From Siphonodentalium dalli (taxonomy: Eukaryota; Mollusca; Scaphopoda; Gadilida; Siphonodentaliidae), in the NCBI GenBank assembly GCA_032622095.1, contig CP136063.1, forward strand, positions 37,732,106 to 37,796,105: a DNA stretch of 64,000 nucleotides, written 5' to 3'. Of this stretch, positions 1-64,000 are shown piece after piece. Numbering within the stretch: the first letter of the stretch is position 1; each line of letters opens with the position of its first letter. The notes under the pieces were generated by a model. The model was not told where the DNA came from. It did not search any database and worked only from the letters and a program-made list of their open reading frames with translations. Made by a program: the position numbers and the translations under genes.

Positions 1-894
1 ATGTTCTTGCTTCAGCCCATATCGGGGTTATAACATCCGTTCCAACCTCGGTACATGGATATATTTTGTTATCACGCATGTATATGCAAGTCATATAAAA
101 TAAATCGTTCACAGTGAAATAACCGTCAATTAAGTTCGATGTTGAGCGTCCTTTGTTAAAATAATGGATGGTTGTGGTTGTAACATAATGAACGATCCAT
201 TATCCTACATGTATTAACAGGACGCGGCGAATACAGGAGTTCCGTCGTGTTCATGTTCTATATATAAACCCATATATGTATTGTGAGTTGTATTGTATTT
301 GTATGTGTTACTTACTCTCCGGTAATGGAGACAATAAATGAATATATATATCATCTGTTATTATTGGAGAGCACGCACTTGTTTGTGAAACGATTGGCTT
401 TCCGTAGTTAGTTAAGTGCCAGAAGCCACCTCGAGAGTTTGAACATACAATGTGACTTAAATGATAACTTTATTGATGTGATTTGCGTATGATATCTTGC
501 AGTAAATAGGTTAATACATCGTTGACTGATATTTCGTAGAATTCATGTACTTATGTGTGAGAAAAATTTAGTGACAGATTACCGATCAATGAGACACATC
601 TACCCATACCAAATCCCTACCGCTGTATGTCCTGCATTGGAAGTACGCAAGGGACCGTGACGAAGTTCACCGATTCACCCTTACCCGTTCGCGTCTGACG
701 GGTATCGCAAACTCGCTAGTGTTTTATTTCTCACGAAACACATGCATCGTTATTGTCAACTCAAGTATCTCATTGAAAATTATCCAATAATGTTAATTAT
801 CACTTAACGAGTCGTGTACCAGGGCGATTACGGATCCGGATCACAACGGCGCAAGGCTCTTACAGCTCTAGGTATACTACTCATATAATCCGAT
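1..894. other. Unassigned AT-rich flank with one promoter/polyA-like stretch
   Basis: I see no supported gene here. A TATA-like tatataaa lies near 262-270 and an AATAAA signal near 333-338, about 70 bases apart. That spacing would suit a solo LTR or a short transcript, but no terminal repeats or partner LTR are visible. The short open frames near 828-1137 fall on the edge of the minisatellite that follows and look like chance. Confidence 0.3.
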
Positions 895-1210
895 CCATAT
901 GCATTGCCACACAGTAAAACCTTTCCAAAGTGGACCCAATATAAACGGAAATGCTCTAAAATCCGGACCCTCCTTAAACAGATGTCCTCCACATACAATA
1001 ATACCGCTCTCAAACTGGACACTATAAACCAAATATTTATCCATAAAGGCTATCCAAACGGACCTAATAATTTTAAACCTTTCCAAACCGGAACCTCTAT
1101 AAACAAAATCCCTCTACATACAGTAAAACGTCTCTAAATCGGAGCATCTATAAACCGAATCCCTCTTCAAACAAAAAAACCCTCTCTAAACCGGACCCAC
1201 CCCAACAGAA
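895..1210. repeat. 51-bp minisatellite, proximal block
   Basis: About six degenerate units with a core close to CTCTATAAACCGAATCC followed by CATACAGTAAAACC and TCTCCAAACCGGA. The block ends at about 1210, where unrelated sequence interrupts it, and the same repeat resumes at about 1628. Confidence 0.85.
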
Positions 1211-1627
1211 TCCGCCGGCATATTATATGCACAATCGAGTGGCAATAACAATAAAATTTCGCCCGAGAACCACAATGGCGAAGTTCGAATGGCATTCGCC
1301 AACAACTTTAACCGGGCGCCGCCATTGCTTACGAAAATTACGACATAATATCAACGTCCTCTGGTTGCTATGCACCTACATCAACTGAATAACAATTAAT
1401 TTAATTTTGAATACAGTTGATAATATTTTTCAAATTTAAAAGTGTTGATATTGGGGGATTGATCAAAGGAAAAATAAACTGTTTTGTTACTTCGTTAATT
1501 CGTTCTACGTGCTGGTTATTCCCCATAGGTCCGAATTGCCCATATATAAAAGCTAAAAATCATGTTGATGGACTACAGCAATGAATGATTTAACAACTAT
1601 ACGTGCGTAGCTCCTGGACCGTAGGAC
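1211..1627. other. Non-repeat interruption of the minisatellite
   Basis: About 415 bases with none of the 51-bp units. The stretch at 1250-1345 contains two GC-rich CCGCCATTG/CAATGGCG-like pieces in opposite orientation. I see no gene and no clear target duplication. It is probably an old insertion, or diverged repeat. Confidence 0.4.
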
Positions 1628-3905
1628 CTGTGGTTTGTGATGAACATAATCCCTCTCCATACAATAAAACCTCTCCAAAGTGGACACTCTATACATATCC
1701 TCCCTACCGACACAGTAAAACATATCCAAAGCCCAAAAAAAAAACCCCGTATAACCACTTACCATACAATAAAACCGCTCTCAAATCGGACATTCTATAA
1801 ACCAAATATCTATCCATACAGGCTATCCAACCGGACCTTATATAAGCCGAATCCCCCTAATAAATTTAAACCTTTCCAAATAAGAACCTCTATAAACGAA
1901 ATCCCGCTACATACAGTAACACATCTCTAAACCGAACCATATATAAACCGAATGCCTCTCCATACAGAAAAGCCTATTTAAACTAGACCTCTCCATAAAC
2001 CAAAATCCTCTCCATGCAGTACAAACCGGAACAACCACAAACTAAATACATTTCCATACAACAAAACCTACCCAAAATGCACTTTCTATAAACATAATAC
2101 GTCTCCGTACAGTAAAACCTCCCCAAACCGGACATTATTTAAACAGAATCCCCCATCCACATAGTGAAACGTCTCCAAATCAGCACTTCCATAACGGAAT
2201 CCATCCCCATGAAATAAATTATCTCCAGACCGGACACTCTATAAACCGATTACCCTACAGACAGCAAACTCTCTCTAAACAGGACCATATATAAACAAAA
2301 GCACTCTTCATACAGTAAAGCCTCTCATACTGAAACCTCTATAATCATAACCCATTATAAACAAAATCCCTCTTCATATATTCAATCCTCTTCAAAACCT
2401 CTTCATGCATTAAAACATCTTTAACTCGGACTATCTATAAACAGAATACCTCTCCATACAGTAAATTGTATCTAAACCGGCCCCTCTATAAACTAAATTC
2501 CTCTCCAAACCGGAGACTCTATTAACCGAATCCATACAGTAAAATTTCTCCAAACCGGACCCTCTTTGCCAAAATCCCACTCCGTATAGTCAATCCTCTC
2601 CAAACAGAACCCTCTATAAACCGAATCCCTCTTCAAACAAAAAAACGTCTCTTAATCAGCCCCTCCATTCAAAAAACTACCCAAAGTGGACAGGAAGTCT
2701 TTCTAAACTGGACCCTCTATAATCCGAATGCCTCTCCATAAAGTAACACCTTTATAAACCGGAAGATCCACAAACCAAATCCACCTCCATACAACACAGC
2801 CTAGCCAAAGTGGAACTTCTATAAACATAATACATCTGCATACGGTAAAACCTCTCGAAACCAGGTCCCATATAAACATAACCCACCTTCCAACTGTAAA
2901 ACCTCCCCAAACAGGACCTTCTTTATACAGAATCCCATCCATATAGTAAAACTTCTCCAAACTGGACCATCCATAACATAATACAATACCAATGAAGTAA
3001 AATATATAAAGGATGGCCTCTCCAAACAGTAAAACCTTTCCAAATCAGACCCTCTATAAAGAGAGTTCCCATGCACATAGAAAACATCTCCAAACCGGAT
3101 CCTCTATAAACATAATCCCTTTCCATGCAGGAAAACCTCTCCAAACCGCTTACCTCTATAAACCGTATCCATTACCATACAATAAAATATCTCCAACCAT
3201 ATATAGACCTAATCCCCCACCAGTGTAAAACCTCTCCAGGGAGGATCCTCCATAAACGTAACCCCTTTTCGTACAGGAAAATATCTCCAAAGCGACCCCT
3301 CGATAAGCATAATCCCTATCCATACTGAAAATCTTCTCGAAGCCGGAAAATCTATAAATAGTATCACTATCCATAAAGTAAAATCATTCAAAACGTTTCA
3401 TGCAGTAAAACCTCTCCAAAAAAGACACTATTACAACGAATCCTTCTCCAGACAATATAACCTCTCTAAATTGGATCGTCAAAAACCAAATCCATCTCCA
3501 TACAGTACAATTTATCCCAACCGGACAATCTTGGGCCCTCACTAAACCGAATACCTCGCTACACAGTAAAGCATCTCCAAGCAGGACTATCCAGAAACAT
3601 AATTCTTCTCCATATGGTAAATCATCTCTACGCCAGACACTCATTGAACTGAATCTCTCTACAAACAGCAAAACCTCTCCAAACCGGACCCTCTATAAAC
3701 ATAACCCTCCTCCTTGCAGCTAAACCTATCCAAATCAGATACTGTATATACATAATACATATCCAGACAGTAAAACCTCTCCAAACGGTACAATCTATAA
3801 ACATAATAACACTCCATGAAGTCAAATCTATCCAAACTTTACCCTGTATAAACAGAATCCCCCTCCACAAAGTAAAACCTCTCTGAGCTGGACCCTCATT
3901 AACAA
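1628..3905. repeat. 51-bp minisatellite, main block of about 45 units
   Basis: I counted successive units around 3690-3845 and each is 51 bases long. Every unit carries ctctataaac, a variable A/T-rich part, ctccatacagtaaaacc and tctccaaaccgg. Units differ from one another at many positions, so the array is old. Because 51 is a multiple of three, any frame free of stops in one unit tends to stay open. This explains the many 60-135 aa open frames here, which show a 17-residue periodicity (for example VWRGFTVWRGI on the minus strand). No start context or recognisable domain supports a real protein. The array ends just before the transposon at 4015. Confidence 0.9.
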
Positions 3906-4009
3906 AATCCATCGTCGACAAATAATGTGCATCGGTGGACCACCGGGAGGCGGAAGTCCGTTTGAACCACGTTGATCTGATTACAGGGCAGGAATTATAT
4001 AATATATCC

Positions 4010-4014
4010 AAACT
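4010..4014. repeat. Target-site duplication AAACT, left
   Basis: AAACT directly abuts the CACAGTG terminus at 4015. The same five bases follow the CACTGTG terminus at 7839. Confidence 0.7.
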
Positions 4015-4473
4015 CACAGTGTATAAACCGTACAAACATTAAATCGGAAGTTGTTTTCGAAAAGACGAAAAATGCTATTTTTAGAACGTAAATGTGACAG
4101 AAATATCACAACAACACCACAAAATCCAGGTTTCAGACGGACACACGGTTGCAACACATCTATAAACGTAATTATATATTGTACATACACATTTGCCGAT
4201 CGTAAGCGGGCTACATTTGAGCGAAAAACTCTGTTTAATAGATAAAAACGGCCTTTGATCACTTCAGAAAAAAAAATTCTCCCAAACATTCTCTCTTCAA
4301 ATGTCATTTTAACACATATCCATCATATGTCGGAAATCCCACTATATTGCAACGGAAAGACCGTTATGTGTGTAACATATATGGACACGCTCTTGGCTCG
4401 AGTGAATTCAAAATTTGAACGTAGAGAGTTTATATTTGGACACCTCACTCTCAGTCTATGTACGCCTAGTTGT
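4015..4473 (+). repeat. Left terminal inverted repeat of the CACAGTG element
   Basis: About 459 bases are matched in reverse complement by 7380-7839, with scattered substitutions and small indels. After the heptamer comes TATAAACCGTACAAACATT, which includes an A-rich ACAAACATT ten bases in. This only loosely recalls a recombination-signal nonamer, and the spacing is not 12 or 23. An open frame runs through this arm on the minus strand (4307 to 4014). Confidence 0.9.
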
Positions 4474-4840
4474 TTAAGTTGATGATCACTAGTTGCCAAA
4501 AATATGTACGCCAAGTTGTGATGATGGGAAGACGAACCCATGAATTAGGTTTCCATATATATTAGAGATACTCGGCCTACCGATTGTCACTATTAACCTT
4601 CAATCACAAGAGGAAGGCACTGTTCCGCTCCACATCCGTTTTCCGATTCTGGGATAGGGACCCATGCACCAATCCAAACTGCTTCAAATGACTATTTTAC
4701 TCAGTTTTCCTGATCTATCTTTTCCTATCAATGTTCCTTATCATGAATATAGAAGCATGCATACTTGTATATACCACAGCACTGTAAAGTTTCAAAACAA
4801 TTCTCCAATAAATGTGGGCTGTAGGGCATGCTGATGGATT
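4474..4840. other. Transposon interior, no gene seen
   Basis: This follows the left TIR and contains a partial echo of its inner end (tacgccaagttgtgatgatg near 4507). No coding sequence is supported. Confidence 0.4.
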
Positions 4841-4844
4841 GACA

Positions 4845-5125
4845 TTTAAAATCCAAGATGGCTGCAGGTGCCCATGTTTGTTTTAAACAAATTTTGGGGA
4901 ACAACGGAGGCTCCCATTTAGAGGTCACGTCGAAGATCCATATGGAGTTCGGTGACGATTGGATGAGAAATGTGACCTGTAAAGTGTGTTAAAGGATTTG
5001 GTCATACAAAGAGTAAAATCCAAGATGGCCAAAATGGCAGCCATTTATTTGACAAAATTTGGAAAAAATCGAAGGCACCCATCGAGAGGTCACGACGAAG
5101 ATCCATTTAAAGATTGGTCATGATC
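4845..5125. repeat. Imperfect direct repeats with AAGATGGC cores
   Basis: At least two related units of roughly 160 bases share, in order, AAAATCCAAGATGGC, a CATTTA/CCCAT-type stretch and GAGGTCACG.CGAAGATCCAT. A third, more diverged unit lies at 6120-6300, beyond the GC-rich fragment. That fragment therefore appears to have been inserted into, or captured between, repeat units. Confidence 0.6.
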
Positions 5126-5215
5126 GGTCAATCGGTCAATCGACGGGACGGTCGCATTGTGCTTGACGCACGAGCCGTTGATTGACCGTGAGTTATTTGT
5201 CGGGCTTGGCTGGAC

Positions 5216-6019
5216 ATGTATACTTTAATCCCCAGCCAAGTCTGCAGCATGCTGAGCGCTTTCCAGTCTGCCCATTGTGTCAGCTGGCATGTCCATGCTA
5301 ACGCGGGCAGACTGGATGTGGTTTTGGAGTATCGGGTCGCCCCAGCAGAACGTTCTGCCGCCCGCGGCTCGATAGGACCTACCAGAATCCACCGGTCCGG
5401 GGCTGGCCAGACCACCACAGACGGGGAAAAGAAAAAGAAAAAGAACCGAAAGAAGAACCCGTCTCGCCACCGAAGGGAAGGTCAGGTGGAGACAGGGGAG
5501 AACTGAGAGACGCCCAGTCCCCCCCCCCACCTGGCCTCGCAGCAGCAGCAGCCCTCTGTCGGTGCACCAGATGCCATCGGAAGCGGAAACGACAGGGACG
5601 TCGACGTCACCCCGGCCGTCCCTGTCGCCGACTTTGTGGTGAGGGCGGAGGATTTTCCACCACTTACTCCGTCTCCAAACCCGGATGCAGCGGAGGACTT
5701 CAATCCACAGACACCGAGACCTCCGGTGTCCCCCGACTGCATTGCGGAAGAGGAGCAGGAATCAACACCCCCTGCTCCTGTTGAGGATGGGGAAGCAGCG
5801 CAGAGAGCCATGCTAGACGAAATACAATCTCAGCTGGACATGGCTAAAGAAAAGGTCGCCAAAGCGTTTGCGGCCAGCGCCAGACAAGATCTGGAGCTGG
5901 AGAAACTACGTTCTTCATCATCTCCACCATCCTCGACTGAGAAACAACCAAAGAAAAAAAGAAAAAAGAGAAAATTAACATCTATTTTGGAAGAAAAAAA
6001 TGCTCTTTTTTTTTGTTGA
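5216..6019 (+). pseudogene. GC-rich coding-like fragment, unknown family
   Basis: An island clearly richer in G and C than its surroundings, with codon-like composition. The cleanest frame (about 5540-6019) reads through a Q4 run, a proline/acid-rich segment containing AEDFPPLTPSPNPDAAEDF, a predicted coiled-coil stretch (MLDEIQSQLDMAKEKVAKAF) and a lysine/arginine tail (KKKRKKRKL). The upstream frame (5216-5506) is in a different register and is separated from it by a C-run near 5520-5530, suggesting a frameshift. The architecture of acidic/proline region, coil and basic tail resembles non-LTR ORF1 or gag-like proteins, but I recognise no family. It may be a captured gene fragment carried by the transposon. 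Confidence 0.45.
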
Positions 6020-6119
6020 TCTTATAATAAAGGCATAAAAATGAGGGGTTAGGGAAAGGGTCATTCGACCCTTTCGAGAATCCCGGGGCTAGCCCCCCCC
6101 CAATCACATTCCCGCGGTG

Positions 6120-6300
6120 AGGGATAATCTCTGCATGGTGTGTTAAATGATTTAGTGATGCAAAGAGTAAACTGCAAGATGGCTGCCAGTGGTCATATTT
6201 TTCATTAAAAATCATTAAAATTTGACAGCTCCCATCTATAGGTGATCCTCGACCCATATACCGAATGTCGTTGAAATCGGTCAAAGTTTGTTTTAACACA
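6120..6300. repeat. Third diverged AAGATGGC repeat unit
   Basis: Shares TGTGTTAAATGATTTAGT, CAAAGAGTAAA, AAGATGGCTGCC and a GACCCATATACC.AATGTCGTTG-like end with the units at 4845-5125. Confidence 0.55.
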
Positions 6301-6338
6301 TTTGTTTTATTTTATTACAGATGTTTTTATTTGAAGAG

Positions 6339-6734
6339 TTAAAGGTACTCAATCCGAAATGTCTATTTCCTTGGAATCGGCGGTAAATTATATTTGATCC
6401 GAGTCGAGGAACCGACCCATCAAAGCTCAGAGTGATCAGATCTCGATGTTTGAATTCTATTATTTTTATTTTAAGTGGCCCAGTAAATAGTCGACGAGAA
6501 GACTTCTCTGAACAAATCGCGGATGAAGATGGATAACTCTAAAATCAAGTGACTTTTTTGTGTAAGATATTTGACAATAACATGTTTTGGGCAATTGTAT
6601 ACTATAGTTGACTGTGATTAACAATATTTTTGGGCAATTACTCGATTCTTATAACTGAAGCGGCAATTTAAAAACAATTGTTGTTATTGGAATCTGATGA
6701 TATGGGGTCCATCGAATCGGATTGAGTACCTTTA
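6339..6734 (-). mobile_element. 400-bp MITE, copy 1, nested in the transposon
   Basis: 396 bases with terminal inverted repeats. The left end is TTAAAGGTACTCAATCCGA and the right end is its near-perfect reverse complement. Read in reverse complement, the interior matches the copies at 35375-35775 and at 36860-37173 plus 61372-61479. Shared landmarks include ATCAGATTCCAA, AACTATAGTATA and CTCTGAGCTTTGAT. It has no coding capacity. GAAGAGTT occurs at both flanks, directly at the left and four bases away at the right, and might be a damaged target duplication. Confidence 0.75.
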
Positions 6735-7379
6735 CGTGAAGAGTTTACATTTATTTGAAGAATATTTTATTGTGTTATGTTTTCATTCACATCAGGTTGA
6801 TTAAATGATTTTTAATAGAACTATTTAAATATGAGCCTTTCCATGCCAATGTGCAATTATAGATCATTGGTGAAAACATTTAGCAAGCTGACATTTTTAT
6901 TACCCCTTGGTGTCATTCCTCATTATTAACTGCTGGTGAACTCAACACCCCTACCAAGAGTTAAGTGCATACATATTACATAATAGAAGCATTCTTAAAA
7001 CCTTTTGTCCCATTATTTTGAAGAAAAATGACTCTAGAAAAAAAATTACAGGGCCAGGAAAAATGTGTAAGCATGGCTGCAGAACCAACTACCGCCCCGC
7101 CTAGTGTTCGGAAAACAATTGCAGACCCACCCCTGACGTATACACAATTCCATAACAGAATACAACATATTTCCTCAACCCCCAAATACAGTTTTGTTAC
7201 ATGCTGAGTCGAATAAAAGTAGCTAAGTGTTAATCGAAATACCTTGTTTGATTCAGGCAGAGTCTATAAGTTCAATGACGTGACAGTTCGAAGACATAGT
7301 TATGTGTAAGTGAGTCGAAAGGAACATATCATTACTGTACGATTCCTGTACAACATCGCAACTGGTATTGTTGTCGTAC
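6735..7379. other. Transposon interior, no gene seen
   Basis: AT-rich sequence between the MITE and the right TIR. No supported coding sequence or repeat. Confidence 0.4.
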
Positions 7380-7839
7380 ACAACTAGGCGTACATAGACT
7401 GACGAGTGGGGTGTCCAAATAAATACTCTCTACTTTCAAATTGTGAATACACTCGAGCCAAGGGCATGTCCATATATGTTACACACATAACGGCCTTTCC
7501 GTTGCAATATAGTGGGATTTCCGACAGAAGCTGGATATGTGATAAAATGACATTTGAAGAGAGAATTTTTGCGAGAAAATTATTTTCTGAAGTGATCAAA
7601 GGCCGTTTTTATTTATTACACAGAGTCTTTCGCTCAAATGGAGCCCGCTTACGATCGGCAAATGTGTATGTACAGTATATAATTACGTTTATAGATGTGG
7701 TGCAACCCTGTGTCCGCCTGAAACCTGGATTTTGTGGTGTTGTTGTGATATTTCTGTCACATTTACGTTCTAAAAATAGCATTTTTCGTCTTTTCGAAAA
7801 CAACTTCCGATTTAATGTTTGTACGGTTTATACACTGTG
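7380..7839 (-). repeat. Right terminal inverted repeat of the CACAGTG element
   Basis: Inverted partner of 4015-4473. A 144-codon open frame (7406-7840, plus) runs through this arm to the element's last base. Its TGA stop is completed by the first A of the flanking AAACT. The matching minus-strand frame of the left arm is open for 97 codons and ends the same way. No known domain is visible. It is not reported as a gene. Confidence 0.9.
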
Positions 7840-7844
7840 AAACT
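7840..7844. repeat. Target-site duplication AAACT, right
   Basis: Perfect match to 4010-4014, directly after the CACTGTG end. Confidence 0.7.
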
Positions 7845-7929
7845 ATATCCCAACTGAAATAATTTTCATTGTTACCCTCCTCCCACCCTTATGATTGGCC
7901 AATGACCTTTCACGTGCTGGTCGACAAAT

Positions 7930-8852
7930 CACACTGTCGCCCGCTGAGCCGGGATACATTGGTTTTGTCGCCCGCCTGAATCAATGTTATATTGCAAGAA
8001 TATTTCCAAACACACACTGCAGAAACTCAACTATTTCACATAACTACGATGTACTAAATTCATATATCTTATATACCCCAGGGATTCGCAAAACACACCA
8101 GTTGTGGTGTTTGCTAATTTGCATATATTTAGTGAACAATAATATTCGAACATTTAAGTTGATATTTCTATCGGACAAGCGTAAGAAAGATCTCGATGAT
8201 TCAATATGTTCATGTCAACATTATGGTGCAAGATTGATAGGGTGGACACCTTGAGTTTGGTTGGTTATACATGTTTGCTGGTGGACAACGTAATACATAC
8301 GTTTGTCGCGAATGCATAGTACTATTCGCTTATCCATGATATCAGACCACTCCGTGATGTCTGCAATGTGATCATAGACGTATTTTGTGCGAGGATCGCC
8401 ATGTACTTGGGAGCGCTGACACATATGAATGTGCACTATGAAATCGACAACTTCTCATTAGCTTTCAGAGAAGACCGTTATGAAACGAAAATCGCGAGTG
8501 AATTCCGCACACAAGACGACATTGAATATGTCACATTGCAGAAGGCGATAACATACCTTAATATGGCTTATTGGTTTACATTGCATGGACCGATATTGAC
8601 GATTTTACCACAAAAATGATCGTAAATAAACGCTGATTATCAAACGCTCAACATCGTGTGTGTGGATGGCAAGGTTTAATTCTGTGGTATAATCGGATAA
8701 CAAAACTGTTGTTGCCATTTTTCTCCGGAGACATCGAAATTTGTCACCCGCTCGAGAACGGAATGTCTCCCTCGGAGCTACGCTCATCGGGAGAAACTCC
8801 GTTCTCGAGCGGGTGACTAATCTCAATGTCTCCCCCGACAGCGGGCGACAAC
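7930..8852. mobile_element. Degenerate inverted-repeat element with TGTCGCCCGC ends
   Basis: The left end has CTGTCGCCCGCTG, and about 45 bases further in TTTGTCGCCCGCC. In reverse complement the right end shows the same order: GTTGTCGCCCGCTG, then TAGTCACCCGC. The two ends are diverged but colinear over roughly 50 bases, which suggests the termini of a small old DNA element of about 920 bp. The 119-codon open frame at 7895-8254 crosses the left end, shows no domain and is probably chance. Confidence 0.45.
8743..8817. repeat. Perfect 20-bp hairpin with 35-nt loop
   Basis: The arms at 8743-8762 and 8798-8817 are exact reverse complements (gtcacccgctcgagaacgga). The loop has a smaller CTCGGAG-type inverted pair, and a separate palindrome TCTCCGGAGA lies just upstream at 8721-8730. 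The hairpin sits inside the right end of the degenerate element. Confidence 0.8.
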
Positions 8853-8859
8853 TGTATAA

Positions 8860-9390
8860 TGTCCCTTTAACCCTTTCGTTATGTGATCTGCGCTAGTACA
8901 GCATTACATATCTTGTGTCAGTGCATTATCTGATATTATGTATTGTCTCTCATAGGGAGCCTCGCATTTATAATAAAATGCATTGGCTTACCAGGTCAAG
9001 GTAGACATATTAATTATGTTAATGCTATATCTTATATATGCGGGCTCTCTATGTGAGACTCGCATATATAAGCGCATGTTAGGCAAAGGGATATCAAGAC
9101 ATTTCATGGAAGTGCTAAATCATCTAAAATATAAATTCTAGATTATATAATGCTGAATATTCCCTCAGATTACGTGTTCGCTTAAAAACTATGAATGGGT
9201 TCGACAAACATTTAAGTCTGTGGCCATTTATGAATCAATAAGTAGGTAACATACATTATGTTTACACTTTACCTAAGTTAGATAAACACATACGTTCAGA
9301 GCGCACTGCACTACGCGCAGGTGTCATGATTATCACATATGAATTACATCAACCAGTGATCAGGTTCTACTAACCATTAGTTGCAGCCAC
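8860..9390 (+). repeat. LTR-like dispersed repeat, longest copy
   Basis: Colinear with 28543-28817 at both ends: TGTCC.TTTAA, GCGCTA.T.CAGCATTA and GTGCATTATCTGATA at the left, and ACTAACCATTAGT near the right. This copy contains extra sequence between them. It has TATATAAG near 9062 and begins TG, as LTRs do. No coding sequence lies inside. It could be the 5' LTR of the decayed Gypsy element whose gag begins near 10958, but no matching 3' partner is in place. Confidence 0.5.
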
Positions 9391-10957
9391 TTAACCATCT
9401 CACGAAGCACACACTTTAGTTTCAGTGGTATTGTGATAAAGTAATACAGAAGGGATCCACCTAAAGGAATTGGTCTTTCTTCCCCCGACTCCTACAAAAA
9501 AGAATGAATATAACAGTGTTCGACTGAATGATTGTTGATAACAAACTAATACTGAACAAACATGTAATGTTGGCTGAATGGTAAACATGGGTGCTAAATT
9601 GTGCTGAATTAACTATAATGACCAACAGTCTTATCAATTTTGTTAAATCAGATAACCTACATATAAGATATCTGCTTGGATTATGGGCGGATAGGTGAAC
9701 ATAGGATGAGACACATTTACTCATGTTCAGACATCATTCATTTCGTTCACAGGTATAATTAATTTCATTGATCTCTGATATCTTACAGCCGAGATATATG
9801 GGCTGACAGATGAACGGACATGTGAAGAGAGGATCAGACACTGTCATATTAACCAGTAAATCCATCATTGATTAGGTTTGTGGGAATATTAGTCTTGGAA
9901 ACTGATAGACGATGACTGAGATATGGCAATAACCAATGAAATGATAGCTCTCTGCGTGACACCGTGGACGGCATTTGCACCTGCACTCATTAGTCAATGA
10001 TAGCACGAGGATCGCTCATTTTGAGTGTCAACTAAGGTGTAAATGTTTCAAAATGTCATTAAATATAGATGTTTAATTATGGTCCCCAGTCAATCATTGC
10101 TGGCCATGAGAATTCCATGGGTGCGGGAAGCATACAAGGGCAGGGTGAGCACAACTTTCAGACAATGGCACATTGTTATAGAGGCGTAGCAAAAAAAGAC
10201 GAAAACGGCAACATGTTGCTATTCTCACAGAATACTAAAGCACATTAAGTGTAAACCTCTTCGCAGTTCACACAATGTGCATAATGGCCAAAGCGCATTA
10301 TCAATCAATAACACACTGTTCCATAGTTAAATTGACCATTATAAGTTACTGATTATTGTGTAACATTTGACGATATTGTAAAGATGTGTTTGGAGAATCT
10401 GACTTGGTGGATTGGACAGAATCCAATCGTTCATATATCGCTGACATATCCCTACTGACAGATCCCCTCTTGGTTCCTGCACATCCAATGTATGTCAGTG
10501 ATTATATCCGGTAATGATCAAAAAACACTAGAGTTAATAACTGTAATTGTCAGAATTCTCTTATTTACATCATACTAAAAGATAAAGTCTTATGGAAGAT
10601 TTGGAAATAGTTTACTGTTGATTGCCACATCATCGCCTAGCGTGTGTCCATTTAGTGCCAGAAGCAATACATATGCTGAAAATGATTCTTTCTAAAAAGT
10701 TAATAATTGTAGAGCATTGGGATGGTCTAAATAGCGTAAGTTAATATTGTAATTGAACATTTTAAATGTTACTTTGAATTTGATATAAGTGCGGTCACTG
10801 GTGAAATGCCAATGGGACTAGTTCCGGAAGAGGAGATGGCCCAAAGATCATAAGCAGGTAACTTGACGCAGAGCATTGAGAAGGCAGACGAGAAGACGAA
10901 TTCATCTGGAATAGCTACCTAGGTCACAATGAATCTGTACCGCCTCATGATCAAACT
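9391..10957. other. Intergenic, no gene recognised
   Basis: About 1.5 kb without a supported gene. 9660-9720 and 9775-9840 look like an imperfect duplication (GATATCT/GATATATGGGC, TGAACATAGGATGAGACAC-type segments). The segment at 9495-9560 resembles one at 30615-30690 (AACAG.GTTCGACTGA.), suggesting a further dispersed repeat. The stretch may be leader sequence of the Gypsy relic that follows. Confidence 0.35.
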
Positions 10958-11640
10958 ATGGCCAAAGATACAGTACACGCTCAAAGATTAATAACCCAGT
11001 CGGCCGAACAAATGCATTCTGTTCACATGGCTGTAGTACAAAAGTCAGAAGCGACTCGCACTGCGACACCAGTGCGAGCTGCATTGGGGGCTTCTACCAG
11101 CATTGAAAGTTATCAGGATGGGGGAAAAAGTTATACAGTTTGGTACAACAGATTGTGCGATATGTTGATTCGGGTGATGACGATATTTACGACAATAGTG
11201 CATGATGTGTTAAGCGTGACATGGAGAGATGTGCAGAAAGAGTTGTGATTGTAGATAGTCAGCATGCCCTTTCAGTATGGCATAGTATTTGTCAGGAAAA
11301 ATGAGAATATTCAGATTTAAGCTGAAAGACTCAGGGAAGTTGCGCAATATAACATTGTAGATCATATCAATGTCACCGCTTTTGAAATACAATTAGTGGG
11401 TCATTTTGTAGATGGCATCTTTAATGATAGGTTATGATTTAAATTTATGAAAAAGGATCATTGGCAGCTGAATGATGCCGTTGATTATTTTATGTGGAGC
11501 GAAGATATATATTAATATATGGGAACCACCAAAATGATAGATCACGACGTGAACCCCATGAATATTACCACATAATCCCATGAATCCCATGGAAGTTGAC
11601 CAACATAGAGGAAAGCCATTCAAGCGTGAACGAATTCTTC
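10958..11640 (+). pseudogene. gag: Decayed Gypsy-type gag
   Basis: A retrotransposon capsid-type gag relic. The first frame runs 96 codons to 11248 and ends in VTWRDVQKEL. This corresponds to VTWSDLKAQL of the better-preserved gag at 14202-14948. After that the match continues through several stops and frame changes: a segment FVDGIFNDR (compare FADGIRDDH in the other copy) and the linker PMEVD at about 11587-11601, which the other gag carries at 14640-14654. Gag packages the element's RNA. This copy cannot make a full protein. Similarity to the second gag is weak overall, so it is an older insertion of the same or a related family. Confidence 0.6.
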
Positions 11641-12039
11641 CCCCACCCCATCCAAGGCCTGCACAGTTTAATCCCCGCCTCCCAACACACTAAGGCCTAA
11701 ACCACAGGTTACGGCTATGAAATGAAACCCAATACCGAACCAAGTGACTGTGTTGGACAAGTAGGTAGAACACCACAGTGAATAACACTCTAAAATTAAG
11801 CCACTAATACATGGCACACTAAAAGTAACATTGCTGATGTCTCTCTTTCCGATAAGAGAAATTAAGTACCCCAGAGAAGTGGTAAAGTTATTCCAACACT
11901 AGGTGGTCAAAAACATGATGTCAGATTATTTGTTGGTCTTTAAATGCCAGGATTTGTGTACTACATTAGGTGTTCATTTCAAGGGTTAGAAGTACATTTC
12001 GGACAAATATTTGTCATTGGAATTTGAGATGGGGTGGCG
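11641..12039 (+). pseudogene. Possible trailing Gypsy sequence, very degenerate
   Basis: Fragments after the gag relic can be read as scattered protease-like pieces, such as LGVHFKG followed by KYISDKYLSLEFE near 11965-12025. These sit where the element should carry its aspartic protease. Stops interrupt every frame and I see no catalytic D-(S/T)-G motif. It could equally be non-coding. Confidence 0.25.
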
Positions 12040-12705
12040 AATAAAAGTATTCTTAAATATCGGACGTCGGTTAGATTTCTTCATTTGTGCATTGGATTTG
12101 CCGATCCCTAAATCATAAACAATAATTTTCTAGAACTGGTAGTGTGGAATTGCGAAAACAAATCTGTGACCAGAATTGGTTGGTGGAGGGGTGGGTGGCG
12201 AATAACTTGAATCTCAAAACTTGGATGTCAGATAACTTTATTCTTAAAATTTGGATGTCAGATGAGCTTTGTATTTTGTGCGTTAGATTAGACGATTCTT
12301 CAATCATATACAATCATTTTGTAGACCTGGAAGTGGAATTGCGAACAAAAATTTGCGATCTGAATATTAGAACTTGGATGTTAGATGAGCTTTTTATTTT
12401 GTGCATTAGATTAGACGATCCTTCATTCAAATACGATCATTTTGTAGAACTGGAAGTGGAATTGCGAAAAAAATATGAAATCTGAATTGGTTGGTTGGTG
12501 GGGGGGGAGGGGGGTGGCGAATAACTTTGTTCTTAAAACTTGGATGTCAGATGAGCTTTTTATTTGTGCCTTATATTAGACGATTCTTCATTTTGTAGAC
12601 CTGGAAGTGGAATTGCGAACACAAATTTGCTATCTGAATTGGTTGGTGAGGGGTGGCGAATAATTTTATTCTTAAAACGTGGATGTCAGATGAGCTTGTG
12701 TAGAA
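12040..12705. repeat. Irregular tandem repeat, units of 125-190 bp
   Basis: Four or more units carry, in order, CTTGGATGTCAGATGAGCTT, TTAGATTAGACGAT, CATTTTGTAGA.CTGGAAGTG and GGAATTGCGAA. The last landmark recurs near 12145, 12333, 12457 and 12609, so unit length varies. Some units include a G-run variant (about 12495-12515). A 113-codon open frame (12144-12485) is only the repeat read through. Confidence 0.85.
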
Positions 12706-13231
12706 TAACGCACCCTATCCCTTATCTTATTCAAGGGACGTGATGTTACATACTAAATATATCTATCTTAACTTAGGGAGGGGAAGACTTAGTGACCCCA
12801 ACATAATTACAAAGGGCATGACTTGGAGAGGCCCCGACCTATGAGGAATGCGAACATTTACACAAAGAGAAAGTCTTATGTAACAACTTCAGTTCACCCA
12901 TCGGCCAGGACAGACAAAGGAAGATACTAATGACCGCTATAATTCATTGGCGTATATATAAACCAAACATTAATCTACTCTTCAATTAGTTTTGGCTCTT
13001 CAGACATATTTGGCAGATGCCAACATCGGCTCACTGATTAATAAGCAACGCCTTCTTTCCATGGCATCTAAGATGGTTCACCATTATGTATTGTTACATA
13101 CACTTGCTGCTTACCACATGATGTTAGAGATGAATCAAATTTATACAGAGAACAGTCTTATTCCTTCACATAGAAGAAATGGTAATGTGATGCAGTTCTG
13201 CTATGCACGACACAACGAAGTCCTAACGATC
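12706..13231 (+). promoter_or_regulatory. TATA-bearing leader, possible 5' LTR of the Gypsy element
   Basis: This stretch precedes the better-preserved gag. It contains TGTTACA at 12744-12750 (a plausible LTR 5' end) and a strong TATA-like tatatataaa at 12953-12962. I could not find the matching 3' LTR, because the element's 3' end is lost, so the LTR boundaries are unproven. An 88-codon open frame at 12992-13258 shows no known domain. Confidence 0.3.
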
Positions 13232-13496
13232 ACAGCCAACAAAGAGAAACATTTTTAAAAATTGCCTACCAGAGATCACAAGCATGCAGCCAAACAAAGA
13301 AGAGAAGCATCTATGAATTGCTTACGAAGATCGCAGCCAAAAGAAGAGAAACATTTATAAATTGCTTACGAAGATCGCAGCCAAAAAAAGAGAAACATTT
13401 ATAAACTGCGTACGAAGAAGAGAAACATTTATAAATTGCTTACGAAGATCGCAGCCAAAAGAAGAGAAACATTTATAAATTTCTTATTGAAGACCA
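13232..13496. repeat. 44-bp tandem repeat
   Basis: About five to six units of gaagagaaacatttataaat followed by tgcttacgaagatcgcagcc. Successive CTTACG landmarks at 13321 and 13365 are 44 bases apart. One unit is truncated near 13400-13425. It lies in the purine-rich leader of the Gypsy element. Confidence 0.85.
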
Positions 13497-13785
13497 GAAG
13501 AGACAGAAGAGAAAGAAGAAGAAAAAGAAGAAATACGCCAGACGACATAATCATTTGCAGCATAATCCAAGACAAGAACAAAACAGACAATTTGAACTCG
13601 ACAGTTGTGACAGTCAGTTTATTCATAGGATTTGGTGAGTCAAACTTTTTCATTTTTGCCAGATGTGCGTTTTCACACCTTGTTAGAGGCTTGATAATTA
13701 ACACGCACTTGCAACCTAAATTTTTCGTGTGGTATGGCCTTTGTCCCCAAACAATTTTCAAACCAAACAAATTTAATTAACCTTC

Positions 13786-15100
13786 ATGGAACCACCGCCA
13801 CCCGAATCCGTGGAATATTCTAATCAAGATAGTTTATTTAGTCGAACTTTCAATATGGAACGAGAATGCCACCTACACGCGGCCAGTAATTCAAACATGC
13901 ACGACATAAATATACCAAATCCATCCTTTCAAATTCCGAGCGCGCAGGACACCCAGAATACCCTCATCTCTCAATTAACGCGATAAATAGGTCAATTTAA
14001 CATGACAATGCGCGAGACTTCCGCCGCCACCCAGTCACAGGCAACAGTACCTGCTATTATAGGTATGAACGCAATGGTTAGATAATTTGATGGTAAACCA
14101 AAATTTTCCAATTGGATGCACGAAATAGAGAAATATTATTCGACACTTGGTGCAGAGGATGACACAATAATTAAAATAGCGGCCCATCTGTTTCCGAATT
14201 CGTGCAGCGATATATCAATTACAATACAGTGAACGGCACACTGAAGGTCACATGGTCTGATTTAAAAGCGCAGTTGCGATCTCGTTTCAGCGCAATCAGT
14301 GACGCACCACAGGCTTTGGTCATGTTGAGAAGATTAAAACAAACGCATCAGGAAACAATACCTATGTTTGCAGAGAGAATTCGCTCACTCACAAACACTG
14401 CCTTTATTGATGAAATAAATACACGGGCGGTACAAACACAATTGGTAACATTTTTTGCGGATGGCATACGCGATGACCACATCAAATATACCTTAATTAA
14501 AGATGATCCAACGTCGCTCGTCCGTGCCACAGAGATAGCAATGAAAGAAATGAACATTAAACAGGGGTTCAAATTTCGCTATGGTGATAGAACATCTAGG
14601 TCAAATGAACAACACCAAATTCACGACTCCTTCCCACAACCCATGGAAGTTGATCATTTAGGCGCCGTCCCATACTATGGAGACCGCGCAATAATATATC
14701 TAATAGCTCTGAAACTAACAAACCAGTCCACCGCGCAAATCATCACCCAAATCAGAATGCCATCCAATTTTCAGAATACTAACTTTAATAAACAAAGCAA
14801 TTACATCCGCCAGGATCGAGTAAACAATATAGACTACAACTCAAACCGGCCAAACTTCTCAAATAAAATGAAACGCCAGTTTTGCACACTATGTAAGATG
14901 AACAACCACATTGCCGAAGACACATCGCCAATAACAAACAATATTTAAACATGTAAGAATGATTTTGAAGAAGCCGCAAGGACATTCTAAAAATCATAAT
15001 CATCATAATACATCATATCAGAGCGCGAGATATCAAACTAAAACCCTTCTTCAAAACACCCTCCAAAAATATTACAATAAACAGGTTGACTATGACTATG
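13786..15100 (+). pseudogene. gag: Gypsy-type gag, broken
   Basis: Gag of a Ty3/Gypsy-like element. The N-terminal part starts at ATG 13786 and is stopped at 13984. It reads on through another stop near 14081 (FDGKPKFSNWMHEIEKYY, a typical capsid opening), then shifts frame near 14190 into the 248-codon frame 14202-14948. That frame holds the conserved capsid helices (VTWSDLKAQLRSRF, FAERIRSL, FFADGIRDDHIKY). Near its end is a CCHC-like knuckle CTLCKMNNHIAED in which the final cysteine position is T. The protein would assemble virus-like particles around the element RNA. With two stops, one frameshift and a damaged knuckle it is a dead copy. The matching pol may be the sequence at 24004-26908. 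Confidence 0.85.
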
Positions 15101-15452
15101 ACTATGATTTTTTATTCATAACTCAATATAACATATATTTTTACACAATTAATTTATACAGACAATGAGTTATTGGGGATGGCATAACCTGTAAAGGCTG
15201 TCTTCCTGCCGTCCCCAAAACCGGAGGATATAAAGAAATCATAGAATTATGTTAATTACTTAAATATATATAGAATGTTTACATTTGTTTCGAAAAGAAG
15301 AAACATTCAAGTAATAATATTCGTCCATCGCTCAGCTAATAACATAGAATGTATAATATATCAGTGCAATGTTTTGAGGAGATGAGGTCATAGGTCGTTC
15401 ATGATTGAGGTTTGCAATGAGATGAAATGGAATAAGATGGGGGATGGTAAAT
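15101..15452. other. Short intergenic stretch
   Basis: No gene seen. It includes tgactatgactatgactatga at its left edge, a short (TGACTA) run. It ends at a T11 tract (about 15456-15466) that reads as an A-tail on the minus strand, probably the 3' end of the LINE that follows. Confidence 0.4.
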
Positions 15453-18400
15453 ACTTTTTTTTTTTAGGGTATTAATTTTTAGGGAACCATTATTCAACTA
15501 TTACTATATTGGTAAACTAAATTAAGAGGATTACTCATGAGCACAGTCAGGACATCTATTGTATGTACATTTTGGTTTCATTTGGTAAGTAGATAGGATC
15601 GTTCGAGAATTGTCGTTTTTAAACATTGGTCTTGTTGGGATATTTTTAAGTCTATCTTCTAAATGATTCCATATATTTGGAAAATTATGTTCTGGTAAAT
15701 CTTCTGAGAAAATACTCTTAGGTATTCCAGACGTTAGCATTCCATTCTGACGAGTATTATTTTGTAAAATTGTGAAAAAGTTTTGAAATGAACTTGGTAG
15801 TTGATTGTGAAACCAATCGTGTATTAGGAGATTTGCATGTAAGTTATGCAGATCAGCAAATTTTAGAATTTCCATATTTTTGAACAGTGGGTCAGTGTGG
15901 CTTTTATATTTCTTATTATTAATTATGCGCATTGCTTTTTTCTGAAGTTTGGAAACATTGTGTTTTTTATTTTAATTTCCCCATATTTGAATTGCATATA
16001 TCAAATGGCTGTGAACTAATGAAAAATATAAGGATAAGTGCTTCACGTGGTAAAAAATGCTTGATTTTGTTGAGAGAGTAATTCGTACTGCTAATTTTAG
16101 CACACACAGAATTTATATGTTGATGGAATTTCAAATTTTCATCTAATTTTATGCCTAGATAAGTAACTGATTTTTCAGATCTACTGTTTCGTTGATTCGA
16201 ATTGTTAAGTTGTTACCTCTATGAGAATTGTTCATAGGATGTAGGAGGAGATATTTACATTTAGATGGATTTATTTGCAGATAGTTTGCAGAACACCATT
16301 GGTTAAAGTTTTCTAGTTCAGTGTTCATATATAATTCTAATTCACGCATATCGTTGTTGGCTGTATGAAGGGTCGTGTCGTCAGCAAATGAAAGTACAGA
16401 TAGGGTTGTTGCATTTTTCATATCGTTCACATAAATAAGAAAGAGCAGTGGTCCTAAAATAGACCCTTGTGGTACACCACAATTTACTTGTAAAGTTTCA
16501 GACAGGGAATTTTTGAAATATACACATTGTTGTCTATTATATAAATAACTACGAAACCAATCATTTGTCAGGCCTATAATTCCATAATGAGATAGTTTTG
16601 AGAGAAGAATTTCGTGATCGATTGAGTCAAAAGCCTTTGAAAAATCGATAAATAGTGCTAATGTTGAGTCTCTAGATGTTCGATCATGATTTCTTGCAGC
16701 AGAACTCAGAAGATGAAGTATGGGATGTACTGTTGAGTGTTTACTCCGAAAACCATATTGATGTTTGTACAAAATATCATTATCATTTATAAAATCCGTG
16801 AGTCTAATGGCCATTATTTTCTCGAGAATTTTAGAAAAAATTGGTAGTATACTAATTGGTCTGTAATTATTAAAATTTGAGTGGTCGCCTTTTTTGAATA
16901 TTGGGATAACTTTTGCTATTTTCATGCTATCTGGGAATCTCCCTTTTGCGAATGACTTATTTATTATGTCCACTAATGGTTTTGATACTTCATTTATCGC
17001 TGTTTTCACGAGTTTACTAGAAAAATTATTAATATCAATGGTATTTTTTGATTTTATCTTTAAAGCTGTCAGTATTACTTCCTGTTCGTTAGTTGGACAT
17101 ATTTTAAAGATCTTTGGGTAGTGATCGGTAAGGTAATCGAAATGTGAAAATTCGGATTGGGGTATAGAATTAGATATATTATGCCCTACATCAACGAAGA
17201 ATGTGTTGAAGTGCGATGCAATCTCTTTTGGGTCCGTAATCCGTATACCGTCACTAATGAATTCAGTGGGTGTTAGGAGCGATGATTTATTTTTTATTGA
17301 TTACGTTTCGGAGAATGTTCCAAGTTGCTTTCATGTTGCCTTTGTTTTCTTCAAATATGTTCGTATAATATAGTGCTTTACTCTTTCGTACAACTTTGTT
17401 GTATAATTTAAGGAATGTTTTATATTTTGTCGTGTGTGCGTCAGTGGGGTCCTTCAATTTATTCTTATATAATATGTTTTTAGTTTGTGAAGAGGTTAGA
17501 ACTCCTATAGTCATCCAAGGTTTTTGCTTAATGAAACGTTTTGGAATGCGCGTATTGGTGATAGGAAATGCTATTTCGAATGCGTCTTTATAAGCTGTTA
17601 TGAATTCATTGTATGCGTCGTTTGGGCACTGACAATTGTATACATTTTCAAAAGAAGTTGCCGTAAGAATTTGCTTGAAACAATTTATATTGTGCGATGA
17701 ATATACCCTTCGCTCTCGTGTCGAATTAATAGGAGATGCTGGAGAATGTTTTCCATGGATGTAAAAACATGCCAAGTGGTCTGAGACGTCGGTAATTATT
17801 ATTCCTGATTTATCATACAGTGAGAAATCATTGGAAAAAATATTGTCAATGAGAGTAGCTGTAAAATCTGTTATTCTAGTAGGTCTTGTAATGGTTGGCA
17901 TGAAGCCTTCTGAGAACAATGTATCGACGAATTCTTCTGTTTTATCATGAGTAGATAATTTAAGTCTATGTTAAAATCTCCAAGCAAATAGCATTTTTTA
18001 TGTTCGTTATTTATAAGACCTATAACATTTTCAAGCGAAGATTGGAAAGCGTCTATATCAGCCAGAGGAGCAGTATTTGGTCTATAAATACATCCGATTA
18101 TGTACGAACTACTTTTTTCTGGAAATATTTCCAGAAAGAGTGATTCAAAAATATGAGCGTTAAAGACAGTAAGATCATCTCTAATTTTATAAGGCACATT
18201 TTCATTTACAAAGATACCCACGCCGCCTCTACCATCGTCATTTTCTGCTCTGGTCTTATAAATGAGTGGATGATAACCATCTAACAGGAAATCTTGGTTA
18301 TTGTGTATTTTGAACACTTCGGTGAGTCCTATAATGTCAAATACATTGCTGTCATATTGTAGATCACAGAGTAATGAGTTGAATTGATCCCAATTTGCAT

Positions 18401-18660
18401 TCAAACTCCGACAATTGAGATTCAAGATGTTAGGTCCTTTAGTGTTTGACGCACCAAACTTAGCTTTAAATTCCGATGGTGAGTGGTAGTGACAACGGTG
18501 ATTATGAACGCTAAATGGCGAGTCGGGAACTAGTTCATCAGGATCATTGGTTTGTTTTAGAAGTTCCTCGTATAATGTAATGAAATTCATGTTCGGATTT
18601 CCATTGACCTCATCGAAATTTGCTCTATGTACTATCATGTTTGTAGTCTGACATTATATA
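15453..18660 (-). mobile_element. APE-type LINE, ORF2 half
   Basis: A minus-strand non-LTR retrotransposon segment with an A-rich tail at 15453-15466 and ORF2 at 18638-15531. The order endonuclease, reverse transcriptase, C-terminal domain is that of CR1/L2/Jockey-type LINEs. I cannot fix the clade by eye. It may be the 3' half of the same element whose ORF1 lies at 22715-23663, with 4 kb inserted between the two ORFs. Confidence 0.8.
15531..18638 (-). pseudogene. LINE ORF2: APE endonuclease and reverse transcriptase, frameshifted
   Basis: ORF2 nicks the target and copies the element RNA into the genome. The endonuclease part (18638-17871) shows LNLNCRSLN, the catalytic-glutamate motif GLTEVF, GGVGIFVNE, YRPN and LLGDFNIDL. 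A frameshift near 17930 leads to the next frame (17919-17287), which has the SDH motif. A second shift near 17285 leads to the RT frame (to 16155) with YRPISILP, YGFRSKHST, FIDFSKAFDSIDH, VPQGSILGPLLF and the catalytic SFADD. Further shifts near 16175 and 16010 lead to the thumb region (HSHLIYAIQIWG) and a C-terminal frame ending in CTYNRCPDC at 15531. Key catalytic residues survive but at least four frameshifts kill it. Confidence 0.9.
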
Positions 18661-19295
18661 TACATAACTGAGCAATGTACGACATATACGGAACAAAGAA
18701 ACAAATGGATTCATATAAAATAAGTAATTATAAACAATATGTTCATGTATATATTTATGACGTGCATGTATGTTTATTTGCATATGATATCAAAGTCACT
18801 GGGTTTTGGCATTCTAAGTGTTAATAACAAAAACAGAAATCCATTACGAAATGTATGATTTCAAATTGTTGGTGTGGGCTGCGCGAGATAACTCTATATA
18901 TCAATACAACATCGGCGTCATATTTTTGTACAGAGTTATCACCCGTGATTCTGAAAATTGATTTGTCAAGATAATATAATATTTAATTGTTTGTTTATAA
19001 ACGTTATTTACGAAGTTAGTTAATTTGTATTCAATATTCAACATTTTTGTATGATTTACCACCATTTGTTTTTTGAAGTAATTTTGTGTGTTTGTCAGCA
19101 TAACATTAATACGAGCACATCACTCATATACACTTGTTATATATACATATTGTCCTAGTTCAACGTTTCGACCGCCCGTCGTCAGAGTAGGCTTTCAGTA
19201 GTTGTCTCTCTATAAGATGAACAAACAACATCCGCATGTTTCAAGGATATATAGTAGCTTATGCATAGTTATATATTACATGTGGTTATGATCGT
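18661..19295. other. AT-rich, no gene recognised
   Basis: No supported coding sequence. CAACGTTTCGACCGCCCGTC at 19162-19181 resembles a degenerate motif often seen in transposon-derived DNA, but no element boundary is clear. Confidence 0.3.
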
Positions 19296-19652
19296 GTGCT
19301 GCTCCTTAAGCGAACTCTGACGACACACGGTCGCGTTGAAGTCGGATTAAAATATTGCGCAATTAATATGAATGTTCATATAAAAAGTACACGCACATTT
19401 CGTGTGATAATAAATCCGACAAAATCAAATGGAGTGTCCACAGTGCTATTGAAATGGGAAAACCGCGGGCAGGTGGGAGCTGAGCGAGCCACAAGCCAAT
19501 GTGCAATATGCGGTCAGATTTCCGCGGGTGGTTTGAATAAACACGCAATACTGCATCGTGAAATGTTTGAGGATTCCTTAGGGGTATTGTTTCTGTTGTT
19601 GTATGTCAAAATGGACATCCATATAATCTGTAACCCATTGGTTACCCCTTAG
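19296..19652 (+). CDS. Doubtful 118-codon ORF with a zinc-finger-like CxxC...HxxxH
   Basis: The frame contains CAICGQISAGGLNKHAILH, a CxxC then, ten residues on, HxxxH spacing that resembles a C2H2/U1-type finger (normal spacing is twelve). Nothing else is recognisable. The frame's end overlaps the direct duplication starting at 19570. It may be a scrap of a transposon or zinc-finger gene, or chance. Confidence 0.2.
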   Translation: MLLLKRTLTTHGRVEVGLKYCAINMNVHIKSTRTFRVIINPTKSNGVSTVLLKWENRGQVGAERATSQCAICGQISAGGLNKHAILHREMFEDSLGVLFLLLYVKMDIHIICNPLVTP

Positions 19653-19935
19653 CAATTTATATGTCTAACGTGTGGAAATCGTGCTGATTTATAGGTCGAG
19701 CTCGCAAAAAGCTTGTCGAACATGAGTTCGTTTGTATTTGTTTGGCGATGGAAGCCATGAATGAAGGTTTGGGGTAACCTTAAGGGTATTGTTTTTGTTA
19801 TTGCATGTCTATATGGACACCGATATAATCTATAACCCGTATGTCGCCCCTTGGCAGTTTTTATATGTCAATTGCGTGGTAATCGTGCTGATTTATATGT
19901 CAATCTCGCAATAATCTTATTGGGACATGAGGTCG
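19570..19935. repeat. Imperfect tandem duplication, period about 206 bp
   Basis: Two related units. Both have CCTTA.GGGTATTGTTT, ATGGACA.C.ATATAATCT, TAACCC, ATTTATATGTC and AATCGTGCTGATTTATA in the same order, starting near 19570 and 19776. Confidence 0.7.
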
Positions 19936-20246
19936 GTTAAAAAAAGTTTGGCGTGTTTTCTTGGATGGACATTTCGTTTGTGTGAATGGATTTAGCAATG
20001 GAAATGCGAGATCGGTATGGAAATATTAGAAAATATTATAATAGGAGATATGTCCGTTCGTCATTATACTTATATCCTACATTTCGATACATTTTTGAGT
20101 GAGAAATGACCACATTATCCATATATTTGTCCTCTGTCACATTAGGAATTAATGATGGGCTTGAGCCGGATGACCTTGAACACGTAGCGTGTAGCGTTTG
20201 TTAATTTCATGTTTCTTTCAGCCGGGGCGTACACATTGTCTATCGC
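19936..20246. other. No gene or repeat recognised
   Basis: AT-rich sequence leading to the foldback element. No open frame worth reporting. Confidence 0.35.
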
Positions 20247-20250
20247 TTAA

Positions 20251-21221
20251 GGACATTGCTAACCCAATTTTCCCCAAATTTAATGGAGTCCAAAACAAAG
20301 GTTTATGTTCACTTTTATTAGTAACCACTGTAACCAAACCCATGAATGCAACATTTTAAGAGTATAATTCATGGTAGATTATGTTAGAAATTCAAAATGT
20401 GGAATTTATAGAAGTGTTTTAAATAAAATTTTTCGAACCCAAAATCAACAAGCACAAAGTCAATATCAAAGAAAAAAATATGGCAATATGTACTGAACAC
20501 TGTGAAGAATGATGAACAATAAAGATATACTCACATTTCTTTAGTTTCATTAAGATTTTTGGCTTGGAAGCAGTTGTTTACAGTTGGTAGCTTTCATTGC
20601 TCAGAAAAGCTATTTGGGAACTGAATTTGATGGGTTAAGTTAATGTTCACTCAAGCCAGCTAAGATTATGACCAGCAGGACAGTCCAGGTGCTTGAGCCA
20701 TGACAAGATTACATCCTGATTCAGGATGATTGGCGACCTAGTTTCTGGGTTATGGGGTACCCAGAGATTAGGGATTAATCATTACACAGTTCTTTTGTCC
20801 AGAGATTCACAACACACCACTGTCCACACAGTTATTAACACTTAACTGTCACCTCACTTCAAGGGATGTCAGGCAAGTTACTCAAATATTTGTAAACAAT
20901 TGGTTCTTAGTAATTTTATCAAAGAATGCTTGATAAATATGAATATTATTTTATTGTTCATCATTCTTCAGAGTGTTCAGTACACATTGCCATATTTTTT
21001 TCTTTGATATGGACTTTGTGTTTGTTGATTTTGGGTTCGAAAAAATTTATTTTAAAAACCTCTATAAATTTCACATTTAGTATTTCTAACATATTCCACC
21101 ATGAATTATACTCTTAAGATGTTGCATTCATGGGTTTGGTTACTGTGATTACTAATAAAAGTGAACATAAACCTTTATTTTGACTCCATCAAATTTGGGG
21201 AAAATTGGGTTAGCAAAGTCC
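20251..21221. mobile_element. Foldback/MITE element with ~270-bp inverted repeats and TTAA flanks
   Basis: The left arm (20251-20525) and right arm (about 20950-21221) are reverse complements with modest divergence. Both termini read GGAC(A/T)TTGCTAACCC going inward, and both are flanked by TTAA (20247-20250 and 21222-21225). TTAA target duplication is characteristic of piggyBac-type transposition. The 0.4-kb centre has no coding capacity, so this is a non-autonomous element. The termini are not a textbook piggyBac CCY start, so the superfamily is a suggestion. Confidence 0.75.
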
Positions 21222-21225
21222 TTAA

Positions 21226-22640
21226 AAAATTTATCGTAATGAATAATGGTTAGGTGCAGAGGGTAATTATTTTAGAATTTTCGACATGGTCCAACGTATA
21301 GGCTCTCTTATAATAACGCACACAGGATACTGATATCTGCTGGAAAGGAAATGTATGGGCTTGGTTGTGTTACAATGTATTGGTATGTCATACTCGAAGA
21401 CATATAATCTGTTATATTGATAACAATGCATGCGCAAAATATACAAATATACAACAACACACATTATACAACAACATATGTGAACTCTCTGTATACTAAT
21501 AGCATTATTGGTTTTAAGCTTCAGCTTCAGAATTGGGGACACATTTCAATGTATTGGAGTGGGATAACGAGGCTTTATGGATATATTTTATCTTGTACAT
21601 GATAATATGTAATACATGTGCATAAGTTATGGACATATTGTAAGAGCTTTGAGATAATAATTGATTTTCATGTTCACCATTGTGTCGCCATGTTGTGGGT
21701 TATTTTTGTGCGGCAGAGAATCGAAAAAGAGCTTCACACATGTTATCTGGTTATCTGTTGTAATCGTGTAATTATATGTTTATGTTTGTATCCTCTTTGC
21801 AATAACAAAAAATATTTATTTTCCTTTGTGTCCCAATGTTGAAGTATTTTTGGTCGGACAAGGCATCGAGAGAGAGAGAGAGTTTCACACTTGTTATCTG
21901 TTATATTTGTGCAGTTATATATCTATATGTGCCTTCTTTGTGTGGCATACAAATCATTGTATGAATGAAGGAATGTTTTGCGCAACATAATCAGATAATA
22001 AATGTACATGTTTTGCATCACATATGTGCAATATTAAAATTGATGAATTTAGAAATAGTAGGTTAATATCTCAACAAAAACTGGACTTGTTATATTGTCT
22101 ATACAGTTATGAAGACAATTGTGTCTGTGACCATTTACAGTTACTATTACTGACTATCAACTGTATATTCTATACAGATAGGAAGACAATTCATAAGGAT
22201 AGTTTTTTGCACATTAGAAATGGTGAATTGGGAAATATAAGGTAAATTTCTCAGTAAATATTGGACTTGTGTCATATTTTCATACAAGTATAACGACAGT
22301 TGTACCAGATCTATTTATTATAACTGACACTAAATTATATGTTTGTGCAGATGATTTATCTCTCTATAACAGTTCATATAAACAGCTATCTCCATCGTGT
22401 TTACTTATATTATAACACAAGTTATAACATATATAAAAACAATAAAGAGAGCTGTCTATATGAACTTTTCCATTTTCCATTAATCATATTAAACTATCTA
22501 CATGTATCTGTGCAAATCATTCACAAGGCTGTGTTTATGAGTACATTGATCAATCACAAATGCTTACTCCAATTCATATTTAGGTGTATCAATATAAATA
22601 TATATAATCTAAAATTTTTGGGATATTAGAGACATATACA
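21226..22640. other. AT-rich region with weak internal duplications
   Basis: No gene supported. 21710-21780 and 21850-21920 share TTCACAC.TGTTATCTG and following sequence. 22025-22150 and 22205-22310 share TGAATT..GAAATA, GGTAA.AT.TCTCA and ACTGGACTTGT-type pieces. A (GA)n run sits at 21870-21884. Several 60-96 codon open frames here are cysteine/tyrosine-rich AT reads with no domain. Confidence 0.4.
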
Positions 22641-22714
22641 TCAATTTATTTCATGGTTAACAAATGGAAACTAATTCTCATAGTCTTAGTTCTGGTGCTG
22701 CTACTGGTATGTAT

Positions 22715-23663
22715 TCAAATGTCACATTCCTCAGTTATCACCTGTACCTTTTCAGTGTTCTTGTATTTTACATAAATTTTCCCATTCATGGTCGAAGCCT
22801 CTGCAATTCTGTCATGTTTTTTGGCAGCTTTTAGCAGACTATTATTTTCACGGGTAAGGTCATCTGCAATGAAGTATTTGTTCGCTTTGGAGCCATTTAC
22901 AATTTTTTTTATTTTCAGCTACTAGTAGTTTGGATCTTCGTGATACAAATTTCACAATTATAGGCCTTGTAGTGTTTTTGTCAATTTTCCCTAGTCTGTG
23001 AGCTATACCTATTTCCTCCATTTCCATTTGTAGATGCATGATATTATTGAATAGTTTCAGAACCTCTTCTTCACATTGCTGTCTGTTTTCTCTAGCATTA
23101 TCTTGTATGCCATAAATCCTAATGCTTTCTTTTCTCGTTTGTTGTTCTAGATTGTTGTATTTCTTGTCAGATTTGTATGCATGTTCCCAAAGTTTGTTTA
23201 TGTCCTCTTGCTGTTGCTCATATTTGTCTTTAACTTCACTTAATTCATCCTTCAGAGATTTATTTTCATTCTCTAATGTTTGTAGTTTTGTATTCATTGT
23301 TTCTTTAGTTTCATTTAGTTCATGTAGTATCTCTTGTTTTACAGTATCTAATTTTGTCATTAAGTAGTCACTCTTCACAGTTTCATCAAGTTTTCTGTTT
23401 ATTTCAGCCAACATCTTTCCCATATTGTCAGGCACAGAAGTGAAAGATTTCATAGATTTTTGGGTTGTATCTTTTATGGTCTGAGGTTTAGATTTGTTTT
23501 CTGAACTCTTTCCAACAACATTAGATGCTGCCTTCTGCTTTTTGTTTGGGTTTTCGGGGGGGGGGGGTGGTGTTTTCTTTTGCTCCTGTTTTTTAGGCTC
23601 TTCAACATTCATGCTTTCGTCATTGCTTGAAGTTGAGCTCATGGCTGTAGATCTTTTTGGCAT
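22715..23663 (-). pseudogene. LINE ORF1: coiled-coil/RRM nucleic-acid chaperone, one frameshift
   Basis: ORF1 proteins coat LINE RNA and chaperone reverse transcription. From the ATG at 23663 the frame encodes a lysine- and proline-rich head with a P-run (residues 31-36), a long coiled coil (about 80-178), and an RRM-like domain (about 180-247) containing RIYGIQD and RPIIVKFVSRR. At an A8 run (plus-strand T-run near 22905-22912) the frame is shifted. In the next register a clear C-terminal domain continues (IADDLTRENNSLLKAAKK) to a stop at 22715-22717. One homopolymer indel, real or a sequencing error, is the only visible damage. It may belong with ORF2 at 15531-18638. Confidence 0.85.
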
Positions 23664-24000
23664 ACTCTTTTAATTTCGTTTAATATAGAATGTTTATTGT
23701 ATTAATGATGGAAATCTTTGTTCCGACAGATGGAAAATATTTTATACAATGGGCGCCGCCATTTTGTTTGAGTGTAAACAAAGGACTGCTCACCGATCTG
23801 CTTTCAAGTTTAGTCTTGAATTTTAGTTAATAAATGGTGCGATCGCGTCCAATTTTCGTGTCTCTGTTTGAACCACTATCGCATCTTTCGGTTGTGTCGT
23901 TTTCTCCTAGGTATTAGATATATTCTCGGAATGAATGCCATTTAATTACCAGCGATTTTAAACACGTCTCAATCCGCCATCTTGAATCTATGTTTTATTA
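23664..24000 (-). promoter_or_regulatory. LINE 5' UTR with YY1-like site
   Basis: Upstream of ORF1 on the minus strand. Near its outer end the minus strand reads ATTCAAGATGGCGG (plus 23975-23988), a match to the YY1 core AAGATGGCGG. A second gccgccattttg lies at 23754-23765. Gypsy sequence begins directly after about 24003, so 24000 is close to the LINE 5' end. In mammalian L1 a YY1 site near +1 sets the transcription start. A similar role here is inference. Confidence 0.5.
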
Positions 24001-24003
24001 GAT

Positions 24004-26908
24004 ATGCAGGTTTGCACGTAATTACCAAAAGCAAAATAGTTATGCAAGTAAACCAGTCACTGGTACCCTAACCACCAGAGTAGCACATGTTACTACAAAA
24101 GAACAGAGACCTCGTTCAGACCAGGCCAATAAATCGCAACCTAATACATCTTATCATGCTGATACGAGCATTAACAAACACGTGCATTCCCCAATAATAA
24201 ATATAAATCCCGCTGGTCAGGTTAGAACAGATATGAATAAACGATTACATAACACCATTCCCAAACAAAAGGAAATTAATAGCTATGCAAAAATTCAAAA
24301 TCAAAACCAACGAAAAGCTAATCGAAATACAACAGTTTACCAATATAATAATAATGAGCCAAGTAAAAACTGTCAAAGTATAAATAACCATTCTGAACAG
24401 ATGCAAGTACATACATTACCTAAACTCAAGTACCACGCATAAATCGCACAGGGACTGCAACAGCAAACGCCTTGTTCAACAATTATTAAAATTGGTAACC
24501 AACTCATAAGGGCATTACTTGACAATGGTGCAAGTACAAGTTGTCTAAAATACGACGTATATCGCTCGCTCCCTTCCAAATAAGCCACCGTTACTAAAAG
24601 AAAAGATAATTCTGACTTCGGCAACAGGCCAAAATATGCAAGTCTACGGCAGTATACATTTGCCCTTCAAAATTGGTCAATGTCATTAGTACATAACTTC
24701 TATATATTACCCAACCTAGCAAGATCAGCGATTTTTGGTCGAGATTTTTTAACAGACAAACATGTAAGATTCTATTTCGATTTGAATGCATTTAGAATAG
24801 GCAACAAAACATTTCCCATGTTACTAGATTTACATATAGCATCATTGCTACGTTCGTGGCAAGATATCAAATTACCACCCCATTCATGTGCATTGGTAAA
24901 CACAAAAATAATCGGTACACCAGACATCCGCATCAAAACGAGATATACCGATCATACTAAGTTCAGACCAGATCTGTCAAACAAAGGCTAAGGTACCCAC
25001 TACAATTAAAATGAATGATTCTCAAGAAGTATGTAGTATAGAAAATCAAACAAAAAACCTATCTAAGGCTGGTAAGAAACCTTTCAAATTGGACGATATA
25101 TGTCCCCCCGACCACCAAAAAATTGAACTACTTGAATTGTTCTCCCAATATGAAGATGTTTTTACAAATGATCCCAATAAGGTCGGATATTGCGACAAAA
25201 TAGTCATGCGTGTTGACACCAAACGAGAAGCAGAACCTATCCTTTGTCGTGTGTACCCTACTCCCTTACATAGACGCGAACACATGGAAAAAGCACTTAA
25301 AAAATTATTGGATGCTGGTATCATAAAGAAAACTACAAACGCAAAATGGGCGTTTCCGATGACCTCATTAAGAAATCAATCGATTCTAATGGAAATTAAA
25401 ATTATAGACTATGTGTAGACCTGAGAAGGCTGATTAAAATCACCGTCCCATTACGGTGGTACCTCCCCTCTTTTACCGAAGTTTCCAGCCGCCTCCAAAA
25501 ATCCAATGTCTTTTTTACAATCGACATTAGCCAAGCTTACCATGTTATCGGTGTTCTCAAAGAACATCAAGAAAAGTTAACTATGAACACAGATTTCGGA
25601 TTGTTTTCTTTCACAAGGGCCCCATGTGGCTATTGCAACTCGAGCGCAACGTTTTTGACATTAATCCATAAAGCATTGGAAGGGTTAAGTTTTGTTGATA
25701 GCTTCGTCGATGATTTAATTTGTCACAGCGAAACGGAGGTCTTCCATAAACAGCACCTCAAATTAGTATTCGAACGACTCAGAGAGTATGGATTAGTAGC
25801 ACGATTAACAAAGTCCCAATTTTATATAAAAGAAGTAATTTTTTTAGGGCATATCGTATCACAAAATGGAATGGGCCCAGATCCCGCCAAAGTTAAAGCC
25901 ATACAAGATGTGCCGGTCCCAAAATCAGTGAAAGAAGTCCGTAGAGTATTAGGGATTTCAATTTTTATCGGAACTATTGTAAAAATTTCTCTGACACTGC
26001 TGCATCACTAATTAAATTAACTGCTCGTTACGTAAAATGTGCATGGTCCGAAGAATGTCAAAATGCTTTTGATACACTAAAACAAAATTTGCTTAAAGAA
26101 CCTACTCTGGCCTACCCATATATATATATTGCGATGCACCAATGCATTCAGTGGGGGCATCATTAGTCCAGCCATACCCAGAAAACAAACTAGAAACTGA
26201 TAACAAAACCCTGGAATTTCCAATTTGCTTTGTCGGCAAAAAGTTGAATCACTCTCAACGAAATTACAGTACTACAGAGCGCGAAGCACTCGCCATATAT
26301 GTATGTCTAAAGAAACTCAATTTCTATCTAGAGGGATCGGAAGTAGAAATACGAACATATCATTTACCCATAGTTTCTATGTTTCAAAATACTCAGATGG
26401 ATAATAACTGTATTCAAAAATGATTTATTGAAATTTCCGCATACAATCCAAAAATTACTTATATACAAGGGACTGAAAATATCGCCGCTGACTTTTGTTC
26501 TCGAGTGGACCTGACAAACCAACAGAGTATGTCAGAATGTTCATTGGAAAGCGAAGAGAAAACGCCAAATGACATAACGATCAACGACGGATCACTAAAC
26601 ATATTACATTCACAGAAAATTTAAAATTATGTCAAGACAATAGGTAAACAAAAAGCGCACACGTTGCCCGATACTATACTAATTTCCGAAAATGAACAAC
26701 TAAATGTAGCCACCAATATTGAAGAAATGCAGAAAGAGGACCATATTATTTCAGACATAATTCGCAAATTAAAATCCGATAAACCACCCGAAAAGATAAC
26801 AAAGCAATATATATTGAAAGACGGAATTATATACTATATGTCTGTCTTTAATGAGCAACGGAACGCATTTATGTCCCTGAAAAGCTGACTAAGCAGAAAA
26901 TTTCTGAA
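24004..26908 (+). pseudogene. pol: Gypsy-type gag tail, protease, RT and RNase H; integrase lost
   Basis: The reading starts at the end of a gag zinc knuckle (CRFARNYQKQNSYASK) and passes a polar linker. The protease segment has LLDNGAS (about 24507-24527), where families usually have D-(S/T)-G-A, and FGRDFL downstream. RT begins near 25011 and crosses a frameshift near 25370-25420. It shows DLRRL, TIDISQAYH (first catalytic Asp) and SFVDDL (the YxDD box with F for Y). After shifts near 25955 and 26130 the RNase H part (26142-26423) has NYSTTEREALA, but TYH stands where TDH is usual. An integrase N-terminal stretch (YILKDGIIYY) follows, then it stops at the boundary with the 207-bp repeat. 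No integrase core or 3' LTR remains. Confidence 0.9.
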
Positions 26909-27115
26909 TATCTGATAGAACCTCACATATATAAGATAATTCACTGATTTACAAGGTCAATATACATAGTTTAGGCCAATGCATTGTTATACATGTGCGA
27001 CGCTCCATGTGGGAGACTTGCATATCTAATATACTGCTAGACACAGGGTGATCTGGAAGCTCCAGTCATGGTTACATCAGCCAGTATATACTAACCATTA
27101 GTGGATGCTTTTCCA
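26909..27115 (+). repeat. 207-bp LTR-like repeat, copy A (5'-truncated)
   Basis: Differs from 28611-28817 at about two positions. It starts abruptly within the family sequence, exactly where Gypsy coding sequence ends. It contains catatataagata (TATA-like) and ends TTTTCCA. Confidence 0.85.
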
Positions 27116-28542
27116 ACAATAACTATTACAATTGTTTCACCATAAAATGATAATGACGTAGTTAATATTAGTTTGTCAAAACTACCATAATATCAGTCAG
27201 CTCGGCATTTTTCGATTTCGGGTATGTCCCTAGCAACCGTTACCACCCCTGTAAGTAATAACTATGGTTGGTCTCCAGTCAGATCCACTCGAACAGCTAA
27301 TATTATTTTCACCATAAAAATGCTGCATGGCGTAGGTTAGATTGTTAAAACTGCCATAATATCAGTCATATTTGTATTTCTTCGATGTGGGATTGTTGCA
27401 TAGCAACCGTTGCCAACGAAGGACATGCCGCGATGTCTACACGTCTGAAAATTATGAATAGTGTATAAGGAACATATGTGCCAGGTTTCATAGTGTTATC
27501 ACCATTTGTACAATTGTTACGTCAAACGCCAGGACTATTATGTGGTATTTTTGCCTTTCAGACACTCAAAGCCAAGGCTTACGTTTTAGGGGGTAGTGTT
27601 ATGTTTCCGGCTATAAAATCTTAAGGATGGTGATGGTTCGATATATCTCATCACTTTACTGTTCTGAACTAACCACTGTTCTAGTATAATGGTTCATATT
27701 TTAGCTCATTGTCGTCTGAATATCTTTACTCGCCCTCTTTTGTTAGGAACATTTTTAATCACCATGCGATCTATATGCTCTCTTCGCAAATAAATGTCAT
27801 CACAATTATGGAATATCGACTGTTAGTAAGCTCTAGCATCAACTACGCATATATATCGATACCTGATCCATGATGGACGCGTATGTGTGACGATTGAGTC
27901 CATAAATTAGCCTACATATGACTGCATTCGCATATGGTCAAATGGAATTTCGTCAGAATTTACAACATTACGAAAAATCATGATGTCTCAAAAAGCTCAA
28001 CTCGGATTCTAAGGGACTTTTGCCAAGTTGTTCATAAACATGTTTTTATTAATCCCTGAAAAATTCAGCTTTCCCGGATTTTTTGCACTAGTGAAACCTA
28101 ATGTGCCTGGACTAACTGCTGACATTTCTTTATAATTTGTAGAACAAATGTAGACCACCCCGACAGTTATCTCTGTTTTTTGTTGCTATCATCGGTCCAC
28201 ACATATACTGGGCACACGTCCGTATCTAATCTACCTCTTCGTTAAACCGGTTATAACCCATGTTGTAATCGTGCATCGATCTCAGTAGTAACGTAATGAA
28301 TCCATGTGTCAAACGTCAACCGATATTGCAGGACAAACGTGACAGAGCTAATTTATTATATACTAAATAGTTCATGGGTGATCTGATGCATGCATCTTAG
28401 TTTTCTTGTAGCAGAGTGTTCAACGTCATGTTAATGATACACTTAGCATTGTGAAACTCAGAATGTTACTAGAGTCCATAGACAACAACATCGTAACTAG
28501 CTTAAAAGTAACAAACACAATTATTTGTCAAATTAATTAGTA
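27116..28542. other. 1.4-kb interval between the LTR-like repeats
   Basis: No gene. 27130-27265 and 27300-27420 are an imperfect tandem duplication (CACCATAAAA, CCATAATATCAGTCA, TAGCAACCGTT). At 27588-27604 the polypurine-like AGGGGGTAG is followed by TGTTATG, with tataaaa at 27613 and AATAAA near 27790. This resembles the start of a 3' LTR of a different Gypsy element. Its end and partner were not found. Confidence 0.4.
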
Positions 28543-28817
28543 GTGTCCATTTAATCATTACATAATGGGAGCTGCGCTAATGCAGCATTAAATATAATAT
28601 TCCAGTGCATTATCTGATAGAACCTCGCATATATAAGATAATTCACTGATTTACAAGGTCAATATACATAGTTTAGGCCAATGCATTGTTATACATGTGC
28701 GACGCTCCATGTGGGAGACTTGCATATCTAATATACTGCTAGACACAGGGTGATCTGGAAGCTCCAGTCATGGTTACATCAGCCAGTATATACTAACCAT
28801 TAGTGGATGCTTTTCCA
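28543..28817 (+). repeat. LTR-like dispersed repeat, copy B
   Basis: The 3' 207 bases match 26909-27115. The 5' 68 bases match the start of the 8860-9390 copy (TGTCC.TTTAA...CAGTGCATTATCTGATA). It begins TG and ends CA and has a TATATAAG box. No polypurine tract precedes it, so LTR identity is plausible but unproved. Confidence 0.6.
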
Positions 28818-30234
28818 TCATCTTCAATATCTCAACATTTACACTATCAAGATGGCGCTGATCTGCGTTATATTTATCCAGAATATCCAATAATATTAAC
28901 AATCCCCGGTCTTCTATATCTTCTGACTCCTATAAAATAATGAATATATAGAGAATACCTACAGTTTTTGTTTGAATACCGAAATATATCATGAATATCT
29001 GAGCGTAACTCGTCTAATATATAGGTTTTTAATTACATACTCAAACATTAAAGTAAAAATATTACTTAATGTACATATTTTAGATCCCCCCAAAAATAAT
29101 TTTTCCGGAAGATAAAACAGAAAATAATGTAGAAAGGTGGAGGTAAATGATGTATGTGGTAATTTCATTCCGTCTTGGTTTAAAAAATGGCATACTAACC
29201 CCAAGATGGCTGCCAATATGGTGACCGGTCTATGGGTGAAAATTGTGAAATCTGTAAGAACACACGATTACTTTCCAAAAGGACTTTACTAACACAACGG
29301 TTGTTGATAAATTGCTGCAATATTATCTAATATATATATGCCGATCAACCGACTAGAATATTTAAGTAAAAACATCATGAAATGCACCTCCTGGTCCCAA
29401 TTTTTGAAGAAATTTACTTATTTTTTCCAAAAAATACTTGAAACCCTATGTTTGCCAATACGGTGGCGTTTATGGATGGAAATTAACACCGCCATTACCG
29501 CAATGAATTGTCTTTTAAAACAAAGAGTCCTAGTATATTCATTGCATTTTACACTATCAGGACGCAACGGTGACCAGTTCTATTAAAAGTGCCAATAAAA
29601 GTGGTGCCCACGAGTAAGATGAGTTAAAATATTGCATTCATTCGTACTCAATTAATATATGTTCTTTGAATCGGTACATTTCGTGAGAAATATTTTCCAA
29701 TAAACATGATGTTCTAAAAAGAAAACAATTGACGTGGGTTTGTTGCTTATGCCACTAAGTATACATACTTATATAAACAAGCGAGTTAGTCGATTACATA
29801 TTGCGAACATGTCGCATTCAAGACGTTGGTCTACGGTGTGAGTCTGTGACTGCATTTGAGAAAATAATAGCGGAAATATGTATGTTATGTTAAATCTAAC
29901 ACGATATGTAACCATACTTGGACACTCTCTGGGACTATTTGTATTAAAATGCGACCGCGTATAACAGAATTAAGCACGGAGAACGGAGCCACCGATACAT
30001 TGGGTGTCATGTATGCCGTTCGAAATGTAAGTTTAAATGGATCGTATTGACAACTAGTAATAGCTGCCCAAAGAGGACATATCCAGTATCCTGTGGTAGC
30101 AAATAAGTTGGCAAAACCCTCTTACGTTAGGTTTTATAAGAAATGAAAGACAGCGCTTTGCGTGAATCGTCATATTCATCTCACCCTAAATATATAGTGA
30201 TGTCACATGACGTCATGACTGTCTTTTCCGATTT
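28818..30234. other. Intergenic, no gene recognised
   Basis: Two AAGATGGC-type motifs occur (28850 CAAGATGGCGCTGATC and 29202 CAAGATGGCTGCCAATATGG). A diverged echo of the second lies at 29455 (GCCAATACGGTGGCG). They may be remnants of the repeat family seen at 4845-5125. No coding sequence is supported. Confidence 0.35.
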
Positions 30235-30495
30235 TCAATGGTTACGTGTATTACATTTCTCTGGATATCGCCCCATTCTCATGTAACAAAATTGGACGAA
30301 TACCTCTTGTCGATAGTTGAGAGAATAGGTCGGCTTTATTTTTAAAATGACCGATATTTTCATCGGGTGCCTCAATAAAACCACGCGGTGAGAAAAAAGT
30401 TCGCCTACCTGACAAATCCAACGTACGGATTCGGAAAGATAAGTATTCACGCAACCAAAAATGTTGGTCTCATAAATTCCCTCTCGATGCGACAC
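30235..30495 (-). CDS. Doubtful 86-codon ORF
   Basis: An open frame of slightly less AT-rich composition than its surroundings, starting at an ATG and free of repeats. I recognise no domain. It could be a scrap of a mobile element or a chance frame. A CRE-like palindromic cluster (tgacatcac/tgacgtcatgac near 30193-30220) lies just beyond its 3' end. Confidence 0.15.
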   Translation of the reverse strand: MSHREGIYETNIFGCVNTYLSESVRWICQVGELFSHRVVLLRHPMKISVILKIKPTYSLNYRQEVFVQFCYMRMGRYPEKCNTRNH

Positions 30496-31485
30496 TTATG
30501 TCCATTTTTTTGCCTGGCATAAAATAACAAAACGTGATTTCACTGTAGCTCCGAAGAGATAGATACGGCGATTGACGTTTCGGTAATTCACCGCTACTTT
30601 AAAGGCAATAATATAATACAACAGCGTTCGACTGATATCTGATAACCAACTGATAATGAACAGAAATGAACTGGTGGCGGAAAGCTAACTACATTATTAT
30701 ATAAAGACAACCCATATAGGCACTATCGAGTACCTCACAGCCCTGGGGTGCTTAATTGTGGTAACTTCCATTTGTCTTCATGGCATTGTATGGCTGTATA
30801 ACACATACATTAGGTTCCACAGATCAAGTGACAAAATTACCGCCTCGAAAATCGCCTTCATTGGTCGTTTAACAGTACCGTATAACAACGCAGAAACTCG
30901 ACATAACACCCCGCTTACACCTTTCTTTGGGACCGAGTTCGGCCTTGACTTATAGGTACACTTTTATTGTGGCATAAAAGGCAACGTTCTACCAAAAAAT
31001 TATGGTATTCGTAACTAAATAATAGGATGAACTATTATATAAACAGTGCACGACTTGGAGGTGACTCTGCCAAAACAGTGGCCCGAGAGGATGAATACTC
31101 CACCGAGGACCAATATGTTCGCATATATAGTCACCGACAAGCCGTGAACTATTTATTATATTTGATCGAACGTTCTTCATTTTGTTCCAGGACCCAAAAT
31201 GTCAAACAATTCACAATCTGATCATGTTATTATCTGGTAAACAAATTAATGATTCATTAATAGCACTTTGAAAGGCACATCAACACTTATTGCTCGTGTT
31301 TTCTCTGACCCGGTAATGTACACTGTACAACTCCCTCCAATATAAATTGTCGAATTGTAAGTTACCATAGACTTCGGTGCTACTTAAAAGGTCATCAATA
31401 GGAATATCGTCTAGTCATAAAATTTCATCTGCAGTCAAACAATTGTTATTTTGACTCATGTCATTGTTGGCTGCTGGTACTGGTG
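30496..31485. other. Intergenic, no gene recognised
   Basis: Short open frames on both strands (for example 30758-30955 and 31027-31221 plus) show no domain. 30615-30690 resembles 9495-9560. It may include the 3' flank of the Crypton-like relic that starts at 31486. Confidence 0.35.
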
Positions 31486-32520
31486 TCACAGCAGAACTCG
31501 AACCAGCAGATATTCATTAATAGCATTCGACATGCTTCGATTATATATTTCAGAAGCGTCGGCGCAATAACTCATAATTGACTGTGGGTTTATATGCATT
31601 GATACATACGTAATATGTATTTCTTCAAAGCCACCACCATTGAGTATTGTAATTGCTGTAGCTATGATACAATGGTTATTGTATAATTGTGACAAACATG
31701 CCATATTTTAGAAGTTGGACATCATATTCCACAGGGTGATGTGTCCAATAGACTCATCCCTGTACCAACTCTCATCACTATATATATACAGGAATCCCTT
31801 GGCTGTTGGAATAGCGCACTACATTTATTGTTCCGTTTACTCAAATATCTTTCAAATGACTCAATGGGACATGTTGGCTTGCCAGTGGCGTACATCCTAG
31901 CACCCGAACATTCTCCGCTGATCCCAATGTCGCCTTGATAGTTTTTTGTTTGTTCAGATGTAACGTTTATGAGATACGTTCAACCCTAATCATCACATTT
32001 AACTTCAGATCACGGAGATTTGCAGAACAACACAATCTCAAAGAATGTCTTGGTTACAAGTCCAAATGGTATATTGATGTCAAATAGCATATAATTGTAC
32101 ATCTTTTTGATATACCCAGACGTAATGGGGGCCTTATGGTTCACTTGTCGTTTCCCGACAAAACGACATTTTAACATCGCCTTGAATGCCTCACAACTTT
32201 GGGTAAAGATTGCATTTGTCAAGCTATCGGTTTTTCTCCTCTCCTTTAGCTGCCTATTGATTCCCTGCAGAATTACGAGCAGGCTTGACTTGGTGTAATA
32301 TTATCCGTCCTCATTTCTCACATTCACAAACAAATCAGTGAGCACTCCATCAACATCGACCAGCGGAATTTCATCTAAATGCCCATATATTCCCTTTTCA
32401 TTGGAGATTATTTCAAAATTTTAAGTGCAAATTTTGTTGTTTCTTTTGTTATTTTGCTTGTCAACTTTTCTTCAATAAATTGAACGGCTTCTATTTGGGC
32501 AAATCTTGAATTTCCTTCCT
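31486..32520 (-). pseudogene. Crypton-like tyrosine recombinase (DUF3504 type), dead
   Basis: Reading the minus strand from about 32515, pieces in several frames follow the order of the DUF3504/KIAA1958-like, Crypton-derived recombinases. An N-terminal helix segment (SRFAQIEAVQFIEEKL, TKETTKFALKIL) comes first. Next is a core-binding region (VILQGINRQLKERRKTDSL, AMLKCRFVGKRQVNHK, FFEIVLF; frame 32222-32010). Then comes the catalytic domain (MYATGKPTCPIESFERYLSK, ALFQQPRDS, DESWY, NNHCIIATAITIL; frame 31704-31486). Tyrosine recombinases join DNA through R, H/K-x-x-R and Y residues. Here the NHS-x-R position reads NHCII, so the catalytic arginine is gone. At least three frameshifts or stops confirm a pseudogene. 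Family assignment is from memory of its motifs. Confidence 0.75.
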
Positions 32521-32902
32521 CATGAATTATTGTTGCTATTTTGACTAGCAATGGAACGCAGATGTCGTTGTCGAAGTCAGTTCAAAACAATACTTGTTTT
32601 ACCGAAAACAAACTGAAGATTCGTTTAGAAAATTTAGTATTGCAAACTAAGGAAATCGACAAAAATGACGACATTGTTATCAGCGGAAAAAGGAACATGA
32701 TAAATCGCAACATCAAACATGGCTAAAGCATCACAAATAACATCAAGAATTTGCTTACGATAATGTATTATGCTCTAGTTGTTGATTACAAAGACATTTC
32801 GGACACAATCACGTTGAACCTTTGAAGCGAGGCGGAGATGACTTTCAAGTTACCTCCCCGGATTAGTGGGCATATACTATGGGTGGCGGGATGGGTAGTA
32901 CA
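32521..32902. other. Flank between recombinase relic and hairpin
   Basis: May hold the extreme N-terminal sequence of the recombinase relic, but I could not align it. The 61-codon plus-strand frame 32541-32726 shows no domain. 32876-32902 already carries the tactatgggtggcggga motif that is repeated in the hairpin that follows. Confidence 0.35.
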
Positions 32903-33266
32903 TAACCTCTATAATCTGATGATCGAGGGGCGCCTGCGGCGCATAAGATACTTTTACCTATTATTTATGTGGGCAGTAACCTCTATAGGGGCGCCTGCGC
33001 GCATAAGATACTATGGGTGGCGGGATGGGGTGGCGGGTGGGTAAATAACCTCTATAATCTGATGACCGAGGGGCGCCTGCGGCGCATATGATACTTTTAC
33101 CTATTCAATACTATAGAGGTTATTTACCCACCCGCCACCCCATCCCGCCACCCATAGTATCTTATGCGCCGCAGGCGCCCCTATAGAGGTTACTGCCCAC
33201 ATAAATAATAGGTAAAAGTATCATATGCGCCGCAGGCGCCCCTCGATCATCAGATTATAGAGGTTA
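32903..33266. repeat. Long near-perfect hairpin with ~154-bp arms
   Basis: The left arm 32903-33056 and right arm 33112-33266 are reverse complements apart from a few differences, such as CTGCGCGC versus CTGCGGCGC. Each arm contains GGCGCCTGCGGCGCAT, AGATACTTTTACC and GGTGGCGGG blocks. The 55-base loop carries a further copy of the GAGGGGCGCCTGCGGCGCAT module. It ends about 40 bases before the 5' end of the LINE at 33302. Possible explanations are a foldback element or an inverted duplication. No target duplication was identified. Confidence 0.9.
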
Positions 33267-33301
33267 TTTACCCACCCGCCACCCCATCCAGCCAGCCAGA
33301 A

Positions 33302-33526
33302 ATGATTCAAGATGGCGGCCGAGGCATAATAAACTAATTTTCGCTCCCTAAATTTCGGCTTTTTAACGGGAAAAACGGTGTAATCAAGAGGCGCTAACAA
33401 GTGGAACTTCACGTGTGTAACACCAAGAAATATACGCTGCTATTATACTAATTTCAAATTTGTTTTGCTGCGTTTTTTCACACTGATAAACGTAGAAACT
33501 CCAAACATAAACAATCTCCTATCAAA
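33302..33526 (+). promoter_or_regulatory. LINE 5' UTR with YY1-like site
   Basis: ATTCAAGATGGCGGCC (33305-33320) matches the YY1 core and the motif at the 5' end of the minus-strand LINE at 23975-23988. It lies about 210 bases before the ORF1 ATG, consistent with an internal promoter near the element's first bases. No TATA box is obvious. Confidence 0.5.
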
Positions 33527-34969
33527 ATGGCGGGCGTGTTAGAAGACCCATCAAACAAATTTGTCGAGAAACCACAAGAGAACCCTGTCTCAACCAACTA
33601 CGTGTCCGTTGATGGCCAAATTATCTCACCAAATCCACATTCTGTTCAAAACCAGAAAGATCCTAAACTAGTTGACTCAACTAATGATCCAGATGGAAGC
33701 ATCCGGTCTGTATCTTTCATCAATGGCACAAGATCGGACTCTGTGATGGAGGTAATTAACTCTGTGGCTGATACCAGCTATGATATACCTGGATCACAAA
33801 CTCAATCTGATGCAAATACTAAATCTGAATCTGATGTAAATATTCATGGCAACTTCACATCCGGTCTTCCATTCAGCCAATGTTCTAGTTTAAATGCTAC
33901 ACCACAGGGCTCACCGATAGGCTCCTCTCCAAGCTTCACATACAATTTCCAATCTGTGTCCGAGTCCATGAGATCATTCAGAGCCAAAGAAAGGAACAAA
34001 CGACGCAGAGGACCAGCGACCGAAGACGATTCCCTGGATGATCATATAAACAAGACGATCAAGGATCAAATAGGCATATGCATGAAGCAAGAGTTCCAGA
34101 CGCTTGGACATCAAATGAAAATACTAACCGACATGTTCGCAACTATGAATAACACCATCGAAGAAACTGTAAAAACAAGTATTTCTAAAACACAAGAAGA
34201 GGTAATCACAGTAAAAAATGGGATGCAGTCCATGAAACTTGAAATCGACTCCCTCAAGTCTGAAGTTGGTCGACTAAAGGGCGAAAATAAAAAACTGACT
34301 GAATTAACAATGCAAAACCAAAATTCAAACACAACTACAGACCCGGTTGATAAAGAATGGGTAGAAAACCTGGTCGAGCAAAAATTCCAGGAAGCGATGA
34401 AGCACACTGATGCGGAAGTTGAGAAAGGCGAACAATATAGCAGAATAAATTGTCTGATCTTTCATAGTGTTCCAGTTCCAGATCACATCTCAAACTCCTT
34501 CAACATTGATGCCAAAGGTGTTATTCAGGACATCTGTGAAAACTTCCTTAAGGTAAAACTAGATACCCGAGACATTTCTAACGCTCATCCTCTTGGTGCG
34601 CTTTATACAGTACCCGAAGGTCCTCTAATCCCAGCTAGGAAAGCTGACAAGACAACATCTAGTATTCAGACAGTGCGCAAAACAACGACCAAGGCCTGTA
34701 ATATTATAGTCCGCTTTGGCAATTGGTACGCGCGCAAGGCAGTTTTTGACAACAAAAAATTGCTTAAAGGACACAGCAAAATATTTATCACCGAGAACCT
34801 TACCAAGGCCAGAAATGACATTGTGAAAGAACTTGCAGCGTTAAAGAAGGAAAACCACATTGCATCATATTGGACAATTCGTGGCAATATTTTCGCTAAG
34901 AAAACTGACACTTCAAGGCCCACAAAAGTAACTTCACTAAATGAAGTTCAATCCATCAAGAATAGGTGA
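33527..34969 (+). CDS. LINE ORF1 protein, intact (480 aa)
   Basis: The only long, uninterrupted, domain-bearing frame in the window. It has a serine/asparagine-rich, probably disordered head (1-150), a basic patch FRAKERNKRRRG (151-162) and a coiled coil (about 175-270, with heptads such as SLKSEVGRLKGENKKL). An RRM-like domain (about 303-408) follows, with RNP-2-like NCLIFHSVPV and RNP-1-like NIIVRFGNWYARKAVF. The C-terminal domain (418-460) has KIFITENLTKARNDIV and WTIRGNIFAKK. This is the L1/CR1-type ORF1 layout (Transposase_22-like), predicted to trimerise and bind the element RNA. The ATG has a good context (aaaATGg) and follows a typical 5' UTR. No ORF2 follows: LINE sequence ends by 35100, where a segmental duplication begins. 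It could still be expressed. Confidence 0.9.
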   Translation: MAGVLEDPSNKFVEKPQENPVSTNYVSVDGQIISPNPHSVQNQKDPKLVDSTNDPDGSIRSVSFINGTRSDSVMEVINSVADTSYDIPGSQTQSDANTKSESDVNIHGNFTSGLPFSQCSSLNATPQGSPIGSSPSFTYNFQSVSESMRSFRAKERNKRRRGPATEDDSLDDHINKTIKDQIGICMKQEFQTLGHQMKILTDMFATMNNTIEETVKTSISKTQEEVITVKNGMQSMKLEIDSLKSEVGRLKGENKKLTELTMQNQNSNTTTDPVDKEWVENLVEQKFQEAMKHTDAEVEKGEQYSRINCLIFHSVPVPDHISNSFNIDAKGVIQDICENFLKVKLDTRDISNAHPLGALYTVPEGPLIPARKADKTTSSIQTVRKTTTKACNIIVRFGNWYARKAVFDNKKLLKGHSKIFITENLTKARNDIVKELAALKKENHIASYWTIRGNIFAKKTDTSRPTKVTSLNEVQSIKNR

Positions 34970-35100
34970 AATATCTGATGCACCACTGAGCATCTCTCAC
35001 ACTTATGCATAAGATCTTTAAACAACCCCCCATATGCATGTAAATTTTCACTTTCATCGACCAAATCCCCTTAAATTTATTAAGCTCAAAAAACAAAAAC
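34970..35100 (+). other. Post-ORF1 LINE remnant
   Basis: About 130 bases after the ORF1 stop, presumably the inter-ORF region, cut at 35101 by the start of the duplicated segment. No ORF2 motif is present. Confidence 0.4.
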
Positions 35101-35374
35101 TTACAATACCTAATTTTACTATGCATGTTCTCACTTTGAAGATTGATATCTGTTCGCAGCCTATGAAAAACAGTCACCTTAGAACAGACACCAAGTCTCC
35201 AGATGACACACTCATAGTCAAATTCACATCATGAAGATTATAACCCAAATCCCAGGTCCCTGTGATTGGTCAGTAGAATACTGCATGCCTACCAAAAATA
35301 AAACAACCCTAACTTTCCAAATGCCCTATCATTGTCAAATTCGCTCCCTACTCTCGATATTTATAATATAAGCA

Positions 35375-35775
35375 CTTAAAGGTACGCAGTCCGATTCGAA
35401 GGTCCCAATAGAATCAGATTCCAACAACATTTTTAGAAATGCTGCATCAGTTATCAGAATTGATAAATTGCCCAATAACAATGCTAACCATTGCCAACTA
35501 TAGTATAAAATTATCAACATGCTTTTTGACGAAATTTTTATTATCAACTCAAAGTCTCTTCCCTGTCTTAAGAGTCATCATCATCATTTGTATTTTGGTC
35601 AGAGTCTGTCCGCTCGTTAACTTTCTACTCGGACACAACTAAGTCTCGACGGTGAAAAATAATAAATTTCGAAAACCAATATCTAATAACTCTGAGCTTT
35701 GATTCATATATTTTTATACCCATAACCAAATAAACAGTCACTGTGGGACATTTGGATCGGATTGCGCATCTTTAA
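35375..35775 (+). mobile_element. 400-bp MITE, copy 2
   Basis: Ends TTAAAGGTACGCAGTCCGA and its diverged reverse complement (TCGGATTGCGCATCTTTAA). The interior is colinear with the reverse complement of 6339-6734. No coding capacity. Confidence 0.75.
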
Positions 35776-36258
35776 TACCCAATACTTACGGTAATATTAT
35801 AATTATAATTCCCAGGACCCAGTGAACAGTCAGAAAATACTTGCTCCAAAATTATCCATAGATCGCACTCTTTGCCCGTTGAATTTCCTAAATCCAAAAT
35901 TATAATCCACCAAAATGTGAAACAGTGCTCAACCACATACCAGCTAATGTGTCAGTAAATACTATGTAATTAACTACATGCATTTACCTCGAGGAATAAG
36001 TATCCATTTGCTGCCAGCCTATCCATATGAAATTTAATGTACAAACACTTGTTCGGGGCCCACTTGGTTTTCGAACCCCCGAGATTACTTTATATAAAAT
36101 ATATGCCATATTATATACCATTTGAAACAGGAAGCTACAAAACATTGAATTGTCAACTTATCCAGTGTAATAAACTGTAGACATGTTGTTACTGTTGAGT
36201 TGTCAATGTGTTCTGTTATCAAGATTGAAGTAAACATCATTATTATTTTCAAATGCAG

Positions 36259-36295
36259 GGGGAATAACTATATATTAAAGATAGAGTTATTCCCC
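36259..36295. repeat. Hairpin GGGGAATAACT / AGTTATTCCCC
   Basis: Perfect 11-bp arms (36259-36269 and 36285-36295) around a 15-base loop. It is kept in the second copy near 61867-61903 with one arm substitution. Confidence 0.7.
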
Positions 36296-36574
36296 TTTCA
36301 TTGAAAAAAAAAATAAAATAAAAATTTAAACAGTTTGAACTTTGTAGCATTCTGGATGCAAGAGGGGAAAGTCTTCAGTATGGGCATCTTCTAAGACACT
36401 GATGTTTCAAATAGTGATGAATTATAGTATTTTAATCACATTTTATGGCATAGATTGTTAATAAAACCATATACCAAGTCACTATAAAAAAAAAAAAAAA
36501 AAATAATTCGGAGACTCGAAAATTGAGAGGGCCTTTAATGTCACATTTATGTATCTATTAATTATATTTAAACA

Positions 36575-37173
36575 CCTACAATACCTAACTTTACTATGCA
36601 TGTTCTCACTATGAAGATTGATATCTGTTCGCAGCCTATGAAAAAATTGGTTAGCAAAAACCATCACCTGAGAACAGACGCCGAGTCTCCAGGACACACC
36701 CATAGTCAAATTCACATCAGGAAGATTACAACCCAAATCCCAGGACCCTGTGATTGGTCAGAAGAATACTGCATGGCTACAAAAAACAACCCTAATTTCT
36801 CTAAATGTCCTACCATCGTCAAATTCGCTCCCTATTCTCGAAATTCATAAAATAAGCACTTAAAGGTGCGCAGTCCGATTCGAAGATCCCAATATAATCA
36901 GATTCCAACAACATTTTTAGAAATGCCGCATCAGTTATCAGAATCGATTAATTTCCCAAAAACAATGCTAACCATTGCCAACTGTAGTATAAAATTATCA
37001 ACATGCTTATTGACGGAATTTGTATTATTATCAACTCAAAGTCTCTTCCCTGTCTTTAGAGTCATCATCATCATTTGCATTTTGGTCCGAGTCTGTCCGC
37101 TCGAGAACTTTCTACTCGGACACAACTAAGTATCGATGGTGAAAAATAATAAATTTCGAAAAACAATATCTAA
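36575..37173 (+). repeat. Segmental duplication, copy 2, left part
   Basis: Matches 35101-35687. It ends in AATATCTAA (TAA at 37171-37173), after which unrelated sequence starts. Copy 1 continues at that point with TAACTCTGAGC, which reappears at 61375. It includes the left part of a third MITE copy (from 36860). Confidence 0.9.
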
Positions 37174-37239
37174 CTAGAGGTCAGATTCCATGGAATCAGA
37201 TATACTTCCATGGTATTCCATCCCATCCCATCCCATCCC

Positions 37240-37498
37240 GACCTGACCTTGGTCTTCAAAATAGTCAATCGAAGGTCAAATCGGGTAAAACATGCGGATT
37301 TCCACGAAATTTGATACCTAGGGGTACTTTTGTCCGGGGAGTCTTTTGGGCGGGTCAAGTCGTGACCCCGACCTGACATTGACATTCGAAATGGTAAGTT
37401 CAAGGTCAAATCGAGTAAAACGATCGGATTTCGACGAAATTTTATACCTAGGAAAACTTTTGTCCGGGGAGTGTTTTGGACAGGTCAAATCGTGACAA
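37240..37498. repeat. Imperfect tandem repeat, period about 130 bp
   Basis: Two units share AAGGTCAAATCG.GTAAAAC, GATTTC.ACGAAATTT, ATACCTAGG and CTTTTGTCCGGGGAGT, each followed by GGTCAA.TCGTGAC. Similar phrases occur in molluscan repeats in my recollection. A short (CATCC)n-like run precedes them at 37218-37240. Confidence 0.8.
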
Positions 37499-38275
37499 TA
37501 TGTTACTTTTACAGTAGAGCGGACATACCTATATAGTATATCAGTGAGCATATTCATGCATTTGCCTTGCTTCTTGCTAAGTCCGTTTGAATTTGCGTCA
37601 TGAAGAGAGGGTTTGAATTTGAGTAATATATATCACCCGTCACAACGTTATACGCTACCAGGGTTAAACCGTTCAATATAAATCATTAAAAAGTGTACTA
37701 ATCTTGCGTTTATATACTACTTATCACATCCACTCATCGAAAAGTTTTTATCTCAATATATGATTTTCGGAGTAATTTTGCCCATTTGATCTTCGGTGGA
37801 ATTTTCCAAATCTGAACCCACCCGACACAAACACTCCCTTGAGCAGGTTGCGTTTATATTAGAGAGGTCAAATTTTAGAGTCATACCTACAGTATACCGG
37901 CTTATGTACCACCGCATTAAACTCGCTCCTACATCGGCCCGTTTGGATTTGGGGCTAAAAATCGGCTAGTGATAGACTACAGAAGTATACATATTTATGA
38001 TATATAGCGTTGTCACGCGTAAACCGTTCCGTTCCATCTGAAAATTAGAAAATTGCGCTCTAGATGCGCGTGAACACTAGCTATCAGATGTACTCGATGT
38101 TTGAATTTGAAGTATAGCGGTCAAGATTTGGGGGGGGGCGTGAATAGAATATCCAAATGTACCTGCTACGGCATTACCTTGCTCTTTAATTAGCCCTTTT
38201 GGATTTGGTGGGAAGAATAGGTGCATTTTCCTGTTCCCCGTATAGCGGAAAGGGGTATATATATATAGTCACGCA
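37499..38275. other. No gene recognised
   Basis: AT-rich sequence with no repeat or domain-bearing frame. A G9 tract occurs near 38130. Confidence 0.35.
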
Positions 38276-38360
38276 TTTCAATCAGTTTGGATATAAAGTT
38301 TAAATATACACAGTTATATGCCTATATATTTAATACTAATATATTTTCTTATAAATTAAT

Positions 38361-38443
38361 AGCGCAGTGCGTAGTCGAGTGGTCAGAGCGTCAAACCTTC
38401 AGTTTGTGTTTTTATTGCGACGTGAGTTCGAATCCCGTCAAAT
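38361..38443 (+). other. tRNA-like sequence / SINE head, unit 1
   Basis: A-box-like GTAGTCGAGTGG and a canonical B box GTTCGAATCCC are 60 bases apart, with T7 downstream. The anticodon-arm region (CAAACCTTCAGTTTG) pairs but gives a five-base rather than seven-base loop, and acceptor-stem pairing is poor. This is therefore a tRNA-derived relic, probably Pol III-type, rather than a working tRNA. Confidence 0.5.
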
Positions 38444-38632
38444 TATCTTTTTTTATTTTTTATTTTTAACATGTTTTGGTGTATTTTAATCATCAAATAC
38501 GAATAATACCAAACTAAAGATAATGTAAAGATGCTTTTTATATTCGATTTCAATCAGTTTGGATATAAAGTTTAAATATACACAGTTATATGCCTACATA
38601 TTTAATACTAATATATTTTCTTATAAATTAAC

Positions 38633-38714
38633 AGCGTAGTGCGTAGCCGAGTGGAGAGAGCGTCAAACATTCAGTTTGTGTTTTATTGCGACGTGAGTTC
38701 GAATCCCGTCAAAT
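38633..38714 (+). other. tRNA-like sequence / SINE head, unit 2
   Basis: Second copy, with the better A box TAGCCGAGTGG and an identical B box. It has CAAACATTCAGTTTG in the anticodon-arm position. The T-rich terminator-like tail is the same. Confidence 0.5.
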
Positions 38715-38822
38715 TATCTTTTTTTATTTTTTATTTTTAACATGTTTTGGTGTATTTTAATCATCAAATACGAATAATACCAAACTAAAGATAATGTAAA
38801 GATGCTTTTTATATTCGATAAA

Positions 38823-39618
38823 TAACTAGAATATAAACAATATACAAATTGATCTTACGAAACTGATGATGTTTGCATGTTTCTATGTGTTTATCGTTGT
38901 TATCGCAAATGGAATAATTGGCTATACGTCGTCATTACGTTAGTAGAAATATACACCATATAACGAAGTCTTGTGTGATCAAATTAATGTAATGTTTGTA
39001 TTTTGTTTGGTTGTATATGATATGCAGTGCGTTGAAGATGCGAAAGAAAATACAAAAGTGAAATGCACGCACGCAGATAGCTCATGACACACTATACACG
39101 ATAAAATGATAATTTACCACACACCATGGGCTACACAATTTACGAATAGGTGGGTTTATATTAAAATCCAAGTTATTTGCTTTATAACGGCTCCGATATG
39201 AACTCATACCAATATAGCACTCTGGAAATGATTGTTGGAATTCGACGGGCGTTCTATCAGTTCTCTGGTAGAGGAATGAGAATGGCCCGCGGCAAGACGG
39301 GTGTATTCGAATCGGAGGTAGGTTCCATCCCACGGAGGATGGGGTAGCCGGAGGAAGGAGAGAGGGGAGTGACAAATTTTTGGCGTATATATAGATAATA
39401 TATATTATATATATAAGCGGAATTATTTTGAAGAGCTCTTTTCATTTGACTGAGAAAAAAATAATGTTCTAAGTCCAAAAGTTTTGGTTGAAATATTGGA
39501 GCCTTTTTCAAAAAGTGAAAACAAAATGAACGACTTTTCTGGGACAGGTCGATTTGGATCCGTTTTGGACTCTGGATTTCCCAAAAGTCATCTCCGTTTC
39601 GCGTGTAGCATAATCTGA
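38823..39618. other. Left flank of the satellite, no gene
   Basis: No supported gene. The last 80 bases (from about 39540) weakly resemble the satellite's internal modules, so the array edge may be slightly further left than the sharp identity boundary at 39619. A (TA)n-rich patch lies near 39385-39415. Confidence 0.4.
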
Positions 39619-40243
39619 ATCTTCGGAGGAGATGTGTTATCAAGCACATGGGCCCAAATTGCAAACTTTGAGGGCCCGTAACTCTTGCATTTCTTCTCGG
39701 ATTTCAAAAATCCTTTCCGGTATGAGTTTGTTTTCGTTCGGGAAATACATAAACTTAAATATATGAATGTCAATCAAAATTTTATTTTGCAAACAATTTG
39801 CCCCCCACCCCAGTGTCAAAATATATGTCCGACCCTGTCAAAATTTCCTTCTCTGACTAAACTGACAACGGTCAACACGACTATGAAAACCACATGCAGT
39901 TATCTGGAATGATACAAGAGGACAACAGAGTACAATCAAATAGAGGTTTGCCAACTATGGGCGGTAACTCCTCAGGGAAAGCGCGGACACAAGTTCTGAA
40001 GCCCGTGGGCAGTAGGGCATATCGAGATGTGTATACAGTCCAATTTTCGATGCTCTGCTCCTTATAATTTCCGAGATAATAAAATGACATTTTTTCATAT
40101 AAAGGGAGATAACTCCACGGGGTAAATGCGGACAATATCCGTTATGAGCCAAAGGCATAGAACTCATTTACCCCAACATACTTACCAAACTTGAGTTTTC
40201 TAGTACTAATACATTCCGAGATTTGGGCGTTGAAAAATACTGT

Positions 40244-40246
40244 AGT

Positions 40247-40275
<29 letters not shown>
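40244..40275. repeat. (TAA)n microsatellite inside the satellite unit
   Basis: About ten TAA triplets between GTAGTA and TGAAAAATAATCG. It recurs 1741 bases apart in each unit with no length change that I can detect. Confidence 0.9.
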
Positions 40276-40277
<2 letters not shown>

Positions 40278-40453
40278 AAAATAATCGAAAAAGGGCCATA
40301 ACTCTGTTAAAAGATATTGGACCAACATCCGGATACCATTATTTTTAGTAGACCTTAGATGCCTTCATTCGCTAGAGATTTCGCGGTCCTCCTCCCATTA
40401 GTTTCTGAGTATTTCCAATTAAACAGAAAACGGCCGCAGTAGAAAAACAATAT

Positions 40454-40484
40454 ACTTCCTTGGTTACACCATGGAAGTATAATA
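40454..40484. repeat. 31-base hairpin in the satellite unit, at the array breakpoint
   Basis: TATACTTCC.TGG pairs with CCA.GGAAGTATA across a TTACA loop, with 13-base arms and one mismatch. It is present in every unit. In the last, partial unit the array ends immediately after this stem (61373-61377). Confidence 0.75.
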
Positions 40485-41987
40485 ATAGGATCAATCATGA
40501 GTGGAAAGAATCGCAGTTTATGGACGGAAAATATGAAGTATGGTGATTATATGTTGTCCTAATATGTGTAGGTTGATCTCAAGTGTTTGGACGTGACCCC
40601 ACCCCTGCCTCGAAATTGGGTGACGGGATTGGGAAAACACAACCCCTGGCACAAACTGCTAAGTTTGAGGCCCCGTAACTTCGTCAGTTTCCAACGGATT
40701 TTAAAGTTGTTTCCAGTTTTGTGATTTGCGGCTGACATAGATTGCATAGTATAAATTTCATCTGATTTGGATACGGATAACACTTTGATTATTGGAAAGC
40801 ATATGGGCCCAAATTCAAACTTGTACGGCCAAAATCTCCGCCATTTTCCAACGTATTTACGATCTGTGTTCAGCTTCGAGATCGGCTGATGTTGCAGATA
40901 TTATATTCCAAGTTTCATCTGATTCCGAGAAGAATTAAAATTCGGCACCACGGACCACCCCTCCCCAGACCCACAATAATGAACCGACACTGGCAACATT
41001 TGGCCCACCGCGTGCCGTCTCCAGTCCGTACGCATTTTCGTATCAGATGACATCCTATGTTCGATATCTTCGGAGGAGATGTGTTATCAAGCACATGGGC
41101 CCAAAATTGCAAAGTTTGAGGGCCCGCGATTCTTTTAGTTTTCGATGGATTTTCGAAATTCGTCCAGTTTCTAGATCGGCTGATGTTGCAGATGTTATAT
41201 TCCAAGTTTCATCTGATTCCGAGAAGAATTAAAAAATGGTACCACGGACCACCCCTCCCCAGACCCACAATAATGAACCGACACTGGCAAAATTTGGCCC
41301 ACCGCGTGCCCTCTTCCGTCCGCACACGTTGGCGTATCAGCTGACATCCAAACTTCGACATCTTCGGAGGAGATGTGTTATCAAGCACATGGGCCCAAAT
41401 TGCAAACTTTGAGGGCCCGTAACTCTTGCATTTCTTCTCGGATTTCAAAAATCCTTTCCGGTATGAGTTTGTTTTCGTTCGGGAAATACATAAACTTAAA
41501 TATATGAATGTCAATCAAAATTTTATTTTGCAAACAATTTGCCCCCCACCCCAGTGTCAAAATATATGTCCGACCCTGTCAAAATTTCCTTCTCTGACTA
41601 AACTGACAACGGTCAACACGACTATGAAAACCACATGCAGTTATCTGGAATGATACAAGAGGACAACAGAGTACAATCAAATAGAGGTTTGCCAACTATG
41701 GGCGGTAACTCCTCAGGGAAAGCGCGGACACAAGTTCTGAAGCCCGTGGGCAGTAGGGCATATCGAGATGTGTATACAGTCCAATTTTCGATGCTCTGCT
41801 CCTTATAATTTCCGAGATAATAAAATGACATTTTTTCATATAAAGGGAGATAACTCCACGGGGTAAATGCGGACAATATCCGTTATGAGCCAAAGGCATA
41901 GAACTCATTTACCCCAACATACTTACCAAACTTGAGTTTTCTAGTACTAATACATTCCGAGATTTGGGCGTTGAAAAATACTGTAGT

Positions 41988-42018
<31 letters not shown>

Positions 42019-43728
42019 AAAATAATCGAAAAAGGGCCATAACTCTGTTAAAAGATATTGGACCAACATCCGGATACCATTATTTTTAGTAGACCTTAGA
42101 TGCCTTCATTCGCTAGAGATTTCGCGGTCCTCCTCCCATTAGTTTCTGAGTATTTCCAATTAAACAGAAAACGGCCGCAGTAGAAAAACAATATACTTCC
42201 TTGGTTACACCATGGAAGTATAATAATAGGATCAATCATGAGTGGAAAGAATCGCAGTTTATGGACGGAAAATATGAAGTATGGTGATTATATGTTGTCC
42301 TAATATGTGTAGGTTGATCTCAAGTGTTTGGACGTGACCCCACCCCTGCCTCGAAATTGGGTGACGGGATTGGGAAAACACAACCCCTGGCACAAACTGC
42401 TAAGTTTGAGGCCCCGTAACTTCGTCAGTTTCCAACGGATTTTAAAGTTGTTTCCAGTTTTGTGATTTGCGGCTGACATAGATTGCATAGTATAAATTTC
42501 ATCTGATTTGGATACGGATAACACTTTGATTATTGGAAAGCATATGGGCCCAAATTCAAACTTGTACGGCCAAAATCTCCGCCATTTTCCAACGTATTTA
42601 CGATCTGTGTTCAGCTTCGAGATCGGCTGATGTTGCAGATATTATATTCCAAGTTTCATCTGATTCCGAGAAGAATTAAAATTCGGCACCACGGACCACC
42701 CCTCCCCAGACCCACAATAATGAACCGACACTGGCAACATTTGGCCCACCGCGTGCCGTCTCCAGTCCGTACGCATTTTCGTATCAGATGACATCCTATG
42801 TTCGATATCTTCGGAGGAGATGTGTTATCAAGCACATGGGCCCAAAATTGCAAAGTTTGAGGGCCCGCGATTCTTTTAGTTTTCGATGGATTTTCGAAAT
42901 TCGTCCAGTTTCTAGATCGGCTGATGTTGCAGATGTTATATTCCAAGTTTCATCTGATTCCGAGAAGAATTAAAAAATGGTACCACGGACCACCCCTCCC
43001 CAGACCCACAATAATGAACCGACACTGGCAAAATTTGGCCCACCGCGTGCCCTCTTCCGTCCGCACACGTTGGCGTATCAGCTGACATCCAAACTTCGAC
43101 ATCTTCGGAGGAGATGTGTTATCAAGCACATGGGCCCAAATTGCAAACTTTGAGGGCCCGTAACTCTTGCATTTCTTCTCGGATTTCAAAAATCCTTTCC
43201 GGTATGAGTTTGTTTTCGTTCGGGAAATACATAAACCTTAATATATGAATGTCAATCAAAATTTTATTTTGCAAACAATTTGCCCCCCACCCCAGTGTCA
43301 AAATATATGTCCGACCCTGTCAAAATTTCCTTCTCTGACTAAACTGACAACGGTCAACACGACTATGAAAACCACATGCAGTTATCTGGAATGATACAAG
43401 AGGACAACAGAGTACAATCAAATAGAGGTTTGCCAACTATGGGCGGTAACTCCTCAGGGAAAGCGCGGACACAAGTTCTGAAGCCCGTGGGCAGTAGGGC
43501 ATATCGAGATGTGTATACAGTCCAATTTTCGATGCTCTGCTCCTTATAATTTCCGAGATAATAAAATGACATTTTTTCATATAAAGGGAGATAACTCCAC
43601 GGGGTAAATGCGGACAATATCCGTTATGAGCCAAAGGCATAGAACTCATTTACCCCAACATACTTACCAAACTTGAGTTTTCTAGTACTAATACATTCCG
43701 AGATTTGGGCGTTGAAAAATACTGTAGT

Positions 43729-43759
<31 letters not shown>

Positions 43760-45469
43760 AAAATAATCGAAAAAGGGCCATAACTCTGTTAAAAGATATT
43801 GGACCAACATCCGGATACCATTATTTTTAGTAGACCTTAGATGCCTTCATTCGCTAGAGATTTCGCGGTCCTCCTCCCATTAGTTTCTGAGTATTTCCAA
43901 TTAAACAGAAAACGGCCGCAGTAGAAAAACAATATACTTCCTTGGTTACACCATGGAAGTATAATAATAGGATCAATCATGAGTGGAAAGAATCGCAGTT
44001 TATGGACGGAAAATATGAAGTATGGTGATTATATGTTGTCCTAATATGTGTAGGTTGATCTCAAGTGTTTGGACGTGACCCCACCCCTGCCTCGAAATTG
44101 GGTGACGGGATTGGGAAAACACAACCCCTGGCACAAACTGCTAAGTTTGAGGCCCCGTAACTTCGTCAGTTTCCAACGGATTTTAAAGTTGTTTCCAGTT
44201 TTGTGATTTGCGGCTGACATAGATTGCATAGTATAAATTTCATCTGATTTGGATACGGATAACACTTTGATTATTGGAAAGCATATGGGCCCAAATTCAA
44301 ACTTGTACGGCCAAAATCTCCGCCATTTTCCAACGTATTTACGATCTGTGTTCAGCTTCGAGATCGGCTGATGTTGCAGATATTATATTCCAAGTTTCAT
44401 CTGATTCCGAGAAGAATTAAAATTCGGCACCACGGACCACCCCTCCCCAGACCCACAATAATGAACCGACACTGGCAACATTTGGCCCACCGCGTGCCGT
44501 CTCCAGTCCGTACGCATTTTCGTATCAGATGACATCCTATGTTCGATATCTTCGGAGGAGATGTGTTATCAAGCACATGGGCCCAAAATTGCAAAGTTTG
44601 AGGGCCCGCGATTCTTTTAGTTTTCGATGGATTTTCGAAATTCGTCCAGTTTCTAGATCGGCTGATGTTGCAGATGTTATATTCCAAGTTTCATCTGATT
44701 CCGAGAAGAATTAAAAAATGGTACCACGGACCACCCCTCCCCAGACCCACAATAATGAACCGACACTGGCAAAATTTGGCCCACCGCGTGCCCTCTTCCG
44801 TCCGCACACGTTGGCGTATCAGCTGACATCCAAACTTCGACATCTTCGGAGGAGATGTGTTATCAAGCACATGGGCCCAAATTGCAAACTTTGAGGGCCC
44901 GTAACTCTTGCATTTCTTCTCGGATTTCAAAAATCCTTTCCGGTATGAGTTTGTTTTCGTTCGGGAAATACATAAACTTAAATATATGAATGTCAATCAA
45001 AATTTTATTTTGCAAACAATTTGCCCCCCACCCCAGTGTCAAAATATATGTCCGACCCTGTCAAAATTTCCTTCTCTGACTAAACTGACAACGGTCAACA
45101 CGACTATGAAAACCACATGCAGTTATCTGGAATGATACAAGAGGACAACAGAGTACAATCAAATAGAGGTTTGCCAACTATGGGCGGTAACTCCTCAGGG
45201 AAAGCGCGGACACAAGTTCTGAAGCCCGTGGGCAGTAGGGCATATCGAGATGTGTATACAGTCCAATTTTCGATGCTCTGCTCCTTATAATTTCCGAGAT
45301 AATAAAATGACATTTTTTCATATAAAGGGAGATAACTCCACGGGGTAAATGCGGACAATATCCGTTATGAGCCAAAGGCATAGAACTCATTTACCCCAAC
45401 ATACTTACCAAACTTGAGTTTTCTAGTACTAATACATTCCGAGATTTGGGCGTTGAAAAATACTGTAGT

Positions 45470-45500
<31 letters not shown>

Positions 45501-47210
45501 AAAATAATCGAAAAAGGGCCATAACTCTGTTAAAAGATATTGGACCAACATCCGGATACCATTATTTTTAGTAGACCTTAGATGCCTTCATTCGCTAGAG
45601 ATTTCGCGGTCCTCCTCCCATTAGTTTCTGAGTATTTCCAATTAAACAGAAAACGGCCGCAGTAGAAAAACAATATACTTCCTTGGTTACACCATGGAAG
45701 TATAATAATAGGATCAATCATGAGTGGAAAGAATCGCAGTTTATGGACGGAAAATATGAAGTATGGTGATTATATGTTGTCCTAATATGTGTAGGTTGAT
45801 CTCAAGTGTTTGGACGTGACCCCACCCCTGCCTCGAAATTGGGTGACGGGATTGGGAAAACACAACCCCTGGCACAAACTGCTAAGTTTGAGGCCCCGTA
45901 ACTTCGTCAGTTTCCAACGGATTTTAAAGTTGTTTCCAGTTTTGTGATTTGCGGCTGACATAGATTGCATAGTATAAATTTCATCTGATTTGGATACGGA
46001 TAACACTTTGATTATTGGAAAGCATATGGGCCCAAATTCAAACTTGTACGGCCAAAATCTCCGCCATTTTCCAACGTATTTACGATCTGTGTTCAGCTTC
46101 GAGATCGGCTGATGTTGCAGATATTATATTCCAAGTTTCATCTGATTCCGAGAAGAATTAAAATTCGGCACCACGGACCACCCCTCCCCAGACCCACAAT
46201 AATGAACCGACACTGGCAACATTTGGCCCACCGCGTGCCGTCTCCAGTCCGTACGCATTTTCGTATCAGATGACATCCTATGTTCGATATCTTCGGAGGA
46301 GATGTGTTATCAAGCACATGGGCCCAAAATTGCAAAGTTTGAGGGCCCGCGATTCTTTTAGTTTTCGATGGATTTTCGAAATTCGTCCAGTTTCTAGATC
46401 GGCTGATGTTGCAGATGTTATATTCCAAGTTTCATCTGATTCCGAGAAGAATTAAAAAATGGTACCACGGACCACCCCTCCCCAGACCCACAATAATGAA
46501 CCGACACTGGCAAAATTTGGCCCACCGCGTGCCCTCTTCCGTCCGCACACGTTGGCGTATCAGCTGACATCCAAACTTCGACATCTTCGGAGGAGATGTG
46601 TTATCAAGCACATGGGCCCAAATTGCAAACTTTGAGGGCCCGTAACTCTTGCATTTCTTCTCGGATTTCAAAAATCCTTTCCGGTATGAGTTTGTTTTCG
46701 TTCGGGAAATACATAAACCTTAATATATGAATGTCAATCAAAATTTTATTTTGCAAACAATTTGCCCCCCACCCCAGTGTCAAAATATATGTCCGACCCT
46801 GTCAAAATTTCCTTCTCTGACTAAACTGACAACGGTCAACACGACTATGAAAACCACATGCAGTTATCTGGAATGATACAAGAGGACAACAGAGTACAAT
46901 CAAATAGAGGTTTGCCAACTATGGGCGGTAACTCCTCAGGGAAAGCGCGGACACAAGTTCTGAAGCCCGTGGGCAGTAGGGCATATCGAGATGTGTATAC
47001 AGTCCAATTTTCGATGCTCTGCTCCTTATAATTTCCGAGATAATAAAATGACATTTTTTCATATAAAGGGAGATAACTCCACGGGGTAAATGCGGACAAT
47101 ATCCGTTATGAGCCAAAGGCATAGAACTCATTTACCCCAACATACTTACCAAACTTGAGTTTTCTAGTACTAATACATTCCGAGATTTGGGCGTTGAAAA
47201 ATACTGTAGT

Positions 47211-47241
<31 letters not shown>

Positions 47242-48951
47242 AAAATAATCGAAAAAGGGCCATAACTCTGTTAAAAGATATTGGACCAACATCCGGATAC
47301 CATTATTTTTAGTAGACCTTAGATGCCTTCATTCGCTAGAGATTTCGCGGTCCTCCTCCCATTAGTTTCTGAGTATTTCCAATTAAACAGAAAACGGCCG
47401 CAGTAGAAAAACAATATACTTCCTTGGTTACACCATGGAAGTATAATAATAGGATCAATCATGAGTGGAAAGAATCGCAGTTTATGGACGGAAAATATGA
47501 AGTATGGTGATTATATGTTGTCCTAATATGTGTAGGTTGATCTCAAGTGTTTGGACGTGACCCCACCCCTGCCTCGAAATTGGGTGACGGGATTGGGAAA
47601 ACACAACCCCTGGCACAAACTGCTAAGTTTGAGGCCCCGTAACTTCGTCAGTTTCCAACGGATTTTAAAGTTGTTTCCAGTTTTGTGATTTGCGGCTGAC
47701 ATAGATTGCATAGTATAAATTTCATCTGATTTGGATACGGATAACACTTTGATTATTGGAAAGCATATGGGCCCAAATTCAAACTTGTACGGCCAAAATC
47801 TCCGCCATTTTCCAACGTATTTACGATCTGTGTTCAGCTTCGAGATCGGCTGATGTTGCAGATATTATATTCCAAGTTTCATCTGATTCCGAGAAGAATT
47901 AAAATTCGGCACCACGGACCACCCCTCCCCAGACCCACAATAATGAACCGACACTGGCAACATTTGGCCCACCGCGTGCCGTCTCCAGTCCGTACGCATT
48001 TTCGTATCAGATGACATCCTATGTTCGATATCTTCGGAGGAGATGTGTTATCAAGCACATGGGCCCAAAATTGCAAAGTTTGAGGGCCCGCGATTCTTTT
48101 AGTTTTCGATGGATTTTCGAAATTCGTCCAGTTTCTAGATCGGCTGATGTTGCAGATGTTATATTCCAAGTTTCATCTGATTCCGAGAAGAATTAAAAAA
48201 TGGTACCACGGACCACCCCTCCCCAGACCCACAATAATGAACCGACACTGGCAAAATTTGGCCCACCGCGTGCCCTCTTCCGTCCGCACACGTTGGCGTA
48301 TCAGCTGACATCCAAACTTCGACATCTTCGGAGGAGATGTGTTATCAAGCACATGGGCCCAAATTGCAAACTTTGAGGGCCCGTAACTCTTGCATTTCTT
48401 CTCGGATTTCAAAAATCCTTTCCGGTATGAGTTTGTTTTCGTTCGGGAAATACATAAACCTTAATATATGAATGTCAATCAAAATTTTATTTTGCAAACA
48501 ATTTGCCCCCCACCCCAGTGTCAAAATATATGTCCGACCCTGTCAAAATTTCCTTCTCTGACTAAACTGACAACGGTCAACACGACTATGAAAACCACAT
48601 GCAGTTATCTGGAATGATACAAGAGGACAACAGAGTACAATCAAATAGAGGTTTGCCAACTATGGGCGGTAACTCCTCAGGGAAAGCGCGGACACAAGTT
48701 CTGAAGCCCGTGGGCAGTAGGGCATATCGAGATGTGTATACAGTCCAATTTTCGATGCTCTGCTCCTTATAATTTCCGAGATAATAAAATGACATTTTTT
48801 CATATAAAGGGAGATAACTCCACGGGGTAAATGCGGACAATATCCGTTATGAGCCAAAGGCATAGAACTCATTTACCCCAACATACTTACCAAACTTGAG
48901 TTTTCTAGTACTAATACATTCCGAGATTTGGGCGTTGAAAAATACTGTAGT

Positions 48952-48982
<31 letters not shown>

Positions 48983-50692
48983 AAAATAATCGAAAAAGGG
49001 CCATAACTCTGTTAAAAGATATTGGACCAACATCCGGATACCATTATTTTTAGTAGACCTTAGATGCCTTCATTCGCTAGAGATTTCGCGGTCCTCCTCC
49101 CATTAGTTTCTGAGTATTTCCAATTAAACAGAAAACGGCCGCAGTAGAAAAACAATATACTTCCTTGGTTACACCATGGAAGTATAATAATAGGATCAAT
49201 CATGAGTGGAAAGAATCGCAGTTTATGGACGGAAAATATGAAGTATGGTGATTATATGTTGTCCTAATATGTGTAGGTTGATCTCAAGTGTTTGGACGTG
49301 ACCCCACCCCTGCCTCGAAATTGGGTGACGGGATTGGGAAAACACAACCCCTGGCACAAACTGCTAAGTTTGAGGCCCCGTAACTTCGTCAGTTTCCAAC
49401 GGATTTTAAAGTTGTTTCCAGTTTTGTGATTTGCGGCTGACATAGATTGCATAGTATAAATTTCATCTGATTTGGATACGGATAACACTTTGATTATTGG
49501 AAAGCATATGGGCCCAAATTCAAACTTGTACGGCCAAAATCTCCGCCATTTTCCAACGTATTTACGATCTGTGTTCAGCTTCGAGATCGGCTGATGTTGC
49601 AGATATTATATTCCAAGTTTCATCTGATTCCGAGAAGAATTAAAATTCGGCACCACGGACCACCCCTCCCCAGACCCACAATAATGAACCGACACTGGCA
49701 ACATTTGGCCCACCGCGTGCCGTCTCCAGTCCGTACGCATTTTCGTATCAGATGACATCCTATGTTCGATATCTTCGGAGGAGATGTGTTATCAAGCACA
49801 TGGGCCCAAAATTGCAAAGTTTGAGGGCCCGCGATTCTTTTAGTTTTCGATGGATTTTCGAAATTCGTCCAGTTTCTAGATCGGCTGATGTTGCAGATGT
49901 TATATTCCAAGTTTCATCTGATTCCGAGAAGAATTAAAAAATGGTACCACGGACCACCCCTCCCCAGACCCACAATAATGAACCGACACTGGCAAAATTT
50001 GGCCCACCGCGTGCCCTCTTCCGTCCGCACACGTTGGCGTATCAGCTGACATCCAAACTTCGACATCTTCGGAGGAGATGTGTTATCAAGCACATGGGCC
50101 CAAATTGCAAACTTTGAGGGCCCGTAACTCTTGCATTTCTTCTCGGATTTCAAAAATCCTTTCCGGTATGAGTTTGTTTTCGTTCGGGAAATACATAAAC
50201 TTAAATATATGAATGTCAATCAAAATTTTATTTTGCAAACAATTTGCCCCCCACCCCAGTGTCAAAATATATGTCCGACCCTGTCAAAATTTCCTTCTCT
50301 GACTAAACTGACAACGGTCAACACGACTATGAAAACCACATGCAGTTATCTGGAATGATACAAGAGGACAACAGAGTACAATCAAATAGAGGTTTGCCAA
50401 CTATGGGCGGTAACTCCTCAGGGAAAGCGCGGACACAAGTTCTGAAGCCCGTGGGCAGTAGGGCATATCGAGATGTGTATACAGTCCAATTTTCGATGCT
50501 CTGCTCCTTATAATTTCCGAGATAATAAAATGACATTTTTTCATATAAAGGGAGATAACTCCACGGGGTAAATGCGGACAATATCCGTTATGAGCCAAAG
50601 GCATAGAACTCATTTACCCCAACATACTTACCAAACTTGAGTTTTCTAGTACTAATACATTCCGAGATTTGGGCGTTGAAAAATACTGTAGT

Positions 50693-50723
<31 letters not shown>

Positions 50724-52433
50724 AAAATAATCGAAAAAGGGCCATAACTCTGTTAAAAGATATTGGACCAACATCCGGATACCATTATTTTTAGTAGACC
50801 TTAGATGCCTTCATTCGCTAGAGATTTCGCGGTCCTCCTCCCATTAGTTTCTGAGTATTTCCAATTAAACAGAAAACGGCCGCAGTAGAAAAACAATATA
50901 CTTCCTTGGTTACACCATGGAAGTATAATAATAGGATCAATCATGAGTGGAAAGAATCGCAGTTTATGGACGGAAAATATGAAGTATGGTGATTATATGT
51001 TGTCCTAATATGTGTAGGTTGATCTCAAGTGTTTGGACGTGACCCCACCCCTGCCTCGAAATTGGGTGACGGGATTGGGAAAACACAACCCCTGGCACAA
51101 ACTGCTAAGTTTGAGGCCCCGTAACTTCGTCAGTTTCCAACGGATTTTAAAGTTGTTTCCAGTTTTGTGATTTGCGGCTGACATAGATTGCATAGTATAA
51201 ATTTCATCTGATTTGGATACGGATAACACTTTGATTATTGGAAAGCATATGGGCCCAAATTCAAACTTGTACGGCCAAAATCTCCGCCATTTTCCAACGT
51301 ATTTACGATCTGTGTTCAGCTTCGAGATCGGCTGATGTTGCAGATATTATATTCCAAGTTTCATCTGATTCCGAGAAGAATTAAAATTCGGCACCACGGA
51401 CCACCCCTCCCCAGACCCACAATAATGAACCGACACTGGCAACATTTGGCCCACCGCGTGCCGTCTCCAGTCCGTACGCATTTTCGTATCAGATGACATC
51501 CTATGTTCGATATCTTCGGAGGAGATGTGTTATCAAGCACATGGGCCCAAAATTGCAAAGTTTGAGGGCCCGCGATTCTTTTAGTTTTCGATGGATTTTC
51601 GAAATTCGTCCAGTTTCTAGATCGGCTGATGTTGCAGATGTTATATTCCAAGTTTCATCTGATTCCGAGAAGAATTAAAAAATGGTACCACGGACCACCC
51701 CTCCCCAGACCCACAATAATGAACCGACACTGGCAAAATTTGGCCCACCGCGTGCCCTCTTCCGTCCGCACACGTTGGCGTATCAGCTGACATCCAAACT
51801 TCGACATCTTCGGAGGAGATGTGTTATCAAGCACATGGGCCCAAATTGCAAACTTTGAGGGCCCGTAACTCTTGCATTTCTTCTCGGATTTCAAAAATCC
51901 TTTCCGGTATGAGTTTGTTTTCGTTCGGGAAATACATAAACTTAAATATATGAATGTCAATCAAAATTTTATTTTGCAAACAATTTGCCCCCCACCCCAG
52001 TGTCAAAATATATGTCCGACCCTGTCAAAATTTCCTTCTCTGACTAAACTGACAACGGTCAACACGACTATGAAAACCACATGCAGTTATCTGGAATGAT
52101 ACAAGAGGACAACAGAGTACAATCAAATAGAGGTTTGCCAACTATGGGCGGTAACTCCTCAGGGAAAGCGCGGACACAAGTTCTGAAGCCCGTGGGCAGT
52201 AGGGCATATCGAGATGTGTATACAGTCCAATTTTCGATGCTCTGCTCCTTATAATTTCCGAGATAATAAAATGACATTTTTTCATATAAAGGGAGATAAC
52301 TCCACGGGGTAAATGCGGACAATATCCGTTATGAGCCAAAGGCATAGAACTCATTTACCCCAACATACTTACCAAACTTGAGTTTTCTAGTACTAATACA
52401 TTCCGAGATTTGGGCGTTGAAAAATACTGTAGT

Positions 52434-52464
<31 letters not shown>

Positions 52465-54174
52465 AAAATAATCGAAAAAGGGCCATAACTCTGTTAAAAG
52501 ATATTGGACCAACATCCGGATACCATTATTTTTAGTAGACCTTAGATGCCTTCATTCGCTAGAGATTTCGCGGTCCTCCTCCCATTAGTTTCTGAGTATT
52601 TCCAATTAAACAGAAAACGGCCGCAGTAGAAAAACAATATACTTCCTTGGTTACACCATGGAAGTATAATAATAGGATCAATCATGAGTGGAAAGAATCG
52701 CAGTTTATGGACGGAAAATATGAAGTATGGTGATTATATGTTGTCCTAATATGTGTAGGTTGATCTCAAGTGTTTGGACGTGACCCCACCCCTGCCTCGA
52801 AATTGGGTGACGGGATTGGGAAAACACAACCCCTGGCACAAACTGCTAAGTTTGAGGCCCCGTAACTTCGTCAGTTTCCAACGGATTTTAAAGTTGTTTC
52901 CAGTTTTGTGATTTGCGGCTGACATAGATTGCATAGTATAAATTTCATCTGATTTGGATACGGATAACACTTTGATTATTGGAAAGCATATGGGCCCAAA
53001 TTCAAACTTGTACGGCCAAAATCTCCGCCATTTTCCAACGTATTTACGATCTGTGTTCAGCTTCGAGATCGGCTGATGTTGCAGATATTATATTCCAAGT
53101 TTCATCTGATTCCGAGAAGAATTAAAATTCGGCACCACGGACCACCCCTCCCCAGACCCACAATAATGAACCGACACTGGCAACATTTGGCCCACCGCGT
53201 GCCGTCTCCAGTCCGTACGCATTTTCGTATCAGATGACATCCTATGTTCGATATCTTCGGAGGAGATGTGTTATCAAGCACATGGGCCCAAAATTGCAAA
53301 GTTTGAGGGCCCGCGATTCTTTTAGTTTTCGATGGATTTTCGAAATTCGTCCAGTTTCTAGATCGGCTGATGTTGCAGATGTTATATTCCAAGTTTCATC
53401 TGATTCCGAGAAGAATTAAAAAATGGTACCACGGACCACCCCTCCCCAGACCCACAATAATGAACCGACACTGGCAAAATTTGGCCCACCGCGTGCCCTC
53501 TTCCGTCCGCACACGTTGGCGTATCAGCTGACATCCAAACTTCGACATCTTCGGAGGAGATGTGTTATCAAGCACATGGGCCCAAATTGCAAACTTTGAG
53601 GGCCCGTAACTCTTGCATTTCTTCTCGGATTTCAAAAATCCTTTCCGGTATGAGTTTGTTTTCGTTCGGGAAATACATAAACCTTAATATATGAATGTCA
53701 ATCAAAATTTTATTTTGCAAACAATTTGCCCCCCACCCCAGTGTCAAAATATATGTCCGACCCTGTCAAAATTTCCTTCTCTGACTAAACTGACAACGGT
53801 CAACACGACTATGAAAACCACATGCAGTTATCTGGAATGATACAAGAGGACAACAGAGTACAATCAAATAGAGGTTTGCCAACTATGGGCGGTAACTCCT
53901 CAGGGAAAGCGCGGACACAAGTTCTGAAGCCCGTGGGCAGTAGGGCATATCGAGATGTGTATACAGTCCAATTTTCGATGCTCTGCTCCTTATAATTTCC
54001 GAGATAATAAAATGACATTTTTTCATATAAAGGGAGATAACTCCACGGGGTAAATGCGGACAATATCCGTTATGAGCCAAAGGCATAGAACTCATTTACC
54101 CCAACATACTTACCAAACTTGAGTTTTCTAGTACTAATACATTCCGAGATTTGGGCGTTGAAAAATACTGTAGT

Positions 54175-54205
<31 letters not shown>

Positions 54206-55915
54206 AAAATAATCGAAAAAGGGCCATAACTCTGTTAAAAGATATTGGACCAACATCCGGATACCATTATTTTTAGTAGACCTTAGATGCCTTCATTCGC
54301 TAGAGATTTCGCGGTCCTCCTCCCATTAGTTTCTGAGTATTTCCAATTAAACAGAAAACGGCCGCAGTAGAAAAACAATATACTTCCTTGGTTACACCAT
54401 GGAAGTATAATAATAGGATCAATCATGAGTGGAAAGAATCGCAGTTTATGGACGGAAAATATGAAGTATGGTGATTATATGTTGTCCTAATATGTGTAGG
54501 TTGATCTCAAGTGTTTGGACGTGACCCCACCCCTGCCTCGAAATTGGGTGACGGGATTGGGAAAACACAACCCCTGGCACAAACTGCTAAGTTTGAGGCC
54601 CCGTAACTTCGTCAGTTTCCAACGGATTTTAAAGTTGTTTCCAGTTTTGTGATTTGCGGCTGACATAGATTGCATAGTATAAATTTCATCTGATTTGGAT
54701 ACGGATAACACTTTGATTATTGGAAAGCATATGGGCCCAAATTCAAACTTGTACGGCCAAAATCTCCGCCATTTTCCAACGTATTTACGATCTGTGTTCA
54801 GCTTCGAGATCGGCTGATGTTGCAGATATTATATTCCAAGTTTCATCTGATTCCGAGAAGAATTAAAATTCGGCACCACGGACCACCCCTCCCCAGACCC
54901 ACAATAATGAACCGACACTGGCAACATTTGGCCCACCGCGTGCCGTCTCCAGTCCGTACGCATTTTCGTATCAGATGACATCCTATGTTCGATATCTTCG
55001 GAGGAGATGTGTTATCAAGCACATGGGCCCAAAATTGCAAAGTTTGAGGGCCCGCGATTCTTTTAGTTTTCGATGGATTTTCGAAATTCGTCCAGTTTCT
55101 AGATCGGCTGATGTTGCAGATGTTATATTCCAAGTTTCATCTGATTCCGAGAAGAATTAAAAAATGGTACCACGGACCACCCCTCCCCAGACCCACAATA
55201 ATGAACCGACACTGGCAAAATTTGGCCCACCGCGTGCCCTCTTCCGTCCGCACACGTTGGCGTATCAGCTGACATCCAAACTTCGACATCTTCGGAGGAG
55301 ATGTGTTATCAAGCACATGGGCCCAAATTGCAAACTTTGAGGGCCCGTAACTCTTGCATTTCTTCTCGGATTTCAAAAATCCTTTCCGGTATGAGTTTGT
55401 TTTCGTTCGGGAAATACATAAACTTAAATATATGAACGTCAATCAAAATTTTATTTTGCAAACAATTTGCCCCCCACCCCAGTGTCAAAATATATGTCCG
55501 ACCCTGTCAAAATTTCCTTCTCTGACTAAACTGACAACGGTCAACACGACTATGAAAACCACATGCAGTTATCTGGAATGATACAAGAGGACAACAGAGT
55601 ACAATCAAATAGAGGTTTGCCAACTATGGGCGGTAACTCCTCAGGGAAAGCGCGGACACAAGTTCTGAAGCCCGTGGGCAGTAGGGCATATCGAGATGTG
55701 TATACAGTCCAATTTTCGATGCTCTGCTCCTTATAATTTCCGAGATAATAAAATGACATTTTTTCATATAAAGGGAGATAACTCCACGGGGTAAATGCGG
55801 ACAATATCCGTTATGAGCCAAAGGCATAGAACTCATTTACCCCAACATACTTACCAAACTTGAGTTTTCTAGTACTAATACATTCCGAGATTTGGGCGTT
55901 GAAAAATACTGTAGT

Positions 55916-55946
<31 letters not shown>

Positions 55947-57656
55947 AAAATAATCGAAAAAGGGCCATAACTCTGTTAAAAGATATTGGACCAACATCCG
56001 GATACCATTATTTTTAGTAGACCTTAGATGCCTTCATTCGCTAGAGATTTCGCGGTCCTCCTCCCATTAGTTTCTGAGTATTTCCAATTAAACAGAAAAC
56101 GGCCGCAGTAGAAAAACAATATACTTCCTTGGTTACACCATGGAAGTATAATAATAGGATCAATCATGAGTGGAAAGAATCGCAGTTTATGGACGGAAAA
56201 TATGAAGTATGGTGATTATATGTTGTCCTAATATGTGTAGGTTGATCTCAAGTGTTTGGACGTGACCCCACCCCTGCCTCGAAATTGGGTGACGGGATTG
56301 GGAAAACACAACCCCTGGCACAAACTGCTAAGTTTGAGGCCCCGTAACTTCGTCAGTTTCCAACGGATTTTAAAGTTGTTTCCAGTTTTGTGATTTGCGG
56401 CTGACATAGATTGCATAGTATAAATTTCATCTGATTTGGATACGGATAACACTTTGATTATTGGAAAGCATATGGGCCCAAATTCAAACTTGTACGGCCA
56501 AAATCTCCGCCATTTTCCAACGTATTTACGATCTGTGTTCAGCTTCGAGATCGGCTGATGTTGCAGATATTATATTCCAAGTTTCATCTGATTCCGAGAA
56601 GAATTAAAATTCGGCACCACGGACCACCCCTCCCCAGACCCACAATAATGAACCGACACTGGCAACATTTGGCCCACCGCGTGCCGTCTCCAGTCCGTAC
56701 GCATTTTCGTATCAGATGACATCCTATGTTCGATATCTTCGGAGGAGATGTGTTATCAAGCACATGGGCCCAAAATTGCAAAGTTTGAGGGCCCGCGATT
56801 CTTTTAGTTTTCGATGGATTTTCGAAATTCGTCCAGTTTCTAGATCGGCTGATGTTGCAGATGTTATATTCCAAGTTTCATCTGATTCCGAGAAGAATTA
56901 AAAAATGGTACCACGGACCACCCCTCCCCAGACCCACAATAATGAACCGACACTGGCAAAATTTGGCCCACCGCGTGCCCTCTTCCGTCCGCACACGTTG
57001 GCGTATCAGCTGACATCCAAACTTCGACATCTTCGGAGGAGATGTGTTATCAAGCACATGGGCCCAAATTGCAAACTTTGAGGGCCCGTAACTCTTGCAT
57101 TTCTTCTCGGATTTCAAAAATCCTTTCCGGTATGAGTTTGTTTTCGTTCGGGAAATACATAAACCTTAATATATGAATGTCAATCAAAATTTTATTTTGC
57201 AAACAATTTGCCCCCCACCCCAGTGTCAAAATATATGTCCGACCCTGTCAAAATTTCCTTCTCTGACTAAACTGACAACGGTCAACACGACTATGAAAAC
57301 CACATGCAGTTATCTGGAATGATACAAGAGGACAACAGAGTACAATCAAATAGAGGTTTGCCAACTATGGGCGGTAACTCCTCAGGGAAAGCGCGGACAC
57401 AAGTTCTGAAGCCCGTGGGCAGTAGGGCATATCGAGATGTGTATACAGTCCAATTTTCGATGCTCTGCTCCTTATAATTTCCGAGATAATAAAATGACAT
57501 TTTTTCATATAAAGGGAGATAACTCCACGGGGTAAATGCGGACAATATCCGTTATGAGCCAAAGGCATAGAACTCATTTACCCCAACATACTTACCAAAC
57601 TTGAGTTTTCTAGTACTAATACATTCCGAGATTTGGGCGTTGAAAAATACTGTAGT

Positions 57657-57687
<31 letters not shown>

Positions 57688-59397
57688 AAAATAATCGAAA
57701 AAGGGCCATAACTCTGTTAAAAGATATTGGACCAACATCCGGATACCATTATTTTTAGTAGACCTTAGATGCCTTCATTCGCTAGAGATTTCGCGGTCCT
57801 CCTCCCATTAGTTTCTGAGTATTTCCAATTAAACAGAAAACGGCCGCAGTAGAAAAACAATATACTTCCTTGGTTACACCATGGAAGTATAATAATAGGA
57901 TCAATCATGAGTGGAAAGAATCGCAGTTTATGGACGGAAAATATGAAGTATGGTGATTATATGTTGTCCTAATATGTGTAGGTTGATCTCAAGTGTTTGG
58001 ACGTGACCCCACCCCTGCCTCGAAATTGGGTGACGGGATTGGGAAAACACAACCCCTGGCACAAACTGCTAAGTTTGAGGCCCCGTAACTTCGTCAGTTT
58101 CCAACGGATTTTAAAGTTGTTTCCAGTTTTGTGATTTGCGGCTGACATAGATTGCATAGTATAAATTTCATCTGATTTGGATACGGATAACACTTTGATT
58201 ATTGGAAAGCATATGGGCCCAAATTCAAACTTGTACGGCCAAAATCTCCGCCATTTTCCAACGTATTTACGATCTGTGTTCAGCTTCGAGATCGGCTGAT
58301 GTTGCAGATATTATATTCCAAGTTTCATCTGATTCCGAGAAGAATTAAAATTCGGCACCACGGACCACCCCTCCCCAGACCCACAATAATGAACCGACAC
58401 TGGCAACATTTGGCCCACCGCGTGCCGTCTCCAGTCCGTACGCATTTTCGTATCAGATGACATCCTATGTTCGATATCTTCGGAGGAGATGTGTTATCAA
58501 GCACATGGGCCCAAAATTGCAAAGTTTGAGGGCCCGCGATTCTTTTAGTTTTCGATGGATTTTCGAAATTCGTCCAGTTTCTAGATCGGCTGATGTTGCA
58601 GATGTTATATTCCAAGTTTCATCTGATTCCGAGAAGAATTAAAAAATGGTACCACGGACCACCCCTCCCCAGACCCACAATAATGAACCGACACTGGCAA
58701 AATTTGGCCCACCGCGTGCCCTCTTCCGTCCGCACACGTTGGCGTATCAGCTGACATCCAAACTTCGACATCTTCGGAGGAGATGTGTTATCAAGCACAT
58801 GGGCCCAAATTGCAAACTTTGAGGGCCCGTAACTCTTGCATTTCTTCTCGGATTTCAAAAATCCTTTCCGGTATGAGTTTGTTTTCGTTCGGGAAATACA
58901 TAAACTTAAATATATGAATGTCAATCAAAATTTTATTTTGCAAACAATTTGCCCCCCACCCCAGTGTCAAAATATATGTCCGACCCTGTCAAAATTTCCT
59001 TCTCTGACTAAACTGACAACGGTCAACACGACTATGAAAACCACATGCAGTTATCTGGAATGATACAAGAGGACAACAGAGTACAATCAAATAGAGGTTT
59101 GCCAACTATGGGCGGTAACTCCTCAGGGAAAGCGCGGACACAAGTTCTGAAGCCCGTGGGCAGTAGGGCATATCGAGATGTGTATACAGTCCAATTTTCG
59201 ATGCTCTGCTCCTTATAATTTCCGAGATAATAAAATGACATTTTTTCATATAAAGGGAGATAACTCCACGGGGTAAATGCGGACAATATCCGTTATGAGC
59301 CAAAGGCATAGAACTCATTTACCCCAACATACTTACCAAACTTGAGTTTTCTAGTACTAATACATTCCGAGATTTGGGCGTTGAAAAATACTGTAGT

Positions 59398-59428
<31 letters not shown>

Positions 59429-61138
59429 AAAATAATCGAAAAAGGGCCATAACTCTGTTAAAAGATATTGGACCAACATCCGGATACCATTATTTTTAGT
59501 AGACCTTAGATGCCTTCATTCGCTAGAGATTTCGCGGTCCTCCTCCCATTAGTTTCTGAGTATTTCCAATTAAACAGAAAACGGCCGCAGTAGAAAAACA
59601 ATATACTTCCTTGGTTACACCATGGAAGTATAATAATAGGATCAATCATGAGTGGAAAGAATCGCAGTTTATGGACGGAAAATATGAAGTATGGTGATTA
59701 TATGTTGTCCTAATATGTGTAGGTTGATCTCAAGTGTTTGGACGTGACCCCACCCCTGCCTCGAAATTGGGTGACGGGATTGGGAAAACACAACCCCTGG
59801 CACAAACTGCTAAGTTTGAGGCCCCGTAACTTCGTCAGTTTCCAACGGATTTTAAAGTTGTTTCCAGTTTTGTGATTTGCGGCTGACATAGATTGCATAG
59901 TATAAATTTCATCTGATTTGGATACGGATAACACTTTGATTATTGGAAAGCATATGGGCCCAAATTCAAACTTGTACGGCCAAAATCTCCGCCATTTTCC
60001 AACGTATTTACGATCTGTGTTCAGCTTCGAGATCGGCTGATGTTGCAGATATTATATTCCAAGTTTCATCTGATTCCGAGAAGAATTAAAATTCGGCACC
60101 ACGGACCACCCCTCCCCAGACCCACAATAATGAACCGACACTGGCAACATTTGGCCCACCGCGTGCCGTCTCCAGTCCGTACGCATTTTCGTATCAGATG
60201 ACATCCTATGTTCGATATCTTCGGAGGAGATGTGTTATCAAGCACATGGGCCCAAAATTGCAAAGTTTGAGGGCCCGCGATTCTTTTAGTTTTCGATGGA
60301 TTTTCGAAATTCGTCCAGTTTCTAGATCGGCTGATGATGCAGATGTTATATTCCAAGTTTCATCTGATTCCGAGAAGAATTAAAAAATGGTACCACGGAC
60401 CACCCCTCCCCAGACCCACAATAATGAACCGACACTGGCAAAATTTGGCCCACCGCGTGCCCTCTTCCGTCCGCACACGTTGGCGTATCAGCTGACATCC
60501 AAACTTCGACATCTTCGGAGGAGATGTGTTATCAAGCACATGGGCCCAAATTGCAAACTTTGAGGGCCCGTAACTCTTGCATTTCTTCTCGGATTTCAAA
60601 AATCCTTTCCGGTATGAGTTTGTTTTCGTTCGGGAAATACATAAACCTTAATATATGAATGTCAATCAAAATTTTATTTTGCAAACAATTTGCCCCCCAC
60701 CCCAGTGTCAAAATATATGTCCGACCCTGTCAAAATTTCCTTCTCTGACTAAACTGACAACGGTCAACACGACTATGAAAACCACATGCAGTTATCTGGA
60801 ATGATACAAGAGGACAACAGAGTACAATCAAATAGAGGTTTGCCAACTATGGGCGGTAACTCCTCAGGGAAAGCGCGGACACAAGTTCTGAAGCCCGTGG
60901 GCAGTAGGGCATATCGAGATGTGTATACAGTCCAATTTTCGATGCTCTGCTCCTTATAATTTCCGAGATAATAAAATGACATTTTTTCATATAAAGGGAG
61001 ATAACTCCACGGGGTAAATGCGGACAATATCCGTTATGAGCCAAAGGCATAGAACTCATTTACCCCAACATACTTACCAAACTTGAGTTTTCTAGTACTA
61101 ATACATTCCGAGATTTGGGCGTTGAAAAATACTGTAGT

Positions 61139-61169
<31 letters not shown>

Positions 61170-61371
61170 AAAATAATCGAAAAAGGGCCATAACTCTGTT
61201 AAAAGATATTGGACCAACATCCGGATACCATTATTTTTAGTAGACCTTAGATGCCTTCATTCGCTAGAGATTTCGCGGTCCTCCTCCCATTAGTTTCTGA
61301 GTATTTCCAATTAAACAGAAAACGGCCGCAGTAGAAAAACAATATACTTCCTTGGTTACACCATGGAAGTA

Positions 61372-62175
61372 TAATAACTCTGAGCTTTGATAGGTGGGCT
61401 CCTCGATTCATATATTTTTATACCCAAAACCAAATAAACAGTCACTGAGGGTCTTCTGAATCGGAATGCACATCTTTAATACCCAATACCTACGGTAATA
61501 TTATAATTCTAATTCCCAGGACCCAGAGAACAGTCAGAAAACACATACCAGCTAATGTGTCAGTAAATACTATGCAATTAACTACATGCATTTACCTCGA
61601 GGAACAAGTATCTATTTGCTGCCAGCCTATCCATAAGAAATTTAATGTACAAACACTTGTTCGGGGCCCACTTAGTTTTCGAACCCCCAAGATTACTTTA
61701 TATAAAATATATGCCATATTATATACCATTTGAAAGAGGAAGCTCCAAAACATTGAATTGTCAACTTATCCAGTGTAATAAACTGTAGACATGTTGTTAC
61801 TGTTGAGTTGGCAATGTGTTCTGAACTATCAAGATTGAAGTAAACATCATCATTATTTTCAATGCAGGGGGGAATAACTATATATTAAAGATAGAGTTCT
61901 TCCCCTTTCATTGAAATTTTGGTCTATTTTTTTTTTTTATTTTTTATTTATTTTTTTTAAGTTTGAATTCTGTACCATTCTGGATGAAAGAAGGGGAAGT
62001 CTTCAGTACTAGAAGTCTCCTATTTCTCTGTGGGCATCTTCTATGACACTGATGTTTCAAATAGGGATGAATTATAGTATTTTAATCATATTTTATGGCA
62101 TTGATCGAAAATTGAGTGGGCCTTTAATGTCACCTTTAATGTCACATTTATGTATCTATTAATTCTATTTAAACA
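61372..62175 (+). repeat. Segmental duplication, copy 2, right part
   Basis: Resumes with TAATAACTCTGAGCTTTGAT, matching copy 1 from 35685 onward, and ends CTATTTAAACA. It completes the third MITE copy (to 61479). It has small differences from copy 1: an extra 17 bases after TTTGAT that are also present in MITE copy 1 at 6339-6734, a missing stretch near 61540, and a duplicated CTTTAATGTCAC near 62125. Confidence 0.9.
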
Positions 62176-64000
62176 GCCGCATGAACAGGTTAAATGTATA
62201 TAATCTATGTCTCAATTTTGTGTGGTATGTTTGTTTGTGTTTTCTATCTCTCTTTTTCACACACTACCTGTATGTATTATATCTGATATATACTACATAC
62301 CGGTATATGAAGTGCCTGTGCAAACCACACAGGGGAGGTCACACTGCCAATTTTTAAAAAGCATATATATTTGATATTTCTGATGAGTAAAAACTTTTAG
62401 CCTCTCTCAGTAGACTGTAAAAACTTTTAGCCTCTCTCAGTAGACTCTAAAAAAAAAAAAAAACCCCAGAAAATTTTAGCCAAAAAAACAAAAACAAATT
62501 ACAAAAATTAATATTAACAAACAAACTGATTGATTGACTAATTCTCTATGTCCTCGTCCAATGAAGAGGTTTTCCATGTTCATTAAGGGGGTGGTCACTT
62601 GAAGTGAACAGTTTTGGATTGGGTATTCCAGGCAAATCTGCGGAGCGGGGGTTGCAGGGTTGAGCATGCTTCTGAGTGTGACTTGGTGTGCTGTTGGAAG
62701 CGGCAGGTATTGGTCCGGCGGGTCTGCTTGGTAAACTATAAAATTTTTGCAATAAATACATTTTTGAGAATTGTTTTTCCTGGAATTACATCACTTGACC
62801 TACATTTCAAAAAAATAAATACAAATTTAAAAAATAAATACACCAACATCAAAATGGGACAAGTTCCAAGCGGACCCTCAGATAGGTGCCTGTTGTTTTT
62901 TGTGCCGCATCGCGTCGCGCTCGGAGGTGTGTGCAGCTCTGTAGCTTTATTGCATGGAGGTCCCCATTCAGAATTGGTCACTTGACCTCCCTCACAACAT
63001 TGGTTGTGTGACCCCCCCCCCCCTAGGCTACATGCCATTTCATCAAATGATGTCTGAAACCCAATGCCGTAACTGACTAACTGTTATATCTATATATTTA
63101 ATTTGGTCAGAAAAATATTTTCCTAGAACCCCCCCCCCAGCCACATAATTATGGAATCATGTTACCACCCACCCACACGTACTGCTTGACATCACTGTTA
63201 GGCCCACTGAATACAGATGAAATCTTTAAAATGTCGAACATCTGATCGTTACCGGGTATAACTCACCTCTGTCATTCTGTGAACAAAAACCCAGACACTC
63301 TCGCCGCTATCGAGCTTTTCCAACTTAGAATAATAAGTCAACGCTAACTATAACATTCAGTTAATCCACGTGCTTCAAGGCTGAATATACACATGTACAT
63401 GATTTGTCACGACAACACTAGAAGTTTAGTCAAAACTGAGTCAAAATGAAACACCCACGTTGAAAAGCTTCACAGAGCATCAGGCCAACTTGAACGGTCA
63501 CAGGCAGCATATCACATGATATTAAGTCGACCTAATTGTTTCGACCCATGCAAAGTCCACTTTTCACGACTCATCGTTCCGCGCTATTAAATTCAAAAGC
63601 AATATCAACAATGCGTACGCATGTTATTACCGCAGGCCGTATCGACTAAAATCCCAGTTTCGCAAGGCTGGTGTGGCCTATCTTATTCACATAATGCTAA
63701 TCAAAGAACGGGGATACACACTGGAAACAGTTCTCTGTGATAAAGTTTGACCCTTTCGGTGAGTGAAGGCATTCCTCAGCATAATGTGCCCAGAACCAAT
63801 CGTGTGTCGCTAAACTGTGTAACTTCCTCTGCAGGCCTATATCCGTACATTATCATAATGTGTATTCTCGTGTTTTATCCTCAACAATGAGACTGCCCTA
63901 TTTTCTCACTTATCTCAGATTAATCCTACGAAAATCCCATCATGCTAACAATCCAAGCCCAAGCGCAAATCCATAATTTGTTAAACATAGCTACCCGTTA
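62176..64000. other. Right flank, no gene recognised
   Basis: TAAAAACTTTTAGCCTCTCT is part of a 33-base direct duplication at 62388-62450, followed by an A-run. 62600-63050 contains frames on both strands (62614-62985 plus, 62736-63038 minus) with no domain. Poly-C tracts occur at about 63012-63024 and 63130-63138. I support no gene here. Confidence 0.4.

Follow-up and report, generated by a model that had tools for sequence, protein, structure and literature searches.

As outlined in PMC12730594, the CMCT group (CACTA-Mirage-Chapaev-Transib) takes in Transib and RAG1, has C(2)C and H(3-4)H motifs in the transposase as its defining feature, and shows 5'-CA..TG-3' termini in most cases together with 2-5-bp target-site duplications. 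The same source ascribes 5-bp duplications to hAT5 as well, and they are reported as typical of Transibs (PMC4411706). According to PMC8289069, most Transib terminal inverted repeats (TIRs) are symmetric, with hardly any nonamer or none, an exact RSS heptamer is functional in a ProtoRAG TIR, and ProtoRAG, Transib and RAG all favour GC in their target sites, using AT-rich flanks less efficiently. Oysters harbour RAG-like transposons of the protostome kind as well as non-autonomous RAGL elements, and the tip consensus given for protostome RAGL elements is CACTWMCAAACKTYKBB (PMC7204232).

In a 64,000-nucleotide stretch of Siphonodentalium dalli DNA (the window), we analysed a transposon that has the CAC start of Transib and RAG-like elements and carries CACAGTG, a heptamer-like tip, at both ends. 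It belongs to a repeated, ordinary non-autonomous family of the cut-and-paste type, in whose interior no gene was recognised. A link of this family to RAG is unproven.

Structure of the element in the window

Read directly from the window sequence, positions 4015-7839 form a 3,825-bp DNA transposon with inverted ends. The order is AAACT (4010-4014), CACAGTG (4015-4021), the interior, CACTGTG (7833-7839) and AAACT again (7840-7844). The preliminary description had placed the element at 4010-7844, which is correct once the duplications are included, the element proper being 4015-7839. The long TIRs opening with CACAGTG and the AAACT on both sides, which it also described, are borne out by the sequence and by arm pairing. 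The inverted arms 4014-4450 and 7404-7840 pair over 437 nt with 94% complementarity, a second segment (4451-4476 with 7377-7402) pairs over 26 nt with 96%, and the TIR length is about 460-480 bp. Compared with the family consensus, the window copy is a standard family copy plus a 990-bp nested insertion. Its parts are as follows.

4010-4014, + strand: left target-site duplication AAACT (sequence and duplication table)
4015-4476, + strand: left TIR, starting CACAGTG; its match to the consensus right TIR extends to about 4496
4847-5127, + strand: two of three diverged interior tandem repeats of about 165 bp (repeat families D1-D3; consensus self-alignment)
5128-6117, no strand given: 990-bp nested insertion, type unassigned, missing from the standard copy (consensus comparison)
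6118-6211, + strand: family interior continued beyond the insertion; holds the last of the three tandem repeats (consensus comparison)
6341-6736, no strand given: short inverted-repeat element with AAAGGTACTCAATC... ends, present in the family consensus too (flanks TGAAGAGTT)
7377-7839, - strand: right TIR, outermost seven bases CACTGTG (arm pairing and consensus)
7840-7844, + strand: right target-site duplication AAACT (sequence and duplication table)

The nested insertion holds a 170-aa open frame, for which a Pfam search gave no match. The short inverted-repeat element (about 396 bp) is flanked by copies of TGAAGAGTT at 6332-6340 and 6737-6745, a 9-bp duplication. Because it is present inside the family consensus, it was probably carried along as the transposon family spread; related pieces were seen in many of the fetched loci. 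The interior tandem repeats (4847-5127 and 6118-6211) contain AAGATGGCNGCC-like motifs similar to a YY1 site, a likeness that is probably a coincidence. ProtoRAG is described as being regulated by a YY1-like factor (PMC7481187).

Just to the left of the element, at 1000-3900, lie imperfect 51-bp tandem repeats together with a marked bias towards C over G, and the GC skew at 2001-4000 is -0.49. A tandem array of about 12.3 copies of a 1,741-bp unit occupies 39751-61241; comparison of 18 kb with the sequence one unit away gave 99.9% identity. The window also contains LINE-type endonuclease and reverse transcriptase frames (16158-18653), a sub-threshold gag-like frame (14175-14945), another reverse transcriptase frame (25400-26008) and a 505-aa open frame (33452-34966) with sub-threshold matches only (Sas-6 coiled coil and Baculo_FP_2nd).

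The family and its insertion sites

The genome search with the TIR that the preliminary description had proposed was carried out on 2,226,750,531 bases in nine contigs (2.23 Gb). With the left TIR as query, it returned 1,138 first-look candidates; the 40 that were scored showed 93-95% identity, the query itself aside. The 26-bp tip, allowing up to two mismatches, occurs 438 times (215 + 223), compared with 0 + 0 for the reversed control. At least 100 of the 438 are exact 26-bp matches, this being the case for all 100 tips listed. Coordinates were available for the first 100 of the 438 tips and for an overlapping listing of 82, and 20 stretches of about 10 kb, then eleven more, were fetched.

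A 2,852-bp consensus was built from nine standard copies of 2.73-2.87 kb, which represent eight independent insertions, since L013 and L022 have their flanks in common and go back to a single insertion that was duplicated. The typical length is about 2.85 kb, and the two consensus TIRs agree over 483 columns at 96.5%. As each of the nine standard copies is only 2.0-5.2% away from the consensus, the family was probably active fairly recently. The CACAGTG tip is exact in most copies read, with one altered end in each of L009, L015 and L020. In the literature, Repbase being outside the search, we recognised no description of this transposon family. Two pairs of loci share their outer flanks and appear to be segmental duplications: L013/L022, inverted and about 1.5 Mb apart on C1, and L017/L018, 0.33 Mb apart on C7.

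Flanking duplications could be compared in 23 two-ended copies (21 in the main table plus L037/L038 and L039), whereas L009, L012, L014, L017, L018, L023, L025 and L026, each with one end missing or damaged, were left out. A perfect 5-bp duplication flanks 16 of the 23, although it is expected by chance at only about 0.0012 per copy. Three others have a 5-bp duplication with one mismatch (L011, L013 and L036) and four have 4 bp only (L019, L021, L030 and L035, of which L021 is ambiguous because it sits in a TA-rich run). The main table contributes 14, 3 and 4 copies to these classes, and the two later copies have the perfect duplications ACAAT (L037/L038) and ATAGT (L039). When only independent insertions are counted (L013 dropped, n = 22), the numbers are 16, 2 and 4. 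The 5-bp duplication first noted at the window copy holds for most of the two-ended copies compared, while a different length, which had been named in advance as evidence against a Transib or RAG-like origin, is found in a minority.

The flanking 5-mers, whose tabulation had likewise been proposed, are AT-rich. In the 14 perfect duplications of the main table the GC content is 24%, compared with 38.7% for the window; the centre is A or T in 14/14, and A at position 1 (or T at position 5) is found in 20/28. These 14 sites thus show a preference for a palindromic A-N-W-N-T pattern and do not have the GC bias of Transib and RAG-like targets.

Search for the transposase

Stop-to-stop frames of at least 60 aa overlapping window positions 3900-7900 number 26, and the four that were searched against Pfam gave no match, in agreement with the original statement that no transposase lies inside. 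Because it has long ends and no recognisable gene, the element is non-autonomous and needs an enzyme supplied in trans.

Longer copies were considered as autonomous candidates. Pairing by hand the first 100 of the 438 tips gave 33 facing pairs within 13.2 kb and left 34 tips unpaired. The nine of these pairs that are longer than 4.1 kb were all fetched (L029-L038); L009 and L039 are two further long copies. Eight of the nine proved to be standard elements that carry insertions or are rearranged. The ninth, L034, shares with L039 (C5, 4.8 kb) a 1.6-kb interior, 96% identical between the two, that replaces consensus positions 1810-2016 and contains frame remnants.

L034, 846-2470: alternative 1.6-kb interior
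L039, 1830-3441: alternative 1.6-kb interior

Ten frames of L029, L030, L031, L037 and L038 were compared with Pfam and matched reverse transcriptase twice, no transposase, and otherwise nothing above cut-off. Two L039 frames matched no Pfam family above cut-off; a weak match to Herpes_IE68 (E 0.041, below cut-off) was taken as chance. One L039 fragment of the alternative interior ends in RRQRLRRILRDRSNPLE, which resembles the beginning of a Harbinger nuclease. For L032 and L009 the assessment relied on their frame lists only, and for L033, L035 and L036 on comparison with the consensus only. The 6.5-kb L009 turned out to be an insertion into a standard element, and all eleven long copies are altered standard elements in which no transposase was recognised. 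The internal RAG1-like or Transib gene that the preliminary description advised looking for was therefore not recognised in the long copies examined.

The genome itself was searched in three ways, each without a positive control. The RAG1 profile PF12940 gave one candidate and no match, a pattern search with the back-translated Transib catalytic motif (checked against the solved transposase 6pqn) gave none, and a 53-aa stretch of HzTransib gave no candidates. Because these blank searches had no positive control, an absence of RAG1 or Transib from the genome is undemonstrated. A second family with the same first 13 bases was also considered and rejected, as there were 45 matches against 35 in the control and, by eye, no facing pair with new ends.

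Possible sources of the transposase

We think it probable that this repeated non-autonomous cut-and-paste family depends on a DDE transposase encoded elsewhere and that its ends fit the CMCT group best, the Transib/RAG branch of that group being without direct evidence. The fit follows from the 5'-CA..TG-3' tips and from duplications that lie within 2-5 bp, both of which the family has; the defining C(2)C and H(3-4)H transposase was not found in the family copies examined (PMC12730594). As no autonomous copy was present among those copies, the superfamily placement is drawn from tips and duplication length alone, and the family was perhaps moved by a CMCT-group enzyme. The DDE transposase, whose gene would lie elsewhere or have done so until recently, would bind the family ends, cut at the outer CAC and insert the element at A-N-W-N-T sites, where the cut would be staggered by 5 bp and occasionally by 4. 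The copies would then multiply when the gaps left by excision are repaired, and such repair could also account for the alternative interior of L034 and L039.

The identity of the tip to the RSS heptamer is, in our judgement, probably a coincidence, which is compatible with every source considered here except a Transib or RAG-like one. The four letters after CAC carry little information: given CAC, a match to them is expected in about 1 of 256 families, and a genome contains many families. One fetched locus (L011, 5776-6270) indeed holds another short CAC..GTG element, of 495 bp, with CACGGTGRGGAATCAC tips (CACGGTG) and a 5-bp AT-rich duplication, ATAAC. On the other hand, seven identical bases and a 5-bp duplication, taken together, are what one would expect a Transib-like element to have.

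One specific version of the CMCT reading, which leaves room for its other forms, has the family moved by a transposase that this genome encodes, of Transib or RAG-like (RAG1L/RAG2L) type, and takes the tip as a true homologue of the heptamer. We regard this as unlikely. The family resembles Transib, ProtoRAG and RAGL elements in a CAC tip that equals or resembles the heptamer and in the 5-bp duplications of most copies (16/23 perfect and 3/23 with one mismatch) that are typical of Transibs (PMC4411706). Its ends are symmetric and have no clear nonamer, as in most Transibs, and the exact heptamer works in a ProtoRAG TIR (PMC8289069). Furthermore, both protostome RAG-like transposons and non-autonomous RAGL elements are found in oysters (PMC7204232). 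However, the family tip CACAGTGTATAAACCGT, compared by eye with the protostome RAGL consensus, agrees in CAC and differs at positions 4-8 and in the AAA at 8-10 (PMC7204232). Its A-N-W-N-T targets contrast with the GC bias of the known systems, although AT-rich flanks do work there at lower efficiency (PMC8289069). Its TIRs of about 480 bp are a further difference, 4/23 copies have 4-bp duplications, and the RAG1-profile, Transib-motif and HzTransib searches, uncontrolled as they were, found no RAG1L or Transib sequence. The 12/23-type nonamer that the preliminary description suggested scoring did not materialize: ACAAAAACC matches 3/9 at spacer 12 and 2/9 at spacer 23, the best value being 6/9 at spacer 10, for which the chance level was not computed. 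This is neutral for Transib, since most Transib TIRs have little or no nonamer. In short, of the earlier proposal of a non-autonomous partner of a RAG-like or Transib element, the non-autonomous nature, long TIRs, heptamer-identical tips and mostly 5-bp duplications stand, and the partner in this genome is undemonstrated.

Another narrow form of the CMCT reading, which we also consider improbable, invokes a Chapaev- or EnSpm-type transposase with a variable 4-5-bp duplication. CA..TG tips and 2-5-bp duplications occur across the group (PMC12730594) and 4 bp is found in 4/23 copies, but 5 bp predominates.

Outside the CMCT group, tips of hAT elements usually start with CAGNG or TAGNG, a form that CACAGTG does not have. 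A hAT5-type enzyme, which like the family makes 5-bp duplications (PMC12730594), or an undescribed superfamily with long TIRs and 5-bp AT-rich palindromic targets, to which the A-N-W-N-T preference would be suited, is accordingly a doubtful source. KolobokP also has long terminal repeats, and its solo repeats are mainly accompanied by 3-4- or 4-5-bp duplications, but these long repeats have direct orientation and the tips of Kolobok elements read 5'-RR..YY-3', whereas the repeats here are inverted and the tips CAC..GTG (PMC9587614). Least probable of all, we believe, is an undescribed branch beside Transib/RAG that kept the exact heptamer and the 5-bp cut, has long symmetric ends, and exchanged GC-rich targets for palindromic AT-rich ones (A-N-W-N-T); if true, recognition of the heptamer would be separate from the choice of target.

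For the favoured reading, a transposase of the CMCT kind encoded elsewhere, the tabulated duplications and the tip provide a handle for finding the enzyme, and a transposase gene flanked by CACAGTGTATAAACC would speak for that gene's family as the partner. If the missing transposase were a relative of RAG1 or Transib, a natural element that combines AT-rich targets and symmetric ends with the exact RSS heptamer would show which features of the V(D)J signal are ancestral.
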